This document shows positions 1 to 64,000 of a DNA stretch of 64,000 bases, piece after piece. A program made the translations under genes and the position numbers. Positions within the stretch are counted from its first letter, which is position 1, and each line of letters begins with the position of its first letter. Origin of the DNA: Gilvimarinus algae (GTDB lineage: Bacteria > Pseudomonadota > Gammaproteobacteria > Pseudomonadales > Cellvibrionaceae); NCBI RefSeq assembly GCF_030518215.1, contig NZ_JAULRT010000062.1:62001-126000 (forward strand), given 5' to 3'. Under the pieces are notes generated by a model. It had not been told where the DNA came from, did no database searches, and saw nothing but the letters and a program-made list of their open reading frames with translations.

Positions 1-70
1 TAAAGTTTTGTTGACTTTTGCCTGGGTGCTGGCTCTGCCGCTGCCTGTGTTAAGCTTAGCCGCTTTGTAG
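1..70 (+). CDS. Possible 3' end of an upstream membrane protein (partial)
   Basis: An open frame enters from the left edge and stops at the TAG at 68-70. The roughly 22 visible residues are almost all hydrophobic (Leu, Ala, Val, Pro, Trp), as in the last membrane segment of an integral membrane protein. Nothing identifies the family. It ends 19 bases before the djlA start, so it could be in the same transcript. The piece is too short to be sure it is coding. Confidence 0.25.
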
Positions 71-89
71 CGGTGGAGTGGGTAAACGC

Positions 90-893
90 ATGATGGGCAA
101 ATTGATTGGCGCACTGGTGGGCTTTTTGCTGCTGAATATTGTCGGCGCGGTCATTGGTGTTTTTGTCGGCCATATGTTTGATAAAGGCTATGCCGTCAAC
201 ACCCGCAGGGTCTCTCCCGAGGCGCGTGAGGCCATGGGGCGTAGCTTTTTCGAAACGACCTTTACCCTCCTTGGGTATCTGGCCAAGGCCGACGGGCGGG
301 TCAGCGAAGCGGAAGTGGCGCAGACCGAGCAGTTGATGAGTCAAATGGGGTTGTCGGCGGAACAGCGGCGCGATGCGATCGCACTCTTTAAGGCTGGTTC
401 AGCGAAGGGTTATGAGCCCCAGGCCACCATGGACGCCTTCCGAGCTCAGTGCGGGCGCAATCATAACTTGATTCAAATGTTGTTGACCTACCTGGTCAAT
501 CTCGCTTTGGTGGACGGTGACTTTGATCCTGCCGAGGAGCGAGTCCTACGCGAGGTGGCTGCGGGGCTTGGCGTGAATGGTTTTGCCTTTGAGCAGTTGC
601 TGCGCATGATCAAGGCGCAAAACGCTTTTGCCAGCGGTGGCTACCGCACGGGCGCTGGAGGCGCTTCGGGGCAACAATCTCGCGGCGATCTTGCGCAAGC
701 CTATGATGCTCTGGGGGTCTCTTCCAGTGCCAGCGATGCTGAAGTAAAAAAAGCTTATCGCAAATTGATGAGCCAGTACCACCCCGACAAATTGGCGGGG
801 CAGGGCTTGCCCGAGGATGCTGTGAAGGCGGCCACCGAGCGCTCCAAGGAGATTCAGGTGGCCTATGACATGATTAAAAAGTCGCGGGCTTAA
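90..893 (+). CDS. djlA: DjlA-like membrane-anchored J-domain co-chaperone
   Basis: This 267-residue protein has the three-part DjlA layout. A single glycine-rich hydrophobic N-terminal membrane segment (about residues 3-25) is followed by a TerB-like helical domain (about 50-165) and a C-terminal J domain (about 200-267) with the HPD tripeptide near residue 231. DjlA proteins sit in the inner membrane and stimulate DnaK through the HPD loop. The ATG at 90 is preferred over the GTG at 78 because a GGAG-type ribosome site (about 74-78) lies 11 bases upstream of it. The neighbouring genes are envelope and stress functions, which fits. Family assignment is firm; the exact start is less so. Confidence 0.9.
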
Positions 894-909
894 AACCTAT
901 TGCGAGCGC

Positions 910-1449
910 CTAGGCGCCGATGTGCTCGATCAGGTCCACCAGGTCGTCCGCGTGCTCCTCTTCCTGTGCTAACAGGTCTTCAAGAATGCGCCGGGTGGTA
1001 GGGTCAAGATTGCCCACAAAGGCGATCATTTCCCGGTAGCTGCTGATGGCGATGCGCTCGGCGATCAGATCCTCTTTCAGCATCTCCAGTGTATCCCCGC
1101 CTGAGTGATAGTCGCTGTGGGCTCGACTACTGATGACCTCCGGATTCATTTCCGGTACCCCGCCGAGCTGAGCGATGCGCTCTGCCAATCGGTCGGCGTG
1201 TTCCTGCTCTTCCTGGGCGTGCTCCCAAAATTCCTCAGCGGCTACTTTTGCGCCCCGGCCATTGGCAGTGTAGTGATGCACTTTGTAGCGTAATACGCAG
1301 ATCAATTCGGTGGCCAGCGCTTCGTTGAGCAGTTTGATAATAGTGTCTTTTTCCGGGGTAAAGTCTTCGGTGACAGCCCCGTTCATCATGTGCTTACGCG
1401 CGGCTTCTCGGCGCGAGTTTAAGTCCTCTACAAATGCTGACTGTGCCAT
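910..1449 (-). CDS. Ferritin-like (bacterioferritin/Dps-type) diiron protein
   Basis: 179 residues, a four-helix ferritin-like domain. Candidate di-iron ligands are E48, the E81xxH84 pair, E131 and the E163xxH166 pair, the usual pattern of one Glu plus ExxH in each half of the bundle. Such proteins oxidise and store iron and limit peroxide damage. The start at 1449 has a GGAGAT ribosome site seven bases upstream; longer readings overlap the BON gene. The gene lies 64 bases downstream of the BON gene on the same strand, so it may share that gene's predicted sigma-54 promoter. A GC-rich hairpin in the gap may process or attenuate the message. Confidence 0.85.
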   Translation of the reverse strand: MAQSAFVEDLNSRREAARKHMMNGAVTEDFTPEKDTIIKLLNEALATELICVLRYKVHHYTANGRGAKVAAEEFWEHAQEEQEHADRLAERIAQLGGVPEMNPEVISSRAHSDYHSGGDTLEMLKEDLIAERIAISSYREMIAFVGNLDPTTRRILEDLLAQEEEHADDLVDLIEHIGA

Positions 1450-1466
1450 GTGCTTATCTCCGGTTG

Positions 1467-1493
1467 TCAGGCCGGCGCTCCGCGAGCGCCCGC
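1467..1493 (-). other. GC-rich hairpin between BON and ferritin-like genes
   Basis: Read on the minus strand, GGCGCTC-GCG-GAGCGCC forms a perfect seven-base-pair stem with a three-base loop just after the BON stop codon and before the ferritin-like ribosome site. There is no U run, so it is more likely an RNA stability or attenuation element than a full terminator. Confidence 0.45.
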
Positions 1494-1513
1494 CATCGGT
1501 CTTTGCCGATAAA

Positions 1514-2176
1514 TTAAGAGTTAACTTCCAGTTTGTTGACAACTTTGTCCACGTCGCCGCGTTTGGTAACTATGGCTTCCGCCAGTTTACGCTGAGCGTC
1601 TGTTTCCACTGTGCCGCTCAAGGTGACTTCATCGTTGTAAGTATCAACGTCAATGGCGATGCCGTTGACATTGGATGAGGCCAATAACTCGGTTTTGATG
1701 GCAGCGGTAGTCGAAATGTCGCGCATGTATTGCGAAAACCCGCGGCCCTCATCCTCTTGCGCCATTTCATCCGTATCAGCTTTGACGGTCAGCTGGTTGT
1801 CGACCTCGTCAATGCCTTCAATGCCCAGGGCAACGTTCTGTGCCAGCTCTTTATCGATATCGCTGCCGACTTCACCTTTTAAGGTGGCAACGTCATCGTC
1901 AACGCTGATGTCAATTTCAAACGGATTGAGGTGCTCGTTGAGTACCAATGCCGTTTCGAGCTTGCCTTCTACCCAGCCATCGCGGAAAGCGTCTTTACTG
2001 TCTTCCCATGTCTGCTCACTGTCCTGTTTGAATTCGGCCCAATACTCCTCGGCGTTTTGCTTGTCGGAGTAGGCGCTCTGCGAATTGGCACCCACAGCGG
2101 TGGAAATGGAAAAGGCCGTTACAAGAGCGATGGATGTCACAGGAAAAATGACCTGCTGGATGCTTTTGCGTTTCAT
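1514..2176 (-). CDS. Periplasmic protein with two BON domains (OsmY-like)
   Basis: 220 residues. The N-terminus is a typical Sec signal (KRK then a hydrophobic stretch ending near residue 29 at V-G-A). Two BON domains follow, about residues 69-130 and 155-218, each with the pattern V-x-L-x-G-x-V and an alternating helix/strand layout. BON proteins such as OsmY are stress-induced periplasmic chaperone-like factors. The start at 2176 is set by an AGGAG site six bases upstream and by the signal peptide. A strong sigma-54-type promoter lies upstream at 2237-2252, and the AI-2E gene diverges from the same region. Confidence 0.88.
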   Translation of the reverse strand: MKRKSIQQVIFPVTSIALVTAFSISTAVGANSQSAYSDKQNAEEYWAEFKQDSEQTWEDSKDAFRDGWVEGKLETALVLNEHLNPFEIDISVDDDVATLKGEVGSDIDKELAQNVALGIEGIDEVDNQLTVKADTDEMAQEDEGRGFSQYMRDISTTAAIKTELLASSNVNGIAIDVDTYNDEVTLSGTVETDAQRKLAEAIVTKRGDVDKVVNKLEVNS

Positions 2177-2236
2177 GTTCAACTCCTTTGCTTCAATAAA
2201 TAAAAGTTGGTAATGATTCAAACCTGTCAGGTCAAA

Positions 2237-2252
2237 TGCGCAAAGCGTGCCA
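2237..2252 (-). promoter_or_regulatory. Predicted sigma-54 promoter of the BON gene
   Basis: On the minus strand the sequence is TGGCACGCTTTGCGCA: exact TGGCACG at -24, four spacer bases and GC at -12. The predicted RNA start is near 2226, leaving a leader of about 50 bases with the AGGAG site inside. Spacing and orientation both fit. The assignment is inferred from the motif alone. Confidence 0.65.
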
Positions 2253-2255
2253 ATC

Positions 2256-2273
2256 TGGCAAGCCCAGTTGCCA
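2256..2273. promoter_or_regulatory. Inverted repeat TGGCAA-N6-TTGCCA in divergent promoter region
   Basis: A perfect 6-6-6 inverted repeat lies between the two opposed sigma-54-type promoters of the BON and AI-2E genes, four bases from the BON -24 element. It could bind an enhancer protein or a repressor. Its closeness to the -24 box is unusual for an activator site. Confidence 0.4.
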
Positions 2274-2391
2274 AGCGGGATGAGCGAATTTTTACAGCGT
2301 GAATTGTGAAAAATGTGCAGATTTTTTTGTAAGTAAGTCCGCTTCTTAGGCGCTGTTGAGGGAAAAGAGCACCGAGCGCACACTGAGCGGC

Positions 2392-2407
2392 TGGTACGAT
2401 TATCGCT
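2392..2407 (+). promoter_or_regulatory. Predicted sigma-54 promoter of the AI-2E family gene
   Basis: TGGTACGATTATCGCT matches the -24/-12 consensus with the invariant GG and GC at the right 10-base spacing; deviations are T for C at position 4 and C for T in the -12 box. The RNA start would be near 2418. This favours translation from the ATG at 2445 over the one at 2424. Confidence 0.55.
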
Positions 2408-2444
2408 AGAGGAAGCCATCTGAATGCCACCACTGGGAAAAACA

Positions 2445-3539
2445 ATGAACACACAGATTGCGGTTGATCAATTTCATCGGACCCTGAGTAAACCCGCGGC
2501 CTTTTCGTTAAAGGTGTTAGCGGTGCTCGCGGTGCTCTACACCTTGTACTTTTCTCAGACTTTAATGATGCCTGTGTGCGTGGCGGGTTTCATTGCGCTG
2601 TTTTCCAGCCCTATCGTCAGGGGGTTGCAAGTACTAAAGGTCCCCAAGCCCGTGGGCGCCATTATTGTCATCGTCGCGCTAATGGCCGCCATTACTTACG
2701 TCTTTGGGCTCTTGGTTGAGCCAGCAACGCGCTGGCTGCAGGTGGTGCCGACGGTAATGGAGAGGATGAGCTCACAAATGGGGGAGGTCGCTGAGCCCTT
2801 AGACGCCCTCAAGCGAGGGCTGGGCTCAAGTGCCAGTGGTGGTGGGTCCGAACTAGAGGCAGCGGTGAACTCCACCTTTCAAAGTGTGGTGTCAGTGCTT
2901 GCCGAAACCACGGCCATGTTCACTATTCAGGTAGGCGCCATTGTCGTCATTACTTATTTTTTCTTGGTGTTTGGTGACGAACTGATGCGCAACGTGGTCC
3001 GTGCCCAGCAGTCCTTTGCCGATAAGAAAACCACCGTAGTGATGTTTCAGGCCGTACAAAACGATATATCGCGCTACGTTGTGGTGATTTCGCTGATCAA
3101 TGTCGGGCTTGGCGTCTGTACCGCAGGTGTCATGGCGCTTCTTGGGGTTGACGATGCGCTGTTGTGGGGGGCACTGGCCACCATTTTGAATTTTGCGCCT
3201 TATGTTGGCCCGATGATTCTCGCTGTGATTCTCACCGGGGTGGGCTTTATTGAGTTCTACCATATTGGTGAAATCCTGCTGGTGCCCGGCGCCTTCTTGG
3301 TACTCAATTTTATTGAGTGTCAGTTTGTCACACCGACGTTGCTCGGTCAGCGGTTTAACATGAATCCGTTATTAGTGGTGCTGTGGATGTTCGCCTGGGG
3401 CTGGCTGTGGGGCGCTGTGGGGATGCTGATCGCCATTCCCCTGCTGGTGTGCTTCCGTATTCTCGCAACGCATCTGGATCTCGTAGGCGGCTGGGTGAAA
3501 GTCTTGAACGGCGGCTCGACTCAGGCCGGCTCTGTGTAA
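2445..3539 (+). CDS. AI-2E family transporter (PerM/YhhT-like permease)
   Basis: 364 residues with about seven or eight membrane segments: paired helices near the N-terminus, a soluble stretch around residues 100-150 and a helical cluster to the C-terminus. The central part carries the family pattern (N-F-x-P-Y-x-G-P near residue 255, then L-L-G-x-R-x-x-x-x-P-L). Members export small solutes or ions; the family name does not prove AI-2 transport. An alternative ATG at 2424 has a GAGG-type site ten bases upstream, but the predicted sigma-54 start near 2418 would cut that site off. The gene diverges from the BON gene. Confidence 0.85.
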   Translation: MNTQIAVDQFHRTLSKPAAFSLKVLAVLAVLYTLYFSQTLMMPVCVAGFIALFSSPIVRGLQVLKVPKPVGAIIVIVALMAAITYVFGLLVEPATRWLQVVPTVMERMSSQMGEVAEPLDALKRGLGSSASGGGSELEAAVNSTFQSVVSVLAETTAMFTIQVGAIVVITYFFLVFGDELMRNVVRAQQSFADKKTTVVMFQAVQNDISRYVVVISLINVGLGVCTAGVMALLGVDDALLWGALATILNFAPYVGPMILAVILTGVGFIEFYHIGEILLVPGAFLVLNFIECQFVTPTLLGQRFNMNPLLVVLWMFAWGWLWGAVGMLIAIPLLVCFRILATHLDLVGGWVKVLNGGSTQAGSV

Positions 3540-3630
3540 AAACGGTTGCAGAATTGAACAACTTGCAAGGTAAGGTCGGTTTTTCGGCCAAATAATGGCT
3601 TAAAAAGGGCAGAAAACGGGGATTTTTAGT

Positions 3631-3646
3631 TGGCACGGCTTTTGAG
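3631..3646 (+). promoter_or_regulatory. Predicted sigma-54 promoter of the DUF1328/YqjD/YqjE operon
   Basis: TGGCACGGCTTTTGAG has an exact TGGCACG -24 element. The -12 element is TTGA instead of TTGC, so the last invariant base is off. The predicted RNA start near 3656 gives a leader of about 27 bases that includes the AAGGAG ribosome site. Confidence 0.5.
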
Positions 3647-3682
3647 TGTACTTAGTTGGGTAATCACAGAAGGAGTATTGAA

Positions 3683-3844
3683 ATGTTAGGTTATGCGATT
3701 TTGTTTTTTATCATTGCGCTTATTGCTGCTGTTTTCGGTTTTGGTGGAATTGCCGGTGCGGCAACAGGTATAGCTCAGATTCTGTTTGTTGTGTTTCTGG
3801 TGCTGTTTATCCTGTCGCTTATTTTCGGCAAGCGCAGACCCTAG
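3683..3844 (+). CDS. DUF1328 (YtjA-type) small membrane protein
   Basis: 53 residues: M-L-G-Y-A start, two hydrophobic helices (about 3-26 and 30-48) separated by a glycine/alanine turn, and a basic tail GKRRP. This matches DUF1328 in length and pattern. Molecular function is not known; members are commonly found beside stress genes. The ATG at 3683 has an AAGGAG site seven bases upstream; a longer reading to 3656 adds only non-hydrophobic residues and loses that site. It is first in a run of four small membrane genes. Confidence 0.85.
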
Positions 3845-3898
3845 ATCTTACGAAAGCTTGTAACGATTTTTAATGCAAAGCAATCAATGAGGTGAAAC

Positions 3899-4198
3899 AT
3901 GGCTAGTCAAACAGCAAGTAAAACCAATTCAGGAAAAGCGCAGGAAGCGTCAGTAAGCGATGCTTTGGATCAAATCAAAGACGCCTCTGCAAGCGTTTAT
4001 GAGGCGGTAGGCTCCATCGGCTCGGCTGGTGCCGCCAACGCCCGCCTGAAAGTGGAACAGGGTCGCGAGCAAGCCCGCGAGTACAGTGCCAAGGCTGAGA
4101 ATGTGTTGCGCGAGCGCCCGCTGGTAACCGTCGGTGTGGCTTTCGCCGCGGGTTGGTTGGTGTCGCGTCTGATCAGTGGGTCGCGCAAGGCCGATTAA
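3899..4198 (+). CDS. ElaB/YqjD/DUF883-like tail-anchored protein
   Basis: 99 residues. The first 75 are polar and helical with heptad-like spacing (Ala, Gln, Glu, Lys, Arg rich). A conserved E-R-P-L-x-x-V-G-V-A-F-A-A-G-W-L-x-S-R-L membrane tail follows at about 72-94, the hallmark of ElaB/YqjD/YgaM proteins. These anchor to the inner membrane, bind ribosomes and are induced in stationary phase in E. coli. An ATGAGGTGAAAC leader gives a GAGG ribosome site. It lies 54 bases after the DUF1328 gene and 2 bases before the YqjE gene, so co-transcription is likely. Confidence 0.85.
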   Translation: MASQTASKTNSGKAQEASVSDALDQIKDASASVYEAVGSIGSAGAANARLKVEQGREQAREYSAKAENVLRERPLVTVGVAFAAGWLVSRLISGSRKAD

Positions 4199-4200
4199 TC

Positions 4201-4674
4201 ATGGACCCTTCAGCAGATCCAGCAGCCGGTCGTCACGAAGCCCCCCCCGGGGCCCGTGATGACGCTAACGCGGCGGGAGTCAGCGATGACTTCAGCCGCG
4301 CTGTTGCGCTCGGAGAAAAAAGCATCGCGCTGTTAAAGTCCTCTGCCGAACTGTTTCGGCTTGAGGCGTTGCTGGCCATTCAGAGCACTCCGCGTTTGGT
4401 GGCTGCCTGGTTGTTGACCCTGCCGGCGATGTTACTGTGCTGGTTGAGCTTTTCCGCCATGGTGGCTTGGGCGTGCTACGAGTGGGCAGGTGTTCCTCTG
4501 GTGGGCTTTGTGGCGTTATTTGCCTTGCAGCTCGTGTTTTTGCTGGCCCTGAAGTGGATGCTGCGTCGACACAGCCATAACATGTCATTTCCGGCAACCC
4601 GAGCAAGTATTGATGCAGCCGTGCAGGAGTTTAAGCGTGAGCCTGAAAAAGAAAATCAGCGTCCAGCAGCGTAA
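4201..4674 (+). CDS. YqjE-like (putative holin superfamily III) membrane protein
   Basis: 157 residues. A polar N-terminus with proline and alanine runs is followed by an amphipathic helix, then two membrane segments at about residues 71-93 and 97-119 and a basic, polar tail. This is the layout of the YqjE/actinobacterial holin-X family (PF07332), which pairs with YqjD in many proteobacteria. It starts two bases after the YqjD-like stop. No lysis genes lie nearby, so a phage role is unlikely; the conserved pairing points to an envelope stress role. Confidence 0.8.
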   Translation: MDPSADPAAGRHEAPPGARDDANAAGVSDDFSRAVALGEKSIALLKSSAELFRLEALLAIQSTPRLVAAWLLTLPAMLLCWLSFSAMVAWACYEWAGVPLVGFVALFALQLVFLLALKWMLRRHSHNMSFPATRASIDAAVQEFKREPEKENQRPAA

Positions 4675-4867
4675 GCTGGCCATTCAGGGGGCGGAGTTTA
4701 AAGCCTTGCTGGACGATGGCGAGACCTCGGTTAACCGTCATGCGGTTGCTATGGGAATCCTTACCAGTGCCTTTGCAACGGGCTTTCTCTTCCAGCGATT
4801 GAGCCCCGGCGGCAGACTTCCCGTGTCTGTTCGGCGTATCGCCCTGACCAGCCTTTTGCCCCTGTAA
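4637..4867 (+). CDS. Small YqjK-like protein, last gene of the YqjD/YqjE cluster
   Basis: 76 residues from a GTG at 4637, which has a CAGGAG site eight bases upstream and overlaps the yqjE-like gene by 38 bases. The N-terminal half is basic and helical (SLKKKI, QQRKLAIQGAEFKALL), followed by a weakly hydrophobic stretch at about 37-52. Position, length and charge resemble YqjK, the third gene of the E. coli yqjDEK run, but I see no diagnostic motif. No function can be assigned. Confidence 0.6.
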   Translation: MSLKKKISVQQRKLAIQGAEFKALLDDGETSVNRHAVAMGILTSAFATGFLFQRLSPGGRLPVSVRRIALTSLLPL

Positions 4868-5174
4868 ATACGGACGAGGGGTAGTGCGTCAGGCGGTTTA
4901 TTTTTAACAATTTTTACCTTGCCGATTCCGATAGCAACTAATCAACCGCGCTTAGCCCCCGAGTCATTGTCGACACGGGTAGACAGGTTGAGCCTTTTCA
5001 ACAAGGCGGGTCGTTGGTCCAGCCTATTGATATGGGGTTACCTATACAAACGGCTCGATACGGAGAGTAATCTGTTGTCGACGGGTTGCAGGCGATAGTC
5101 AAGCCCAGGCGCTGCGTGTAGGCAATAGGAATGAGAGCGTACCTGCCGCAAGGGTGAACCCCTTGCGGAGGTGG
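4868..5174. other. Intergenic region, no gene seen
   Basis: About 300 bases with no convincing reading frame. Its right end holds the inverted repeat at 5146-5168. Otherwise I see only short AT-rich stretches near 4900-4920. Confidence 0.5.
5146..5168 (-). terminator. Hairpin after the 57-residue ORF (possible terminator)
   Basis: CCGCAAGGG-TGAAC-CCCTTGCGG is a perfect nine-base-pair stem with a five-base loop, starting seven bases beyond the stop codon of the minus-strand gene at 5175. No U run follows, so termination may be weak or Rho-assisted. Confidence 0.4.
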
Positions 5175-5348
5175 TTACTTCAGGCCGACCAGGCTTTTAA
5201 TTCGGTTGGCTAAATGGCCCCAAAAAGACTGGCTGGAGGCGGGCGTTGCCAAGCTGCGACGCGATAGATTTTCAGCCTCGGATGAGTCGACAACGCTCAG
5301 TCCGGCGAGGTAGGTGAGGGTATTGCTACTGGGTGAGTTGCGGTCCAT
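5175..5348 (-). CDS. Novel 57-residue protein behind a consensus sigma-54 promoter
   Basis: ATG at 5348 with a GGAG site seven bases upstream, stop at 5175. The product is MDRNSPSSNTLTYLAGLSVV followed by a Ser/Glu/Arg-rich middle and a C-terminal helix ending K-S-L-V-G-L-K. There is no signal peptide or membrane segment. I do not recognise a family. Three things support it as real: a perfect -24/-12 promoter 37 bases upstream of the start codon, a good ribosome site, and a hairpin after the stop. It diverges from the sigma-54 response regulator, the usual place for a target of that regulator. Confidence 0.55.
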   Translation of the reverse strand: MDRNSPSSNTLTYLAGLSVVDSSEAENLSRRSLATPASSQSFWGHLANRIKSLVGLK

Positions 5349-5384
5349 TGTACTGCTCCGATGGTTGGTTTAGACTCGACACCC

Positions 5385-5400
5385 AGCAAGGGGTGTGCCA
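5385..5400 (-). promoter_or_regulatory. Consensus sigma-54 promoter of the 57-residue ORF
   Basis: On the minus strand TGGCACACCCCTTGCT fits TGGCAC(R)-N4-TTGCW with no mismatch. The predicted RNA start near 5374 gives a leader of about 26 bases with the GGAG site. This is the best sigma-54 match in the window. Confidence 0.7.
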
Positions 5401-5460
5401 GATCAAAAACCGCCCAGTACCGCGGGGTTTCAAGCTCAGGAGTCCGGTTAAGCGCAGAAT

Positions 5461-5478
5461 TTACACGCAAGGGTGTAA
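5461..5478. promoter_or_regulatory. Inverted repeat TTACAC-N6-GTGTAA, possible activator site
   Basis: A perfect 6-6-6 inverted repeat lies 61 bases upstream of the -24 element at 5395-5400 and 106 bases before the response-regulator start. Distance and symmetry suit a dimeric sigma-54 activator site that could also give autoregulation. The link to the regulator is inference. Confidence 0.45.
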
Positions 5479-5583
5479 TAACGGAGCGCAAACACCGGTA
5501 AACTGCAGGTCGGCTTGCCGAGTTAGCAGCTCCTGGAGTCAAGCTTCCCTAAAACCCGTTTTAATTGAGAAAGAGGATAGCAG

Positions 5584-6900
5584 GTGGCAAAGATTCTTCT
5601 GGTGGACGATGACCAGTCTTTTCTGGAGGCGACCAGCGAACTGCTGGGGATGTTGGGGCACAGCGTGAGTACTGCCGAGTCAGTTGCCCAGGCGCGAGAA
5701 GTTGCCAGTGGGCGCGTATTTGATCATGTTATCCTCGATTTGATTCTTCCCGATGGCAGTGGCCTTCATGTGCTGGATGAGCTCGAAGCTCGCGCTGCGA
5801 CCAATGTGACGCTGGTAACGGGTCACCCATCGGTTAAGTCGATTGTCAAAGACCTTTACGGCCCTAACATTTCCTATCTGATTAAGCCCATCGACCTGCA
5901 GCAGCTGCAATCGCTGTTGGATCGGCCGGTAGCGGTGGAGCCCGTCGAGAACCTTCCGGGGCTGCACTTCGGCCATCTCGTGGGTGAGTCGGCGCCCATG
6001 CAAAAGCTCTATGAGATGATTGATCGTGTGGCCGGTACCCAGGCTAACGTGATGCTCATGGGTGAAAGCGGGGTGGGTAAAGAAGTGGTGGCCGCCGCGA
6101 TTCACCAGGCCAGCAAGCCCGCCGGGGCCTTTGTGCCGGCCAACTGCGGCGCCTTTGCCCGCGACCTGATCGCTAGCGAGCTGTTTGGCCATGAAAAAGG
6201 CGCGTTTACCGGAGCGGCCCAGCGCAAAGCCGGCGTGTTCGAACTGGCTAACAATGGCACCCTGTTTCTCGACGAAATCACCGAGATGCCCATTGACCAG
6301 CAACCCAACCTGCTGCGGGTATTGGAAACACAGAAAGTAACTCGCCTGGGGGCGACATCGGCCATTGACGTCAACTGCCGGGTTGTTTCGGCCACCAACC
6401 GCACTGAGACGCAGTTGGCTGAGCAAGGTTGTCTGCGGGAGGATCTGTACTTTCGTTTAGCCGTCTTCCCGATCCATATCCCGCCGCTGCGTCAGCGCAG
6501 CGAAGATATACCGCTGTTGGTCGATTACTTTCTGGCTGATTTCAACCGCCAGTACAAATCAGAAGTGGGCGTGGACGCCGCCACTTTGGATAGACTGACT
6601 TCCTACGACTGGCCAGGCAATGTGCGCGAGCTGCGTCACGCCGTTCACCGCGCTTTTATCATGGCGGATCGCAATACACGACTGCTGGTCTTGCCAGACG
6701 ACTTGTCTTCCCCTTTCTCTAAAACCGGTGAAACTCGTTCTGCCGGAATTTCTGTGGGCAAGACGGTAGAAGACGTGGAGCGCGAACTGATTGAAACCAC
6801 ACTTGAGCACTTGGACGGCGACAAAAAGCGCGCGGCAGAGATGCTCGGTATCAGCTTGAAAACCCTTTACAACCGACTCAATAGCTATGCAGAGCAATAG
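5584..6900 (+). CDS. Sigma-54-dependent response regulator (NtrC family)
   Basis: 438 residues in three domains. The receiver (about 1-112) has acidic D8-D10, phospho-acceptor D52 and K101. The AAA+ domain (about 130-360) has Walker A GESGVGKE at 160-167, the sigma-54-contacting GAFTGA loop at 206-211 and Walker B GTLFLDEI at 225-232. A Fis-type helix-turn-helix closes the protein (about 395-436). It is therefore a complete activator of sigma-54 RNA polymerase. The start is a GTG behind an AGAGGA site. It leads an operon with the HisKA-like protein, the CHASE3 kinase and receivers, and predicted sigma-54 promoters surround it. Confidence 0.93.
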   Translation: MAKILLVDDDQSFLEATSELLGMLGHSVSTAESVAQAREVASGRVFDHVILDLILPDGSGLHVLDELEARAATNVTLVTGHPSVKSIVKDLYGPNISYLIKPIDLQQLQSLLDRPVAVEPVENLPGLHFGHLVGESAPMQKLYEMIDRVAGTQANVMLMGESGVGKEVVAAAIHQASKPAGAFVPANCGAFARDLIASELFGHEKGAFTGAAQRKAGVFELANNGTLFLDEITEMPIDQQPNLLRVLETQKVTRLGATSAIDVNCRVVSATNRTETQLAEQGCLREDLYFRLAVFPIHIPPLRQRSEDIPLLVDYFLADFNRQYKSEVGVDAATLDRLTSYDWPGNVRELRHAVHRAFIMADRNTRLLVLPDDLSSPFSKTGETRSAGISVGKTVEDVERELIETTLEHLDGDKKRAAEMLGISLKTLYNRLNSYAEQ

Positions 6901-6912
6901 CAGGTGAACTCT

Positions 6913-7140
6913 ATGGATGAAGACCGGTTGAGAAAATTGCTGCACGATGCCAGAAATCCACTCAACAATATTTCGGTCAACGCTGAACTTGGCAAGCTAA
7001 CGCTGCAGACTCAGGGCGATGTGGATAAAGCCGTCGCTGTCTTCGATAAAATTCTTGGAGAATGTCGCCGCTGCAGTGAGACCTTGGAGTCCCTCTCTGA
7101 GGCCATTGCCGAGGAGCAGCAAAAAGGGAGTGCGCCGTGA
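6913..7140 (+). CDS. Stand-alone HisKA-like mini-protein (no ATPase domain)
   Basis: 75 residues that look like only the dimerisation/phospho-acceptor part of a histidine kinase: an H-box HDARNPLNN with H11, then a helix and a turn, then a second helix rich in Glu and Ser. No HATPase follows. The ATG at 6913 has AGGTGA nine bases upstream, although a GTG at 6904 is also in frame. It starts 12 bases after the response regulator and overlaps the kinase gene by 4 bases (GTGA). It could act as a phosphotransfer or decoy partner. That role is inferred. Confidence 0.6.
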   Translation: MDEDRLRKLLHDARNPLNNISVNAELGKLTLQTQGDVDKAVAVFDKILGECRRCSETLESLSEAIAEEQQKGSAP

Positions 7141-8636
7141 GCGCCTTGCGCAAGTTGAGTAAAACAGGTGTGCCAAGCCGGCCGTGGATACTGGTCTTGT
7201 TGGCTGTGGTTGTCTTTTTTTCTATCAGCATGGCGGCAGCCTATCGCTCCATTGGCTTGATGCATGAGAATAACCAGAGCACCAATACCACTTTGGAGGT
7301 CATGAGTCTTATTAAGGACTTGCGCACCGCCTTGCTCAAAGCTGAAAGTGGCCAACGCGGTTATTTACTCACCTCAGATGGCCAGTATTTGGAGCCCTAT
7401 CACCAATCTCTGTCGAGCATTGATCAACTGTTAACCGCGCTGACGAGCAGTTCTACCGAACTGGACATTCAGCGCGAGCGCTTTGCCACTTTAGAAAGCC
7501 TGATTCGGCAAAAAGTCGACGAAATGCAGGACACTGTCAGGATGATGCACGAGGATCGTCGTGCTGAGGCCGTCAATGTCGTGCGCACGGACGTAGGCGT
7601 TGCACTGATGCGCGACATCAGTGAGCTGATAGCGCAAATGGAAAATGACGAAAAAATGCTCCTCTACAAGAGCCGCTTGCGTGCTCAGGAGGATCGTCAG
7701 TTTATCCTCAATGCGCTGCTTGCCACCAATACTCTAGGCCTTATACTGTCTCTCGCCGTGTACATTGCGGTGTTTCGTCATACGCGCCGCGAGTCGCGCC
7801 TGTACGAAACCATCGAACGAGCCAACAACGAGCTGGAAGAGAAGGTGCAGGAGCGGACTCTGGCACTGCAACAGTACTCCGAGGAGTTGCAGCGCAGTAA
7901 CCGCGAGCTGGAAGAGTTTGCCTTTGTTGCCTCCCACGATTTGCAGGAGCCTCTAAGGAAAATTCGCGCTTTCGGTGACCGGTTGCAGCAAAAATACAGC
8001 AGTGAACTGGGCGAGCGCGGCGCCGACTATGTTGATCGTATGCATGCCGCCTCCGAGCGGATGTCGCATCTGATCGACGACCTGTTGAGTTTTTCCCGCG
8101 TCACCACCCAGCAAAAACCGTTTGAAAAAGTGGATTTGAACGCCGTGGTTGCCAAGGTGCGAGAGGACCTTGAGTACGCGATTGAAGATGCCGGTGCCGA
8201 GGTTACGGTGGAGCCTCTGCCTGAGATTGATGCGGATGCCTCACAACTGGGGCAGGTGTTTATGAATTTGATTGGCAACAGCATCAAGTTTCGCCGTGAA
8301 GGCGTTCCCCCGCGCATCAGTGTGCGCGCGGAGGTGGGTGAGCACTGCGCCGTGGATGGGGATTACACCCCTGAAGACTGCGAATGGTGCTGTTTGTATT
8401 TTAAAGACAATGGTATTGGTTTTGAGGCTCAGTATGTTGAAAAAGTCTTTAATCTTTTTCAGCGGCTGCACGGCAGGGATGAGTACGCCGGCACGGGGAT
8501 TGGTCTCGCCCTTTGCCGAAAAATCGTTGAGCGTCACGGGGGGAAGATTGAGGCTCACAGTGTTCCGGGGGAAGGGTCTGAGTTTGTGATCAGATTACCG
8601 CTACAACAATCGAGTATGGACTCCTTTGAGGAATAA
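7137..8636 (+). CDS. CHASE3-domain sensor histidine kinase
   Basis: 499 residues. Membrane helix at about 18-38, extracytoplasmic CHASE3-like helical sensor (about 45-190, with the E-S-G-Q-R-G-Y-L-L-T signature near residue 72), second helix at about 195-218, a coiled coil, HisKA with H267 in SHDLQEPLRK, and HATPase_c with N-box NLIGNSIKFR and GTGIGLALC. The SHDLQEPL H-box is the phytochrome-like type that normally pairs with small Rcp1 receivers, and one follows four bases downstream. The GTG start overlaps the previous stop. The signal sensed is unknown. Confidence 0.92.
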   Translation: MSALRKLSKTGVPSRPWILVLLAVVVFFSISMAAAYRSIGLMHENNQSTNTTLEVMSLIKDLRTALLKAESGQRGYLLTSDGQYLEPYHQSLSSIDQLLTALTSSSTELDIQRERFATLESLIRQKVDEMQDTVRMMHEDRRAEAVNVVRTDVGVALMRDISELIAQMENDEKMLLYKSRLRAQEDRQFILNALLATNTLGLILSLAVYIAVFRHTRRESRLYETIERANNELEEKVQERTLALQQYSEELQRSNRELEEFAFVASHDLQEPLRKIRAFGDRLQQKYSSELGERGADYVDRMHAASERMSHLIDDLLSFSRVTTQQKPFEKVDLNAVVAKVREDLEYAIEDAGAEVTVEPLPEIDADASQLGQVFMNLIGNSIKFRREGVPPRISVRAEVGEHCAVDGDYTPEDCEWCCLYFKDNGIGFEAQYVEKVFNLFQRLHGRDEYAGTGIGLALCRKIVERHGGKIEAHSVPGEGSEFVIRLPLQQSSMDSFEE

Positions 8637-8639
8637 ATA

Positions 8640-9083
8640 ATGAATGCGGAAAAGAAAACACTGATTATATTAATGGCTGACGACGATGCCGATGATCGTA
8701 TGTTGGCCGAAGAGGCGTTGATAGAAAGCCGGGTGCTGAACGAGCTGCATTTTGCTGAAGACGGCGTGCAGTTGATGGAGTATCTGCGCGGTGACGGTGT
8801 GTATGCCGACCGTGAAAAGTATCCGTTGCCGGGTTTGATCTTGCTGGATCTCAACATGCCGAAAATGGACGGCCGCGAGGCTCTGGCGGAGCTTAAAAAA
8901 GATCCGGTGCTAAAACGTATACCGGTGGTGATTTTAACCACCTCCAAGGCCGAGGAGGATATGCTTCGAGGCTATGATCTGGGTGCGGCATCTTACATTA
9001 CTAAGCCTGTAACGTTTGATGTGCTTGTGGAATTGATGCGCACTCTGGGGAAGTATTGGGTTGAGTTTGTCGAACTACCATAG
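8640..9083 (+). CDS. Rcp1-like single-domain response regulator
   Basis: 147 residues, receiver only. Acidic pocket D14-D16, phospho-acceptor D70 in LLDLNMPKMDG, a T-T-S switch region and a conserved K in ITKPVTF. The insertion between strands 2 and 3 (L-R-G-D-G-V-Y-A-D) is typical of Rcp1-type partners of phytochrome-like kinases. No DNA-binding domain is present, so it must pass or hold phosphate. It starts four bases after the CHASE3 kinase stop, which argues for a dedicated pair. Confidence 0.9.
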   Translation: MNAEKKTLIILMADDDADDRMLAEEALIESRVLNELHFAEDGVQLMEYLRGDGVYADREKYPLPGLILLDLNMPKMDGREALAELKKDPVLKRIPVVILTTSKAEEDMLRGYDLGAASYITKPVTFDVLVELMRTLGKYWVEFVELP

Positions 9084-9096
9084 ACGATCACAGACG

Positions 9097-11022
9097 ATGC
9101 AAGACGTAAAGCTGCTGATTGTCGACGACGACGAGGACGATTTTCTCCTCGCGCGCGACTTGCTGGATGAAATCACGCGCGGCCCCTATGTGTTGGACTG
9201 GGCGTCTTCATACGAGCAAGGCCGGCAGCAGCTTGCGACCAATGCCCATGACTTGTGTCTTATGGACTATAAGCTCGGCGCGCGCGACGGCATTGAGCTT
9301 TTGCGCGAGGCGCCGGAGCTCGGTTATACCGGCCCGATCATTTTGCTCACGGGTATGCACCAGGGCGAAGTGGATATGCAGGCCCTGCAGGCCGGTGCAG
9401 TGGACTATTTGGTCAAGGCCAGCCTTACCGCCGAGCAGCTTGCCAGGTCTATTCGCTATGCACTGGCGCGCCGTGAAATGGAGCGAGAAAGGGTAGAGCG
9501 ACTCAGGGCTGAGGCCGAGAACCGCTCTAAAAGCGAATTTCTCGCCCATTTAAGTCATGAGCTGCGCACACCGCTGTCAGCCATTCTCGGCTTTACCGAA
9601 TTGATGATTAACACCAATAAAGACGTGGAATCCCTTGCGCATTTGCGGGTGGTACATCGCAACGGTAAGCACCTGCTCGGCCTGCTCAACGACATTCTCG
9701 ACTTGTCAAAAATTGAGGCGGGTAAGCTGGAGCTGGAAATTCAGCCGGTGTTTTTATCGTCTTTCTTGACGGACGTTTATTTTCTGATGCACGGCGCCGC
9801 CATTGATAAAAGCCTGAGGCTGCGTCTGGATGCCCCCGAACCCTTGCCGCGCAAGATCTTTACCGACCCCACCCGCCTGCGTCAGGTGTTGTTGAACCTG
9901 TTGGGCAATGCCATCAAGTTTACTGAACGCGGAGAAGTGAGCCTCAAGGTGGAAGAGGTGTCGGTCGGTGGACGTCCTCAGCTGCAGTTTACGGTGAGCG
10001 ATTCCGGTATCGGCATTCGCCAGGAGTCTCTGGAGACAATTTTCCAGCCCTTTGTGCAATCAAGTGATTCCTACTCGGAGCCACGCGCCGGCACGGGGCT
10101 CGGACTCGCCATCAGCCGCCAGTTGGTCAACCGCCTGGGCGGGGATATTGCCGTACACAGCGAACCAGGCAAGGGCAGCCAGTTCTGTTTTTCGATTGAC
10201 GTGGGGGATTTGGCCGAGGTCGAGCGCCGGGTGTTCTCCATGGAATTTGACGTGAACAGAACTGCGAAAGCCACCGTGCCCCAGCTGAACGGGCGGGTAC
10301 TGGTGGTGGACGACCTGCGCGATATTCGTATGCTGATCGGGCATTTCGTCCAACAGGCGGGCCTCGAGGTTTCCTACGCCCGCAACGGCGAGGAGGCGCT
10401 GCGCCTACTCACCATGGATAACCCTGAGCAAAAACCGTTTGATATCGTGCTCATGGATATTCATATGCCCGTGATGGACGGACACGAGGCGGCCCAGGCT
10501 CTGCGGGCCCAAGGCTTTGCCCAGCCGCTTATCGCCCTCACGGCTGCGCACATGAAAGGCGATATGAACAAGTGCCTCGAATCGGGTTTTACCGCTTATC
10601 TGAGCAAGCCTGTGGACCAGAATCGGTTGCATGTCGCTCTGGCCCGCTATTTGACTGACAGCGCCGGTGACAGTGAGGAGGCCGGGGCAGCCAAGAGCAT
10701 TCTGGTAGTGGATGATGATCCCGATGCGCTTAATGCGACCGCCAGCTTGTTGGAAATGCTGAATTGGCAAGTCACCACCGCTGCCGATGGTCAGTCTGCC
10801 TTGCACACTATTGAGCAGGCTCAGCCGTCGCTGGTGCTGACGGACCTTAACTTGCCGGACATCAATGGTTATGCGCTAGCCGAGCAATGCCACACACTGA
10901 GCCCGGCCACGCGGGTTGTGGTGCTCAGTGGCGAGCCTTTGGATGGCGAGCGTGCCTTTGCGGCGGGTATTGAATCCGGGTTGCTCAAGCCCGTGTCTCT
11001 CAGCGATTTACAGGCACTTTGA
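9097..11022 (+). CDS. Hybrid histidine kinase REC-HisKA-HATPase-REC-REC
   Basis: 641 residues, no membrane segment. REC1 (about 4-120, D57), coiled coil, HisKA with H154 in LSHELRTPLS, HATPase_c (about 260-370, with GTGLGLAIS), REC2 (about 396-510, D454 in MDIHMPVMDG) and REC3 (about 528-640, D583 in TDLNLPDING). Three receivers around one cytoplasmic kinase suggest signal integration. It probably takes phosphate or control from the upstream kinase through REC1. The ATG at 9097 is preferred; a TTG at 9061 would overlap the Rcp1-like gene by 23 bases. Last gene of the signalling operon. Confidence 0.9.
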   Translation: MQDVKLLIVDDDEDDFLLARDLLDEITRGPYVLDWASSYEQGRQQLATNAHDLCLMDYKLGARDGIELLREAPELGYTGPIILLTGMHQGEVDMQALQAGAVDYLVKASLTAEQLARSIRYALARREMERERVERLRAEAENRSKSEFLAHLSHELRTPLSAILGFTELMINTNKDVESLAHLRVVHRNGKHLLGLLNDILDLSKIEAGKLELEIQPVFLSSFLTDVYFLMHGAAIDKSLRLRLDAPEPLPRKIFTDPTRLRQVLLNLLGNAIKFTERGEVSLKVEEVSVGGRPQLQFTVSDSGIGIRQESLETIFQPFVQSSDSYSEPRAGTGLGLAISRQLVNRLGGDIAVHSEPGKGSQFCFSIDVGDLAEVERRVFSMEFDVNRTAKATVPQLNGRVLVVDDLRDIRMLIGHFVQQAGLEVSYARNGEEALRLLTMDNPEQKPFDIVLMDIHMPVMDGHEAAQALRAQGFAQPLIALTAAHMKGDMNKCLESGFTAYLSKPVDQNRLHVALARYLTDSAGDSEEAGAAKSILVVDDDPDALNATASLLEMLNWQVTTAADGQSALHTIEQAQPSLVLTDLNLPDINGYALAEQCHTLSPATRVVVLSGEPLDGERAFAAGIESGLLKPVSLSDLQAL

Positions 11023-11206
11023 GGGCCGCTGCCGCGCTGTGTAAGTTTTGCATCTGTTTCTACGCGCATTGTAACTTTCACTGCCAGGCGCGGGGCTGGC
11101 GCTCTCGATGTTCTTGCCGGTGCAAAGTGCGTGAAAATAAAATTATCCAGCTAAATCAATGGCTTAAATTTATGTTTCTGGGCTTTCTGTCGCTCCTTCA
11201 TAAAAC

Positions 11207-11222
11207 TGGCACACTTTACGCT
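11207..11222 (+). promoter_or_regulatory. Predicted sigma-54 promoter of the acidic lipoprotein gene
   Basis: TGGCACACTTTACGCT has an exact TGGCAC and correctly spaced GC; the -12 box is ACGC instead of TTGC. A TATAGT hexamer at 11222-11227 overlaps it and could be a sigma-70 -10 box, but no good -35 box is seen. The leader would be about 78 bases. Confidence 0.5.
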
Positions 11223-11310
11223 ATAGTCTTTATGCAAACAAAAGTCGCCGACGCTGAGCGGGCGGAGACACAATAGAGCAAGTAACAACATTTAAGGTAA
11301 GGAGCTTGTT

Positions 11311-11517
11311 ATGGACATTTTGAAGCGTATTGCACTGGTAATGATGTTTGCACTGCCGTTGATGGCGTGTGAAAACAACGATGGAGCCGCCGAGGAGTTC
11401 GGTGAGAAAGTCGACAATGCGGTGGATAATACCCGCGATGCCATGGACGATGCGGCCGACGAAGTATCGGACGGCGTTGAAGATGCCTGTGAGGAAGTGT
11501 CTGACGAGAACTGCTAA
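11311..11517 (+). CDS. Small acidic lipoprotein
   Basis: 68 residues. A lipoprotein signal (MDILKRIALVMMFALP) ends in the lipobox L-M-A-C with C20. The mature part is strongly acidic (Asp and Glu make up over a third) with repeats of the type VDNAVDNTRDAMDDAADEV, which predict one amphipathic helix, and ends in two more Cys. This resembles entericidin-sized or YqjD-like stress lipoproteins, but no family is recognised. A GGTAAGGAG ribosome site precedes it and a strong terminator follows. The sigma-54-type promoter suggests control by the upstream cassette. Confidence 0.75.
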   Translation: MDILKRIALVMMFALPLMACENNDGAAEEFGEKVDNAVDNTRDAMDDAADEVSDGVEDACEEVSDENC

Positions 11518-11533
11518 GTTCGGTCCCCCTCGC

Positions 11534-11563
11534 AAAAGCGGCCCTAAGGGGCCGCTTTTTTTT
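11534..11563 (+). terminator. Rho-independent terminator after the lipoprotein gene
   Basis: GCGGCCC-TAAG-GGGCCGC forms a seven-base-pair GC stem (11538-11555) followed by eight T residues, 20 bases after the stop codon. Four A residues precede the stem. Confidence 0.9.
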
Positions 11564-11696
11564 GTGGTTTGCAGCCTTTCTGGTGGCGCCAGTCACCGCA
11601 GAGCCCATAACAAGTTTGGGTTCACTTTAATCATTATGTATTTTTGCCTAAGCCCTGATTAGACTGTATGGGTTAACTCAGCAGAGGATTGGGATA

Positions 11697-13166
11697 ATGC
11701 TCAAAGGAATCACCTGGATCGGGTTACTACTGCTGCTTGTGTCGCTGGGCGCGACGTCTTCATTGCAAGCCGCTCCCGTGGAAGTCAACTTCGGCGACAG
11801 TTCGTCTTCTTCGAGCGCTGCCTCTGAGTGCGAGGGAGAGTCGTGCGAAGCGGCCTCATCGAGCGAGGCGTCGAGCTTGCCAGTGGGCCTGGATGTCAGC
11901 CAGGTCCTTGATGTGGCTGAGGTAACTCAAAGCTGGGAGGCGCATGTGAACGCCATGCTCTCGCGTTTTGGTTTTGATGCCAGCTGGTCTGCCAAAGCCT
12001 TTGTCAGCGCCATTGCCGTGGTGATTTCTCTGACATTGATCGTTCTAATCAAGCTGGCGACGCGCCGCCTTAAACGGCGACTGGCTAACGCCAAAACCCG
12101 CTTGCGCATCAGCCAGAAGCGTCTCGGTGTTTATCATCGACTGGCCAATTTTATCCTGATCACTTTTGTTCTGATTTTTACCTTGATTTCACTCTTTGTT
12201 GTCTGGTGGGGCGTGGAGAGCGACGCGGGCTTTGTTTCCACGGCTTCAGGATGGCTGGTGAGCTTTTTGAGCTTTACCATCGCACTGATGCTCACAGTGG
12301 CCATCTTTGAGTTGATTACCGCAGCGCTCGAGCGCTATTTCTACCGCCTCTCGCAAAGAGGCAGTCCCCGAATCAATACACTTTTGCCCATTGCCCGCAA
12401 CATCCTCTATGGCACCTTGCTGGTGATTCTGGGTATCACGGTGATTTCAGAACTGGGCGTGGATGTAACCCCTTTGCTGGCCGGCGCCGGTGTGATCGGT
12501 GTGGCCGTTGGCTTTGGCGCCCAGGCATTGATCAAAGATGTACTCAACGGCTTTATTGTGATCGTCGAGGATCTGATTCAGGTGGGCGATGTGGCTGCCG
12601 TGGGCGGCAAAACCGGTTTGGTGGAAAAAATTACCCTGCGCAAAGTGCAGTTGCGGGATCTGGATGGTCGCGTTTACACCGTTCCCTTCAGTGAAATTTC
12701 GGTGGTCGAGAACTACACCAAAGAGTTCAGCTACTACATGTTTGATGTCGGTGTGGCTTATCGCGAAGACCCCGATGAAGTCATCGCTGTACTGCAGGAG
12801 ATCGGCGAGCAAATGCAGGCGGATGATGAATATGCCGATCTGATCCTCGAGCCCATAGAAGTGCTGGGCGTCGATAAGTTTGCCGACAGTGCCGTAGTGA
12901 TTAAAGCGCGGATCAAAACCCGTCCGATCAAACAGTGGCTGGTCGGGCGTGAATTCAACCGTCGGATGAAGTATGTCTTCGATGAGCGCAATATTGAGAT
13001 TCCGTTTCCTCATCAAACGCTGTACTTCGGCGAAGACAAGGACGGCAGTGCACCACCGGCACGGTTGGTGGTGGATAAGCCTGTGGATGAGGCGGCGAAT
13101 GACACAGATAAAGCGAAGGACGATCAAGCGCCGGCCGAACAACAAGAGGGTGATAAGCCGGATTGA
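11697..13166 (+). CDS. MscS-family mechanosensitive channel with Ser-rich N-terminus
   Basis: 489 residues. A signal-like first helix is followed by a Ser/Glu/Cys-rich periplasmic stretch (about 38-60). Membrane helices lie near 105-125, 155-178, 190-215 and 240-260, then comes the MscS pore and beta domain with a glycine/alanine-rich pore helix (G-A-G-V-I-G-V-A-V-G-F-G-A-Q near 262-276). The C-terminal tail is long, acidic and probably disordered (from about residue 455). Such channels release solutes on osmotic downshift, which fits the BON/ferritin/YqjD neighbourhood. The ATG at 11697 follows GAGGATTGGGATA. Confidence 0.92.
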   Translation: MLKGITWIGLLLLLVSLGATSSLQAAPVEVNFGDSSSSSSAASECEGESCEAASSSEASSLPVGLDVSQVLDVAEVTQSWEAHVNAMLSRFGFDASWSAKAFVSAIAVVISLTLIVLIKLATRRLKRRLANAKTRLRISQKRLGVYHRLANFILITFVLIFTLISLFVVWWGVESDAGFVSTASGWLVSFLSFTIALMLTVAIFELITAALERYFYRLSQRGSPRINTLLPIARNILYGTLLVILGITVISELGVDVTPLLAGAGVIGVAVGFGAQALIKDVLNGFIVIVEDLIQVGDVAAVGGKTGLVEKITLRKVQLRDLDGRVYTVPFSEISVVENYTKEFSYYMFDVGVAYREDPDEVIAVLQEIGEQMQADDEYADLILEPIEVLGVDKFADSAVVIKARIKTRPIKQWLVGREFNRRMKYVFDERNIEIPFPHQTLYFGEDKDGSAPPARLVVDKPVDEAANDTDKAKDDQAPAEQQEGDKPD

Positions 13167-13175
13167 CGACGCTGT

Positions 13176-14741
13176 TCAAACCAGCTCTTGCGCTAAGCGC
13201 TGCAAAGCGCCGCTCTCCTGCCAGGCACTGCCGTCGGGTAACCGGTAGCGGTCGAGACCGGCCTGAGAGTAGTCAACGCCTACGCCTGGGGTGTTGTCCA
13301 GCCGATAGCGGCCCTTGGTGATGATGGCTGGGTTGTTGAAAATGCCTTCGTGAACACTGCGCTCGGGTTCGGCGACATACTCCAGAATATCGGGCGCTGC
13401 CCCGGCTGAGGCGGTACCGAAAAGCGCTAGATTGATGGCCTGAATATGGCGCACACCTTCGCACAAACCGATACCCCCTGCATGGGGGCAAAGGCGCACT
13501 TCGTGGCCTTGCTGCCTTGCTTTATGCACAAGCAGCAGTATCGCCAGATTGTCGGCGATGCCTGCGACTCTGCAATAATCCATTTGCAGTACATCAATGG
13601 CGCTGTGCTTTTCGTTTTCAAAGCGCCCCAGGCTGGCGAACAGCAAATCTTTAAATATGGCTGGGTTGCTGCCCTGTTCGCCCGTGGAAATGGGCACTTG
13701 CAGCGGCGGTTCACAGTCGACAAACGCCATCTGTAAACCGTGTTTGATTTGCAGGTGCCCCAGGGCGCTGTGCGGATTGGTGGGCTCTTCGAACCACTGT
13801 ATTTGATAACGCGGGTTGGTTTTGTAGAGGTTTCTCGCCAGCTTGCGAATAAACACCAGAGCGCTTTGCACATCGAACACTTGGTTGCTGTCTACGGCCA
13901 GGGTCATTTTCTGCATGCGCCGATCATGCTCGTCTATGGTGGCAAACACCGCGAGCAGGCGCTCGGTATCGCTGGCGGCGGCGCGCTTGGCCATGTCGTC
14001 GAGTTGGCCGCGCGTGAGCCGGTCTCCCCGGCGGCTTGCGGCGAGGCGCTCGCGTGCAAACTCGGCGCCGACTTTGATTTTGATGTGCGGCCAGAGCTCG
14101 TCGATCAGATGCCGTACCTGCCCGCACAATGCCGGCAGCTCGATCCCGCTCCACCCCGCGGTGTTGTAGGCGAGTAAGCCCTGAGCTAATAGTGCCTGCT
14201 CGCGTTCCGGCAAACCAGCGCGGGCACGCTTGAGCATGGCGCAGGCTTCGGCGGGGCTGAGAACATCGGCAATGGGTTCAAAGTCGATGAGCGAAACCAG
14301 TTGTTCGGGGGTCAATGTCAGCAGTGCTCGCCAGGCAGGCAGCTTGAGGCGCTGGCTCATCAAATCCCACAGGGCATTGATGATGGCCCCGGCCGCCATC
14401 CGCGACATGCCAGCGCTGCCAAGCCAGGCGTAGTCAGAGTCCTGCATTAAGTTTTGCACAAACTGACCAAAACCGTAGCCCTTGTGCAGCGCGGCGATAT
14501 CCAGAGAGCTTTTGAGCAGCGTTCTTTGCGCCATGCGCAGGGTGAGGTCGCACTGTTCTTTCAGTCCACGACCGTTGGTAAAAATGATGCTGTGGCCGAC
14601 AAGGGAGGGATCACTGGTATGTACTCGCAGGTAGACATTGGCATAAACCGGGCCGCCCTGGGCAAGGTTACGCGCATCGGCCCCAAACCCGGTCGGTGGG
14701 GCGGCTACCGGCAACACCTCAACTGCAGTAATGCAAATCAT
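13176..14741 (-). CDS. Enolase-superfamily dehydratase, L-fuconate dehydratase-like with insertions
   Basis: 521 residues, mandelate-racemase/enolase superfamily. It keeps the fuconate-dehydratase landmarks: the paired lysines K221-x-K223, metal ligands D284, E318/E319 and E355, and the general acid/base H420 in CPHAGG. Typical FucD proteins are about 440 residues. Here extra blocks sit at about 228-280, between the KxK strand and the first metal ligand, and at about 338-346 and 371-380. The usual STGEH is STGEQ. No fucose, galactarate or uptake genes lie nearby. Substrate is therefore only a guess among sugar acids. It converges with the MscS gene, nine bases apart. Confidence 0.8.
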   Translation of the reverse strand: MICITAVEVLPVAAPPTGFGADARNLAQGGPVYANVYLRVHTSDPSLVGHSIIFTNGRGLKEQCDLTLRMAQRTLLKSSLDIAALHKGYGFGQFVQNLMQDSDYAWLGSAGMSRMAAGAIINALWDLMSQRLKLPAWRALLTLTPEQLVSLIDFEPIADVLSPAEACAMLKRARAGLPEREQALLAQGLLAYNTAGWSGIELPALCGQVRHLIDELWPHIKIKVGAEFARERLAASRRGDRLTRGQLDDMAKRAAASDTERLLAVFATIDEHDRRMQKMTLAVDSNQVFDVQSALVFIRKLARNLYKTNPRYQIQWFEEPTNPHSALGHLQIKHGLQMAFVDCEPPLQVPISTGEQGSNPAIFKDLLFASLGRFENEKHSAIDVLQMDYCRVAGIADNLAILLLVHKARQQGHEVRLCPHAGGIGLCEGVRHIQAINLALFGTASAGAAPDILEYVAEPERSVHEGIFNNPAIITKGRYRLDNTPGVGVDYSQAGLDRYRLPDGSAWQESGALQRLAQELV

Positions 14742-14908
14742 AACCAGCCTCTGAGTTTATGAGCCCGCGGTCTGTGTGCGTGATACGCACAGCGAATGCC
14801 TATGGATCTGCCGCGCAAAATCTATAAACCTGTGGTGCAGGTGGTATTCTTAGCATAGCAGCTGCGCCGTACCATCGTCGGCCCGGTAAATGTAAACAGG
14901 AGATCTTG

Positions 14909-16741
14909 ATGTTGCTCAACGCCCTTATTTATCTTTGCGCGGCAATCATTGCTGTTCCCTTGGCCAAACGTCTGGGACTGGGGTCGGTGCTGGGGTATCT
15001 GCTCGCCGGTGTCTTGATCGGTCCCTATGCGTTTGCTCTGGTGGGGGATCAAACCGATGTGATGCACGTCGCTGAGTTCGGTGTCGTAATGATGCTGTTT
15101 CTGATTGGCCTTGAGCTTCAGCCCTCGCGCCTGTGGGATTTGCGCAAACCGATTCTCGGGCTCGGTGGCCTGCAGGTGACACTGACCGCCGCCCTGATCG
15201 GTCTTTTGGTGCTGGCGTTTTTGGATATTCCCTGGCAAAGCGCGCTGGCGGCGGGTTTGGCGTTGGCGCTGTCTTCCACGGCGATTGTTTTACAGTCTCT
15301 GGAGGAGCGCGGCTTGCTGCGCACACCGGCCGGCTCAAACAGCTTTTCGGTGCTGCTGTTTCAGGATGTGGCGATCATTCCCATTCTGGCTTTTTTGCCG
15401 CTGCTGTCCGTTGGCGGTGGCGCCGACCCGTCCGTGGGTGATCACAGCATCATTGCCCAGCAGCCGGTGCTGATTCAGGTGGCCATTAGTGTGGGCACCA
15501 TTGTCGCGGTCATCCTTGCGGGGCGCTTTCTCGCCGCCCCTATTTTTCGACAGATTGCCGAGGCTGGGTTGCGGGAGATTTTCACCGCCTTTGCACTGTT
15601 TATCGTAGTGGCCATTACGGTCTTGATGCAGGCCATTGGTTTGTCGCCAGCACTGGGCGCTTTTATTGCCGGTGTGGTCCTGGCCGATTGTGAGTACCGC
15701 CATGAAATCGAGGTGGACATCGAGCCCTTTAAAGGGCTGCTGCTGGGGCTGTTTTTTATTACGGTGGGAGCAAGCATTAATTTTGACTTAATGATGGATA
15801 AGCCCCTGCTCATTGCCCTGGGTGTGGCGCTGCTCATTCTGGTCAAGCTTGCGGTGCTGCTGCTTTTGGCTGTGGTGTTCAAAATGGGGCGCTGGCGCGG
15901 TTTGCTGTTCAGCCTGGCGCTGGCACAGGGTGGCGAATTCGCCTTTGTCATTGTCAGTGCCGCCGAGGCGGGTCAGGTCTTTGATGATAGTGTTGGTGGC
16001 ATGTTGACGCTGGTGGTGGCCCTGTCCATGCTGGTTACGCCACTGCTGCTGGCGCTCTACGAGTGGGGCTTTTCGCGCACGGGCAGGGCGCAACCGGCGC
16101 CCGAGGCCGATGGTGATATCGCCCCCACGCAGCACGTGATCATTGCCGGTTACGGGCGCTTTGGTCAGATTGTCGGCCGTCTGCTCTCGGCCCAGGGTTA
16201 TCAGTTGACGATCCTCGATCACAGCCCGGGTCAGGTGGAGCTGGTACGGCGCTTTGGCAATAAGGTGTATTACGGCGATGCTTCACGCAGCGACCTGTTA
16301 CGCGCTGCAGGTGGCGATCAGGCGCGGCTTTTGGTGGTTGCGGTGGATGAGCCCGACCGTGCCATGAGAATCATACAGACGGCGAAAAAGCATTTTCCCA
16401 ATCTCAAGGTGTTGGTCCGTGCCATTGACCGGCGCCACGCCTATCAGTTGATTGACGCCGGTGTCGACGGTTTGCGCCGCGAAACCTTTCATTCGGCTCT
16501 GGCGCTTGGGGTAGACGCTCTCAAACTGCTCGGCCAGCCGGAGGAGGCTGCTCGCAGAGCCGGAGAGTTGTTTGAGCAGCACGACGAAAGCTCCTTGCGC
16601 AAGTTGGCAAAAGTCTGGGGGGACGACAAAAGCTACGGCAAGGCCATTCGTAAAAACCTGGATGATTTACGCCGGGTGCTTCAGGAGGATGCGGGTACCA
16701 CCCAGGCCGGAGAGGAGCCTCGCGCAGCCACGCGTGAATGA
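14909..16741 (+). CDS. CPA2-family cation:proton antiporter, KefB/KefC type
   Basis: 610 residues. About twelve membrane helices (1-385) contain the CPA2 motifs (GLGSVLGYLLAGVLIGP near 26-42, FLIGLEL, SSTAIVLQ, and FQDVAIIP with the conserved Asp). A cytoplasmic TrkA-N/RCK domain follows with GYGRFGQIVGRLL (about 412-424) and the Asp that ends strand 2 (LDH), so NAD(H) binding is likely. KefB/KefC proteins are gated potassium efflux systems. No KefF/KefG partner gene is adjacent, so glutathione gating is not shown. The ATG at 14909 has an AGGAGA site five bases upstream. Confidence 0.9.
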   Translation: MLLNALIYLCAAIIAVPLAKRLGLGSVLGYLLAGVLIGPYAFALVGDQTDVMHVAEFGVVMMLFLIGLELQPSRLWDLRKPILGLGGLQVTLTAALIGLLVLAFLDIPWQSALAAGLALALSSTAIVLQSLEERGLLRTPAGSNSFSVLLFQDVAIIPILAFLPLLSVGGGADPSVGDHSIIAQQPVLIQVAISVGTIVAVILAGRFLAAPIFRQIAEAGLREIFTAFALFIVVAITVLMQAIGLSPALGAFIAGVVLADCEYRHEIEVDIEPFKGLLLGLFFITVGASINFDLMMDKPLLIALGVALLILVKLAVLLLLAVVFKMGRWRGLLFSLALAQGGEFAFVIVSAAEAGQVFDDSVGGMLTLVVALSMLVTPLLLALYEWGFSRTGRAQPAPEADGDIAPTQHVIIAGYGRFGQIVGRLLSAQGYQLTILDHSPGQVELVRRFGNKVYYGDASRSDLLRAAGGDQARLLVVAVDEPDRAMRIIQTAKKHFPNLKVLVRAIDRRHAYQLIDAGVDGLRRETFHSALALGVDALKLLGQPEEAARRAGELFEQHDESSLRKLAKVWGDDKSYGKAIRKNLDDLRRVLQEDAGTTQAGEEPRAATRE

Positions 16742-16752
16742 CCTTGCTGATT

Positions 16753-16786
16753 TAATCAATTGATTATATCATTAATCAATTGATTA
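16753..16786. promoter_or_regulatory. Tandem palindromic operators before the RND operon
   Basis: The perfect 14-base palindrome TAATCAATTGATTA occurs twice, at 16753-16766 and 16773-16786, exactly 20 bases apart, directly before the ribosome site of the membrane fusion gene. The operon ends with a CecR-like TetR repressor gene. Two helical turns between centres suggest cooperative binding of two dimers on one face. Repressor identity is inferred from context. Confidence 0.8.
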
Positions 16787-16807
16787 AATTCTGGTTTGGA
16801 GGTAGGT

Positions 16808-17929
16808 GTGGCAGCAAACAGGCAGTGGCAGCGAAGACTCTGTGCGTGGGCACTGGTGCCGGCACTCTTGAGTGCCTGCAGTGAGACAGGCTCTCCTCAG
16901 GAACAGGACAAGCCAGCGCGTCTGGTGGACGTCGCCAGGGTGGTCCCCGCCAATGGCGCCAGCCAGACCAGCTTGACCGGTAAGGTGCGTGCGGTTGAGC
17001 GCACTGTATTGAGTTTTGAAGTGGGCGGTGAAATTGAACAGCTAAACGTGGATGTCGGCGATGCCATTGCCCGCGGCCAGGTGTTGGCCACACTGGATGC
17101 TGAACGCTACCGGCTCCAGCTCGAGCAGGCGCGAGCCTCAGCCTCAGAGGCGCAGGCGGCGCTCACGGAAAAGCGGCTCGACTATGAGCGCCAGCAGCAG
17201 TTGCAGGAACAGGGGTTTGTCAGCAACGCCAGCCTCGATGGGGCCAAGGCCGCCTTTGATACCGCCCAATCGCGTTATCGCTCTGCGCAGGCGGCGGTCA
17301 ATATCGCGGCCAGAGATGTTGAGCTTACGCAGCTGAAAGCGCCTTTTGCCGGTGCCATCAGCGAGCGGTTGGCCCAGCCGGCACAGCGGGTAGCACCCAA
17401 TGAGCCGGTGCTTGAGGCGCTCTCCGAGCGCGGTGGCTTTGAGGTCTACACGCATGTGCCCGAGGCGCTGGTGGGCAAGTTGGAGCTCGGCAGCGAGCAG
17501 CAGGTGCGAATCCCCGCGCTGCCCGATGCCGCCTACGCCGCCCGGATTGAACATGTGGGTAGCCAGCCCGCCTCCTCCAATAATTACCCTGTTGTGCTGG
17601 CACTGCAGACGCCGGGTGCCGACCTTCGCGCCGGCATGACCGCGCAAGTGCTACTCAGCTCCAGTTCGGGGATGCCCGAGGGGGTTGGCTTTTTGGTGCC
17701 CATGACTGCTTTGATCTATGCCGAAGACGCGAGTGTGTTTGTGTTGCGCCTCGGCGCTGACAACCGTTTAGAAAAAGTCGCTATTACCGTGTTGGAGCTG
17801 CGCCGGGATCGGGCGTTGGTCAGTGGCGAGCTCGGCGATGGTGAGCAAGTGGTTTCGCGCGGCGCCGAGTTTGTCGCCGCTGGCGACAAAGTTGCGGTGC
17901 TGGGCCAGGGTGCGGAGCGGTTTAATTGA
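16808..17929 (+). CDS. RND efflux periplasmic adaptor (membrane fusion lipoprotein)
   Basis: 373 residues from a GTG with GGAGG six bases upstream. Signal and lipobox L-L-S-A-C with C24, so it is probably a lipoprotein anchored in the inner membrane. Then come the first half of the lipoyl domain (about 60-90), an alpha hairpin (about 95-165), the second lipoyl half ([11 protein letters not shown] near 175), a beta barrel and a membrane-proximal domain. It bridges the RND pump to an outer-membrane channel; no tolC-like gene is adjacent. First gene of a three-gene operon behind two operators. Confidence 0.92.
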
Positions 17930-20900
17930 TGAATATTTCGCAATTGGCTTTCCGGTTTCGCCCGGTGGTCTATCTCGCTTTGTTTGTCGCCGTGGTCTTT
18001 GGTTTTAGCAACTACTTTAATTTGCCAGCCCGTGAAGATCCAAAAATCACCATTCGTGAAGCTCTGGTAAGCACCGCCTACCCCGGTCTCTCTGCCGAAG
18101 AGGTCGAGGAGAAAATCACCAAACCGCTGGAGGTGAGTATTCGCGAAGTGGGCGAGGTGGAGAAGGTGCGCTCCACGTCCATGCGCGGTCGCTCGCTGAT
18201 TCATGTTGAAATTCGCGATGAATTTTTCGATCTCGATCAAATCTGGGATGAAGTGCGCGAGCAGATAGACGTCGCCAGACCGCAGCTTCCTGAGGGCACA
18301 GAGCCGACCGTCCTGAACGACGACTTTGGTGATGTGGCGGTCGTCACCGCCGCGCTGCGCTCGGAGGTGTTCTCTCATGCCGAGCAACAGGAAATAGCCG
18401 AGCACATTCGCGCTGAGCTCTATGGCGTGGAGGGCACTCGCCGGGTAGAGCTCCTAGGGATTCAGCCAGAGCGAATTTACATTGATTTGCCCGAGGCGCG
18501 CCTGGCGGAACTGGGTTTGTCACCGGGGCAGCTTGCCTCGCAGTTGCAGCAGCGCAATATCATGCCACCGGCGGCGGTGATGGAGGCGGGCCGGCAGCGG
18601 TTTGCCCTGCAAGTCAGCGGCGCCTACGACTCGCTAGAGGCTCTGGAAAATGCCGAGGTCTCTTTGCCGGGCGACGGCGGCTCTATGCGCCTTGGCGATC
18701 TCGGGCGCATAGAGCGAGGCTATCTTGAACCGGTGAGCCAGACGGCCTACTTTAACGGCGAGCGGGCTATTGTCTTCGCGATATCCATGCTCGATGGGCG
18801 CAGCGTGCTGGACTATGGCGCGCGGGTTAAAGCGCGTATCGAGCAGGTCAGGGATACCCTGCCGGCAGGGTATCGTCTGGACATTATGACGTTTCAGGCC
18901 GATCAGGTGGCCAACGCCGTTTACGGCGTGACCTACAGTGTGTTGCAAACGCTGGCCATTGTTCTCGGCGTGGTGATCCTCTTTCTCGGCGTGCGCACCG
19001 GTCTTATTGTCGGCTCGATTATTCCTGCCGTGATGCTGGTGACCTTGGGGGTCATGGGCTTTATCGACATGTCGCTGCAACGTATGAGCCTGGCCACACT
19101 GGTGATCTCTCTGGGCTTGCTGGTGGATAACGCCATTGTGGTCGCCGAGGACTTTAAAACCCGTTTGGAATCGGGTGATACCCGGGATGAAGCCCTGGCC
19201 AACACCGGCTCGGAGTTGGCGCTACCGCTGCTGTCCTCAACGCTCACCACCATTATGGTGTTTTTGCCGTTGATGCTCGCCAATCATGTTGCCGGCGAGT
19301 ATACCCGCTCCATTTCCATTGTCATTGCGATCACCTTGATGGGCTCGTGGCTGTTGTCATTGACGGTGACGCCGGCTCTGTGTCATCGCTTCTTAACCGC
19401 GCCTGGACCATCGAACGCCCGGGGTGGTGATAAGCCAACGCTCTCGGATAAGCTGTTTGGCGCCATGAGTCGGCGCTATGAATTCCTGTTGCGGGGCATT
19501 CTCGCTCATCGCGTTTTGTTTTTGGCCGCAATGGCGGCGCTTTTGGTCGTCGGCATAGGACTGATGCAGCTGGTGCCGAAAAAATTCTTTCCCGACTCGG
19601 ACCGCAATCAGGTGCTGGTGTACCTGGATTTTCCGGTGGATATCTCCCCCACACTCGCCGATGAATCCGTTCGCGAAATCAGCGAAAAGCTACTCGCTGA
19701 ACCCACCTTGCAAGATGAGGTGGACAGCGTCGCTGGCTACGCAGGTTTTGGCGGCCCCCGGTTTGTGCTGTCCCTGACGCCGATTGATCCGGCGCCCAAC
19801 AAAGGTTTTATTGTCGCCAATGTCAATGGCCGGGATCGCGTGGATCATGTGATAGAGGTGATGCGAGGCTTTTGGGGCCGCGAGTTTCCTGAGCTGCAAG
19901 CGCAAGTGGTGAAAATGTTTCTCGGCCCATCAGACAGCAACCTTTTGGAAGTGCAGATAAAAGGGCCGGACCGCGAGGTGTTGTTTGCAACGGCGAAAGA
20001 CGTTGAAACGATTTTAGCAGGGTTGTCCGGTGCGCGGGACATTAAGCACAGCTGGGAGGCTCGCGTACCCGCTCTAAGCATTGATGTCAATCAGGCGCAG
20101 GCGCGCGCCGCCGGTGTGACCTCGCAGGACATTGCCCGCTCACTGGCTGGCGCCATCGATGGCTACCAGTTGTCGCGGTTTCGCCAGGGGGACAACCTGA
20201 TTCCCATTATTCTGCGCTACGAGGACGAAGAGAGAGCCAGTCTTGAGCGACTGAAATCTCTGACCGTCTACCCGCTGGAAAGCGGCGGCGCCGGTGTGCC
20301 CTTGAATCAAGTGGCCAAGGTCCGGCTGGACAGTGGTTACGCCCGCATCGATCGCGAGGATTTGGTTCGCACCATTACCGTCGAGGGGCGCAGCAAGGTG
20401 CTTACTGCCGAGCAAATGCAACCCATGGTTGATGAGCAGTTGCGGGCGCTGGAGAAAACGCTGCCGCCGGGGCACTGGATTGAGTATGACGGCGTGGTGC
20501 AGGAGTCGGCCGAAGGTCAGGCTGCACTTCAGGCAAACCTGCCTCTGTGCCTTGGTTTGATTATCATTTTGCTGGTAGCGCAGTTTAACTCTTTCAAGCG
20601 TCCGCTGCTTATTGTCGTCACGATTCCGCTGGTGACCCTGGGCGTTGCGCTCGGGCTGTTGATCATGCGTGCGAACTTTGGCTTTATGGTGCTGCTCGGC
20701 TTGTACAGCCTGGCGGGTATTATTATCAATAACGCCATCGTCCTGATCGACCGCATTGATATCGACAGGGCCAACCCGGATTATTCCGATCACGAGGCGG
20801 TCATTAAGGCCTCGGTGCGTCGCTTGCGTCCGATTATTATGTCCACCGTGACCACGGTACTCGGCTTTATGCCGTTGATCATTGGTCGCGATCCGCTGTT

Positions 20901-21021
20901 TTATGGAATGGCTTGTGCGATGGCGTTTGGTTTGGCGGTGGGTACCCTAATGTCTCTGGCCGTGGTGCCGGTGCTCTATAGCTACGCGTTTAGAATTCAT
21001 CCACAGGGGAAGGCCGCATGA
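17929..21021 (+). CDS. RND-family efflux permease (HAE-1/AcrB type)
   Basis: 1030 residues, full length for AcrB-type pumps. It has one N-terminal helix, a large periplasmic loop, a helix bundle (about 335-540), a second large loop (about 560-860) and a second bundle. In transmembrane helix 4 the proton-relay acidic residue is seen in LLVDNAIVVAEDF. Drug or metabolite export by proton antiport is expected; substrate specificity cannot be read. It overlaps the adaptor stop by one base and the regulator start by four, so all three genes are translationally coupled. Confidence 0.94.
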   Translation: MNISQLAFRFRPVVYLALFVAVVFGFSNYFNLPAREDPKITIREALVSTAYPGLSAEEVEEKITKPLEVSIREVGEVEKVRSTSMRGRSLIHVEIRDEFFDLDQIWDEVREQIDVARPQLPEGTEPTVLNDDFGDVAVVTAALRSEVFSHAEQQEIAEHIRAELYGVEGTRRVELLGIQPERIYIDLPEARLAELGLSPGQLASQLQQRNIMPPAAVMEAGRQRFALQVSGAYDSLEALENAEVSLPGDGGSMRLGDLGRIERGYLEPVSQTAYFNGERAIVFAISMLDGRSVLDYGARVKARIEQVRDTLPAGYRLDIMTFQADQVANAVYGVTYSVLQTLAIVLGVVILFLGVRTGLIVGSIIPAVMLVTLGVMGFIDMSLQRMSLATLVISLGLLVDNAIVVAEDFKTRLESGDTRDEALANTGSELALPLLSSTLTTIMVFLPLMLANHVAGEYTRSISIVIAITLMGSWLLSLTVTPALCHRFLTAPGPSNARGGDKPTLSDKLFGAMSRRYEFLLRGILAHRVLFLAAMAALLVVGIGLMQLVPKKFFPDSDRNQVLVYLDFPVDISPTLADESVREISEKLLAEPTLQDEVDSVAGYAGFGGPRFVLSLTPIDPAPNKGFIVANVNGRDRVDHVIEVMRGFWGREFPELQAQVVKMFLGPSDSNLLEVQIKGPDREVLFATAKDVETILAGLSGARDIKHSWEARVPALSIDVNQAQARAAGVTSQDIARSLAGAIDGYQLSRFRQGDNLIPIILRYEDEERASLERLKSLTVYPLESGGAGVPLNQVAKVRLDSGYARIDREDLVRTITVEGRSKVLTAEQMQPMVDEQLRALEKTLPPGHWIEYDGVVQESAEGQAALQANLPLCLGLIIILLVAQFNSFKRPLLIVVTIPLVTLGVALGLLIMRANFGFMVLLGLYSLAGIIINNAIVLIDRIDIDRANPDYSDHEAVIKASVRRLRPIIMSTVTTVLGFMPLIIGRDPLFYGMACAMAFGLAVGTLMSLAVVPVLYSYAFRIHPQGKAA

Positions 21022-21689
21022 CGCAAAAAAAAGCGAATGCGCGCCCGGCTCTTGCTCAAGGTGACAGCACCGAAGCCAAGTTGCTGGATGCCGGAATGGC
21101 GTTGTTTGGCGAGCTGGGCTTTAAGGCGACCACCACACGTATGATTGCCGATCGCGCCGGCGCCAATATCGGCTCCATTGCCTACTACTTTGGCAATAAG
21201 CGCGGTTTGTACCTCGCTATTGCCGAGCACATCGGCCAGCACCTCAAGGAAAAGCTCGGCATTGCCCAACTGTTTGCCGAGGCGCCTCCCGCGGACGAGC
21301 TCTCACCAGTATTGGCACTGGAGCTGCTCAATCAGTTGGCGAATAAAATGATTGACCTTTTCGCCTGTGACCGCGAGGCGGAAAAGTGGCTAATGGTCAT
21401 CATGAGAGAGCAGGTTAATCCAACAGAGGCGTTTGAACACCTATACAAAAACGCCTTTTTGCAGGTTCATTCCACCTTGAGTTTTCTGATCTCACGGTTG
21501 ATGAAGCGCAGTGCCGAAGAAGATGAAGTCCTCATGGAAACGCACTTTCTGGTAGGGCGAATTGTGTTTCTGTTGGTGGGGAAAACCCCTCTGTTGCGGC
21601 GCCTGGGGCAAACGGGCGGCTACAGTGAAGAGACCGTTGTTCTGGCCAAAGGGGTTATGGCGCGGCACCTGCGCCAGCTGGTGAATTAA
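21018..21689 (+). CDS. TetR-family repressor, CecR/YbiH-like
   Basis: 223 residues. N-terminal TetR helix-turn-helix (about 18-65) with TTRMIADRAGANIGSIAYYFGNKRGLY, and a C-terminal helical ligand domain of the CecR (DUF1956) type. In E. coli, CecR controls transport genes and drug tolerance. It is the last gene of the RND operon with an ATGA overlap. The likely binding sites are the two 14-base palindromes before the operon, giving autorepression. Its last 35 bases overlap the convergent TonB-like gene. Confidence 0.88.
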   Translation: MTQKKANARPALAQGDSTEAKLLDAGMALFGELGFKATTTRMIADRAGANIGSIAYYFGNKRGLYLAIAEHIGQHLKEKLGIAQLFAEAPPADELSPVLALELLNQLANKMIDLFACDREAEKWLMVIMREQVNPTEAFEHLYKNAFLQVHSTLSFLISRLMKRSAEEDEVLMETHFLVGRIVFLLVGKTPLLRRLGQTGGYSEETVVLAKGVMARHLRQLVN

Positions 21690-22386
21690 TGGCACGGTCT
21701 TCGAGCTGGCGTTCCAGGCCCGCCAGGATATCGTCGCCCTCGCTGGAGCTGCCCTGACAGTTACTCAGGTACCAGTTCTGGGTGATGCCGCCCCGGTCCT
21801 TCGCGGCAGAGCGCAGGCAGGTGCCTTTTCCGAGGTCCACATAGGTGCGCCCGCTGACGTCTGTGTAACTGGTGGCGCGGTCGGTAGTCGCCGCACGCGG
21901 GTCGGAGCCCTGCGCCTCGCGCAGCTGCCTGCGCAAAGTGGGGTTAAAAACCACACCGGGACGGCTGGCGTGTGGCGTCGGTGGTGTCTCCACCGGCGGT
22001 GAGAGTGTTGCAGAAGCCGCCGTGCTCTGCGTTTGCAGTTTTGTTTCCTGTGGTTCCCGTTTTGGCTGTGGCCTTGGCTGAGGCTCGGGTAGCGCGTCGG
22101 TGTGGCTACTGGTGGTTTGGTGCTGATCAGGTGCTGGTTGTGGTCTGCTGTCCTTAGGTTTTGGTGCGACGGCTGTCATCGTCAAGCGCAGCTGCAGCGA
22201 GGGTGAGCCCGGTGTGTCCGGCACCGCGTTTAGTGGCAGCTGCCAATAGAGGGCCAGGGCAAGATGCGCGGCAAGGGACACCGTAAAAGCCACTAGGGTC
22301 GCCTTGCTAAAGCGCTTGGGTGGTTGCGCGCGCGCTGTAATCGCTTCGGGTTGAAAGTCGTTTTGTTTGCCGGTCAGCAGATCCAT
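21655..22386 (-). CDS. TonB-like single-span protein with proline-rich linker
   Basis: 243 residues. A short cytoplasmic N-terminus, one membrane helix (about 31-50), a long Pro/Gln/Thr/Lys-rich periplasmic spacer (about 65-150) and a small C-terminal domain with two Cys that may form a disulfide (T-C-L-R and S-N-C-Q). The architecture is that of energy-transducer or envelope-spanning proteins, but the TonB C-terminal consensus is not seen and no exbB/exbD genes are nearby. It overlaps the TetR gene tail to tail. Function unknown. Confidence 0.7.
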   Translation of the reverse strand: MDLLTGKQNDFQPEAITARAQPPKRFSKATLVAFTVSLAAHLALALYWQLPLNAVPDTPGSPSLQLRLTMTAVAPKPKDSRPQPAPDQHQTTSSHTDALPEPQPRPQPKREPQETKLQTQSTAASATLSPPVETPPTPHASRPGVVFNPTLRRQLREAQGSDPRAATTDRATSYTDVSGRTYVDLGKGTCLRSAAKDRGGITQNWYLSNCQGSSSEGDDILAGLERQLEDRAINSPAGAGAAP

Positions 22387-22545
22387 GGCCTGGGCACAGT
22401 GCTAGTTGTTTTGGGTTCTATGCCAGACAAGGCCTGGGCCGAATGGTTCAAAGCGCAAGGCAGGTTGGTATGGACTGTCGTGAGTAGAAAGGCGAAGATA
22501 AAAAGACAAATGGGTCCGAGGCATCAGCGAGGTCAAGGCCATAAA
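22387..22545. other. Intergenic stretch upstream of the TonB-like gene
   Basis: About 160 bases that hold the promoter side of the minus-strand TonB-like gene. A short frame here has no ribosome site and no recognisable protein pattern, so I annotate nothing. Confidence 0.4.
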
Positions 22546-22574
22546 AAAGCCGCTACCTAAGAGGTAGCGGCTTT
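22542..22574 (-). terminator. Terminator associated with the tRNA remnant
   Basis: AAAGCCGCTACCT-AAG-AGGTAGCGGCTTT is a perfect 13-base-pair stem. On the minus strand it is followed by a T run (the A run at 22543-22548). It sits just past the decayed tRNA 3' end, as the second terminator does past the intact tRNA. Confidence 0.75.
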
Positions 22575-22577
22575 CTG

Positions 22578-22596
22578 GATGGTGGGCCTTCCCAGA
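22578..22596 (-). pseudogene. Remnant of a duplicated tRNA 3' end
   Basis: Nineteen bases identical to the 3' acceptor, CCA and part of the T arm of the intact tRNA at 22765-22841, with two flanking bases, lie 185 bases away. Past this match the T arm no longer pairs and no anticodon arm can be drawn, so this is a decayed copy or an integration scar, not a functional tRNA. Confidence 0.65.
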
Positions 22597-22715
22597 GTGG
22601 ACTCGGCACGTCCTGTGCCTCGGGCGTTGCCCGCCGTCGCTGCGCTCCCGCGCCCAAATTTGATCCCGTCAAATTTGTGAACTGGCCAGAGCGAACAGCA
22701 TTGAGCAGACAATAT
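22597..22715. other. Series of small hairpins between the two tRNA copies
   Basis: Contains GGCACG-TCC-TGTGCC, CGGGC-GTT-GCCCG and AAATTTGA-TCCCG-TCAAATTT inverted repeats in quick succession. No coding sequence is seen. They look like REP-type intergenic structure. Confidence 0.45.
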
Positions 22716-22763
22716 CTAATAAAAAACCCCACTCAGCTTAAGCGGAGTGGGGTTTTTTATTAG
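22716..22763 (-). terminator. Long palindromic terminator of the tRNA gene
   Basis: A perfect 19-base-pair stem (22716-22734 with 22745-22763) with A/T-rich outer arms, which give a U run on either strand. Its 10-base loop contains the palindrome GCTTAAGC. It begins two bases after the CCA end of the tRNA on the minus strand. Confidence 0.85.
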
Positions 22764-22764
22764 A

Positions 22765-22841
22765 TGGTGGGCCTTCCCAGACTTGAACTGGGGACCTGCC
22801 GATTATGAGTCGGATGCTCTAACCAACTGAGCTAAAGGCCC
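22765..22841 (-). tRNA. tRNA with CAU anticodon, probably tRNA-Ile2
   Basis: A 77-base cloverleaf on the minus strand. Seven-base-pair acceptor stem GGGCCTT/AAGGCCC, D arm AGCTCAGTTGGTTAGAGC, anticodon loop CTCATAA, T arm CCCAG-TTCAAGT-CTGGG and an encoded CCA. The CAT anticodon is shared by elongator tRNA-Met and by tRNA-Ile2, whose C34 becomes lysidine. The place next to rpoD matches ileX in E. coli and the TTCAAGTC T loop is like ileX, so Ile2 is favoured. Elongator Met is not excluded. Confidence 0.9.
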
Positions 22842-23232
22842 TGAACTTGATCTTTTGTCCTCTGAACTGCGTTGCTTGCTCGTCATCCTCAGTCACATAT
22901 TAATATATGCTCCTTGCGGGTGTCTCCCAAGCGCCTTGTCAGTGAACAAAACCTACTGCGTTCAGTAGTGATGTTCTTTTCCGCTGTAGCGTCGTCGCAT
23001 TCTTGACCGCCATGGATGGCGGAAATGCCGTTTTTGCATGGAGCTCTAAACGGCCGCCTCACTCAGTCACATACTCGATGTATGCTCCCTCGTTCGTCTG
23101 CGCGGCTCCTAGCTACAACGAAAAATCCCTGCGTTTAAACTTGCTTTTTTGTTCTCTGAGCGGTGTTGCCTAGTCAGTGAACAAAACCTACTGCGTTCAG
23201 TAGTAATATTCGTTTTTGTGGTGAATAATGAA
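22842..23232. repeat. Repeat-rich intergenic region between tRNA and rpoD
   Basis: Two elements occur twice. A 32-base direct repeat lies at 22938-22969 and 23173-23204 and contains the hairpin CTACTG-CGTT-CAGTAG. A 26-27-base element lies at 22888-22913 and 23062-23088, reading CTCAGTCACAT...ATGCTCC around a small palindrome (CATAT/ATATG in one, CATAC/GTATG in the other). No gene is seen. The paired changes suggest conserved secondary structure. Confidence 0.65.
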
Positions 23233-23266
23233 CCGTTCACCGTTCACCGTTCACCGTTCACCGTTT
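23233..23266. repeat. Heptamer tandem repeat (CCGTTCA)4 downstream of rpoD
   Basis: Four full copies of the seven-base unit CCGTTCA and a partial fifth lie 42-75 bases past the rpoD stop. Written from GTTC the unit is GTTCACC, one base different from the unit at 54321-54432. Confidence 0.9.
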
Positions 23267-23292
23267 CGGAGCGGCATTATAGCCGGCTCCGA
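23266..23292 (-). terminator. Hairpin after rpoD (possible terminator)
   Basis: TCGGAGC-GGC and GCC-GGCTCCGA pair around ATTATA with one bulged base, 16 bases beyond the rpoD stop on the minus strand. No U run follows, so it is a candidate only. Confidence 0.4.
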
Positions 23293-23307
23293 ATGCACGT
23301 AAATCCC

Positions 23308-25119
23308 TTATTCGTCCAAAAAGCTGCGCAGGTGATCGGAGCGCGAGGGATGGCGCAGTTTGCGCAGTGCCTTGGCCTCGATTTGACGAATACGCTCACG
23401 GGTGACGTCGAACTGTTTGCCCACTTCCTCGAGGGTGTGGTCGGTGTTCATGTCGATGCCGAAGCGCATGCGCAGTACTTTGGCTTCGCGGGCGGTGAGG
23501 CCGGCGAGTACTTCCCGGGTGGACTCGGTCAGGCCGATGCTGGTGGCTGAGTCCACAGGGGAGACGATGGTGGTATCCTCGATAAAGTCACCCAGGTGCG
23601 AATCTTCATCGTCACCAATGGGCGTCTCCATGGAAATGGGCTCTTTGGCAATCTTGAGGACTTTGCGTACTTTGTCCTCTGGCATTTCCATACGCTCGCC
23701 CAGTTCTTCCGGGGTGGGTTCGCGTCCCATTTCCTGCAGCATTTGACGCGAAACCCGGTTGAGTTTGTTGATGGTTTCGATCATGTGCACAGGAATACGG
23801 ATGGTGCGCGCCTGATCCGCAATGGAGCGGGTAATCGCCTGGCGAATCCACCAGGTAGCGTAAGTCGAGAACTTGTAGCCGCGGCGATACTCGAACTTGT
23901 CCACGGCTTTCATCAGGCCGATGTTGCCCTCCTGAATCAAATCCAGGAACTGCAGGCCGCGGTTGGTGTATTTTTTAGCGATAGAAATCACCAGGCGCAG
24001 GTTGGCCTCGACCATTTCCTTTTTCGCGCGGCGTGCCCGGGCCTCGCCAATGGACATGCGACGATTGATGTCTTTGATGGCAACCAAGTTCAGGCCGCTC
24101 TCTTCTTCGACTTGCAGCAGCTTGCGCTGAGCGCGCACGATATCAGCTTCCAGAGGCTTGAGTGCCTCGGAGTAATCGCGCTTTTTCTTGATGATCTCGG
24201 CAATCCACTGTTCGTTGGATTCGTTGCCGGGGAATTCTTTAACAAAGGTTTTGCGCGGCATTTTCGCTTTGCGCACGCACAACTCCATGATGGTGCGCTC
24301 TTCTTGGCGGGCGCGATCGAGAATGCTGCGTACGCTGGCGTAAATCGGATCGAACTGACGCGGTGGCAGTTTGAAAAACTTGAACACTTCGCCCAGGGCG
24401 TCCAGCTCTTTGTCCGCCTGTTTGCTGTCGCGGCCGTGCTTCTCGACGGTTTTCTCCGCTTTTGCCAGCTGCTTTTTCAGCGCAGTAAAACGCTCTTTTG
24501 CTTCTTCCGGGTCAACGCCGGAGGTGCTTTCTTCGTCGTCTTCGCCGTTGTCGTCGTCGTTTTTCGCAGGCGTGGCGCCGGCGGTGGGGATCTCATCGGA
24601 CGGGTCCAGCCAGCCGATAATGACATCGGCCAGGCGGCGCTCTTCTTTGGCGACCAGATCGTACTCGTCGATGACTTGCTGCACAGTGCCGGGCCAGTGG
24701 GACAGGGCGTGCATCAGCTCGCGCACACCTTCTTCGATGCGCTTGGCAATGGCAATTTCGCCTTCGCGGGTCAACAGCTCAACCGTGCCCATTTCGCGCA
24801 TGTACATGCGCACAGGGTCTGTGGTGCGACCTGCCTCGGTTTCCACCGCAGCCAGGGCAGCGGCGGCTTCAGCGGCGGCAATCTCGTCGGCCGAGGAGTC
24901 GCCATCGGCCATCAACAGGGTATCGGCGTCCGGCGCCTGCTCAAAGACGCGAATGCCCATATCGTTGATCATCTGAATGATGTCTTCAACCTGATCCGGA
25001 TCGGAGATGTCCTCGGGCAGGTGGTCATTCACTTCGGAGTAGGTCAGGTAACCCTGTTCTTTACCTCGAGCGATGAGCTCTTTAATACGAGACTGTTGCT
25101 GTTTAGCGTCGTCAGCCAT
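23308..25119 (-). CDS. rpoD: RNA polymerase sigma-70 factor RpoD
   Basis: 603 residues, the primary housekeeping sigma factor. Region 1.1 (about 1-80), region 1.2 ([21 protein letters not shown]), an acidic non-conserved region near 190-200, region 2 with the core-binding and -10 recognition helix ([28 protein letters not shown]), region 3, and region 4.2 helix-turn-helix near the C-terminus ([20 protein letters not shown]). All parts are complete. It is the last gene of the rpsU-yqeY-dnaG-rpoD group, and its own TATAAT-like box lies just upstream. Confidence 0.98.
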
Positions 25120-25161
25120 TCGGAACCCTGTGAAAAGTAGCAGTTAAAAAGCAAGCGCGGG

Positions 25162-25167
25162 ATTATA
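25162..25167 (-). promoter_or_regulatory. rpoD: Possible -10 box for an internal rpoD promoter
   Basis: TATAAT on the minus strand, about 43 bases upstream of the rpoD start. No clear -35 box at 17 bases is seen. The dnaG-rpoD gap of 125 bases would allow an extra promoter, as in other gammaproteobacteria. Confidence 0.35.
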
Positions 25168-25244
25168 GCCTAAAGGGTTGGGTGAGTTCTAGGAAATTCA
25201 AGGTAGCTGGCTGAAAAATAGGGGGAAAATGCCGCTGTCGGGCG

Positions 25245-27215
25245 CTACTCGGGCCGCTTGCCGATCGCCTCTGCGTAGAGCGCGCTTTTCTCCTCGCGCG
25301 ACAGATGCTGCGCTTCGGGGCTCTTCAGTCGCGCCATGGCCCGGCCTCGGCGCTGGCGGTCGAGTTGCTCGCGGACTTTTCTCAGGCTCGATTGCAGTGC
25401 GGCGGCCGGCTTGTAGGCGTGCTCATCGCCCTGTTCGGCCTTGCTCAGGCTGGCGGCAGCGCGCAGCAAGTCATTGCCGGCGATGGCGGCCAGCAGGTCG
25501 CACTCGGCTTCGCCGTAGTTGGCACGCCAGTGGCCCAGAATATGGGGCAGCTGATAGTGCGGCCGCTCGTTGAGCAGTTTTAGCAGGCGGCCTAAGCGTC
25601 GCAGCTCAAGGCTGTCCTGATTGAGCCAGAAATCGTGCTCGGGCTCCTGGCGGGCGAGTTCGGGCTCTGCCAGCAGCAGGGCAATAGCTTTGTGTTCGGG
25701 CGGCATCAGGTAGCGGCCCGGCACTGTCGGCGCCGGGCGCTCTGCAGGCTCGGCGTCTGGCTCGGGTTCGTCGTAGGCCGACAGCGGAATCTCTTCGAGG
25801 GGCGGCCCTGAGGCCTCTTCTGGTGTGTAGCTTAGCTCCGGCTGTAGCTCAGAGACTTTCACGGTGGCCGCGGCTTCCGGCGCCTCAGGGGCTCTGTGCG
25901 AGGGCAGCGGCTCGGGGGTGTCCACCAGCTCTTCCAGTGTCGCCCGGTTGAGCCCGGTGCGGTTCGCCAGGGCATCAAACATCAGCTCTTTAAACACGCC
26001 CTTGGGCAGCTGGGCGAGCAGGGGCGCGGCGCGCTTGCTCAGGTGGGCGCGACCTTCCATGGTGCGAATGTTGATGCCCTCGGCGGCGGCGTCAAAGAGG
26101 TAGTCTTCGAGTGGTACTGCCATATTGATCAGGTTTTCAAACTTGTCGGGCCCGATTTGGCGCACCAGCGTATCCGGATCCTCACCCTCGGGCAAAAACA
26201 GGAATTTGACCTGCCGCCCGTCGGTCATGGCCGGCAGGGCGGACTCCAATGCACGGGTGGCGGCGCGCCGTCCCGCGCTATCGCCGTCGAAGCAAAACAC
26301 CACCTCGCTGGTGTAGCGAAAGGCGCGTTGCAAGTGTTCTTCGCCGCAGGCTGTACCCAGAGTGGCGACACCGTAGCGGATACCAAACTGTGCCAGGCTG
26401 ACCACGTCCATATAACCTTCTACCACCAGAAGGCGTGGCAGGTTGCGGTACGCCAGGCGAGCCTCGTGTAAGCCGTAGAGTTCTTGCCCTTTGTGGAAGA
26501 CCGGTGTCTCGGGCGAGTTCAGGTACTTGGGTTTGTCGTCTCCCAGAACCCGCCCGCCAAAGCCGATGACCCGGCCCCGGGTGTCGCGAATCGGGAACAT
26601 GATGCGGTAGCGAAAGCGGTCGTAGAGACGGTCTGAGCCCTCGGGCTGAATCAGCATGCCGGCGGTGAGCAGGCCGTCGCGCTCCTCGGCGCTAGTGCCC
26701 AGGGCCTTGAGTAAGTTGTCCCATCCCGGTGGCGCGTAACCAATGCCGTAATCGCGGGCGATGCGTCCGTCCAGGCCGCGACCTTTGAGGTAATCCACCG
26801 CTTTTGCCCGGCCGGGATGATGGCGCAGCTGGTCGGCGTAGTAGTCGCAGGCCTTTTCCAACAGCTCGTACAGCCGCTTGCGCAGCCGCTCCTGGCGCGA
26901 ACTGGCGGGTGTGGCCTCTTCTTTGGGTACATCCAGGCCGCACAGGTGAGCGAGCTGCTCCACCGCTTCGGGGAAGGCGATGCGCTCGTAATCCATGATA
27001 AAACCGACGGCATTGCCACTGGCGCCACAGCCAAAGCAGTAATAGAACTGTTTGTCGGGGCTGACAGTGAAGGACGGGGTCTTTTCGTCGTGAAAGGGGC
27101 AGCAGGCTGCGTAGTTTTTGCCCGTCTTTTTCAGTTTGACGCGATGATCCACCACCTCGACAATGTCGACGCGGTCAAGCAGTTCATCAATAAAGGACTG
27201 GGGGATGCGACTCAT
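25245..27215 (-). CDS. dnaG: DNA primase DnaG
   Basis: 656 residues. N-terminal zinc ribbon with C39, H42, C60 and C63; TOPRIM core (about 260-340) with VVEGYMD and the acidic DGDSAG metal site; and a C-terminal DnaB-interaction region (about 510-656). A proline- and glutamate-rich linker (about 430-510) is longer than in E. coli and probably disordered. It makes RNA primers at the replication fork. The ATG at 27215 follows a weak ribosome site. It lies in the conserved macromolecular synthesis operon. Confidence 0.97.
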   Translation of the reverse strand: MSRIPQSFIDELLDRVDIVEVVDHRVKLKKTGKNYAACCPFHDEKTPSFTVSPDKQFYYCFGCGASGNAVGFIMDYERIAFPEAVEQLAHLCGLDVPKEEATPASSRQERLRKRLYELLEKACDYYADQLRHHPGRAKAVDYLKGRGLDGRIARDYGIGYAPPGWDNLLKALGTSAEERDGLLTAGMLIQPEGSDRLYDRFRYRIMFPIRDTRGRVIGFGGRVLGDDKPKYLNSPETPVFHKGQELYGLHEARLAYRNLPRLLVVEGYMDVVSLAQFGIRYGVATLGTACGEEHLQRAFRYTSEVVFCFDGDSAGRRAATRALESALPAMTDGRQVKFLFLPEGEDPDTLVRQIGPDKFENLINMAVPLEDYLFDAAAEGINIRTMEGRAHLSKRAAPLLAQLPKGVFKELMFDALANRTGLNRATLEELVDTPEPLPSHRAPEAPEAAATVKVSELQPELSYTPEEASGPPLEEIPLSAYDEPEPDAEPAERPAPTVPGRYLMPPEHKAIALLLAEPELARQEPEHDFWLNQDSLELRRLGRLLKLLNERPHYQLPHILGHWRANYGEAECDLLAAIAGNDLLRAAASLSKAEQGDEHAYKPAAALQSSLRKVREQLDRQRRGRAMARLKSPEAQHLSREEKSALYAEAIGKRPE

Positions 27216-27254
27216 GGAGAGAGTTTAGCGGGAATGAGTCGAGCAGGTAAGCCG

Positions 27255-27704
27255 TTAGCCCAGGCTGGCTTTAATCCGTTTGCTGACATCGGCCATATCG
27301 GCCCGGCCCTGTACCTGAGGCTTGATTAAGCCCATGACTTTGCCCATATCGCGCATTTCGTTCGCGCCTGTCTGGGCGATGGCCTTATCGACAATCTCGT
27401 CCAGCTCGGCATCGGTCAGCGGCTGCGGTAGAAATTCGCTGATCACGGCGCTCTCGGCGCGCTCTTGCTCGGCAAGCTCTGTGCGTCCGGCGTTCTCGTA
27501 TTGCTCTATTGAGTCGCGGCGCTGTTTGAGCATTTTGTCGAGCACGGCCAGTACTCTGGCGTCATCCAGCTCAATACGCTCGTCCACTTCAATACGCTTA
27601 AATTCGGCATTAATGAGACGCAAAACCGCCACGCGCGCTTTGTCTCTTGCGCGCATGGCGGTTTTCAGCTCGTCATTAATCCGGGTTTGGAGTGCAGAAG
27701 CCAT
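27255..27704 (-). CDS. YqeY/GatB-like domain protein
   Basis: 149 residues, the full length of the YqeY family: an N-terminal helical hairpin (INDELKTAMRARDKARVAVLRLINAEFK) and a C-terminal domain related to the GatB/GatE tail (M-G-K-V-M-G-L-I-K-P-Q-V-Q-G-R-A-D near 121-137). It is regularly found between rpsU and dnaG. A role in amidation of mischarged tRNA has been suggested for the fold but is not established. Confidence 0.92.
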   Translation of the reverse strand: MASALQTRINDELKTAMRARDKARVAVLRLINAEFKRIEVDERIELDDARVLAVLDKMLKQRRDSIEQYENAGRTELAEQERAESAVISEFLPQPLTDAELDEIVDKAIAQTGANEMRDMGKVMGLIKPQVQGRADMADVSKRIKASLG

Positions 27705-27731
27705 ACATTTCCCGTCTTGCAGAGCTGGTAC

Positions 27732-27748
27732 GCCGCCTAAAGGGCGGC
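27732..27748 (-). other. GC hairpin between rpsU and yqeY
   Basis: GCCGCC and GGCGGC pair around a five-base loop, shortly after the rpsU stop on the minus strand. No U run. It may process or partly terminate the rpsU message, which must outnumber dnaG and rpoD messages. Confidence 0.45.
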
Positions 27749-27758
27749 CTACCGATGA

Positions 27759-27974
27759 TCAGTACAGGCGCTGAAACTTGCGAGATTCGCGCTGCACTTT
27801 CTTGGCGTGACGCTTAACCGCCGCTGCCATGTTGCGCTTGCGCACAGAAGTGGGCTTCTCGTAGAACTCGCGGCTGCGAACTTCGGCCAAAACACCCGCT
27901 TTCTCGCAGGCACGCTTGAAACGACGCAGGGCGACGTCAAACGGCTCGTTTTCTTTAATCTTTACTGAAGGCAT
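27759..27974 (-). CDS. rpsU: Ribosomal protein bS21
   Basis: 71 residues, very basic, with the invariant family pattern: [20 protein letters not shown], then [18 protein letters not shown] and a Lys/Arg-rich tail ending R-L-Y. It binds the small subunit near the 16S 3' end. The ATG at 27974 gives the usual family length; a frame open to 28010 has no support. First gene of the rpsU-yqeY-dnaG-rpoD operon, divergent from tsaD. Confidence 0.98.
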
Positions 27975-28028
27975 GTGGTTACCTTTGGTTAAACAAAAAA
28001 AATGTCTCACGCTCTAAGGGGGCGGGAT

Positions 28029-28055
28029 TTTATACACATACAGTGGTCGCTGCAA
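28029..28055 (-). promoter_or_regulatory. rpsU: Candidate rpsU operon promoter
   Basis: On the minus strand TTGCAG (read from about 28055) and TATAAA (28034-28029) are spaced by about 15 bases, roughly 55 bases before the rpsU start. The spacer is short for sigma-70, so confidence is modest. Confidence 0.4.
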
Positions 28056-28149
28056 GGGCAATTTACGGCTTTTTTGACCCCTTTGGCTGGCCCCCCGTGG
28101 AGCCGATCTATATGATAGCGTGCTTTTATGACAGAGAGATCGGAGATTC

Positions 28150-29178
28150 ATGCGGGTACTGGGTATTGAAACCTCGTGCGACGAGACCGGAATAGCGCTT
28201 TACGATACCGAGCGCGGTTTGCTGGCCCATGAGCTGTACTCTCAGATTGCCCTGCATGCCGAGTACGGCGGTGTGGTCCCGGAGCTGGCCTCGCGGGATC
28301 ACGTGCGTAAGATCCTGCCGCTGATTCGCGGTGTGATGGCTCGTGCGCAGGTGGCGCCCGAGCAAATCGAGGGGGTGGCTTACACCGCCGGCCCGGGGTT
28401 AGTGGGGGCGCTGATGGTGGGTGCCAGCGTCGGGCGCTCGCTGGCCTATGCCTGGGGTGTGCCGGCTATCGGCGTGCACCACATGGAGGGGCATCTGCTC
28501 GCCCCGATGCTGGAGAACAATCCGCCCGAGTTTCCCTTTGTTGCCCTGCTGGTGTCCGGCGGGCACACCCAATTGGTCAAGGTCGACGGCATTGGGCGTT
28601 ATCAGTTGCTCGGTGAGTCGCTTGACGATGCCGCGGGCGAGGCCTTTGACAAAGCGGCGAAAATGCTGGACCTGGATTACCCCGGTGGGCCACACATTGC
28701 ACGCCTGGCGCAGTCGGGCCGCCCCGGGCGCTTTACCTTTCCCCGGCCGATGATCGACAGGCCGGGACTGGATTTCAGTTTTTCAGGCCTGAAGACCTAC
28801 ACACTGAATACCGTCGCTGAGCACAAGCAAACCGATGGCCTGCCCGATGAGCAAACCTCGGCCGATATTGCTCACGCCTTCGAGGAGGCGGTGGTGTCTA
28901 CTTTGGTGATCAAGTGCCGCCGGGCGCTGGAGGCGACTGGCTTCGAGCGTTTGGTGATTGCCGGGGGGGTATCGGCCAATCAGCGTCTGCGCAGCGAGTT
29001 GGAAAAAGCCCTGGCCAAAATCGGCGCCGGCGTCTTTTACGCCCGCCACGAATTCTGTACCGATAACGGCGCCATGATCGCCTACGCGGGTGCCCAGCGC
29101 CTGGCCGCCGGTCAGAGTGAAGGTTTACCCATCAACGTTCGCCCGCGCTGGCCGCTGGACAGCCTGCCGCCCCTGTAG
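28150..29178 (+). CDS. tsaD: tRNA threonylcarbamoyladenosine synthase TsaD
   Basis: 342 residues. ASKHA-fold N-terminus [13 protein letters not shown], the metal-binding HMEGH at 111-115 and further family motifs ([19 protein letters not shown], the [10 protein letters not shown] block and the [10 protein letters not shown] end). With TsaB, TsaE and TsaC it makes t6A37 in ANN-decoding tRNAs, in the cytoplasm. The ATG at 28150 has a GGAG site five bases upstream. It diverges from rpsU, the usual arrangement in gammaproteobacteria. Confidence 0.97.
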
Positions 29179-29203
29179 CCTGCCGCATCGACAAGAGATC
29201 ATC

Positions 29204-29563
29204 ATGGATATCGTCTATATCAGAGATTTGCAGATTCAAACCATTATCGGCATCTACGACTGGGAGCGCGAGGTGCGCCAAACGGTCAGCCTGGACTTGG
29301 AAATGGCCAGCGATATTCGCCGCGCTGCCGAGACCGACGACATCCAGTATGCGCTGAACTACAAAGCCGTCTCCAAGCACATTATTGCCTACGTCGAAGG
29401 GCGCAACGCCCTGCTGGTGGAGTCGCTGGCTGAGGAAATTGCCGCGCTGGTGCGCGAGGAGTTTAAGGTGCCTTGGCTGCGTCTGCGTCTGAGCAAGCCG
29501 GGTGCCTTGCGTGGCGCGCGCGACGTGGGCCTGATTATCGAGCGAGGGGCAAAGCCGGCATGA
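29204..29563 (+). CDS. folB: Dihydroneopterin aldolase FolB
   Basis: 119 residues, typical length. MDIVYIRDLQIQTIIGIYDWE with the conserved catalytic-site Glu of G-I-Y-D-W-E, L-N-Y-K, V-E-S-L-A-E-E-I-A and the closing KPGALRGARDVG. It converts dihydroneopterin to hydroxymethyl-dihydropterin in folate synthesis. It starts 25 bases after tsaD and overlaps folK by four bases (ATGA), so folB and folK are coupled. Confidence 0.95.
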   Translation: MDIVYIRDLQIQTIIGIYDWEREVRQTVSLDLEMASDIRRAAETDDIQYALNYKAVSKHIIAYVEGRNALLVESLAEEIAALVREEFKVPWLRLRLSKPGALRGARDVGLIIERGAKPA

Positions 29564-30084
29564 GCCGTGTTTTTTTGAGTCTGGGCAGTAACATTGATCG
29601 CTACCGCCATATTGCGGCGGCGCTGGATGCGTTAAGTGCGCAGTTTGCGTGCCTGGATATTTCCACCGTCTACGAAAGCGAAGCGGTGGGCTTTGCCGGG
29701 CGCAATTTTCTCAACCTGGTGGTCGGTGTCGATACCGAGCTCAGCATCGCCGAATTGTCGGCGCGGCTCAAACAGATTGAAGATGACAATGGCCGCAACC
29801 GCTCGGGCCCCAAATTCAGCCCGCGTACTCTGGATATTGATATTCTGACGGTGGACGATCTGGTGGGCGATAGAGAGGGCGTGCACCTGCCGCGCGATGA
29901 AATCACCAAAAACGCCTTTGTGCTTTTACCCATGGCCGAACTCGCCCCTGACACCCCACATCCAGCTTTGGGCGTCACTTACGCCGAACTTTGGCGCGCT
30001 TACGATAAAAGCCAGCAAAAACTCTGGCCTGTGGCCTTCGAGTGGCGTGGCCGCGACCTTAGTGCGACCTCAGCTCGACCCTAG
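29560..30084 (+). CDS. folK: HPPK, 6-hydroxymethyl-dihydropterin pyrophosphokinase FolK
   Basis: 174 residues. SLGSNI at the N-terminus, the Y-E-S-x-A-V-G pterin-site loop, and the signature NRNRSGPKFSPRTLDIDIL-like block (about 88-102) with the two magnesium Asp residues in D-I-D-I-L. It also has the L-P-R-D-E and A-F-V-L-L-P-M-A-E-L motifs. It adds pyrophosphate to the folB product. The start codon overlaps the folB stop. Confidence 0.95.
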   Translation: MSRVFLSLGSNIDRYRHIAAALDALSAQFACLDISTVYESEAVGFAGRNFLNLVVGVDTELSIAELSARLKQIEDDNGRNRSGPKFSPRTLDIDILTVDDLVGDREGVHLPRDEITKNAFVLLPMAELAPDTPHPALGVTYAELWRAYDKSQQKLWPVAFEWRGRDLSATSARP

Positions 30085-30102
30085 CGCCACCGCTTGGCTG
30101 GT

Positions 30103-31068
30103 TCACAGCCAGCGCAAACGGCGAAACAGGGCCAGCAGTCCAACGCCGATCATGGCCATCAGTCCCATGACGATAAAGTAGCCGTTGTGAAACTGCAGCT
30201 CGGGTATGTACTCGAAGTTCATGCCGTAGATACCGGCAATAAACGTCAGGGGGACAAAGATCGCAGTGATCACCGTGAGCACGCGCATGGTGTTATTGAG
30301 CATGTGGGAAGTCAGCGATAGGTAGCCTTCGATCAGGTCGCCGCAAATTTCGTAGTACATGGTTGCCAGGCTGTGCACCCGCTCGCAGCGGTCGTACAAA
30401 TCCTGCAGGGCGTGGACAATGTCCGGTTCTGTGGTCAGTAATAATTCCGGTGTTTCTTTCAACAGGGTCTGAGCAATCCGCTCGTGGTAGTTGAAAATGC
30501 GTTTGAGCTTGCGCAGGCGTGATTTGTACATGATCAGCGAGCGCATAATCTGGTCGCTGGGTTTTTCCTGCATGGCGTCTTCCAGCTCGTTGATACGCTC
30601 CTCAAAGGTCAGTACGGCTTCCAGGTAGCGGCCCACCGAGTAGTGCAAGATACGTGTGGCGAGCACTGCAGGCTGGCGCAAGAGCTCGCTTTTGCTGTCG
30701 TTCCAGTGCTGCTGAATGCTCATGGATTTACCCTGGTGCACACTGATCAGGCAGCGCTCTTCGGCAAACAGGGCAATGGGCACCAACTCTACGTTCAGCT
30801 CTTCATCAAAACTGGTGATGCCGCGGTAGAGAATAAGCACTTGGTTATCGAAGGTTTCGGTTTTCGGGGGGTGGCGCTTGCGCTGAGCGTCCTCCACGGC
30901 GAGGGGGTGGCAGTCCAGCGATAGCAGCAGTTCGCGCTCGGCGCTGGTGTTCTCACTCAGTATGTCGACCCACAGGTAACCCTCCTTGTCTTTCTGCCAG
31001 AGTGCAATTTGTTCTACGCCGCCAATACGGCGCTCGCCGTCCCCGGTTAACCAGAGCGTTTTAATCAT
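30103..31068 (-). CDS. CorA/ZntB-family divalent cation transporter
   Basis: 321 residues. A large cytoplasmic alpha/beta domain with a long helix, then two C-terminal membrane segments; the CorA signature G-M-N lies at about 282-284 (YGMNFEYIPEL). Length and the sequence around GMN fit the CorA/ZntB group; whether it carries magnesium, zinc or another ion cannot be read. The ATG at 31068 has GAGGT five bases upstream. It starts just past the stop of the SDR gene, so both may be one transcript. Confidence 0.88.
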   Translation of the reverse strand: MIKTLWLTGDGERRIGGVEQIALWQKDKEGYLWVDILSENTSAERELLLSLDCHPLAVEDAQRKRHPPKTETFDNQVLILYRGITSFDEELNVELVPIALFAEERCLISVHQGKSMSIQQHWNDSKSELLRQPAVLATRILHYSVGRYLEAVLTFEERINELEDAMQEKPSDQIMRSLIMYKSRLRKLKRIFNYHERIAQTLLKETPELLLTTEPDIVHALQDLYDRCERVHSLATMYYEICGDLIEGYLSLTSHMLNNTMRVLTVITAIFVPLTFIAGIYGMNFEYIPELQFHNGYFIVMGLMAMIGVGLLALFRRLRWL

Positions 31069-31076
31069 GGAGTACC

Positions 31077-31820
31077 TCAACCTTGCAACGTTCGGCCGCC
31101 GTCCACGCTGATGATTTGCCCGGTAATGTAGGGGGCTTGCTCAAGCAGAAACCGGACGGTGCGTGCGATGTCCATAGGGTCGCCCGTGCGATGGAGCGCC
31201 ACTTTGGCCAGTATAGCCGTTTGTTCCTGCTCAGACAGGGCCGCGGCATCTTCGGGCCAGGCGATGGCGCCCGGGGCTACGGCGTTGACCCGAATCTCAG
31301 GTGCCAGTTCCCGGGCCAGGGTTTTTGTCAGCATGACGTTACCGGCTTTGGCCATGCAATAGAGGCTGTGTGCTTTGAGGGGTCGGTCGGCGTGAATATC
31401 GGCGATGTTGATGATCGAACCGCCTTGCCGTTTGAGTGCGCCGGCCAGCGCCTGGCTCAAAAAGAAGGGCGCTTTAAGGTTACTGCCAAACAGGTCGTCC
31501 CACTGCGCCTCAGTGGCCTCGCCGATCGGTGTCGGGTAGAAGCTCGACGCATTGTTGATCAACGCATCCAGTCGCTGCCAGTGGTTGAGGACGGCTTCGG
31601 CCAGTGCGTCCCGTTCAGTGTTACGGCAAAGGTCGGCGGCAAAAACAGCGGCGCTTGCCGGGCGGGTGAGGTTTAACTCGCCTGCCAGGGCCTCGGCCTC
31701 TGTGGCTGAGCGGCGATAGTGAATGGCGAGGTTCCAGCCGTTTTCGTGCAGGTGGCGGGCGATGGCGGCGCCGATACGACGCGCGCCGCCGGTTATTAAG
31801 GCCACAGGTCTTTCAATCAT
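31077..31820 (-). CDS. Short-chain dehydrogenase, pteridine reductase (FolM-like)
   Basis: 247 residues. Rossmann TGGARRIGAAIA (about 9-20) with the double Arg typical of pteridine reductases, N-N-A-S-S-F, Y-C-M-A-K active-site Tyr/Lys, V-N-A-V-A-P-G-A-I, and a C-terminal GQIISVDGG. The TGGxRRIG loop and S-S-F-Y-P-T stretch match pteridine reductase/FolM rather than generic SDRs. This fits the nearby folB-folK pair. Its start overlaps the cca stop by eight bases, so coupling is likely. Confidence 0.85.
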   Translation of the reverse strand: MIERPVALITGGARRIGAAIARHLHENGWNLAIHYRRSATEAEALAGELNLTRPASAAVFAADLCRNTERDALAEAVLNHWQRLDALINNASSFYPTPIGEATEAQWDDLFGSNLKAPFFLSQALAGALKRQGGSIINIADIHADRPLKAHSLYCMAKAGNVMLTKTLARELAPEIRVNAVAPGAIAWPEDAAALSEQEQTAILAKVALHRTGDPMDIARTVRFLLEQAPYITGQIISVDGGRTLQG

Positions 31821-33063
31821 TGTCGGCGTTCCGGAGTTGTTGAGCTTGTGATTTGTAGTGGGCAATGGCGTTGACTTTTTCGCGCTCGATTTGCTCGCCG
31901 AGCTGGGCGCCCTGATGCCCCTGCGCCAGCAGGGCTTTGATGTCGACACGGTTGGCCGCTGCTAGTGCGCCGGTTAAGTAATCGGCTTGTGGGTAGGGGC
32001 GGTGTTCAAACCCAGTGCGTCCGCGGGCATCGGCTTCACAGGCGAGCAAGAGTTGGGCGAAGCGCTCGGGCCGGCGGTAGGCATCGGTTTGCACAAACAG
32101 TTGCTGGATTCGGGCGGGTCTGAGCTCCTCGGCCCGGTGCACCAGTAGGTGAAACTCGGCGCACAGCAGGGCGAGATCGCGACAGTCGTTGGGCACAGTC
32201 AGGCGAGCGCAGAGTGCTTTTACCGGCGCAATTCCCAGTGCTTCATGACCAATATGGCGCGGCCACTGCTCAGGTGGCGTCAGTGCCTTGCCCAGATCGT
32301 GCATGAGCGCGGCAAAGCGCACCGCGACCTGTTCAGTGAGGCGGCTCGCCTGCGTCAGACACATAAGGCTGTGTACCCCCGTGTCGATTTCCGGATGATG
32401 TTTGGGGGTTTGCGGTACCCCAAAGAGGGCATCGAGTTCGGGCATGAGACGAGCGAGAGCACCGCAGTCGCGTAGCGTTTGGATAAACACTTCGGGGTGT
32501 TTTTCACCCAATGCCCGTGACATCTCTTTCCAGACCCGTTCTGCGACCAGATGATCGGCCTCGCCCTCTTTGACCATCTGCTGCATCAACTGCCGGGTCT
32601 CGGGGGCCACCTGAAAATCGAGATGATGATAGCGCGCGGCAAAGCGTGCCACTCGCAGAATGCGTACCGGGTCTTCGGCGAATGCCGCGGAAACGTGGCG
32701 CAGCTGTTTGCGCGCAATATCCCCGGCGCCGCCATAGGGATCGATCAAGTCGCCGGTCTCGGTCATCGCGATGGCATTAATGGTCAAGTCGCGGCGCTGC
32801 AAATCCTCTTCAAGGCTGACATCGGGGGCGCAGTGAAAAGCAAAACCTGTATAGCCGGGGGCCGTTTTGCGCTCGGTGCGCGCCAGAGCATGTTCCTCTT
32901 TTGTTTCGGGGTGCAAAAATACCGGAAAGTCCTTGCCTACCGATGTGAACCCCAGGGCCGCCATTTGTTCCGGCGTCGCGCCGACCACCACCCAGTCTTT
33001 TTCGCTGAAGGGGTAGCCGAGCAGTGAGTCGCGGACTGCGCCGCCGACAAGATAGGTTTGCAT
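31813..33063 (-). CDS. cca: CCA-adding tRNA nucleotidyltransferase with HD domain
   Basis: 416 residues. Head: MQTYLVGGAVRDSLLG and the RRDLTINA block, both landmarks of class II CCA enzymes; the body binds ribose and bases; the C-terminal half has an HD phosphohydrolase signature (H-D-L-G-K near 252). It repairs and completes the CCA end of tRNAs; the HD part of the E. coli enzyme has phosphatase activities. Here the visible tRNA encodes its own CCA, so repair is the likely use. The SDR gene follows with an overlap. Confidence 0.95.
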   Translation of the reverse strand: MQTYLVGGAVRDSLLGYPFSEKDWVVVGATPEQMAALGFTSVGKDFPVFLHPETKEEHALARTERKTAPGYTGFAFHCAPDVSLEEDLQRRDLTINAIAMTETGDLIDPYGGAGDIARKQLRHVSAAFAEDPVRILRVARFAARYHHLDFQVAPETRQLMQQMVKEGEADHLVAERVWKEMSRALGEKHPEVFIQTLRDCGALARLMPELDALFGVPQTPKHHPEIDTGVHSLMCLTQASRLTEQVAVRFAALMHDLGKALTPPEQWPRHIGHEALGIAPVKALCARLTVPNDCRDLALLCAEFHLLVHRAEELRPARIQQLFVQTDAYRRPERFAQLLLACEADARGRTGFEHRPYPQADYLTGALAAANRVDIKALLAQGHQGAQLGEQIEREKVNAIAHYKSQAQQLRNADND

Positions 33064-33128
33064 GCGCTGTTCGTTGTCTCTTCGTTGGCGATTGACTGAC
33101 TATCTTAACCAATACTTGCTGCAGCTGC

Positions 33129-33157
33129 TTGTGCCGTTCGACGACTGGGCGTAAAGT
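33129..33157 (+). promoter_or_regulatory. Candidate sigma-70 promoter for a short transcript
   Basis: TTGTGC and TAAAGT with exactly 17 bases between, in the cca-EamA gap, pointing at the terminator at 33317-33352. Both hexamers deviate from consensus. Confidence 0.35.
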
Positions 33158-33163
33158 AGGCGC

Positions 33164-33352
33164 TTAATGTTTTTTTTGGATCACTGAGTGATGCTTCTTC
33201 GCAAGATCGCAAAGATTACCGCCGTTGCACTGCGCCGAGTCTGGCTGGCAGTGCCTGCGTGCGTTTGCGGCTGGTGGAGAAGCGATAACAGATGACTGAA
33301 TAACGCTATTACACACAAAAAAGGCCGCAGCGACTCTCCTGCGGCCTTTTTT
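33164..33352 (+). ncRNA. Possible small RNA or short-ORF transcript
   Basis: Between a candidate promoter and a strong terminator lies about 190 bases. It contains the palindrome ATCACT-G-AGTGAT and a possible 34-codon frame (33191-33295, starting MLLRKIAKITAVALRRVWLA, Cys- and Trp-containing end). The short frame has only a GAG-type ribosome site. A plus-strand transcript is the simplest reading, because a minus-strand one would have to start inside the EamA gene. Neither is proven. Confidence 0.3.
33317..33352 (+). terminator. Strong bidirectional terminator before the EamA gene
   Basis: AAAAAAGGCCGCAG and CTGCGGCCTTTTTT form a perfect 14-base-pair stem around an eight-base loop, with a six-base U run on either strand. 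Confidence 0.88.
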
Positions 33353-33399
33353 GTTTCTGGCACAGGAGCGCGGCACCACGGCAGAGGGAGGAAGGGAAA

Positions 33400-34275
33400 G
33401 TGCCGGTGCTTATTGCTTATCTATTGGTTGTTCTGATTTGGGGGACAACCCCGCTCGCCATTCACTGGAGCAACGGTGCCGGCAGTGTGATGGCGGCGGT
33501 GTGCCTGCGCATGCTGATTGCGCTCGCGCTGGCGTTGATGATCAATGCGGTGATCGGCAAGTCTCTGTTTGACCGGCCAGGCGTCTGGAAAGCCTACCTG
33601 GCCGCCGCGATCGGTATCTTTCCCAATATGCCCCTGGTGTACTGGTCTGCCCAGTTTATTCCCTCAGGGTTGATGGCTGTTGTTTTTGCTTTTTCGCCTT
33701 TTGTGACGGGCCTGCTCTGTTGGTTGATGCTGGGCGACAACCCGTTTAATCGGCGCCGGCTGTTGGCTCTTGTTGTGGCGCTGGCAGGCTTGGGGCTGGT
33801 TTTTGCCGGGCAGTTGCGCGCCGTGCCCGGCTCTGCGCCCGGTGTTTTGGGCATGCTGCTCTCCTGTGGGTTGTTCAGTTTTAGCAGTGTCTGGTTGAAA
33901 CGTCTGGATATGCAGGTCGATGCCTTTAACCAGACCGCCGGTGCCCTAATGTTTGCGCTGCCGGGGTTACTGCTGTTGTGGTGGTTTACCGGCGGGCACT
34001 GGCAACTCGATAGCGCCTCATTGGCGGCTATTGTCTACCTGGCCATTGGCGGCTCTCTATTGGGATTTACGCTGTTTTTCTATGTGCTGGCGCGCCTTCC
34101 GCCCACGGTAGTGTCATTGATTACCCTGGTGACGCCTGTCGTCGCGATAGTGCTCGGCGCACTTCTGGCTCAAGAGCGCCCGGCAGTTCAGGTGCTGGTC
34201 GGGGCGGGGCTGGTCTTGCTCGCGCTGGTGGCCTATCTGGAGGTGTTCTCGAAGCCTTTGGGTGATCAGTCATAA
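33400..34275 (+). CDS. EamA/DMT-family permease
   Basis: 291 residues, ten predicted membrane helices in two EamA repeats (about 1-135 and 145-285), with the usual I-W-G-T-T-P entry motif and P-V-V-A-I-V-L-G in the last repeat. Such proteins export amino acids or other metabolites; the substrate is unknown. It starts with GTG behind GGAGGAAGGGA. It sits after a strong terminator, so it has its own promoter, and is followed by an isolated porin gene. Confidence 0.88.
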   Translation: MPVLIAYLLVVLIWGTTPLAIHWSNGAGSVMAAVCLRMLIALALALMINAVIGKSLFDRPGVWKAYLAAAIGIFPNMPLVYWSAQFIPSGLMAVVFAFSPFVTGLLCWLMLGDNPFNRRRLLALVVALAGLGLVFAGQLRAVPGSAPGVLGMLLSCGLFSFSSVWLKRLDMQVDAFNQTAGALMFALPGLLLLWWFTGGHWQLDSASLAAIVYLAIGGSLLGFTLFFYVLARLPPTVVSLITLVTPVVAIVLGALLAQERPAVQVLVGAGLVLLALVAYLEVFSKPLGDQS

Positions 34276-34404
34276 AGGTTTGCACTATGGTGGTGCGCCG
34301 GCTTTGCCTGAGCTTTTCAATTTGCCCGCTAATGGTGCCCCGTCGGCCTTGCCGACTTTATGCGGCGTGGCCAAAGTTTTCTAACTGACTGATAAATAAG
34401 AAAA

Positions 34405-34430
34405 AGACCAAGTTGGCTCGGTCTTCGCTA
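34405..34430 (+). promoter_or_regulatory. Hairpin and weak sigma-54-like site before the porin gene
   Basis: TGGCTCGGTCTTCGCT (34414-34429) has GG and GC at sigma-54 spacing but T for A in the -24 box and C for T in the -12 box. It lies inside AAGACC...GGTCTT, which may instead form a hairpin ending the EamA message. The two readings compete. Confidence 0.3.
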
Positions 34431-34512
34431 TTACTCGGGCAAGCTTGATCGGTGTGCTAATCGACAGCTAACACAAGAATATTACTGCCATTAGAAACTA
34501 GAGGAAGATTTC

Positions 34513-35211
34513 ATGAAGATGATGAACAAAAAAGTGCTGGCCAGTGCCGTCGCTGCTTCTGCCATTGCCCTGAGCGCCATGGCGCCGGTGGCCAACGCTG
34601 CTGAAGTGTCTGCATCTGTGGGCGCTGCCAACATGTACTACTGGCGTGGTCTGGACCTTGGCAATGGCGACGCTGCCATCTCCGGTGATATCACTGTGAG
34701 CGCCGGTGGCTTCTACGCTGGTATCTGGGGCTCCTCTGGTGACGCCGCTCTTGGCCAAGAATACGATTTGTACATCGGTTACGGTGGCGAAGTGGGTAGC
34801 TTCACTTACGACGTTAGCCTTTGGAACTATAACTACCCGAGTGCCTCCGAGACCACCTCTTGGATTGACTGGGAAAATCAGCAGTGGGTTGAAGAGACCA
34901 TGGACACCTCTCCCGATATCGGTGATCTGACCGAAGCGGTTGTGTCTCTGGGCTTTGGTCCGGTTGCTGTGACCTACTACCACGGCTTGGAAGATCTGGA
35001 TGAGTACTGGTACGCCACCGTTGGCGCGACCTTTGACAAATTCAGCGTTACCTACGGTCTGCACGAAGACGACCTGGCGCACGTTGACCTGGGCTATGCC
35101 TTCAACGACAACCTGAGCTTCACCATCGGCCAGGTCGTTGACGACGTTGACGGCGGCTATGACGATGACACCAAATTTATTGTATCTTTGAGCCTGCCGA
35201 TCGAATTCTAA
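34513..35211 (+). CDS. TorF-family putative outer-membrane porin
   Basis: 232 residues. Signal peptide with cleavage near residue 29 (V-A-N-A-A), then about twelve alternating amphipathic strands: many Tyr/Trp/Gly, D-L-Y-I-G-Y-G-G, Y-Y-W-R-G-L at the start and a terminal Phe for outer-membrane insertion (L-P-I-E-F). This is the pattern of the TIGR02001/TorF porin family of small barrels. Substrate unknown. GAGGA lies ten bases upstream and a C(UUCG)G terminator follows, so the gene stands alone. Confidence 0.85.
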   Translation: MKMMNKKVLASAVAASAIALSAMAPVANAAEVSASVGAANMYYWRGLDLGNGDAAISGDITVSAGGFYAGIWGSSGDAALGQEYDLYIGYGGEVGSFTYDVSLWNYNYPSASETTSWIDWENQQWVEETMDTSPDIGDLTEAVVSLGFGPVAVTYYHGLEDLDEYWYATVGATFDKFSVTYGLHEDDLAHVDLGYAFNDNLSFTIGQVVDDVDGGYDDDTKFIVSLSLPIEF

Positions 35212-35268
35212 GGAAGGCACAAGAAGAATCTGTTCCGCTGACAGAAAAACAGCGAGCATGAAGCTCTC

Positions 35269-35296
35269 GGGGCAAACTTCGGTTTGCCCCTTTTTT
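35269..35296 (+). terminator. Terminator of the porin gene with UUCG tetraloop
   Basis: GGGGCAAAC-TTCG-GTTTGCCCC is a nine-base-pair stem closed by the very stable C(UUCG)G tetraloop, followed by six T. Confidence 0.93.
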
Positions 35297-35382
35297 ATGC
35301 CCGTCCGGTCACGCCTACCCGCTCAGCGCGTTGTGGTTTGTGTGGCATAATTCCCGCTCATTGATACTGAGGGGGGTAATGG

Positions 35383-36414
35383 ATGCGCGGGGCAGGTAAA
35401 ACCATATTGGTAACGGGGGGCGCCGGCTACATCGGCAGCCATGTTTGCGTAGAACTGATCAATGCCGGTTTTGACCCGGTCATTGTCGATAATTTCTGCA
35501 ACAGTAGCCCTAAGGTGCTTGAGCGCATCGAGCAAATCACCCGCGTAAAGCCCGCGCTTTATGAGTTGGACATTAACGATGTTCAGGGCTTGCAACGAGT
35601 CTTTGCCGAGCATACGGTAGCGGCGGTGATGCACTTTGCCGGCCTGAAGGCGGTGGGTGAATCCACCCAAATTCCTCTGACCTATTACCGCGACAACGTC
35701 GGCGGCGCCATGAGCTTGTGCGAGGCCATGGCTGCAGCGGGTGTTTACCGGCTGATTTTCAGCTCGTCGGCTACAGTCTATGGCGATCCCGCCTCGGTGC
35801 CCATTGACGAGACATTTCCCCGCAGCGCCACCAACCCCTATGGCCGCAGTAAGCTGATTATTGAGCAGATGCTGGAAGACATCGCGCGGGCGCCCGAGAG
35901 CCGGTGGGCCATATCGCTGCTGCGGTATTTCAACCCGATTGGTGCTCACAGCAGTGGCTTGATCGGTGAAGATCCGGCGGGCATACCCAACAACCTCGTG
36001 CCCTATGTGGCTCAGGTGGCGGTCGGCAAGCTGCCCTTTTTGCAGGTGTTTGGCGACGACTACCCGACCCCCGATGGCACCGGTGTGCGCGACTACATTC
36101 ATGTGGTGGACCTGGCGCGGGGACACGTGGCCGCGCTCGAGGCGCAGCTCGCGGGTGGGAAGGGCTGCCAGGCTTACAACCTGGGCACCGGGCGGGGCTA
36201 CTCTGTGCTAGAGGTGTTAAAGGCCTTTGAGGTGGCGTGCGGCAAGCCGTTGGAATACCGGATCAAACCCCGTCGACCCGGCGATATCGCCTGCTGCTAC
36301 GCCGACCCCGCAGAGGCCAAAAGGCGCCTGGGCTGGCAGGCCGAGTACGATCTGGCGCAAATGATGAGCGATACCTGGCGCTGGCAGAGCGCCAATCCGG
36401 ACGGTTACGCTTGA
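35383..36414 (+). CDS. galE: UDP-glucose 4-epimerase
   Basis: 343 residues. NAD-binding TGGAGYIGSH at 11-20, D-N (VDNFCNSS), the S-S-S-A-T-V-Y-G serine block, active-site Y153xxxK157, and the C-terminal R-P-G-D motif. It interconverts UDP-glucose and UDP-galactose, and galactose can then feed surface polysaccharides. Start at 35383 with a GGGGGG-type site; an out-of-frame ATG lies five bases before. It stands alone and its last ten bases overlap the convergent PhoQ-like gene. Confidence 0.93.
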   Translation: MRGAGKTILVTGGAGYIGSHVCVELINAGFDPVIVDNFCNSSPKVLERIEQITRVKPALYELDINDVQGLQRVFAEHTVAAVMHFAGLKAVGESTQIPLTYYRDNVGGAMSLCEAMAAAGVYRLIFSSSATVYGDPASVPIDETFPRSATNPYGRSKLIIEQMLEDIARAPESRWAISLLRYFNPIGAHSSGLIGEDPAGIPNNLVPYVAQVAVGKLPFLQVFGDDYPTPDGTGVRDYIHVVDLARGHVAALEAQLAGGKGCQAYNLGTGRGYSVLEVLKAFEVACGKPLEYRIKPRRPGDIACCYADPAEAKRRLGWQAEYDLAQMMSDTWRWQSANPDGYA

Positions 36415-37781
36415 TCGCCCCGGCGCTGAGTGCCGGGCAGCTTGACGCTAAAGCGCGCGCCGCCGAGTGCCGAGCGGGAGATTTTTAGTTGCCCCTGATA
36501 GCCGGCGGCAATGTCGGCGCAGATGGCCAGGCCGATACCCTGGCCGGGCTTTGAAGTATCCAGCCGCTGGCCGCGTTCAAGGGAGCTGCTGCGCAGTGAC
36601 TCGGCAATGCCGCCGCCGTCGTCATCCACGTTGATGTGCAGTTGCTCGCCCTGCAGTTGGGCGCTCACGGTCACTTGGTGATTACCGTACTTGAAACCGT
36701 TGTCCAGCAGGTTGCCAAAAATTTCCAGAAAATCCTGCTCATCGCCGACAAACATCAGTGTCTCGTCCACATCGATGGCGAGGCTGATGCCTTTGTCGCG
36801 GTAGATTTTTTTCAGTGACTGCCCCAGGCGCTCGAGCGTTTGGGCGACTGGAACTTGAGATTTGCTGCCGCTGTTTTGCTCGCTCACGGCCCTTTGCAAT
36901 TGGTATTTCACAACTTGGTCCATCCTTTCCACTTGTTCGTTCACCTGTTGGCTGTACGCCTCGGCGCTTTGCGGCGCTCTGGCTGACTTGAGTACCGCCA
37001 AAGGGGTTTTCAGGCTGTGAGCCAGATCGCCCAGGCTGTTGCGATAGCGTCGGCGCAAACGCGACTCACTTTCCAGCACCCGGTTGAGGCTGTTGACCAC
37101 TTGCTGAATTTCACCCGGGTAGTGACCTGTCAGGTGCGAGGTTTCACCGCTGCGCATTCTCTCCAGTGCTCGCGCCAACTGCCGCAGAGGTTTCAGTGCC
37201 CAGCCGATGATCAGGCCCTGCAGCAGGAGTAGAGCGCCGGCTGCAATCAGCAGGCCTCGCCCCAGCTGAGTACGAAAAGCCGACAGAGCACTGTAATAGC
37301 TTTCTCCGGCATGCACCAGCGCGAAACGGTATGGAATTGTTACACCGGCCTCGGTTTCCCATAGGACGTCGAAGTGGGCGAGAAAAGGGGGGGTGTCCCC
37401 GGCGCTTGCGCGCTGAACGATGAGCTCACCGGGCTGCCAGAGCTCACTGAAGCTTTGGTAGCCGGGAGTATCATTCATTAGGGCGCTTGAGGCCGAGCGC
37501 CAGAGCTGCTGGCCGTCGCCTCGAAAGACAAAGCCTGCTACGCCCGAGGTAGTCTGCTCCAAATCCGGCTCAATCATGGCTTCTGGTAGCTGGAGTTGTC
37601 CGTTTTCAAGCTCGGCGAGACTGAACAGCAGGTAGAAGTAGCGCTCGAGTCGCACGGTTTCGGCCGCCAGCAGGCTGCTCTGAAAGGCTCTATCCAGGGC
37701 GGCGCCGGTGATCAGAAGTACCAGAATCATAATCAGCATAGAGCTGCTGAGCAGGCGGGTTTTGAGCGTGCCCAGCTTCAC
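36405..37781 (-). CDS. PhoQ-like sensor histidine kinase
   Basis: 458 residues. Helix 1 (about 12-32), periplasmic sensor about 35-170, helix 2 (about 174-196), HAMP, HisKA with H255 in DLAHSLKTPLAVL (the PhoQ-type H-box) and HATPase_c with N-box and GIGLAIC. The sensor has many acidic residues, as in PhoQ, but its Mg-binding patch cannot be traced. GTG start; it overlaps the regulator stop by four bases (GTGA). With the PhoP-like regulator and the PepSY gene it forms one operon. Confidence 0.88.
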   Translation of the reverse strand: MKLGTLKTRLLSSSMLIMILVLLITGAALDRAFQSSLLAAETVRLERYFYLLFSLAELENGQLQLPEAMIEPDLEQTTSGVAGFVFRGDGQQLWRSASSALMNDTPGYQSFSELWQPGELIVQRASAGDTPPFLAHFDVLWETEAGVTIPYRFALVHAGESYYSALSAFRTQLGRGLLIAAGALLLLQGLIIGWALKPLRQLARALERMRSGETSHLTGHYPGEIQQVVNSLNRVLESESRLRRRYRNSLGDLAHSLKTPLAVLKSARAPQSAEAYSQQVNEQVERMDQVVKYQLQRAVSEQNSGSKSQVPVAQTLERLGQSLKKIYRDKGISLAIDVDETLMFVGDEQDFLEIFGNLLDNGFKYGNHQVTVSAQLQGEQLHINVDDDGGGIAESLRSSSLERGQRLDTSKPGQGIGLAICADIAAGYQGQLKISRSALGGARFSVKLPGTQRRGDQA

Positions 37782-38461
37782 CCACCGCTCCGGCTGAGGT
37801 TAAAGCGGTAGCCAAGCCCGCGCTGGGTGGAGATCAGGTTCAGGGCGCCGTCCGGGTCGAGTTTCTTGCGCAACCGGCCGATAAAAACCTCGATCACATT
37901 GCTGTCTCGATCAAAATCCTGAGCGTACAGGTGTTCTGTCAACTCGGTTTTGGAGATGGCTTTGCCAGCGTTTAACGCGAGATAGGCGAGGGTGTTGTAC
38001 TCGTAACCTGTCAATTCGACCATCTGGCCATTAACCGCGACGGTCTTGGCATCTGTGTCCAGCTCCAGCGGTCCGAAACGCACCTTGCTCTGCGCCAGCC
38101 CGTGGGAGCGGCGCAGCAGGGCATGAACTCGCGCCATCAGTTCCTGCGGGTGGAAGGGTTTGGTGAGATAGTCATCGGCGCCGGCCTCCAGCCCTTCGAC
38201 TTTGTCCTGCCAGGCATCGCGGGCGGTGAGAATCAGGACCGGATAGTTTCTCTGTCTCTGGCGCAGGGCACGGATCAGGCTGATACCGTCGAGGCCGGGC
38301 AGGCCCAGATCGATAATCGCGAGGTCGTAGTCTACTTCCTCGCCCTGGTAGAGGCCATCGGTACCATCCAGAGCGCAGTCGCAGGCAAAGCCGGCAGATT
38401 TGAGCTGGCTGGCAATGCTTTCGCTCAAGGCGGGATCGTCTTCGGCTATCAGCAGGCGCAT
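37778..38461 (-). CDS. PhoP-like response regulator (OmpR family)
   Basis: 227 residues. Receiver (1-118) with E7-D8-D9, phospho-acceptor D51 and K100, and a winged-helix DNA-binding domain (about 128-222) with the Y-E-Y-N-T-L and R-G-x-G-Y-R motifs. The I-I-D-L-G-L-P-G-L-D-G and T-A-R-D-A-W-Q-D-K-V-E stretches resemble PhoP of enterics closely. It probably controls the envelope response to cations or acid with its kinase. It lies nine bases after the PepSY gene. Confidence 0.9.
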   Translation of the reverse strand: MRLLIAEDDPALSESIASQLKSAGFACDCALDGTDGLYQGEEVDYDLAIIDLGLPGLDGISLIRALRQRQRNYPVLILTARDAWQDKVEGLEAGADDYLTKPFHPQELMARVHALLRRSHGLAQSKVRFGPLELDTDAKTVAVNGQMVELTGYEYNTLAYLALNAGKAISKTELTEHLYAQDFDRDSNVIEVFIGRLRKKLDPDGALNLISTQRGLGYRFNLSRSGG

Positions 38462-38470
38462 GCTTGCCCC

Positions 38471-38752
38471 CTATTGCAACGGTTTGCCGCTAGCGGCGTC
38501 AATCAGCACAGAGTGGATGCGCCCTGAAGGCTGTAGCAATTTAACCCGGTAGACGCTGCGACCATTGACTTGCATGGCTTTGACGTCGAGTACCTTGCCG
38601 CCAAAGGTTTTGCTGGCAATCTTGCCCGCCTGCGCCGCCGACACGGCGCACTGGTTTATCGCCTGGGGCGCGGCAAAGGGCGGAATCGGCTGGCGCGCCT
38701 GGGTGGCGCTCGCCAGCAGTATGAGGAAAATGCACAGCAACGGTCGGATCAT
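38471..38752 (-). CDS. PepSY-domain periplasmic protein
   Basis: 93 residues. Signal peptide (MIRPLLCIFLILLASATQAR, cleavage near A19) and one PepSY domain (V-L-D-V-K-A-M-Q-V-N-G-R-S-V-Y-R-V-K-L...H-S-V-L-I-D-A-A-S-G). PepSY domains often inhibit proteases or bind at the envelope. The position in front of the PhoP/PhoQ-like pair suggests it is either a target or an accessory sensor for the kinase. That role is inference. Confidence 0.85.
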   Translation of the reverse strand: MIRPLLCIFLILLASATQARQPIPPFAAPQAINQCAVSAAQAGKIASKTFGGKVLDVKAMQVNGRSVYRVKLLQPSGRIHSVLIDAASGKPLQ

Positions 38753-39073
38753 AGTGGATTAGGGCCTGTTAATACTCAATGAATTCACCCCCTGGAAGCC
38801 AGCTTAGGGCTTGGGCTTTGGAATCCAGAAGCCATTGTAGCACCTCAAACCGTCTGCTCGGGCCAGACGCTCGCGCCACAGTTTAACGGGCTAAGCGGTA
38901 GCAGGTCCGCCTGGCAGTCACAAACGCTTATCAGACAGCAACGGGTCGGTGTATTCGATGTCTAGAGAATGCCGGCGGCAGGCTGAACACAAACTGAAGC
39001 TAAAAACCCGCAAACCCGCTACTAAACGGGTATAATTGCGGCGATTTTTCGTTGAAAGACACAGGTTTTACGC
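38753..39073. other. Divergent region between the PepSY operon and proA
   Basis: About 320 bases without a gene. The right end has TATAAT at 39031-39036, about 38 bases before proA, with no good -35 box. The left end holds the minus-strand operon's promoter; no clear PhoP box pair is visible. Confidence 0.5.
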
Positions 39074-40339
39074 ATGTTGGATAAGGTTTCTGTGAAAGAA
39101 TACATGGCGCAGGTGGGCCGCGCGGCGCGCGAAGCCTCGCGAGTGTTGGCCGCCTCCAGTACCGGGGTAAAAAACGAGGCGCTGTTGGCCATGGCCCGCG
39201 AGCTGGATGCCAGCCGCGAGCACCTCGCCCGGGAAAATGAAAAAGACCTGGCTGCCGGCCGCGATAATGGGCTGGACGCCGCTCTGCTGGACCGCCTGGC
39301 TCTCAAACCCCAGACCATTGATGGCATGATTGAAGGCCTGCGCCAGGTGGCGGCGCTGCCGGATCCCTGCGGTGAAATCACCGATATGAGCTATCGGCCA
39401 AGTGGCATCCAGGTGGGAAAAATGCGTGTGCCGCTCGGCGTGGTGGGCATCATCTATGAGTCGCGCCCCAACGTCACCATTGACGCCGCCAGCTTGTGCT
39501 TGAAGTCCGGTAACGCCGCGATTTTGCGCGGCGGCAGTGAAGCCATTCACTCCAACCGGGCAATCGCCGAGTGTATTGAGCGCGGTCTCACGGCCGCAGG
39601 ACTGCCGGTCAGCGCTGTTCAGGTGATTCAAACCACGGATCGGGCCGCGGTTGGCGAGTTGATTACTATGCCCGAGTGGGTGGATGTTATTGTTCCACGC
39701 GGAGGCAAAGGCCTGATCGAGCGTATCTCCCGTGAAGCCTCGGTGCCCGTTATCAAGCACCTCGACGGTATTTGCCATGTCTACATCGATGCCAAGGCCG
39801 ACCTGGACAAAGCCTTTGCCATTGCTCTGAACGCCAAAACCCACCGTTATGGCGTGTGCAATGCCATGGAAACCCTGCTGGTGGATGAGGCGGTGGCGGC
39901 GCAGATTCTCCCGCGCCTGGCCGATGCCTACCGCGCCGAGGGGGTCGAGCTGCGCGGCTGTGACAAAACCCGCTGCTTGATCGAGGCCTCCGAGGCAACC
40001 GAGGAGGACTGGCAGACGGAGTACTTGGCGCCGGTGTTGTCCATTCGGATAGTGGCGTCGCTCGATGAGGCGATTGAGCACATTGCCCGTTACAGCTCGC
40101 AGCACACCGAGTCGATTGTCACAGAAGACTTTACTCGTGGTCGACGCTTTCTCACGGAAGTGGATTCCGCCTCGGTGATGATCAATGCCTCGACACGTTT
40201 TGCCGATGGCTTTGAGTATGGTCTGGGCGCTGAAATCGGTATCTCGACCGACAAGATTCACGCTCGTGGGCCTGTGGGGCTGGAGGGGCTGACCTCGCAG
40301 AAGTGGATTGTGTTGGGTGATGGTCATATTCGTCACTGA
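39074..40339 (+). CDS. proA: Gamma-glutamyl phosphate reductase
   Basis: 421 residues, aldehyde-dehydrogenase fold. Landmarks: [17 protein letters not shown] (about 118-134), [22 protein letters not shown], the catalytic Cys in V-C-N-A-M-E, and the C-terminal [17 protein letters not shown]. It makes glutamate semialdehyde for proline synthesis. It overlaps nadD by one base and leads a long operon running to lipA or beyond. The usual partner proB is not in this window. Confidence 0.96.
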
Positions 40340-41004
40340 TGCGCCCTAAAGTCGCTGTTTTCGGAGGGACTTTTAACCCGATTCACCACGGTCATTTGCG
40401 CCTGGCGCTGGATCTGGTGCAACAACTTGGCTTTGATCAAATGTTGCTTGTGCCCTGCCATATCCCCATGCACCGTGAGGATCCGAGCGTTGCCAGTCAG
40501 CGCCGGGCGCGCATGGTCGAGTTGGCGGTTGCCTCCAGCCCGACGCTCAAACTCGACACCCGCGAGCTCAAGCGCGGTAGCGTGTCCTACTCGCTCGATA
40601 CCCTGGCCGAGCTCCGTCAGGAGCAGGGGCGAGAGGCGTCAATATCGTTGATCATGGGGATGGATGCCTACCTCGGCCTGCCGCGCTGGCACCGATGGTT
40701 AGAATTGCTCAAGTATGGACACATCGTGGTGATAAGCCGCCCGGGATATGTCATGCCCGAAGACGGTGAGTTGGCGGCCTTCGATCGCGAGCACCGCGCC
40801 GATGCCAAGGTGCTGGAACAGGCGGTCGCGGGGCGTGTGGTGCATCTGGATATTCGTGCGCTGGCCATCAGTGCCACCGAAATACGCACTCTTACGGCGG
40901 CGGGCTTGTCAACACGCTACCTGCTGCCGGAGACGGTGCGTCGCTATATTGCCGAGCACGGACTCTACGCAGCCCGTGCTCCAGAAACTACTGATAAATC
41001 ATAG
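40339..41004 (+). CDS. nadD: Nicotinate-nucleotide adenylyltransferase
   Basis: 221 residues. N-terminal G-G-T-F-N-P-I-H-H-G-H nucleotidyl-transferase signature (about 8-18), the family P-x-H-R-E-D substrate loop, I-M-G-M-D-A-Y and the C-terminal I-S-A-T-E-I-R motif. It adenylylates NaMN for NAD synthesis. Its ATG overlaps the proA stop by one base; rsfS follows after seven bases, the order common in gammaproteobacteria. Confidence 0.95.
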   Translation: MRPKVAVFGGTFNPIHHGHLRLALDLVQQLGFDQMLLVPCHIPMHREDPSVASQRRARMVELAVASSPTLKLDTRELKRGSVSYSLDTLAELRQEQGREASISLIMGMDAYLGLPRWHRWLELLKYGHIVVISRPGYVMPEDGELAAFDREHRADAKVLEQAVAGRVVHLDIRALAISATEIRTLTAAGLSTRYLLPETVRRYIAEHGLYAARAPETTDKS

Positions 41005-41011
41005 GTATACA

Positions 41012-41353
41012 ATGTCTGACAAACTCAACCCCTTGCTGCTCGAAGCCCTTGATGACCTCAAAGCCAAAGAGGTGGTTCAAGTCGATGTGCGCGGTAAAAG
41101 CGACGTGATGGACACCATGATCATCGCCTGCGGCACCTCCAAGCGCCACGTAAAATCCCTGGCGGGAAACGCGGTGGAGGACGCCAAAAAGCAGGGCTTT
41201 CAGCCATTCGGGGTGGAAGGCATGGAGAGCGGCGACTGGGTCCTGGTCGACTTTGGCGACACCGTGCTCCACGTTATGTTGCCCGAGACCCGCGAGTTCT
41301 ACGACCTGGAAAAACTCTGGTCGGTTGAACCAGCGGGGCGTTCAGCGGACTAA
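41012..41353 (+). CDS. rsfS: Ribosome silencing factor RsfS
   Basis: 113 residues, complete. [20 protein letters not shown] and [10 protein letters not shown] are the family's recognisable blocks. It binds uL14 and blocks subunit joining when nutrients are scarce. Start at 41012, seven bases after nadD. It precedes rlmH by ten bases, as in most relatives. Confidence 0.95.
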
Positions 41354-41363
41354 AGGCCCTGGT

Positions 41364-41834
41364 GTGCGCGTAAAATTGATTGCCGTCGGCTCGCGTATGC
41401 CCGCCTGGGTGCAGGAGGGCTTTGGCGAATACGCGAAGCGTTTGCCCCGTGGTGATATGCAAGTCGAACTGGTCGAATTGCCTCTGGCGGTGCGCGGCAA
41501 GAATGCCGACCTCGGTCGGGCCATGGAGCGCGAAGGCGAGTCCATTTTGGCGGCCATTGGCAAAGGCGATAAAGTCATTGCGCTGGATGTAAAGGGCAAA
41601 AGCTGGAGTACAGAGCAGCTGGCCGCCGAGTTGGCCGGCTGGCGTATGGAGGGGCGCGGCGTTAGCCTGGTGGTAGGCGGGCCTGATGGCTTGGCTCCGG
41701 CAGTGCTGCGCGTGGCCGATCAGCGTTGGTCGCTATCGGCATTGACGTTGCCCCATCCGCTGGTGCGGGTATTGCTAATGGAGCAGTTGTACCGAGCTTG
41801 GACGGTATTAAACAACCATCCCTACCACAAATAA
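41364..41834 (+). CDS. rlmH: 23S rRNA m3-pseudouridine1915 methyltransferase RlmH
   Basis: 156 residues from GTG at 41364, the family's usual length (about 155). [20 protein letters not shown] at the N-terminus, the SPOUT trefoil-knot motifs V-V-G-G-P-D-G-L and [17 protein letters not shown] at the C-terminus. Only the 70S ribosome is its substrate. Frames open further upstream overlap rsfS and lack family residues. mrdA follows 50 bases downstream. Confidence 0.95.
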
Positions 41835-41884
41835 CAACCATACAATACACAGATTCGCCATCACGGGCCCCGCAAGAATTCGCT

Positions 41885-43729
41885 ATGTCTGAAGCGCGCC
41901 AGTTTAAAGATCACCACCGCGAAGCGAGGCTATTCTTCTCGCGAGCCCTGTTCGCCGGTGTGGTGATTGTGCTTCTTACCGCTTTGCTGGTGGTGCGCTT
42001 TTACTCGTTGCAAGTGACACATCATGAGGACTATGTCACCCAGTCCGATCGCAACCGCGTCCACGTCTTGCCCATCGCCCCCACCCGCGGGTTGATTTAC
42101 GATCGCGACGGCGAACTGTTGGCCGAGAATCGCGCCAGTTACACCCTGTCAGTGGTTCACGAGCGGGTTGAAGATCTCGGCCATACGCTGGAGCTATTGT
42201 CCGATTTGGTGACTATCACCCCCAATGATATTGAAAAATTTAACGACCAGTTGCGCCAGCGCCGCCGTCCTTTCGACGCGGTTCCCCTGCGCTATAACCT
42301 GACGGAGGACGAAATCGCCCGCCTGGCGGTCAACGAATTTCGCCTTGACGGGGTGGAGGTGCACGCCCAGTTGGTGCGCTACTACCCGCACGGCGAAATG
42401 TTTGCCCACACCATTGGCTACGTCGGGCGGATCAATGAGCGTGAGTTGGCGGGCTTTACTGAGGAGGAGTACCAACAGTACTCCGGCACCCACTCCATTG
42501 GCAAAATCGGTCTGGAAAAAGCTTACGAAACGCAGCTGTTGGGCGAGGTGGGCTATCAAAACGTGGAAACCAATGCCCGGGGCCGAGTGCTGCGCGTCTT
42601 GGAAAGCGGTGACCCCAAGCCCGGCAAAGATCTGGTGTTGCATTTGGATACTGAGCTGCAGCGCGAGGCGTTCGCCGCCCTTGAAGACAATCGCGGTGCA
42701 GTGGTGGCGGTGGATGTCAAAACCGGCGGTATACTCGCGGCGGCCAGTGCGCCGAGCTTTGATGCCAATCTGTTTGTCACAGGTATCAGTTTTAAAGACT
42801 ATCGGGCGCTCAATCAGTCGGCGGATTTGCCACTGTTTAATCGTTTTTTGCAGGGGCAGTACCCGCCGGGGTCCACTATCAAGCCGGTGGTTGGTATGGC
42901 GGGCTTGCACTTCGGGGTGGTTACTCCCGAGGACACGATTTACGACCCAGGCTACTACCGGTTAAAGAACGATTCACGGTTTTACCGCGACTGGAAGCGC
43001 CAGGGGCACGGTACCAAGGTTGACTTGAAGCAGGCGATTGCGGAGTCCTGCGATACCTATTTCTACGATTTGGGCCACCGGATGGGCATCGACGACATGC
43101 ACAGCTTTGGTTATCAGTTCGGGCTAGGAGAAAAAACCGGCATTGATGTGCCCAACGAGCGTCGGGGGCTTTGGCCCTCGCGAGACTGGAAGCGCGGTGC
43201 TCGTGGTCTGCCCTGGTTTCCCGGCGACAGCCTGAACGTGGCCATCGGCCAGGGCGACGTTTTGGCTACGCCCATGCAGCTTGGCGTAATGGTGGCCACA
43301 CTCGCCAGCCGCGGCAAACACTATCGGCCGCAGATGGTTGCTAGCGTTGGCGGTGAACCGCGGCCACCGGAGTTACTGGGGGAGGTGTCTGTCAGCGAAG
43401 AACACATGAATGTCATTATTGAGGCCATGGAAGAGGTCGTGCACGGCGTGCATGGCACGGCGCAGCGCATCCGCCGGGGAGCGCCCTATCGAATGGCGGG
43501 AAAAACAGGTACCGCTCAGGTGGTGGCTATTGCCCAGGGCGAGAAATACGACTCTGAGGCGCTGTCCGAGCGCAACCGGGATCATGCGTTGTTTGTGGGT
43601 TTTGCGCCGCTGGAAGATCCGCAGATTGCGGTGGCGGTATTGGTTGAAAATGCAGAGTCCGGTTCCGGTGCGGCTGCTCCGGTGGCGCGGCGGGTGTTTG
43701 ATGCCTGGCTCTTGCGGGAGACCGAATGA
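41885..43729 (+). CDS. mrdA: Penicillin-binding protein 2 (elongasome transpeptidase)
   Basis: 614 residues. Short cytoplasmic tail, one membrane helix (about 20-42), a dimerisation/pedestal domain with RGLIYDRDG, and the transpeptidase domain with nucleophile S330 in S-T-I-K, the S-C-D (SxN) motif near 390 and K-T-G-T-A. It cross-links side-wall peptidoglycan with RodA. The ATG at 41885 is chosen for the membrane anchor position. The mrdB start overlaps its stop, so the pair is coupled. Confidence 0.96.
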   Translation: MSEARQFKDHHREARLFFSRALFAGVVIVLLTALLVVRFYSLQVTHHEDYVTQSDRNRVHVLPIAPTRGLIYDRDGELLAENRASYTLSVVHERVEDLGHTLELLSDLVTITPNDIEKFNDQLRQRRRPFDAVPLRYNLTEDEIARLAVNEFRLDGVEVHAQLVRYYPHGEMFAHTIGYVGRINERELAGFTEEEYQQYSGTHSIGKIGLEKAYETQLLGEVGYQNVETNARGRVLRVLESGDPKPGKDLVLHLDTELQREAFAALEDNRGAVVAVDVKTGGILAAASAPSFDANLFVTGISFKDYRALNQSADLPLFNRFLQGQYPPGSTIKPVVGMAGLHFGVVTPEDTIYDPGYYRLKNDSRFYRDWKRQGHGTKVDLKQAIAESCDTYFYDLGHRMGIDDMHSFGYQFGLGEKTGIDVPNERRGLWPSRDWKRGARGLPWFPGDSLNVAIGQGDVLATPMQLGVMVATLASRGKHYRPQMVASVGGEPRPPELLGEVSVSEEHMNVIIEAMEEVVHGVHGTAQRIRRGAPYRMAGKTGTAQVVAIAQGEKYDSEALSERNRDHALFVGFAPLEDPQIAVAVLVENAESGSGAAAPVARRVFDAWLLRETE

Positions 43730-44874
43730 TGCCCAATCAGGATTTTTTGCGCCGCTTGCCCGAGTCCGATCGCGCTTTGCGAAAACGCGATCGCTTGCAG
43801 CAGAGGCTGCATCTGGATTTCTGGTTATTGCTGCTGCTGCTGACCATCAGCGCCGGCGGCTTGGTGGTGCTATTCAGTGCCAGCGACCAGTCCCTCGGGA
43901 CCATCAAGCGGCAGGGGGTCTATTTTGTGATTGCCTTTGTCGCCATGATGGTGGTGGCCCAGGTGCCTGTGCATTTTATGCGGCGCATGGCACCCTGGGC
44001 CTATGTGGTTGGCGTGGGGCTCTTACTACTGGTGGTCTTTTACGGGGTGGGGGCGAAAGGTGCCCAGCGCTGGCTCAGCATTGGCGGTTTTCGTTTTCAG
44101 CCCTCCGAGTTTATGAAACTTGCCATGCCGGTTGCCATAGCGGCTTACCTCGGCCAAAGACACTTGCCGCCTGTCTTTAAGCATATTTTCTGGACCCTGG
44201 TGTTGGTGTCGATTCCCGTGGTGTTGATCATCGAGCAGCCGGATTTGGGGACCTCTATCCTGGTAGCAGCTTCGGGCTTGATGGTGCTGTTTTTCGCTGG
44301 GCTCTCCTGGCGGTATATTTTTGCTGCGATTGGCGCTTTATTGCTCAGCTTATGGCCTTTGTGGCAGTTTGTTTTGCACGATTATCAAAAGCGCCGAGTT
44401 CTGACGCTACTGAACCCGGAGGATGATCGTCTGGGAGCAGGCTGGAATATTATTCAGTCGAAAACCGCGATTGGCTCGGGCGGTGTCCCGGGTAAGGGGT
44501 GGCTGCAGGGGACTCAGTCTCACCTGGATTTTCTGCCAGAGGGGCACACGGACTTTATTATTGCGGTTCTCGCCGAGGAGTTCGGGTTGATTGGCGTGCT
44601 TATCCTGCTCGGGCTCTACCTGCTGGTGGTCCTGCGTGGACTGACGATTGCTCTACGTGCGCAGGACAGCTTTGGCCGGCTGCTCGGCGCGAGCATTACT
44701 CTGACGTTTTTTGTATACGTGTTTGTTAATATCGGCATGGTGTCTGGCTTGCTGCCAGTGGTAGGAGTGCCCCTGCCTCTGGTGAGTCAGGGGGGTACCT
44801 CCATTGTGACACTGATGACCGGCTTTGGGATATTGATGGCGATTGCCACAGAGCCCAAGCGCGTAACTCGTTGA
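43726..44874 (+). CDS. mrdB: Rod-shape glycosyltransferase RodA (SEDS)
   Basis: 382 residues, ten predicted membrane helices, SEDS family. A periplasmic loop with the conserved Asp of E-Q-P-D-L-G-T-S (about 165-172), the Q-S-H-L-D-F-L-P-E-G-H-T-D-F-I block and the C-terminal V-G-V-P-L-P-L-V-S-Q-G-G. It polymerises lipid II with PBP2. ATGs at 43726 and 43729 are both possible. mltB follows 45 bases on. Confidence 0.95.
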   Translation: MMPNQDFLRRLPESDRALRKRDRLQQRLHLDFWLLLLLLTISAGGLVVLFSASDQSLGTIKRQGVYFVIAFVAMMVVAQVPVHFMRRMAPWAYVVGVGLLLLVVFYGVGAKGAQRWLSIGGFRFQPSEFMKLAMPVAIAAYLGQRHLPPVFKHIFWTLVLVSIPVVLIIEQPDLGTSILVAASGLMVLFFAGLSWRYIFAAIGALLLSLWPLWQFVLHDYQKRRVLTLLNPEDDRLGAGWNIIQSKTAIGSGGVPGKGWLQGTQSHLDFLPEGHTDFIIAVLAEEFGLIGVLILLGLYLLVVLRGLTIALRAQDSFGRLLGASITLTFFVYVFVNIGMVSGLLPVVGVPLPLVSQGGTSIVTLMTGFGILMAIATEPKRVTR

Positions 44875-44919
44875 TGAAACTGTCGGTTTTATGAGGGTAA
44901 CCCCAGGGCCATTATTTCT

Positions 44920-45930
44920 ATGAAGAAAGTACAGCGCTTTTTAATCGCCGCTCTCGGCATTGCTTCGGGGCTTCTCGCAACGCTCGCCCATGCCGACTAT
45001 CGCCAGAGCCCCGAGGCCCAGGAGTTTGTCGATGCCATGGTCGCCGAGCACGGCTTTGAGCGAGCTGAGTTAATGGCGCTGTTTGCCAAGGTGGAAAAGA
45101 GTACGTCGATTCTCGAGGCCATTGCGCGCCCGGCCGAAAAGACCAAGAGCTGGGCAGAGTATCGCAAACTGTTTCTCACCGAAGAGCGTATCGACCAAGG
45201 GGTAGCCTTCTGGCGCGAGCATCACAGCGCTTTTCGCAAGGCCGAACGTGAGCTGGGGGTGCCCGCGGAGTATATTGTGGCGATTATCGGGGTCGAGACT
45301 TATTACGGGCGTATCACCGGCAGCTATCGCGTCATGGATGCCCTTTCCACGCTCGCCTTTGATTACCCGCCGCGCAGTGATTTTTTTACCCGCGAGCTCG
45401 AGCATTACTTGCTGTTGATGCGCGAACACGGCAAGGATCCCATGCAGAACAAAGGCTCTTACGCCGGCGCAATGGGGTTGGGTCAGTTTATGCCGTCGAG
45501 CTACCGAAGCTACGCCATCGACTTTGACGGTGATGACTGGCCGGATATCTGGAATAATCCGACCGATGCCATAGGCTCAGTGGCCAATTACTTTGTCCGC
45601 CACGGCTGGCAGCCGGGCGCTTATGTGGCTGTGCGTGCAAGGCCCGAGCAGAAGGACATTGGTCCTCTGCCCAGCGCCATTGCCAAGCCCGAGCAGCCGG
45701 TTTCTTTTTGGACAGAATCTGGTCTGACCCCCGTGTTCGAGGTGCTTGAGACAGATCTGGCCAATGCCATTGCGCTCGACGGCCCGCTGGGTGAAGAGTA
45801 CTGGCTGACGTTCACCAATTTTTATGTGATCACTCGCTACAACCGCAGTGCCATGTACGCCCTGGCGGTCCATCAATTGGCGCAGGCTATTTTGCGAAAG
45901 GGCAGTGACTTAGTGCAGGAGGATCCGTGA
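44920..45930 (+). CDS. mltB: Membrane-bound lytic murein transglycosylase B
   Basis: 336 residues. Signal peptide (about 1-25, no lipobox Cys seen, so possibly soluble periplasmic rather than lipid-anchored). Transglycosylase fold with the catalytic Glu in G-V-E-T-Y-Y-G-R-I (about 125-133), Y-A-G-A-M-G-L-G-Q-F-M-P-S-S-Y and the C-terminal L-T-x-x-N-F-Y-V-I-T-R-Y-N family block. It cleaves glycan strands. It overlaps rlpA by four bases and the order mrdB-mltB-rlpA is widely conserved. Confidence 0.94.
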   Translation: MKKVQRFLIAALGIASGLLATLAHADYRQSPEAQEFVDAMVAEHGFERAELMALFAKVEKSTSILEAIARPAEKTKSWAEYRKLFLTEERIDQGVAFWREHHSAFRKAERELGVPAEYIVAIIGVETYYGRITGSYRVMDALSTLAFDYPPRSDFFTRELEHYLLLMREHGKDPMQNKGSYAGAMGLGQFMPSSYRSYAIDFDGDDWPDIWNNPTDAIGSVANYFVRHGWQPGAYVAVRARPEQKDIGPLPSAIAKPEQPVSFWTESGLTPVFEVLETDLANAIALDGPLGEEYWLTFTNFYVITRYNRSAMYALAVHQLAQAILRKGSDLVQEDP

Positions 45931-46751
45931 GCGAGACTCAGTTTGGCAAGGTTTGTGTAGCATTGGCACTCATCGGACTCTTGAGTGCCTGTTCGTCACC
46001 GCACTCACCACAAGAGTCGCGCTACGAGTTGGATCAGGACAAAGGGCCGGAGCGTGCAGTGGACTTGTCTCACGTGCCCGATGCCGTACCCAGAGTCGAG
46101 CCGCGCACCCGAGCGGGAAACAAAAACCCCTATACGGTGCTCGGTAAGACCTACTATTTGATAGAAGACGAAACCAATTACAAAGAGCGAGGCACGGCGT
46201 CGTGGTACGGGAAAAAATTTCACGGCCATAACACATCCAACGGCGAGGTCTACGATATGTATGCCATGACCGCGGCGCACAAGACACTCCCAATACCTTC
46301 CTATGTGCGGGTGACCCATCTGGACAACGGTCGCAGCGTGGTGGTCCGGGTCAATGATCGCGGACCCTTTCACGCTGGAAGAATTATTGATCTCAGTTAT
46401 GCGGCCGCTCAACGCCTCGGGATTACCCAGACGGGCACTGGCCCAGTGGAGGTGGAAATTGTGATCCCCGGCGATACTCCGCCGCCACCACTGCGCCCTC
46501 TAGACCGGCCGGCCACCGAATCCGACGGCATTTATCTGCAAGTGGGAGCCTTCAGTTCGGCTGCCAGTGCCAAAGCCCTGCGGGACAAAGTGGCCAAGGC
46601 GACGGGAGCACGTGTCTTTGTCAGTGAATTTTTGGCGGCAAAGGCACTCTATAGAGTTCGTATAGGACCCCTGGCGGACGAACAGGCTGTGAACCGGGTA
46701 AAAGCACTGCTTCCCAAAGCTGGGATATATTCCAGCCATACAGTGCAATGA
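45927..46751 (+). CDS. rlpA: RlpA septal/peptidoglycan lipoprotein with SPOR domain
   Basis: 274 residues from GTG, coupled to mltB (GTGA). Lipobox L-L-S-A-C with C22; double-psi beta barrel (about 85-170) with G-T-A-S-W-Y-G-x-K-F-H-G-H-x-T-S-N-G and R-V-N-D-R-G-P-F; Pro-rich link; C-terminal SPOR domain (about 190-272) starting Y-L-Q-V-G-A-F. SPOR binds denuded glycan; in Pseudomonas RlpA is itself a lytic transglycosylase, and the His and Asp needed are present here. Confidence 0.94.
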   Translation: MSETQFGKVCVALALIGLLSACSSPHSPQESRYELDQDKGPERAVDLSHVPDAVPRVEPRTRAGNKNPYTVLGKTYYLIEDETNYKERGTASWYGKKFHGHNTSNGEVYDMYAMTAAHKTLPIPSYVRVTHLDNGRSVVVRVNDRGPFHAGRIIDLSYAAAQRLGITQTGTGPVEVEIVIPGDTPPPPLRPLDRPATESDGIYLQVGAFSSAASAKALRDKVAKATGARVFVSEFLAAKALYRVRIGPLADEQAVNRVKALLPKAGIYSSHTVQ

Positions 46752-46830
46752 ATTCGCCGCTCGCGGCCGCTTGGGGTAAACTGCCAGCTCTTACCAACCG
46801 TTTGAACTCACTAACCAGACCTGACAACAC

Positions 46831-47979
46831 ATGTTTTCCAAATTTATCGCTTTTATTGGTGTTTTTGCTCTTTCCCTGGCCACTCATGCACAACAAGTGC
46901 TGATTCCGGCTCCACCCCAGCTGGCGGCATCCGCCTATTTGTTGCTCGATGCCACCACCGGTAAAGTTCTGGTGGAGCACAACGCCGATGAGCAGTTGCC
47001 CCCCGCCAGCCTCACCAAAATGATGACCAGCTATATCGTCACCAACGAGCTTGAGCACGGCCGATTGGGTGAGCAGGACATGGTGAACATCAGTGTTAAG
47101 GCCTGGCAAATGGGCGGTTCGAAGATGTTCGTCCGCGAGGGGACCCAAGTATCGGTCATGGATCTCCTGCGGGGTGTGATCGTGCAGTCCGGGAACGATT
47201 CCAGTGTCGCTTTGGCTGAGCACATTGCCGGCGGTGAAGACGCTTTTGCCGATGTGATGAACCAGACGGCCGAGTTGCTGGGTATGACGAATACTCACTA
47301 TGTCAATTCGACCGGCTGGCCGGCTGAGGGCCATCTCACCACGGCGCGCGATCTGGCCATACTGGCTGAAGCGATTATTAACGATCACCCTTCTTATTAT
47401 CCGCTGTACGCCGAAAAATATTTTGAATACAACGACATCAACCAGCCCAACCGCAACCGTCTGCTATTTCGCGACAGTTCGGTGGACGGGCTTAAAACCG
47501 GACACACGGAAGAGGCTGGTTATTGTTTAGTGGCCTCTGCTGAGCGCAGTGACATGCGTCTGATTTCGGTGGTGATGGGCACCAGTAGCGAGGATTCGCG
47601 TGCTGCCGAAACCCAGAAGCTCTTGGCTTATGGCTTTCGGTACTACGAAAACGCTACCGCTTACAAAGCGGGGGAGACGCTTGAGAGTGCGAGAATCTGG
47701 TATGGCGAGTCGGATACCTTATCGCTTTCGGTGGCGGAAGACATCGTTCTGACCATTCCCCGTGGCAGTCGGGATCAGCTGAAGGCCGACCTCAGTCTGC
47801 CCGATACCATCAAGGCCCCGGTGACTCAGGGCCAGCAGGTGGGTACGTTGACGCTCAGCCTTGATGGTGAGACTCTCGCCGAGGTGCCCGCTGTCGCGGC
47901 GGCTGCCGTTGAGGAGGCGGGCTTTATCGCTCGCCTGATCGATGCCATCAAGCTGTTTATAACCGGCCTGCTGAGTTAG
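46831..47979 (+). CDS. dacA: D-alanyl-D-alanine carboxypeptidase (PBP5/6 type)
   Basis: 382 residues. Signal peptide cut near A20; active-site S60-x-x-K63 (SLTK), S120-G-N122 and K222-T-G; a C-terminal beta domain, then an amphipathic membrane-anchoring helix at the end (F-I-A-R-L-I-D-A-I-K-L-F-I-T-G-L-L). It trims pentapeptides in the periplasm. It lies 79 bases after rlpA; ybeD follows after 52 bases that include a TATAAT-like box. Confidence 0.96.
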   Translation: MFSKFIAFIGVFALSLATHAQQVLIPAPPQLAASAYLLLDATTGKVLVEHNADEQLPPASLTKMMTSYIVTNELEHGRLGEQDMVNISVKAWQMGGSKMFVREGTQVSVMDLLRGVIVQSGNDSSVALAEHIAGGEDAFADVMNQTAELLGMTNTHYVNSTGWPAEGHLTTARDLAILAEAIINDHPSYYPLYAEKYFEYNDINQPNRNRLLFRDSSVDGLKTGHTEEAGYCLVASAERSDMRLISVVMGTSSEDSRAAETQKLLAYGFRYYENATAYKAGETLESARIWYGESDTLSLSVAEDIVLTIPRGSRDQLKADLSLPDTIKAPVTQGQQVGTLTLSLDGETLAEVPAVAAAAVEEAGFIARLIDAIKLFITGLLS

Positions 47980-47996
47980 CCTCCAGGTCAATCTGA

Positions 47997-48002
47997 TATA
48001 AT
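47997..48002 (+). promoter_or_regulatory. Possible -10 box before ybeD-lipB
   Basis: TATAAT in the dacA-ybeD gap, 30 bases before the ybeD start. No convincing -35 hexamer at standard spacing, so only a candidate internal promoter. Confidence 0.3.
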
Positions 48003-48031
48003 GCGGCCCAGTTTTCAGACGACGAGGCCGC

Positions 48032-48304
48032 ATGTCAGAGCAAAATCCCCCCAAAATTGAGTTTCCCTGCCCGGACTACCCGATTAAGGTACTGGGCGAT
48101 GCCGGTGAGACGCTTTACTCGCTGGTGCTTGAGGTGATGGAAAACCATGCTCCGGGCTTCGATGCCGGCAAAATTACCGTGCGCGACAGCGGTAAAGGGC
48201 GCTACCAGTCGGTGACCGTTTACATTACCGCCACGGGTATCGCACAGCTGGAGACCATTCACAAGGACTTGCGCGCTCACCCCGCTGTTAAAATCGTACT
48301 CTGA
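48032..48304 (+). CDS. YbeD (DUF493) protein
   Basis: 90 residues, typical DUF493 size: F-P-C-x-Y-P-I-K-V-L-G, then [18 protein letters not shown] and a C-terminal helix with H-P-A-V-K-I-V-L. An ACT-like fold is known for the family; it sits next to lipB in most gammaproteobacteria and may regulate lipoate metabolism, but this is unproven. It overlaps lipB by one base. Confidence 0.92.
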
Positions 48305-48969
48305 TGCCCGACCACACTCTTATTGTTCACGAGCTCGGGCGCCGCGATTACGAGTCTGTCTGGCGCGCCATGTCTGATTACACCAGCCAGCGTGGCGAGG
48401 ATGACGAGGATCAGCTCTGGCTGGTGGAGCATCCTCCGGTGTTTACTCAGGGGCAAGCCGGCAAAGGTGAGCACTTACTAATGCTGGGCGACATACCGCT
48501 GGTGCAATCTGACAGGGGCGGGCAAGTCACTTATCACGGTCCCGGTCAGTTGGTCGCCTACCTGATGCTGGATTTGCGGCGTTGCAAAATCGGCGTCAGG
48601 GATCTGGTCAACCTTCTCGAAACATCCTTGGTGCAGCTGCTGGCCGACTACGGCATTCCGTCCCGTGCCCGGCCGGACGCCCCGGGCGTTTACGTAGGTG
48701 AGTCCAAGATAGCCTCGCTGGGGCTCAGAGTGAGGCGCGGTTGCAGCTTTCACGGTCTTGCCCTCAATGTGGATATGGATCTGGCGCCCTTCGCCCGAAT
48801 TAACCCCTGCGGCTATCCGGGCCTGGCCATGACGGATATGGCGAGATTGCTGGGGCAGGCACCGGATATTGGCTCAGTCGGTCGGCAGTGGGTCAGCTGT
48901 TTTGTACAGAAACTGGGCGACAAAACCGGTATAATGCCCGCCACGTGCTATCGCCCCGCGGCCATTTAG
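48304..48969 (+). CDS. lipB: Octanoyl-(acyl-carrier-protein):protein octanoyltransferase LipB
   Basis: 221 residues. Motifs: [10 protein letters not shown] (about 42-51), [18 protein letters not shown]-x-K-I-A-S-L-G with the catalytic Lys, and I-N-P-C-G-Y with the catalytic Cys. It moves octanoyl from ACP to lipoyl domains. Start overlaps the ybeD stop by one base; lipA follows 39 bases on. Confidence 0.95.
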
Positions 48970-49008
48970 GGCCTGTCGACACCGCAGTAACCATTGAAAG
49001 AGTTGTTT

Positions 49009-50022
49009 ATGACCACAGAGATTCCCGATATCCAACCGGTTAAACGTACCCGTCGCCACAAGCAAGGTGAAAAGCTGCGCGATGCGGACAAGGTCGAGCG
49101 GATTCCGGTCAAGGTCATTGCCTCGGATGCGGTCGAGACTCCGCGCAAGCCGGACTGGATCCGGGTGCGGGTGCCCGCGTCGCCGGAAGTGGATCGCATA
49201 AAAAAATTACTGCGCAAAAATGGCTTGTCCTCGGTTTGCGAGGAGGCGAATTGCCCCAATCTCGGAGAGTGTTTCTCCGGTGGCACGGCCACGTTTATGA
49301 TTATGGGCGACATTTGTACCCGTCGCTGCCCTTTCTGCGATGTAGGACACGGCAAACCTAACCCTCTGGATGAAAAAGAGCCAGCGCACCTGGCCAATGC
49401 CATCGCCGAGTTGCGGCTCAAGTACGTGGTGATCACCTCGGTAGATCGCGACGATCTACGCGACGGTGGCGCCGGGCATTTTGCCGACTGTATACGCGAA
49501 GCGCGGCAGCGTTCCCCTCAGTTGCAAGTAGAGATCTTGACACCGGACTTTCGCGGTCGCATGGAGCCGGCGCTGGATATTTTGGAAAAAGAGGCGCCCG
49601 ATGTGTTTAACCACAATCTGGAAACGGTACCGCGCCTTTATCGGCAAGCTCGACCCGGCGCGAACTACCAGTGGAGCCTAAAGCTGCTCGCTGAATATAA
49701 AAAGCGCCGCCCGGATGTGTTGACCAAGTCCGGTCTTATGGTGGGGCTGGGTGAAACCAAGGAAGAAATTATTCAGGTGATGCGCGATATGCGCGAGCAC
49801 CAGATTGATATGATCACCATTGGCCAGTACTTACAACCCTCCAAAGACCATTTGCCGGTGGATCGCTACGTCCATCCGGACGAATTTGCCGAGTACACTC
49901 AGCTGGCAGAGCAACTGGGCTTTAAGCACGCCGCTTGTGGGCCGCTGGTGCGCTCGTCTTATCACGCCGACAAGCAGGCGCACGGTGAGCAGGTCCAGTG
50001 GTTTGGCGCCCAGCAGGGGTGA
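49009..50022 (+). CDS. lipA: Lipoyl synthase LipA
   Basis: 337 residues, radical SAM. The auxiliary-cluster Cys are C77, C82 and C88 ([12 protein letters not shown]) and the SAM-cluster Cys are C103, C107 and C110 (CTRRCPFC). R-S-S-Y closes the protein and gives the Ser ligand to the auxiliary cluster. It inserts two sulfurs into octanoyl groups. The ATG at 49009 follows GAAAGAG. The conserved lipB-lipA pair ends the long block. Confidence 0.96.
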
Positions 50023-50542
50023 GTCGGGCGCTGTTGAGCGTTTTGCGATTGCAGATTTGGCACTGTGTCCCCACAGTGTCGATACCATCGCCCGCTGGCA
50101 TCACAAAGAGTGTTTGCGCCAGGGTCTAAACAGTCGTTACGAGCGTCGGCGAGAAAGACTTTCTCAGCACTTGTCGGTGGAGCAGAGCGTTCCGCGAACC
50201 TGGGTAGTCGTCGACAGGCAAGCGGGTGCGGCAGTCGGTTGCGTCAGCCTGATCAGTTATCACGTGGGCGGTGCGGGCCAAGCGCTGGCGCCGGATACGC
50301 CGCTGTGGCTGAGTAATTTATACTTGGAGTCTGAATTTCGCGGACTCGGTCTGGCATCATTCCTGATTGATACTGTGGTGGACCATACGCTCGGTTTGGG
50401 CCTGGACAGCCTCTGGCTAACGGCGACCGAGAAAACAGATTACTATCAGCGCCGGGGATGGCAGCGCGTGCGGCGTGTGCGCCTTGGAGGCCAGTGGGTC
50501 AATGTGATGTGCCGGCAGCTGGGTCCTGGCAGTAGGCAGTAA
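50003..50542 (+). CDS. GNAT-family acetyltransferase (start uncertain)
   Basis: About 179 residues. The GNAT core is clear: [19 protein letters not shown] (acetyl-CoA loop R-G-x-G-x-A), a helix, then L[14 protein letters not shown]. No ATG or GTG lies near the expected N-terminus ([12 protein letters not shown]); the best start is the TTG at 50003 inside the lipA end, with AGGT nine bases upstream. Substrate unknown. Its C-terminus overlaps the convergent GDPD gene by 44 bases. Confidence 0.7.
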
Positions 50543-51221
50543 ACTCGGCAGCCCGGTCGGTAAAGCAGGCGTCGATGTCATAGTCGAGAATGCACTGCCA
50601 GTCGGCGGGAACATTGGCGGTGTACACCCAGTGCTTAAAGCCCCGGGCATGAACATCGTCTGTCAGAGCTCTGCTCAGCCAGGACACGGCGCTGTTAAAA
50701 GAGTAGGGCTTGAGCGGCTCGGCGCAGGCGGCGTAATTCAGAGGCAGGCCTTCGAGCAGCACGCCAAGCTTGATGTTTGGCAGTTGCTGGCGACAGGCGA
50801 AAAGCTCGTGATGATTGAAGCTGGAGATCACAATGTGGTCGAGCTCCGCAGCTGACTCTTGCCGAAAATCATCGAGCGCTTTGGCTAAAAGTGTGCTGCC
50901 GCCACTGTTTTTCAGCTCGAGGTTCAGCAGGCAGCGCCCCTGCACTAAACGCAAAAGCTCCGGCAGGTCTGCCAGGGGTTCGCCGTTGCTGAGTGTCTGG
51001 GCTTCCAGCTCGGTGCGACTCAGGCTGGTAATCAGTTGTTTGTTTCCGGACATGGTGTCGATAAAGCGATCGTGGGTGATCCAGAAGCGATTGTGTAGAA
51101 ACCACAAATCCACTTCGATACCATCGACGCCAAAGGCGAGCGCCGCCTCGACAGCCGCAAGGGAGTTTTCCGGACGATCGGCCGCAGTGCAGCCTCTGTG
51201 GGCAATACAAAGAGGTTTCAA
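50499..51221 (-). CDS. Glycerophosphodiester phosphodiesterase family protein
   Basis: 240 residues, cytoplasmic (no signal). TIM-barrel GDPD markers: A-H-R-G (7-10), P-E-N-S at 17-20, I-E-V-D (metal ligands), a W-I-T-H-D catalytic His, and L-E-L-K. It hydrolyses glycerophosphodiesters from membrane lipids to glycerol-3-phosphate and alcohol. No glp genes adjoin. Tail-to-tail overlap with the GNAT gene. Confidence 0.9.
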   Translation of the reverse strand: MKPLCIAHRGCTAADRPENSLAAVEAALAFGVDGIEVDLWFLHNRFWITHDRFIDTMSGNKQLITSLSRTELEAQTLSNGEPLADLPELLRLVQGRCLLNLELKNSGGSTLLAKALDDFRQESAAELDHIVISSFNHHELFACRQQLPNIKLGVLLEGLPLNYAACAEPLKPYSFNSAVSWLSRALTDDVHARGFKHWVYTANVPADWQCILDYDIDACFTDRAAEFTAYCQDPAAGTSH

Positions 51222-51318
51222 AGGAGCCTCTGTTTAATGATGTTTAGCCAGTACAGGTGTTGCGCGCTTTGCAAGTACCACCTGATGCTAGAGTACAAGT
51301 GTTCCTAGGAGTAAGCCA

Positions 51319-51843
51319 GTGCTAAAAGTGTTGTTGATTAGCTGTTGCATCGTTTTCTTTTTGCTGATGTCCCGCCTGGTGGAGCGCCTGGTGCGCGATT
51401 TGGCGGCCAAGCGATCTGTCAGCGAGTTTCGGGTGGAGTACATTACCAAGATTACCCGATTTGCCCTGCTGTTTTGCGTTGTCGCAGTAATCTGCCTTTT
51501 GATGGGGCTGGGGTATGGCGACGTCGCCTTATTCTTATCGTCTATTTTTGCGGTAGTGGGTATTGCGCTTTTCGCGCAGTGGTCCATTTTGAGCAACATC
51601 ACTGCCAGCGTGATTATCTTTTTTGGTTTTCCCTACCGGGTAGGTGACCGTATTCAAGTGTTGGACCCCGATGCCAAATTGTGCGGCGTCATTACCGAGA
51701 TTACCATGTTTCACGTTATCGTCCGCCTGGACGACGATAATACTGTCACTTACCCGAACTCACTGATGCTGCAGCGCGCTGTTCTGAAAGTGAATGGCGA
51801 GCCTGCATTGGCGCCACCGGAAGAGACAACTAGTCCTCAATAA
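51319..51843 (+). CDS. Short MscS-domain membrane protein
   Basis: 174 residues from GTG behind TAGGAG. Three helices (about 4-20, 48-70, 75-105), the last with the pore-like A-V-V-G-I-A-L-F-A-Q-W-S-I-L-S-N-I-T, then the MscS beta domain with F-P-Y-R-V-G-D-R-I. It lacks the large C-terminal vestibule of MscS and is about half its length, so it may assemble differently or act as a modulatory subunit. Its last 14 bases overlap the convergent FHA-EAL gene. Confidence 0.8.
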   Translation: MLKVLLISCCIVFFLLMSRLVERLVRDLAAKRSVSEFRVEYITKITRFALLFCVVAVICLLMGLGYGDVALFLSSIFAVVGIALFAQWSILSNITASVIIFFGFPYRVGDRIQVLDPDAKLCGVITEITMFHVIVRLDDDNTVTYPNSLMLQRAVLKVNGEPALAPPEETTSPQ

Positions 51844-52918
51844 TCGGCTCTGGTCTGCCGTAGAGAAAACCCTGAATAAAGTCGATACCGATGTCCCGGC
51901 ACAACTGAGCGGTTTGCTCGGTTTCCACGCCTTCGGCGAGGGTTTTAATGCCCAGACCGCTGATCAGGCTGTTGAGGGTGGAAAGTAACTGGTAGCGGCC
52001 GCTGTTGGGGCTGTCCAGATTGCGCACCAGGGCAATATCAAATTTCAGGTAATCCGGTGGTACTTCCACGACCTCCAGTAAGCGGGCCTGGCCGGCGCCG
52101 AAGTCGTCGTAGGCGAGGCCAATATTCAAGTGGTTCAGGGAGCGGCGCACCTCGGCCATGGCGTCCAGATCAGTAATGGCCGCCTCATGCACTTCAAAGA
52201 TCAGCTGCAGTCTGGGAAAGAGCGTCCGCAATCGGGTGAGTTCCGCCAGTAGGGTGTCAAAGTCATTGGATTCACTGGGGTGTGTGTTAAAGAACAGAGG
52301 TACCTGGAGGTTGGCCCTGGCCGCGTCTTCAAAACAGCATTCGCGAAACAGGCGGCTGAGAGCGACTTCCGAGTCGAGCGTTTCGGCGAGATTGAACAGT
52401 GCGCCAGGGCTCTCACCCAGTACCGGATGAGTGCCGCGCCCCAGCAACTCAAAGGCGAACGGCGAGCCGTCGTTTTTGGCAATCAGCTGTTTGAATCCGC
52501 GCACCTGGCGTCTTTGCAGCAGCTCAAAGAACTCGCGGGTGTGCAGGGGAAACTGATTGGGCAGATTGCCGATGCCGACGCGGGTGGAGTCACGCGCCGC
52601 CTGGGTTTGCGGCGCCAGTTCGACCATCAGGCGAAACTCGTGATCACCCAGATGCAACACAAAACCGGCTTCGATTTCAGTGGGCCGCTTGATGCACTGA
52701 CGGTTGACGAACGTGCCATTGGTGCTGCCGAGGTCGGTGAGGATCAGTTTATCCCCCGAGAGTTCAAAGCGGGCGTGCTGGCGGGAAATACTCTCCATGT
52801 TCAGTTGCAAATCACAGTCGGCGTGGCGACCGACCACCGATGGGAATTTGATCAATTCATAGCGGCGTGAGCGCAGGCTGTCCCCTGTATAGCCTTCCAG
52901 ATAGTAGTGCTGTGCCAC
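51830..52918 (-). CDS. FHA-EAL domain protein (cyclic-di-GMP phosphodiesterase-like)
   Basis: 362 residues, no membrane segment. FHA domain (about 22-98) with G30-R31, S45-R-Q-H and the L-G-S-T-N-G-T-F-V-N block, so phosphothreonine binding is likely. EAL domain (about 120-355) has F-E-L in place of E-A-L, but the metal/catalytic residues look kept: E157, N211, E242, D271-D272, K292, E329. Activity is plausible. An FHA fused to EAL links Ser/Thr phosphorylation with cyclic-di-GMP. No Ser/Thr kinase gene is in the window. Confidence 0.85.
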   Translation of the reverse strand: MAQHYYLEGYTGDSLRSRRYELIKFPSVVGRHADCDLQLNMESISRQHARFELSGDKLILTDLGSTNGTFVNRQCIKRPTEIEAGFVLHLGDHEFRLMVELAPQTQAARDSTRVGIGNLPNQFPLHTREFFELLQRRQVRGFKQLIAKNDGSPFAFELLGRGTHPVLGESPGALFNLAETLDSEVALSRLFRECCFEDAARANLQVPLFFNTHPSESNDFDTLLAELTRLRTLFPRLQLIFEVHEAAITDLDAMAEVRRSLNHLNIGLAYDDFGAGQARLLEVVEVPPDYLKFDIALVRNLDSPNSGRYQLLSTLNSLISGLGIKTLAEGVETEQTAQLCRDIGIDFIQGFLYGRPEPIIED

Positions 52919-53076
52919 GTTTGCTCCGCTCGCCCGATCAAAACATCAGAAGTCCTTTAATAGTAGACGTTTATCACATGTTCTTGAATGTGGCGAAATA
53001 TGCCGAATTGGCATAAAACGGCAGCCTCTATAGAAGGCCGCTCTCTGGCATCCTTGCCTGCACTTCGCCCTCAGCC

Positions 53077-54267
53077 TCAGAGAACGGCGCTGATGGCGTC
53101 CGCCGCGTACTCGAGGTTACTCGTGTTAATACCCGCCAGGTTAATCCGGCTGTTGTCCGTCATATACACGCTGAACTCGCTTTTCAGGCGCGCTACCTGT
53201 GGTTGGCTGAGCCCGAGAAAGCTAAACATACCCTGTTCGTGCGCGATGAAGCCAAAGTCGCGTTGTGACTGGCGGCTGTTGAGTGCCTGCACCAGTTTCT
53301 CTCGCAGTGAGTGAATACGTTCGCGCATTTGGGCCAGTTCGCTCAGCCACAAGCCGCGCAATGCGTCGTCGTGATACACCCGCTCGACGATAGCGGCGCC
53401 ATGAGATGGCGGCATGGAGTAAAGACCCCGAGCCAGGCTTAGCGTCTGACTGAGTACCGCCTCCGCTCCCGTGGGGCTGTTGCTGACAATGCTCAGGCTG
53501 CCCGCTCGCTCGCGATACAGGCCCAGGTTTTTCGAAAAGGAGGTGGCCAGTACCAGTTCTGGCAGTCGCTCTGCCATCAGCCTCAAGCCGAATGCATCCT
53601 CTTCTAATCCCTGGCCAAAGCCTTGGTAGGCCATATCGATAAACGGGGTAAATCCGCGAGTCTCGGCCAGCTCGGTCAGGGCCTGCCACTGCGCCTGAGT
53701 CAGGTCGGCGCCGCTGGGGTTATGGCAGCAAGCATGCAAGAGCACGAGGTCGTCCTTGCCGGCGTGCTCCAGCGCAGAATACATGGCATCAAAGTCAATG
53801 CAGTGGCGCTCAAAGTCATAATAGGGATATTCGCGCAGGGTAAGTCCTGCACTGCCGAGCAACGGGATGTGATTGGCCCAGGTGGGGGTGCTTACCCAGA
53901 CGCGGGCATCGGGTTTTGCCTTGGCAATCAATTCGGCCGCTAACCTCAAGGCGCCACAACCCCCGGGGGTTTGCACAGTGGCGACCCGGCCGTCAGTTAA
54001 AACGCTGTGATCTGCGCCGAAAGCCAATTGCGCGGCGGCGCGATTGGCGCCTTCAATACCGGCAGGGGGGGTGTAGACTTTGGTGGTCTGTTCTTCGAGC
54101 AAGGCGGCCTCCGCCTGACTGACACAAGCCAGTACCGGTGTTTCCCCCGCTTCGGTTTTGTAGACGCCGACACCCAGGTCGACTTTGAGGGGGTTGGGGT
54201 CACTGCGATAGGCGGCACTCAACCCGAGAATAGGGTCGGGATTAAGGCGGGGTAGACGGTCAAACAT
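53077..54267 (-). CDS. Aromatic/aspartate aminotransferase (class I)
   Basis: 396 residues. Class I fold with N-terminal P-D-P-I-L-G-L, D-L-G-V-G-V-Y, the PLP phosphate loop, H-N-P-S-G, the D-x-A-Y-Q-G-F PLP-ring Asp/Tyr and the Schiff-base Lys in S-x-S-K-N-x-G-L-Y. This is the AspC/TyrB subfamily; aspartate versus aromatic preference cannot be decided by eye. The ATG at 54267 has a GAGGA site seven bases upstream. It diverges from hisC across the heptamer array. Confidence 0.92.
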   Translation of the reverse strand: MFDRLPRLNPDPILGLSAAYRSDPNPLKVDLGVGVYKTEAGETPVLACVSQAEAALLEEQTTKVYTPPAGIEGANRAAAQLAFGADHSVLTDGRVATVQTPGGCGALRLAAELIAKAKPDARVWVSTPTWANHIPLLGSAGLTLREYPYYDFERHCIDFDAMYSALEHAGKDDLVLLHACCHNPSGADLTQAQWQALTELAETRGFTPFIDMAYQGFGQGLEEDAFGLRLMAERLPELVLATSFSKNLGLYRERAGSLSIVSNSPTGAEAVLSQTLSLARGLYSMPPSHGAAIVERVYHDDALRGLWLSELAQMRERIHSLREKLVQALNSRQSQRDFGFIAHEQGMFSFLGLSQPQVARLKSEFSVYMTDNSRINLAGINTSNLEYAADAISAVL

Positions 54268-54311
54268 GGGGCTTCCTCGGGCAGTCATCACTGAGGCCGA
54301 GGATGATAACG

Positions 54312-54317
54312 TATAAT
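54312..54317 (+). promoter_or_regulatory. Candidate -10 box in front of the heptamer array
   Basis: TATAAT stands three bases before the first heptamer, pointing toward hisC. A transcript starting here would carry all 16 repeats in its leader. The -35 region is weak. Confidence 0.4.
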
Positions 54318-54320
54318 CGC

Positions 54321-54432
54321 GCTGAACGCTGAACGCTGAACGCTGAACGCTGAACGCTGAACGCTGAACGCTGAACGCTGAACGCTGAACGCTGAACGCT
54401 GAACGCTGAACGCTGAACGCTGAACGCTGAAC
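54321..54432. repeat. Heptamer tandem repeat (GCTGAAC)16
   Basis: Exactly 16 perfect copies of a seven-base unit, 112 bases, between the divergent aminotransferase gene and hisC. On the minus strand it would read as a seven-residue repeat FSVQRSA, but no ribosome site supports translation. Perfect identity points to recent slippage or active turnover. It lies in the likely hisC leader or promoter. Confidence 0.97.
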
Positions 54433-54468
54433 GCGATATACTTGCGCTTTTGTTTTCCCGGAGTCCCC

Positions 54469-55533
54469 ATGACCAAATACTGGAGTGACGTGGTTCGCAC
54501 CATTGAGCCCTATGTGCCCGGCGAGCAGCCGCAGGTGGAAGGGTTGATAAAACTCAATACCAATGAGAGTCCTTACCCGCCATCTCCGAGCGTGGTTGAT
54601 GTCATCACCCGCAGTGTTATCCAGCGGTTGCGCTACTATCCGGACCCCAACGCCAGTGCCCTGCGCGGCGCTATCGCTGAATATTACGGCGTGGAGCCTG
54701 ACTACGTGTTTGCGGGCAACAGCTCAGATGAAGTTTTGGCGCAGACTTTTATGGCGTTTTTCCAGCAGCCAGAACCCATTTTGTATCCGGACATCACCTA
54801 CGGCTTCTACCCGGTGTACTGCGAGCTGTTCGGAATCGAGGCAAAAATCCTGCCTTTGGCGGACGACTTTCGCATCGACCTCGCGGATTATCGCCAAAGC
54901 AACGGCGGTATTATTTTTCCCAACCCCAACGCGCCGACGGGGCTGGAAACACCTCTTGAGCAGATCGAGTCTCTGCTGCGGGATAACACCGAGTCACTGG
55001 TGGTGGTCGATGAGGCTTACGTGGATTTCGGTGCGCGCTCTGCGGTGGAGTTGGTTTCGCGCTACGATAACCTGTTGGTGGTGCAGACCTTTTCCAAATC
55101 CCGTGCTCTGGCGGGTATGCGCGTCGGCTTTGCCATCGGTCAGCCCTCGCTCATCGACGCACTGGAACGGGTAAAGAACTCCTTTAATTCCTACCCTCTG
55201 GATGCCATCGCCCAGCTGGCGGCGACCGCCGCCATGCAAGACCGTGACTATTTCGATGAGTGTTGCCGAAAGGTGATCAGCACCCGCAAGGAAACCGAGC
55301 AGGGTTTGCGTGAGCGCGGATTTGAGGTTTTACCGTCCAAGGCTAACTTTTTGTTGGCTCGCCCCCCAGAGTCACTGAGCGCGGAGTCACTGGCAGAAGC
55401 GCTGAGGCGTGAGAAAATACTGGTGCGCTATTTCAACAAACCCAGAATCAGCGATTACCTGCGGATCAGTATTGGCTCAGACAGTGATATGCAGGCACTG
55501 CTGGCCGCCCTCGACAGAATTATGTCCAGCTGA
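54469..55533 (+). CDS. hisC: Histidinol-phosphate aminotransferase
   Basis: 354 residues, class I/II aminotransferase of the HisC type: [12 protein letters not shown] (about 29-40), the N-P-N-x-P-T-G block, V-D-E-A-Y and the PLP Lys in [11 protein letters not shown]-x-G. It works in histidine synthesis, though such genes may also act in aromatic amino-acid synthesis. The ATG at 54469 has CCGGAG five bases upstream. No other his genes nearby; the heptamer array precedes it. Confidence 0.93.
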
Positions 55534-55539
55534 GCTATT

Positions 55540-56091
55540 CTACAAATCCCGCCGTGGGCGCACGATAAACTCGCGGGTCAGCCCGCTCCAGGATAGGCGC
55601 TGGTAAAGGCTGCGATTGCATTGGTTGAGGCTGATATCCCGGCTGCCCGCCTGTTTATTGTCTTTGAACAGCAGCAGCATGGCCAAGCCGGCCAGGCTCA
55701 GTACCTCGGTTTCGCGCAAATCAAATTCGAACTGGTGCACGCCATTGCCCGCCGTTTCGCGCAGCAGCTGGCGCCATTGGCGCATGGCGGCTAGATCGAT
55801 GTTGCCGTGCACACTGATTTTAATGCTGTGGCCATTGTTGATCGGACGCCAATCGATCCGTGTCTTCGAAGCGCTAGGCTGCTCCCGAGGCTTACCTTCC
55901 GGGCGGGTGACACTCGCGCGCACCCGGGTATTGCGCGCCTTGGCGCTGGCTGGGACCAGATCATCCCAGCTGCTGTTTTCCAGCTCAGCCTCCAGCAACT
56001 GCTCGATCAATTCGCTGTCGCTGCCCTCTTGCGAAGTTGCTGCATCGCGGGAGAAAAATTCTTCGCCAACAAATGGAACCTGCTTTTTCAT
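55540..56091 (-). CDS. STAS-domain protein
   Basis: 183 residues. An acidic, low-complexity N-terminal half (about 1-80) and a STAS domain (about 88-175) of the anti-sigma-factor-antagonist/MlaB shape (I-K-I-S-V-H-G-N-I-D-L-A-A ... F-D-L-R-E-T-E-V-L-S-L-A-G-L-A-M-L-L). The phosphorylatable Ser of SpoIIAA types would be the S-L-A position. No partner gene is adjacent. Convergent with hisC, six bases apart. Confidence 0.8.
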   Translation of the reverse strand: MKKQVPFVGEEFFSRDAATSQEGSDSELIEQLLEAELENSSWDDLVPASAKARNTRVRASVTRPEGKPREQPSASKTRIDWRPINNGHSIKISVHGNIDLAAMRQWRQLLRETAGNGVHQFEFDLRETEVLSLAGLAMLLLFKDNKQAGSRDISLNQCNRSLYQRLSWSGLTREFIVRPRRDL

Positions 56092-56738
56092 GTGTGGATC
56101 CCGGTGTTTAGTGTGGCGGGATCGTCCCTGTTTTGCCGCTTGATTATGGTTATTGCTTTATAAAGAGGTACTCAAAGTGAGTATAGCGTCAGATGGGGTC
56201 GTTTTTTAACCGCTGCCTTCCTCTGACGCGAGCGCTTATTGCCATACGCCACTCATAAGGCCCTTTGATCGCCCAAAATGGCACGTTAATCTTCTTTTTA
56301 TAGGCTAAAAGTCGTTTTTTTGTTGCTTTAAGTGCCAATCAGTCTAATGCCTGAGGCTCTGCTGGACGTTTTATGCGCATAAAATAGACGAAGTAAAAAT
56401 ACTTTCAGGCCGGCGCTTGCGTCCTCGGGTGTATTCTAATAAATTGGGGTTATTAATAGCCCTCATAAAGAATGACTTAGGCATAACAGTGCCCCAGGCC
56501 AGCCTCTTGTCGACGCCTGTTACTGATAGATCCAGACGTCAGCGTGGCCGGCTCTTCGAATGTCGGGGTAAGGAAAATTGGGGGTAACCGGCTTCGGCTG
56601 GTATCGCCACAGAGCAAGGTAGCGTTACAGTCTTCCGCTCTCGCTTGTTGCGACAGCGCCTCTGGCCATATTAGGGCTGAGCGTGTTTGGATCGCCGGGG
56701 TGGAAGCATTGCGAAATGTTCGTCTGCTGTGGGAAGGT
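56092..56738. other. Long regulatory region before the PAS-GGDEF-EAL gene
   Basis: About 650 bases. It holds a perfect 16-base palindrome at 56369-56384 (TTTTATGCGCATAAAA), a near-palindrome GGGTTATTAATAGCCC at about 56446-56461 and AT-rich stretches between. A frame continuous with the gene runs from a GTG at 56544, but its extra residues look non-coding and no ribosome site precedes it. Confidence 0.6.
56369..56384. promoter_or_regulatory. Perfect 16-base palindrome, possible operator
   Basis: TTTTATGCGCATAAAA, upstream of the GGDEF-EAL gene. A palindrome of this length is likely a dimeric regulator site; the protein is not identifiable. Confidence 0.45.
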
Positions 56739-59012
56739 ATGCAACAAAAACAAAGTGCCGCTGAGCTGATTAAAAAGTATCAGCAGTTGTTTAAGCGGCT
56801 GAATCATAAGCAGATAGCGGAGCGCCTGGCGGGCATGGTAGCCGGTCGGTCGGGCATTACCCGCGTAGCCGTTGTGCTGGACAACGACGGCAATCTGTTA
56901 CTCGAGGCTCTGGCCCGGCGCGATGCCGCCGGCAATGTCGAGCCGCGTGGTCTGAGCTCGCCATTATCCAACTCTCGCAACCTGCCGGTCGACCTTATCG
57001 AGCGTGCCTATGGGCGGGGCGAGCCTGTCTACTTCGATCCTGAACAATTGCCGGGCGGCACTTACCAAAGCGCCATGCTGCAACCGATCGAGGAGTGTGG
57101 CCAAACCATAGCCGCCTTTTATATAGAGGCCAGTCTGGATGCGGCAGAACTCTCGGCCTTGGTCCAGGAACTTGAGCCCGTCTGGCTGATCAGTTCGCTG
57201 GTGGCGCGGCAGATGCTGGATATGCAGCGTTTCGCCGAACAGAGCGAGCGCAGCCGCATGACGGAGCGGGCACTCTGGGCGAGTGAAACCTACCTCAATG
57301 CCATCCTGCGCTACTCGCCGGCGTTAATCGCGGTGAAAGATCTCAACGGCAATGTCGTCATGGCCAGCGACCACTACAAGCAGCTAGCCAATATTGAAGA
57401 CGGTTCTTTGATCGGCAAAAACGCTTACGATATTTACCCCAAGGAGCTGGTTGAGTCACTCAAATCGGTAGAGGCTGCGGCGCTCGACAGTGGCAGGCCG
57501 TTTGAAACCGAAGTGGAGCTACTGCATAAAGACGGCAGTTTGCACACTTACCTGATGGTCAAGTTTCCCCTGAGTGACAAGAGCGAGGAAGTCTTTGGGG
57601 TCTGCACCATATGCACCGATGTGTCAGATCGCAAACTCGCGGAGAGCGCCTTGCGCGAGCAGCAGTCACGGCTGAATTACCTGGCCTTTCACGACGCTTT
57701 GACCTCTTTGCCCAATCGCTCCTTGTTCTACGACCGGATCAACCACGGTATCGCCCGTGCCCAGCGCGCCAGCAGTAAGCTGGCTCTGATGCTGTTGGAT
57801 GTGGACCGTTTCAAAAACATCAACGACAGCCTCGGGCACGATTCGGGCGACCTTCTTCTGAAAGCTATTGCCGGTCGTTTGAACGACGGCGTGCGCGATA
57901 TGGATACTGTGGCCCGCCTCGGTGGTGATGAGTTTGTGGTGCTACTTGAGGGTGTGCATGACCTTGAAGACGTGCGTTTTGTCGCCAATAAGTTGCTGGC
58001 CCAACTGTCCAGACCAATGGAGATCGCCGGTCACGATATTTCTATTACCGCCAGTATCGGGATCAGCGTTTATCCCACCGATGGTGAAGACACCGACGAG
58101 CTATTAAAAAACGCCGACATTGCCATGTATAAAGCCAAGGAGGCTGGCAAAAACAACTGTCAGTTTTACGCCAAGGGTATGAGCGCCTCGGCGGTTAACT
58201 TCTTGCTGCTGGAGAACGATCTGCGCCGAGGCATTGAGCAAGACCAACTGATCCTGCATTACCAGCCGCAAATCGACCTGGCGAGCGGCGCTCTGACCGG
58301 TGTGGAAGCCTTGGTGCGCTGGCAACACCCCGAGCGGGGGCTGGTCTCCCCGGCACACTTTATCCCTCTGGCAGAGGAAACGGGTTTGATCGTACCTCTG
58401 GGGGAGTGGGTATTAAAAGCGGCCTGTCAGCAGCAAAAAAGTTGGATTGACGCGGGCCTTAATGTGCCGCAAATGGCGGTAAACTTGTCTACCCGTCAGT
58501 TTCGCCAGCGCGACTTTCCGGGCAAAGTCGCCAGCGTCTTGCGTGAAACGGGCTTGCCCGCTCAGTATCTGGAGCTGGAAATTACCGAAAGCTGCGCCAT
58601 GGAGCATGCCAGTGAAACCATTAACCAGCTCAACCAACTCAACCAGATGGGGCTGCAATTGTCGATTGACGATTTCGGCACCGGCTATTCTTCTCTGGCT
58701 TATCTCAAGCGTTTTCCCATCGATAAGTTAAAAATCGACAGCAGCTTTATCCACGACTTACCCCTGGACCAAAACGATGCCGCTATCGCCAAGTCGATTA
58801 TTGGACTCGCGCACAATATGCAATTGACTGTGGTGGCCGAGGGCGTGGAGCAGGAACATCAGGTCAAATGGCTGTGCGAACAGGGCTGTGATCAGGCTCA
58901 AGGTTTCTACTACGCCAAGCCCATGGCGGCCGCGCAGTTTGTCAGTCATTTTACCGCGCGGGGCGAATTTGATTTTGGCGGGAATGTCGTATCGCTGCAA
59001 GATTTTGCCTAG
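56739..59012 (+). CDS. PAS-GGDEF-EAL protein (cyclic-di-GMP turnover)
   Basis: 757 residues from the ATG at 56739; a GTG at 56700 or 56544 in the same frame would lengthen it. Domains: N-terminal GAF-like (about 5-180), PAS (about 185-300), GGDEF at 395-399 intact, EAL (EAL triplet at 523-525) with the E-T-E-S, D-D-F-G-T-G-Y and E-G-V-E blocks, so both synthesis and hydrolysis motifs are present. No membrane segment. It probably senses a soluble signal. GGAAGG lies only a few bases before the start. Confidence 0.9.
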   Translation: MQQKQSAAELIKKYQQLFKRLNHKQIAERLAGMVAGRSGITRVAVVLDNDGNLLLEALARRDAAGNVEPRGLSSPLSNSRNLPVDLIERAYGRGEPVYFDPEQLPGGTYQSAMLQPIEECGQTIAAFYIEASLDAAELSALVQELEPVWLISSLVARQMLDMQRFAEQSERSRMTERALWASETYLNAILRYSPALIAVKDLNGNVVMASDHYKQLANIEDGSLIGKNAYDIYPKELVESLKSVEAAALDSGRPFETEVELLHKDGSLHTYLMVKFPLSDKSEEVFGVCTICTDVSDRKLAESALREQQSRLNYLAFHDALTSLPNRSLFYDRINHGIARAQRASSKLALMLLDVDRFKNINDSLGHDSGDLLLKAIAGRLNDGVRDMDTVARLGGDEFVVLLEGVHDLEDVRFVANKLLAQLSRPMEIAGHDISITASIGISVYPTDGEDTDELLKNADIAMYKAKEAGKNNCQFYAKGMSASAVNFLLLENDLRRGIEQDQLILHYQPQIDLASGALTGVEALVRWQHPERGLVSPAHFIPLAEETGLIVPLGEWVLKAACQQQKSWIDAGLNVPQMAVNLSTRQFRQRDFPGKVASVLRETGLPAQYLELEITESCAMEHASETINQLNQLNQMGLQLSIDDFGTGYSSLAYLKRFPIDKLKIDSSFIHDLPLDQNDAAIAKSIIGLAHNMQLTVVAEGVEQEHQVKWLCEQGCDQAQGFYYAKPMAAAQFVSHFTARGEFDFGGNVVSLQDFA

Positions 59013-59038
59013 GCTCAGCCCAAGGCTTTAAAGCGCGG

Positions 59039-60106
59039 TCAATTTTCCAGTGAATCGTCCTCACCGATAAAAAAGGGCTCGTCCTCATCCTCTGCGGTAC
59101 CGAAAGTATCGTGAAAGCTCACTACCTGATCTGCCACCTGGTGGATTTGCTTGCTGTAGTTCGCCAGGTGAAACAGCGCTTCGCCCTCATGAATTAGAGG
59201 TAGGTTGGTCAGCCCGATAACAATGGCCTCGGCCGGTGAATATACGGGTACTTGGGTCAGCCCGACCGGATCGGTGATATAGGCCAGTATGGTCTTTTTC
59301 TTGACCCGGGCGCCGAGCCTGACCATGGTGCGCATCACCCCGCTGCAGGGCGCGCGCACCCAGCGGCTGTCGTCTGCAATGGCCACGTCGGAGGGCTTTT
59401 TCGAGCGGCTTTTGCGCGGTAGCATTTCCAGCTCGCGCATCACGTTAATCACTCCCCGAGTACCGGCCCGAATACTGAATTCATCGAAACGCAGGGCTTC
59501 ACCGGCTTCGTAGAGAAGCAGCGGGATTTGCTGGTCGGCGGCCGCCTGACGCAGGGAGCCTTCCCTGAGTTTGGCATCGAGCACCACCGGCGAGCCGAAG
59601 GCAACGGCCAGGTCGCGCGTCTCCTCCTGCGACAAGTCCACGCGCACTTGCGGCAGGTTGGTGCGGTGGCGTGCGCCTGTGTGTAGATCGATGCAATGGG
59701 TGCAGTGACCGAGTATTTCGTTGGCCAAGGTATAGGCGACTCGCCCGGCCAGCGACCCTTTCTGGCTTCCGGGAAAGCTGCGGTTCAGGTCGCGGCCGTC
59801 GGGCAGGTAGCGCGACTGATTGAGAAAACCGTGCACGTTGACCACGGGAATCGCCAGTAAGGTGCCGCGCAGTTTCGCCAATTCGCGAATGCCGAGCACC
59901 CGCCGGATAATTTCCACCCCGTTGATTTCATCGCCATGCACGACGGCAGTCAGTAGCAGGCAGGGGCCGGGGCGCTTGCCGTTAATCACATGAACGGTCA
60001 GGCCCACGTCCGTGTGTGTGTACATTGCAGCCAGTGGGATGTCCACAGTGCGGCTTTCTCCGGGTGCGATCTGTTCCCCGCCGATGCAGACGGTTTTATT
60101 GGGCAC
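59039..60106 (-). CDS. Succinylglutamate desuccinylase/aspartoacylase family protein
   Basis: 355 residues. Zinc carboxypeptidase-like AstE/ASPA fold with H-G-D-E-I-N-G (metal His and Glu, about 59-65), D-L-N-R-S-F, D-L-H-T-G-A (third metal His) and a C-terminal beta domain. It is the third gene of the rimB-rimK group and starts on the last base of rimK. Real AstE sits in an arginine operon, which is absent here. A role in peptide/glutamate trimming of the RimK product or of an acyl-amino acid is inferred. Confidence 0.85.
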   Translation of the reverse strand: MPNKTVCIGGEQIAPGESRTVDIPLAAMYTHTDVGLTVHVINGKRPGPCLLLTAVVHGDEINGVEIIRRVLGIRELAKLRGTLLAIPVVNVHGFLNQSRYLPDGRDLNRSFPGSQKGSLAGRVAYTLANEILGHCTHCIDLHTGARHRTNLPQVRVDLSQEETRDLAVAFGSPVVLDAKLREGSLRQAAADQQIPLLLYEAGEALRFDEFSIRAGTRGVINVMRELEMLPRKSRSKKPSDVAIADDSRWVRAPCSGVMRTMVRLGARVKKKTILAYITDPVGLTQVPVYSPAEAIVIGLTNLPLIHEGEALFHLANYSKQIHQVADQVVSFHDTFGTAEDEDEPFFIGEDDSLEN

Positions 60107-61011
60107 TAGCCTTTTCCCTTTGTGCGGTTGTTGTGGGGACGGGCATTCTCTTCGATGTATTGGACGATCGCGCTGGCGACATCGCGGCCAGTGGCGCCCT
60201 CGATACCCTCAAGCCCAGGTGATGAGTTGACCTCCATCGTCAAGGGGCCGCGCGATGAACGCAGGATGTCCACCCCAGCGATTTTCAGTCCCATGGTCTG
60301 GGCCGCCTTGATGGCCGTGCTGCGTTCGTTGGGCCGCAGTTTTACCAATTGGGCACTGCCGCCTCTGTGAAGGTTGGAGCGAAACTCCCCCTCCGGTGCG
60401 GTGCGCTGCATGGCGGCGATGACTTTATTGCCTATCACCAGGCAGCGGATGTCGCTACCGCCGGCCTCTTTGATGAACTCCTGGACCAGAAACTCGGCGC
60501 GCAGCTCTCTAAAGGCCTCGATAACACTCTCGGCGGCTTTGGCTGTCTCGGCCAGCACTACGCCGCGGCCCTGAGTGCCTTCACAGAGCTTGACCACCAG
60601 CGGCGCGCCGCCAACCAGCTGGATCAGCTCTTTGGTGTTGTGAACATTGTGCGCAAAACTGGTTCGCGGCATACCGATGCCTTTGCGCGACAACAGCTGC
60701 AGGGCCCGTAGTTTGTCCCGCGAGCGACCCAGGGCGACCGACTCGGTCAGACAGTAGACACCCATCATTTCAAACTGCCGAATGACCGCCAGGCCGTAGT
60801 GAGTCACTGAGGCACCGATACGTGGAATCACTGCATCAAAGTCTTCGAGTTGAACCCCGCGATACCAGATAGCCGGCTTGGAAGGAGTGATGTCCATGTA
60901 GCACTTTAATATGTCGATTACATGCGGTTCATGGCCGCGCTCCTCGCAGGCCTGGATCAATCGGCGGGTGGAGTAGAGCTTACTGTTGCGAGATAGAATG
61001 GCAATTTTCAT
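60106..61011 (-). CDS. rimK: Ribosomal protein bS6 glutamate ligase RimK
   Basis: 301 residues, ATP-grasp. [18 protein letters not shown] at the N-terminus, the [10 protein letters not shown] motif, [24 protein letters not shown] and [13 protein letters not shown] with the metal-binding Glu/Asn. It adds glutamates to the C-terminus of bS6 and in Pseudomonas links ribosome composition to cyclic-di-GMP. It lies 40 bases after rimB and abuts the AstE-like gene. Confidence 0.93.
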
Positions 61012-61051
61012 TTAGAGTCCTAACTAATTTGTGTCGCGCCGGCTCTTTGTC

Positions 61052-61519
61052 TTAGCGGCGCTCGGTGTCTGGGGCTGAGGTTTTGTCGCCACCACAGAGA
61101 AAAGACAATTCGGGGTCGACCAAAAAGTGACCGCTCAGGGTATTGCGCCCGAGCAACATGCGAAACAGCATGGTTTCTCGATTGGTCAGGGTCATTTCGG
61201 TCAACAGGGTATTTCCGGCAATACTGATAGCAGTCTCAATCACGTAGCGCTCTTCTTTGTGACCGCCGGAGTCGGTCACTGTGCGTCTGTCGAGCACCGG
61301 GCTCTCACAAATGTACTCCGGCTCGTTTGAATGCTGTTTTGGATGCAGACCAAAGCGCACCCAGTCGTTGCCACTGCGGCTAAACGGTTCCACGAAAAAA
61401 GCGTGCAGTGCGGAGGTCTTTGCGCCCGTATCGACTTTGGCCTTGACATAAAATTGACCAAAATCCGGAAACATCACCCATTCGCGCCAGCCCACGCAAG
61501 TTTTGTTGTTTGATGTCAT
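61052..61519 (-). CDS. rimB: RimB-type retropepsin-like protease
   Basis: 155 residues from ATG at 61519. The retropepsin-like aspartate motif V-D30-T-G-A-K-T-S-A-L identifies the RimB/PF05618 family; the flanking W-R-E-W-V and G-R-N-T-L-S-G-H-F-L-V-D match too. In Pseudomonas fluorescens RimB modulates RimK-made polyglutamate on bS6. It leads the minus-strand operon rimB-rimK-AstE-like. RimA of that organism is not present here. Confidence 0.88.
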   Translation of the reverse strand: MTSNNKTCVGWREWVMFPDFGQFYVKAKVDTGAKTSALHAFFVEPFSRSGNDWVRFGLHPKQHSNEPEYICESPVLDRRTVTDSGGHKEERYVIETAISIAGNTLLTEMTLTNRETMLFRMLLGRNTLSGHFLVDPELSFLCGGDKTSAPDTERR

Positions 61520-61776
61520 AGTCTCTTCAATTCCGCATTCTCCTCGAGGGCCTGGCAACTATAGCAGTTTCATGCCCTAGAGTATTCAGGGGCCAGCGCG
61601 CTGACAGAACAAAGTCGTTTGATAAAGCATAGTGCTCAAACAACCCTTACGCTAACGCTAAGAAAAAAGCTTTGTCCTGTCAAAAAATTGTGGTAAATAG
61701 CGCCCAAGAGCAGTACAGAGGGCGTCGACGTCTTCTGAGTGGCTCGTTTGCTGCGCTTTTCGTGTGAGGTAAAGCT

Positions 61777-61974
61777 ATGACTGTAGACCACGATGACGAC
61801 AACTTCACAGACGACGAAGGCGACTCCGCCGGTCAGGCTGAGGCCCTGCCTTCAAACACCAAGGACAGTAATCAGCGGCAGTTGGAGATGCGCCGCCGTC
61901 TTGAAGACCGGCTAGAGCGCCGGCGGCTCAGGGATGAACTCGGTTGTGACGACCTGTGGGAGCTGGATTTCTAG
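61777..61974 (+). CDS. PA3496-family small protein
   Basis: 65 residues, acidic N-terminus (DHDDDNFTDDEGD) and a basic helix with the family pattern R-R-x-L-E-D-R-L-E-R-R-R-L-R-D-E-L. No membrane segment or signal. The PA3496 family is annotated as putative envelope-integrity protein; no mechanism is known. Start ATG at 61777 with GAGGTAAA upstream. A GC hairpin follows. Confidence 0.8.
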   Translation: MTVDHDDDNFTDDEGDSAGQAEALPSNTKDSNQRQLEMRRRLEDRLERRRLRDELGCDDLWELDF

Positions 61975-61984
61975 AGCCCCCCTT

Positions 61985-62007
61985 CGGCAGCTGCCTCCCA
62001 GCTGCCG
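61985..62007 (+). terminator. Hairpin after the PA3496-type gene
   Basis: CGGCAGCTG-CCTCC-CAGCTGCCG is a nine-base-pair stem ten bases after the stop; only a broken pyrimidine run (TCCTTTC) follows, so termination strength is uncertain. Confidence 0.55.
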
Positions 62008-62143
62008 TCCTTTCTACCGGTGCTTAGCACGGGCAAATCTTTACGCTTTTTTTGCATCCGGCCCGGCAGGCCGCCGACCTTTTATGTTATTTTTAGCGCC
62101 ATATGCTATATAAATAATAACGAGTAATGCCCGGTGAAGCCCC

Positions 62144-63448
62144 ATGGCCGCAAAACTGCGCTTGGAAAAAACCCTGTTTGTATTGGTGGTGCTGACCGCT
62201 GTGGCGATCTTCGGGCGAGATTGGTTACTGCGTGAAACCTTTGTCATTGATCCGGCGGCCGACTTTAATTCCCGCCTGTACGGCGACAAGAATGCTGGCG
62301 GTACCACGGACACGGAACTTCTCTCCAGAAGCCCGGAGGGATTTGAGTGGCGCTGTGATCTGCGTTCCGGGTCGGCTTACCCCTATTGCGGGTTCGAGAT
62401 TTTTATCGGTGAGAGCCGCACTCGTGGTATCGACATGAGCGACTACCAAAAAGTCCGGCTCTGGCTCGACTACGAGGGGGTGAACACGTCCATTCGTGTA
62501 TTTTTACGCAATTTCGACCGTCGCTACAGTTCTGCGGCCGATGACACCTCCACCAAATACAATCAAGTGGAGTTTGCCGCCGACTCGCCCCAGGATTTCT
62601 ACGAGTTTGGCTTTGATGATTTCTTTGTCGCCAACTGGTGGTTGCGAGAGCACAACATCCCCCCCCACTTGAGTCATCCGCAGTTCAACAATCTGGTGAG
62701 CCTGGAAATCCAGACCGGCTCCGGGCATATGTTGGGAGAGCACCGATTTGCCCTGCGCCGAGTCGAGTTGGTGGGACAACGTTACGATACCGCTGATTGG
62801 TACTTGGGGATTATTCTCGCCTGGGCGGGTGTAATTCTGGGCTTTCTGGCTTACCGGGTTGCAGTGCTCACCGGCGAGGTGCGCGATCGCAAGATCCGCG
62901 AGCAGGAACTGATAGAGGTAAATGCCCTGCTCGACACTCGCAGTCGGCAGCTGGAAACCCTTGCCAAAACCGACTCGCTCACGGGGGCGTTTAATCGCCA
63001 GGGGATTGAAGAGGCCATTAAGCATGGCTTGTGGGAGTGGCGGCACGACCACAAGCCGCTGTCTATTGTGATGATGGACGTCGATCACTTTAAGCAGATC
63101 AACGATACCTATGGTCACAGCGTGGGCGATATCGTGCTTGCGGGTATCTCCTCTCTGGTCAAAGAACACATTCGCACCACGGATCTCTTTGCCCGCTGGG
63201 GTGGGGAAGAGTTTGTGCTGGTGTGCCGCAATACCCGCATTAACTATGCGGCGCACATTGCCGAGAAGCTCCGCCGGTTGATTGCCGAGCACGACTTTGA
63301 GGAGGTGGGGCAGGTCACCGCAAGTTTTGGGGTGGCCGCGCTCAGTGGCAAAAGCAGTATTGAGGATTTGTTTCAAGGTGCGGACGAGGCACTGTACCGC
63401 GCGAAAGACAAAGGCCGAAATCGCACCGAAGTCGCCGGCGGGCTCTAG
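62144..63448 (+). CDS. Membrane-bound diguanylate cyclase
   Basis: 434 residues. Membrane helix at about 10-27, a periplasmic sensor of about 190 residues with no recognised family, second helix at about 220-242, coiled coil and a GGDEF domain with G353-G-E-E-F357 active site. The I-site R-x-x-D is seen as R-T-T-D some eleven residues before it, so product inhibition is likely. The sensor has a galactose-binding-like feel (beta-rich, Trp/Asp/Asn) but is unassigned. It makes cyclic-di-GMP. Confidence 0.9.
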   Translation: MAAKLRLEKTLFVLVVLTAVAIFGRDWLLRETFVIDPAADFNSRLYGDKNAGGTTDTELLSRSPEGFEWRCDLRSGSAYPYCGFEIFIGESRTRGIDMSDYQKVRLWLDYEGVNTSIRVFLRNFDRRYSSAADDTSTKYNQVEFAADSPQDFYEFGFDDFFVANWWLREHNIPPHLSHPQFNNLVSLEIQTGSGHMLGEHRFALRRVELVGQRYDTADWYLGIILAWAGVILGFLAYRVAVLTGEVRDRKIREQELIEVNALLDTRSRQLETLAKTDSLTGAFNRQGIEEAIKHGLWEWRHDHKPLSIVMMDVDHFKQINDTYGHSVGDIVLAGISSLVKEHIRTTDLFARWGGEEFVLVCRNTRINYAAHIAEKLRRLIAEHDFEEVGQVTASFGVAALSGKSSIEDLFQGADEALYRAKDKGRNRTEVAGGL

Positions 63449-63499
63449 CGGGCAGTCAGGCGTTTTCGAGAACCCCCGAAAGGGCTCACTTGCGCTGAA

Positions 63500-64000
63500 T
63501 TAGCGAAAATCGCTGGCGCCAGCTTGACTGGGTTGGCCGGGACAGCGCGTGCGAAAGCGCTTGCCATCTTCGAGACGCAGTGCCGTCAGGCACCCACCCC
63601 ACACGCAACCAGTATCCAGCGCCGTGACATTGGCGGCATCGGCTTTGCCTTCGAGCGCGGCCCAGTGGCCGAAAACAATACGCTCTTTGCGACACAGATG
63701 ACTTGGGTGAGCAAACCAGGGTAGAAAACCGCTGGCGTGCCTTTTGCCCGTGGCAGTTTTGTTCTCAAACTCCAGCTCGCCGTCGAGCGTACAAAAGCGC
63801 ATCCGGGTAAAGTAGTTGGTAATCACCCGCAGTCGCTCATTGCCGATGAGTCGGTTTTTCCACTTGGCCGGTTGGTTACCGTACATGTTGGCCAGAAAGT
63901 CGTTGACATAGTCGCTTTGCAGGACAGCTTCGACCTCACGCGCATGCGCCGTCGCTTGGGTTAGATTCCAAATAGGCGGTATACCGGCATGGACCATGGT
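63500..64000 (-). CDS. apaH: ApaH, diadenosine tetraphosphatase (3' part only)
   Basis: The last 167 codons of a gene whose start lies beyond the right edge. V-H-A-G-I-P-P-I-W (metallophosphatase motif with catalytic His), A-R-E-V-E-A-V-L, F-G-H-W-A-A-L-E-G and L-D-T-G-C-V-W-G-G match the symmetrical Ap4A hydrolase. The N-terminal G-D-x-H-G block is missing only because of the window edge. It converges with the diguanylate cyclase gene. Confidence 0.88.
   Translation of the reverse strand, partial: TMVHAGIPPIWNLTQATAHAREVEAVLQSDYVNDFLANMYGNQPAKWKNRLIGNERLRVITNYFTRMRFCTLDGELEFENKTATGKRHASGFLPWFAHPSHLCRKERIVFGHWAALEGKADAANVTALDTGCVWGGCLTALRLEDGKRFRTRCPGQPSQAGASDFR

Follow-up and report, generated by a model that had tools for sequence, protein, structure and literature searches.

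General-stress gene sets of Proteobacteria are as a rule attributed to RpoS or EcfG. The enterobacterial RpoS regulon includes osmY and yqjD, and a paper on the Salmonella RpoS proteome reportedly contains both the name DUF1328 and the word 'regulon'; a Vibrio paper is likewise said to contain both 'sigma-54' and 'DUF2383'. CsbD, hemerythrin and DUF2383 proteins belong to stress protein families. In Bacillus, Spo0B represents a DHp-like phosphotransferase inside a relay, and DHp domains can act as phosphatases. Pak, SdrG, PhyT and PhyR of Sphingomonas melonis form an alphaproteobacterial general stress relay, as outlined in excerpts of PMC5898713.

The window analyzed here is a 64,000-nucleotide stretch of DNA from Gilvimarinus algae, a member of the Cellvibrionaceae (GCF_030518215.1, contig NZ_JAULRT010000062.1, positions 62,001-126,000, forward strand). 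At a probability of about 80%, it contains the core of a sigma-54 stress regulon under an NtrC-type regulator, to which phosphate most likely passes via a relay. A preliminary description of this DNA had proposed a sigma-54 regulon grouped around an NtrC-type activator that has targets to either side, and the arrangement is conserved in relatives together with a common enhancer. No description of the window's sigma-54 stress regulon was found in a literature search of titles and abstract starts among the matches listed, with few subscription journals, or in the excerpts of PMC12316311 and PMC9817140. The work on Pseudomonas putida manganese oxidases, which in its available part names sigma-54 and osmY, was set aside as no match to the window's system (PMC11930936).

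The regulator (5584..6900, plus strand) displays a receiver, an AAA+ sigma-54 interaction domain with the GAFTGA motif and a Fis-type HTH. Pfam Response_reg, Sigma54_activat and HTH_8 all score above cut-off, and the phospho-acceptor Asp, Walker A/B and GAFTGA can be located. GAFTGA is present in 51 of 54 regulator orthologue matches, and KTLYN, the end of the HTH, in 52 of 54, the remaining two being cut short. The protein does not reach the curated cut-off of any of the 25 NCBIfam families listed (of 75), the best being AtoC (332.9 vs 714 bits). One rpoN (one PF04552 match, 236 bits) and nine strong sigma-54 activator matches, eight of them besides the window's regulator, are found in the genome. 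The regulator had been termed an orphan with three signalling partners. It heads a conserved cluster with four, all on the plus strand: a mini-DHp protein (6913..7140), a CHASE3 histidine kinase recognized by profile match (7137..8636), a single-domain receiver (8640..9083) and a hybrid kinase (9097..11022) whose profile matches, ordered from the sequence, read receiver, HisKA, HATPase, receiver, receiver. The five genes are colinear in 42 of 54 sequences. General autoregulation of the regulator gene was considered and rejected, as a site scoring at least 11 precedes it in just four loci out of 25, all outside Gilvimarinus.

The mini-DHp protein is a stand-alone HisKA-like hairpin of 75 residues with His11, Cys51 and Cys54 and no ATPase domain. 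The His is conserved in 47/47 orthologues and the CxxC in 45/47, a set that leaves out the row of locus L019, a mis-match on the CHASE3 kinase. The match to Pfam HisKA is below cut-off (7.5e-5; 23.1 of 26.9 bits). The predicted structure is a two-helix model with a pLDDT of 89.6, which in fold comes closest to the HK853 kinase, at a probability of 0.99 but an E value of 0.23; no fold match reaches E 0.001. Comparison of the sequence with solved structures gave six matches, with no kinase or phosphotransferase among them. Sequence and model together suggest a DHp-type hairpin with a phospho-acceptor His and without a kinase domain, a putative phosphotransferase.

Five -24/-12 sites lie in intergenic DNA in the right orientation, four of them with TGGCAC, and their first-described positions hold to within one base. 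The site TTGGCACGCTTTGCGCA (2237..2253, minus strand), retained in 8/8 Gilvimarinus orthologues, precedes a gene for an OsmY-like protein with two BON domains (1514..2176, minus; Pfam BON 9e-30, two stretches) that is below the NCBIfam OsmY cut-off (73.7 of 174 bits). Divergently, the TGGTAC variant CTGGTACGATTATCGCT (2391..2407, plus; 8/8 Gilvimarinus) precedes an AI-2E family permease (2445..3539, plus; Pfam AI-2E_transport 2e-39 for 2424-3539). The start at 2445 is more likely than that at 2424 because its Met-Asn-Thr recurs at the start in loci L057, L058 and L059. The third site, TTGGCACGGCTTTTGAG (3630..3646, plus), deviates at the -12 GC, with TTGA instead of TTGC, and all seven further Gilvimarinus loci have TTGA here too. 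It precedes a small DUF1328 protein (3683..3844, plus; Pfam DUF1328 3e-15), whose presumed operon includes genes named YqjD-like (3899..4198, plus; no Pfam or NCBIfam match) and YqjE-like (4201..4674, plus; no Pfam match) in the preliminary description; the end of the latter is overlapped by a small open reading frame with no family match (4637..4867, plus). The only near-perfect consensus among the five is CTGGCACACCCCTTGCT (5385..5401, minus; score 19.0), which precedes a 57-residue open reading frame (5175..5348, minus). By alignment, the N-terminus of this frame is conserved around TLTYLAGL; it is present in 5/8 Gilvimarinus, and the site is kept in 5/5 orthologues. The fifth site, CTGGCACACTTTACGCT (11206..11222, plus), precedes a small acidic lipoprotein-like protein of 68 amino acids (11311..11517, plus), with a lipobox judged by eye and a sole, sub-threshold NCBIfam match. 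Between site and start codon lie 36-88 bases, provided that the AI-2E gene begins at 2445.

Rarity had been offered as an argument for these sites, and it is weak: TGGCAC-N7-GC occurs seven times in the window where 4.7 matches would be expected, seven or more turn up in 21 of 100 shuffles, and only three of the window's seven matches are reported sites. With a matrix built from a sigma-54 consensus, and a score threshold of 11 chosen after the window had been seen, the five sites rank 1, 2, 4, 6 and 8 among all sites in the 64 kb. The pattern TGGCAYN7GC was rejected as a genome-wide guide to the regulon, its 552 matches against 318 in the control being mostly background. The five sites are considered real because of their conservation and enhancer, the site count alone being unremarkable.

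An alignment of the island in relatives, which the preliminary description had suggested as a check, reveals conserved sites and a common enhancer. A promoter was counted when a site scoring at least 11 lay within 200 bp upstream, with other genes of the same loci as controls. Sites are found at 37/37 target promoters in Gilvimarinus (1/69 control genes), at 69/89 in other genera of the family (3/175) and at 11/30 in Alteromonadales and others (1/57), the relatives in these counts not being independent of each other; column-permuted matrices give 0.3-1%. The DUF1328 and lipoprotein promoters each carry the site in 8/8 Gilvimarinus, and in 21/23 and 22/23 cases, respectively, in other family genera. 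The AI-2E promoter has it in 9/20 of the latter and the BON promoter in 1/8 outside the family, and start-codon inference may cost some in both counts. In loci L073 and L074 the site is directly 5′ of the YqjD-like gene. Spellings specific to each promoter are retained in relatives while flanking sequence diverges. This is strong comparative evidence that the TGGCAC-N5-TTGC-like elements before the targets are sigma-54 promoters.

Upstream of the sites is a palindrome, TTTTGnAAnnnTTnCAAAA, a predicted enhancer centered 60-162 bp above each promoter. It is new in the present analysis, and the comparative evidence for it is likewise strong. The divergent BON and AI-2E promoters have one copy in common, TTGTGAAAAATGTGCAGAT (2304..2322); others are AATTGAACAACTTGCAAGG at the DUF1328 promoter (3552..3570), CTGTGTAAGTTTTGCATCT at the lipoprotein promoter (11037..11055) and a weak enhancer-like palindrome before the 57-residue frame (5450..5468; score 8.6-9.4), where none was found in locus L059. 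De novo, the palindrome emerged from 57 orthologue upstream regions, taken only where a site scoring at least 10 was present, from 8 Gilvimarinus loci and 7 of 12 fetched loci of a second genus, g9; its log-likelihood is 254.8 vs 32.0 for one shuffled set, the regions not being independent because divergent promoters share sequence. When the window is withheld from training of the enhancer model, a two-part scan for enhancer and site gives five matches in 64 kb, which are the five reported sites. Twenty shuffled windows yield six matches in total, of which the top one scores 26.1, below the 26.6 of the weakest reported site. If training uses the other genus alone, 4/5 window sites are recovered, the palindrome of the 57-residue frame being lost, and one shuffled match (25.3) then comes up to the level of the best recovered window site. 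The palindrome alone is not enriched genome-wide (73 sites vs 82 in the control at up to one mismatch), and the motif alone is therefore no guide.

Around regulator orthologues (54 sequences, 965 kb, the window part included), 148 two-part matches are found, against one in reversed sequence. This set leaves out L009-L013, L016, L018, L023 and L026, which duplicate other fetched regions, and also L033 and L034 because of their distance. BON, AI-2E, DUF1328, YqjD-like, lipoprotein or 57-residue genes follow 110 of the 148 matches and DUF2383 genes four; 34 have no target-family gene downstream, and five of the 54 loci show no match. A small transcript candidate in L117 gave nothing near the gathering score in Rfam.

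The regulon had been called self-contained, which is not supported: genes for CsbD, hemerythrin and DUF2383 elsewhere in the genome carry a like promoter and enhancer. Scanning 800 kb elsewhere, at a looser enhancer threshold than around the regulator orthologues, gives nine two-part matches against none in reversed sequence, including DUF2383, hemerythrin and CsbD genes; three of the nine had been seen before sampling and five are candidates. In Gilvimarinus, 26/28 CsbD, hemerythrin and DUF2383 genes have a site scoring at least 11, compared with 2/28 stretches of equal size read from the opposite end of the respective locus. Among the CsbD sites, the main ones are degenerate, 2/8 scoring below 11, as do 3/10 in other genera, and a clear palindrome is absent at 3/7 hemerythrin genes. 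CsbD is found in 0/15 regulator-less family genomes, against 10 of the 18 sampled from 31 regulator-bearing genomes outside the genus, plus 8/8 with the regulator. DUF1328 is found in 1/19 regulator-less family genomes, without the promoter in that one case, and its scarcity without the regulator holds inside genus g9 too; both regulator-less samples come from 105 genomes without a regulator match. This co-occurrence makes a link between the regulator (5584-6900) and the targets well supported.

According to the model favored here, the phosphorylated regulator would bind the palindrome above each promoter, and its GAFTGA ATPase domain would open sigma-54 RNA polymerase at the five window sites, with the same regulator acting at the CsbD, hemerythrin and DUF2383 promoters. 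Phosphate would most likely pass from the CHASE3 and hybrid kinases to the single-domain receiver, then to the mini-DHp protein and the regulator. We infer the binding to the palindrome, the relay order and the stress signal.

That the sites are chance matches before genes, with real promoters of the sigma-70, RpoS or envelope sigma-factor type, is very improbable. The unremarkable motif count and the one site without the -12 GC would fit it, but it is already contradicted by the complete retention at orthologous Gilvimarinus promoters against near absence at control genes, by promoter-specific spellings kept amid diverging flanks and by the specificity of the two-part scan. With eight other strong activator matches in the genome, another activator is possible: sigma-54 promoters might be served by a different activator or accessory factor on the palindrome, the neighboring regulator controlling something else, and such a promoter is mostly missing from the gene of the regulator itself. 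This is improbable given the clustering of two-part matches at regulator orthologues (148 in 965 kb, against nine in 800 kb elsewhere at the looser threshold), the lack of CsbD and DUF1328 in nearly all searched regulator-less family genomes and the constancy of KTLYN at the HTH end.

Direct two-component control is a more serious competitor, though still less likely than not. Here one kinase would phosphorylate the regulator with no relay, and the mini-DHp protein would be an inhibitor, phosphatase or insulator, the second of these being a role that DHp domains can take. In loci L073, L074 and L014, regulator and mini-DHp are present and neither a CHASE3 nor a hybrid kinase is seen in the locus, and mini-DHp is undetected beside the regulator in six sequences besides L019. 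Set against this, the invariant His and the stand-alone receiver next door are parts that a relay requires, and PhyT-SdrG provides a relay precedent in the excerpts of PMC5898713.

The earlier suggestion of an envelope or osmotic stress module may hold: the target families fit it, but the gene set, with OsmY-like BON, CsbD, YqjD-like, DUF1328, hemerythrin and DUF2383 proteins, looks more like a general-stress set. A bolder and doubtful extension is that a sigma-54-run general stress response takes the place of RpoS/EcfG across Cellvibrionaceae and Alteromonadales. Kinases and single-domain receiver would supply the mini-DHp protein, whose near-invariant CxxC would sense redox state or metal and so gate the regulator, which in turn would activate OsmY-like, CsbD, hemerythrin, DUF2383 and small membrane proteins. 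If true, a conserved sigma-54 circuit in marine bacteria would represent a third wiring of the general stress response, one that could not work at all without an activated ATPase. The defined enhancer motif, defined regulator and minimal putative phosphotransferase are directly testable, and DUF1328, DUF2383 and the 57-residue protein, families of unknown function, gain a regulatory context.

Among sigma-54 enhancer-binding response regulators, NtrC, AtoC and ZraR resemble the regulator in receiver, GAFTGA AAA+ domain and Fis HTH, and in enhancer palindromes above -24/-12 promoters; here the targets are stress and envelope genes rather than genes for nitrogen or carbon. The enterobacterial RpoS regulon has an overlapping gene set, whereas the promoters here are sigma-54 promoters that carry a site for an activator. 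Spo0B, compared by description only, has the character proposed for mini-DHp, a DHp-like phosphotransferase in a relay; mini-DHp differs in having a CxxC and no C-terminal domain. As far as the excerpts of PMC5898713 extend, the Pak-SdrG-PhyT-PhyR system, like the relay proposed here, places kinases, a single-domain receiver and a His phosphotransferase above a general-stress regulator. Its output is PhyR/EcfG and its PhyT is membrane-bound (PMC5898713, excerpts), whereas here a sigma-54 activator would be the output, and the part of PhyT would fall to a two-helix protein of 75 residues with a CxxC.

Five −24/−12 elements are present in intergenic DNA where the preliminary description placed them, each oriented toward its proposed gene. 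They are located at 2237-2253 (−) before a BON protein gene (1514-2176, −), 2391-2407 (+) before an AI-2E permease gene (2445-3539, +), 3630-3646 (+) before a DUF1328 gene (3683-3844, +), 5385-5401 (−) before a 57-residue open reading frame (5175-5348, −) and 11206-11222 (+) before a lipoprotein gene (11311-11517, +). By an approximate sigma-54 weight matrix, with frequencies set from the general consensus, these sites rank 1, 2, 4, 6 and 8 across the 64 kb. The argument that such sites are rare by count fails: TGGCAC-N7-GC occurs seven times in the window versus 4.7 expected, and 21 of 100 shuffled sequences reach seven. The DUF1328 site displays TTGA in place of the expected TTGC. The permease open reading frame as listed starts at 2424, a few bases beyond the predicted transcription start; relatives back the Met at 2445 as the start.

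De novo motif discovery in 57 regions upstream of sites yielded the palindrome TTTTGnAAnnnTTnCAAAA, with a log-likelihood of 254.8 versus 32.0 for one shuffled set. The palindrome is found in the window at 2304-2322, where it is common to the divergent BON and AI-2E promoters, at 3552-3570, at 11037-11055 and, in weak form, at 5450-5468. When the 64 kb was scanned for sites with a palindromic enhancer upstream (two-part hits), using a model from which the window had been left out, exactly five were returned, and these are the reported sites; six hits in total arose from 20 shuffled windows, the best of them scoring 26.1 where the weakest reported site scores 26.6. An enhancer model from another genus only recovered four of the five and lost the 57-residue open reading frame, and one shuffled hit (25.3) was on par with the best of those recovered. 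A scan of 54 regulator-flanking sequences, 965 kb in all with the window's own part counted, detected 148 two-part hits versus one in reversed sequence. Of these, 110 are upstream of the window's target families, four are upstream of DUF2383 genes (Pfam) and 34 are upstream of other, unassigned or no called open reading frames; five of the 54 sequences have no two-part hit.

Orthologues of the regulator, an NtrC-type sigma-54 activator (5584-6900, +), were assembled as two sets: 26 loci from a search of genome contigs, and, from the family (Cellvibrionaceae), the 39 of 144 genomes, this one among them, that match at E 1e-100 or lower, in 13 of 32 genera, with 38 regions fetched. Alignment in relatives, which the preliminary description had proposed, upholds the promoters. 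In eight Gilvimarinus genomes, 37 of 37 target starts have a site scoring at least 11 within 200 bp, versus 1 of 69 same-locus control genes, with a threshold picked after the window was seen and relatives that are not independent of one another. The BON, AI-2E, DUF1328 and lipoprotein genes account for eight sites each and the 57-residue open reading frame for five. The counts are 69/89 versus 3/175 controls in other genera of the family, and 11/30 versus 1/57 in Alteromonadales and others; conservation is weakest for AI-2E in other genera (9/20) and BON outside the family (1/8). Spelling is kept per promoter, TGGTA[C/T] at AI-2E and TTGA at DUF1328, while flanks diverge among the matches listed, and sites remain upstream of target genes in altered gene order. 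An MscS-type channel gene (11697-13166) is found downstream of the lipoprotein gene in the window and in Gilvimarinus loci. No sigma-54 site was found before it in the regulator-orthologue loci scanned, and it may be expressed by read-through from the lipoprotein promoter.

The regulon had been described as self-contained, and this must be revised: CsbD, hemerythrin and DUF2383 genes elsewhere carry the same switches, sites together with palindromes, and the regulon therefore extends outside the island. Nine two-part hits, versus none in reversed sequence, were found at a slightly looser enhancer threshold in 800 kb taken from other parts of the genome, although the sample was not blind, three of the nine (fetched loci L115, L143 and L145) having been known before the stretches were picked. 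Among the nine are hits before DUF2383, hemerythrin and CsbD genes, and one before a short intergenic unit that closes with a hairpin and T-run; the other five are candidates only, some within open reading frames. Across Gilvimarinus, sites of at least 11 precede 7/7 hemerythrin genes, 5/5 DUF2383 genes, 8/8 CsbD paralogues and 6/8 main CsbD genes, that is, 26/28 versus 2/28 same-sized stretches from the opposite locus end. The palindrome is not clear in three of the seven hemerythrin genes. In other regulator-bearing genera, 7/10 CsbD genes have such a site.

DUF2383 genes (Pfam) with the same promoter and palindrome lie within the regulator locus in other genera (L083, L091, L019, L024), unlike the gene in the present genome, which is away from it. 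Divergent to the latter, on contig C16, is a gene for a 175-residue protein (L109:864-1391, −) with no Pfam match; a weaker sigma-54-like site (10.1) lies below the same palindrome. The same contig has a strong site and strong palindrome before a unit of ∼300 bases (L117:5195-5640, −) with a G+C-rich hairpin and a T-run at its end. The unit matches no Rfam family at threshold, and possibly represents a 56-residue open reading frame or a small RNA.

The sigma-54 activator domain is matched 13 times in the genome, which has one rpoN copy; nine of these matches exceed 200 bits, so that eight strong ones exist besides the regulator. TGGYAYN5TTGCW occurs 22 times versus six for a control pattern, an excess expected with sigma-54 in use. 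CsbD is found in 0/15 regulator-less family genomes versus 10/18 and 8/8 regulator-bearing ones (Fisher p 9e-6, relatedness ignored). DUF1328 is found in 1/19 regulator-less genomes, the sole case being a 79% complete genome whose gene lacks the promoter. In another genus of the family, DUF1328 is in the regulator locus of 11/12 regulator-bearing genomes (local tblastn) and, by whole-genome search, in 0/6 regulator-less genomes at least 92% complete; two less complete ones have 0 and 1. Of 54 regulator matches, 52 carry KTLYN, which closes the recognition region; the other two are truncated. This co-occurrence supports a putative link whereby the regulator acts on its targets via the palindrome. 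In Rheinheimera and a related MAG (L028, L029, L030), regulator relatives match residues 128-437 only, and the input domain may therefore differ; no 75-residue protein of the kind described below was found in these loci, and a sigma-54-like site is still there at −68 of DUF1328.

Downstream of the regulator gene, four further signalling genes encode a 75-residue protein (mini-DHp; 6913-7140, +), a CHASE3 kinase, a stand-alone receiver and a hybrid kinase that contains three receiver stretches. In 42 of 54 sequences the whole set of five was found in the same order; L073, L074 and L014 (the last close to a contig end) have the regulator and mini-DHp without the CHASE3 kinase. The mini-DHp has a weak HisKA match and no ATPase domain. 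Its structure model shows two helices (pLDDT 89.6), and the best fold match, a suggestive one, is kinase HK853, with probability 0.99 but E 0.23; as modeled, the protein is a HisKA-like hairpin. By inspection, all 47 orthologues have His11 and the leading Cys of a CxxC motif, and 45 have the full CxxC. The motif sits in the second helix, is not expected in a phosphotransfer hairpin, and possibly serves redox or metal sensing.

Judged by titles and abstract starts, the open literature searched, with subscription journals mostly outside scope, yielded no description of such a regulon. The components are each of known kind; what we would call new is the combination, sigma-54 control of an OsmY-like, CsbD, YqjD-like, DUF1328 and hemerythrin set together with a mini-DHp carrying CxxC. 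Phosphate would pass from a kinase to the receiver, on to the mini-DHp and finally to the regulator; both this order and a role for the cysteines are inferred. The relay is proposed because, in the general stress response of Alphaproteobacteria, the Pak-SdrG-PhyT-PhyR relay is built from parts of like kind (PMC5898713).
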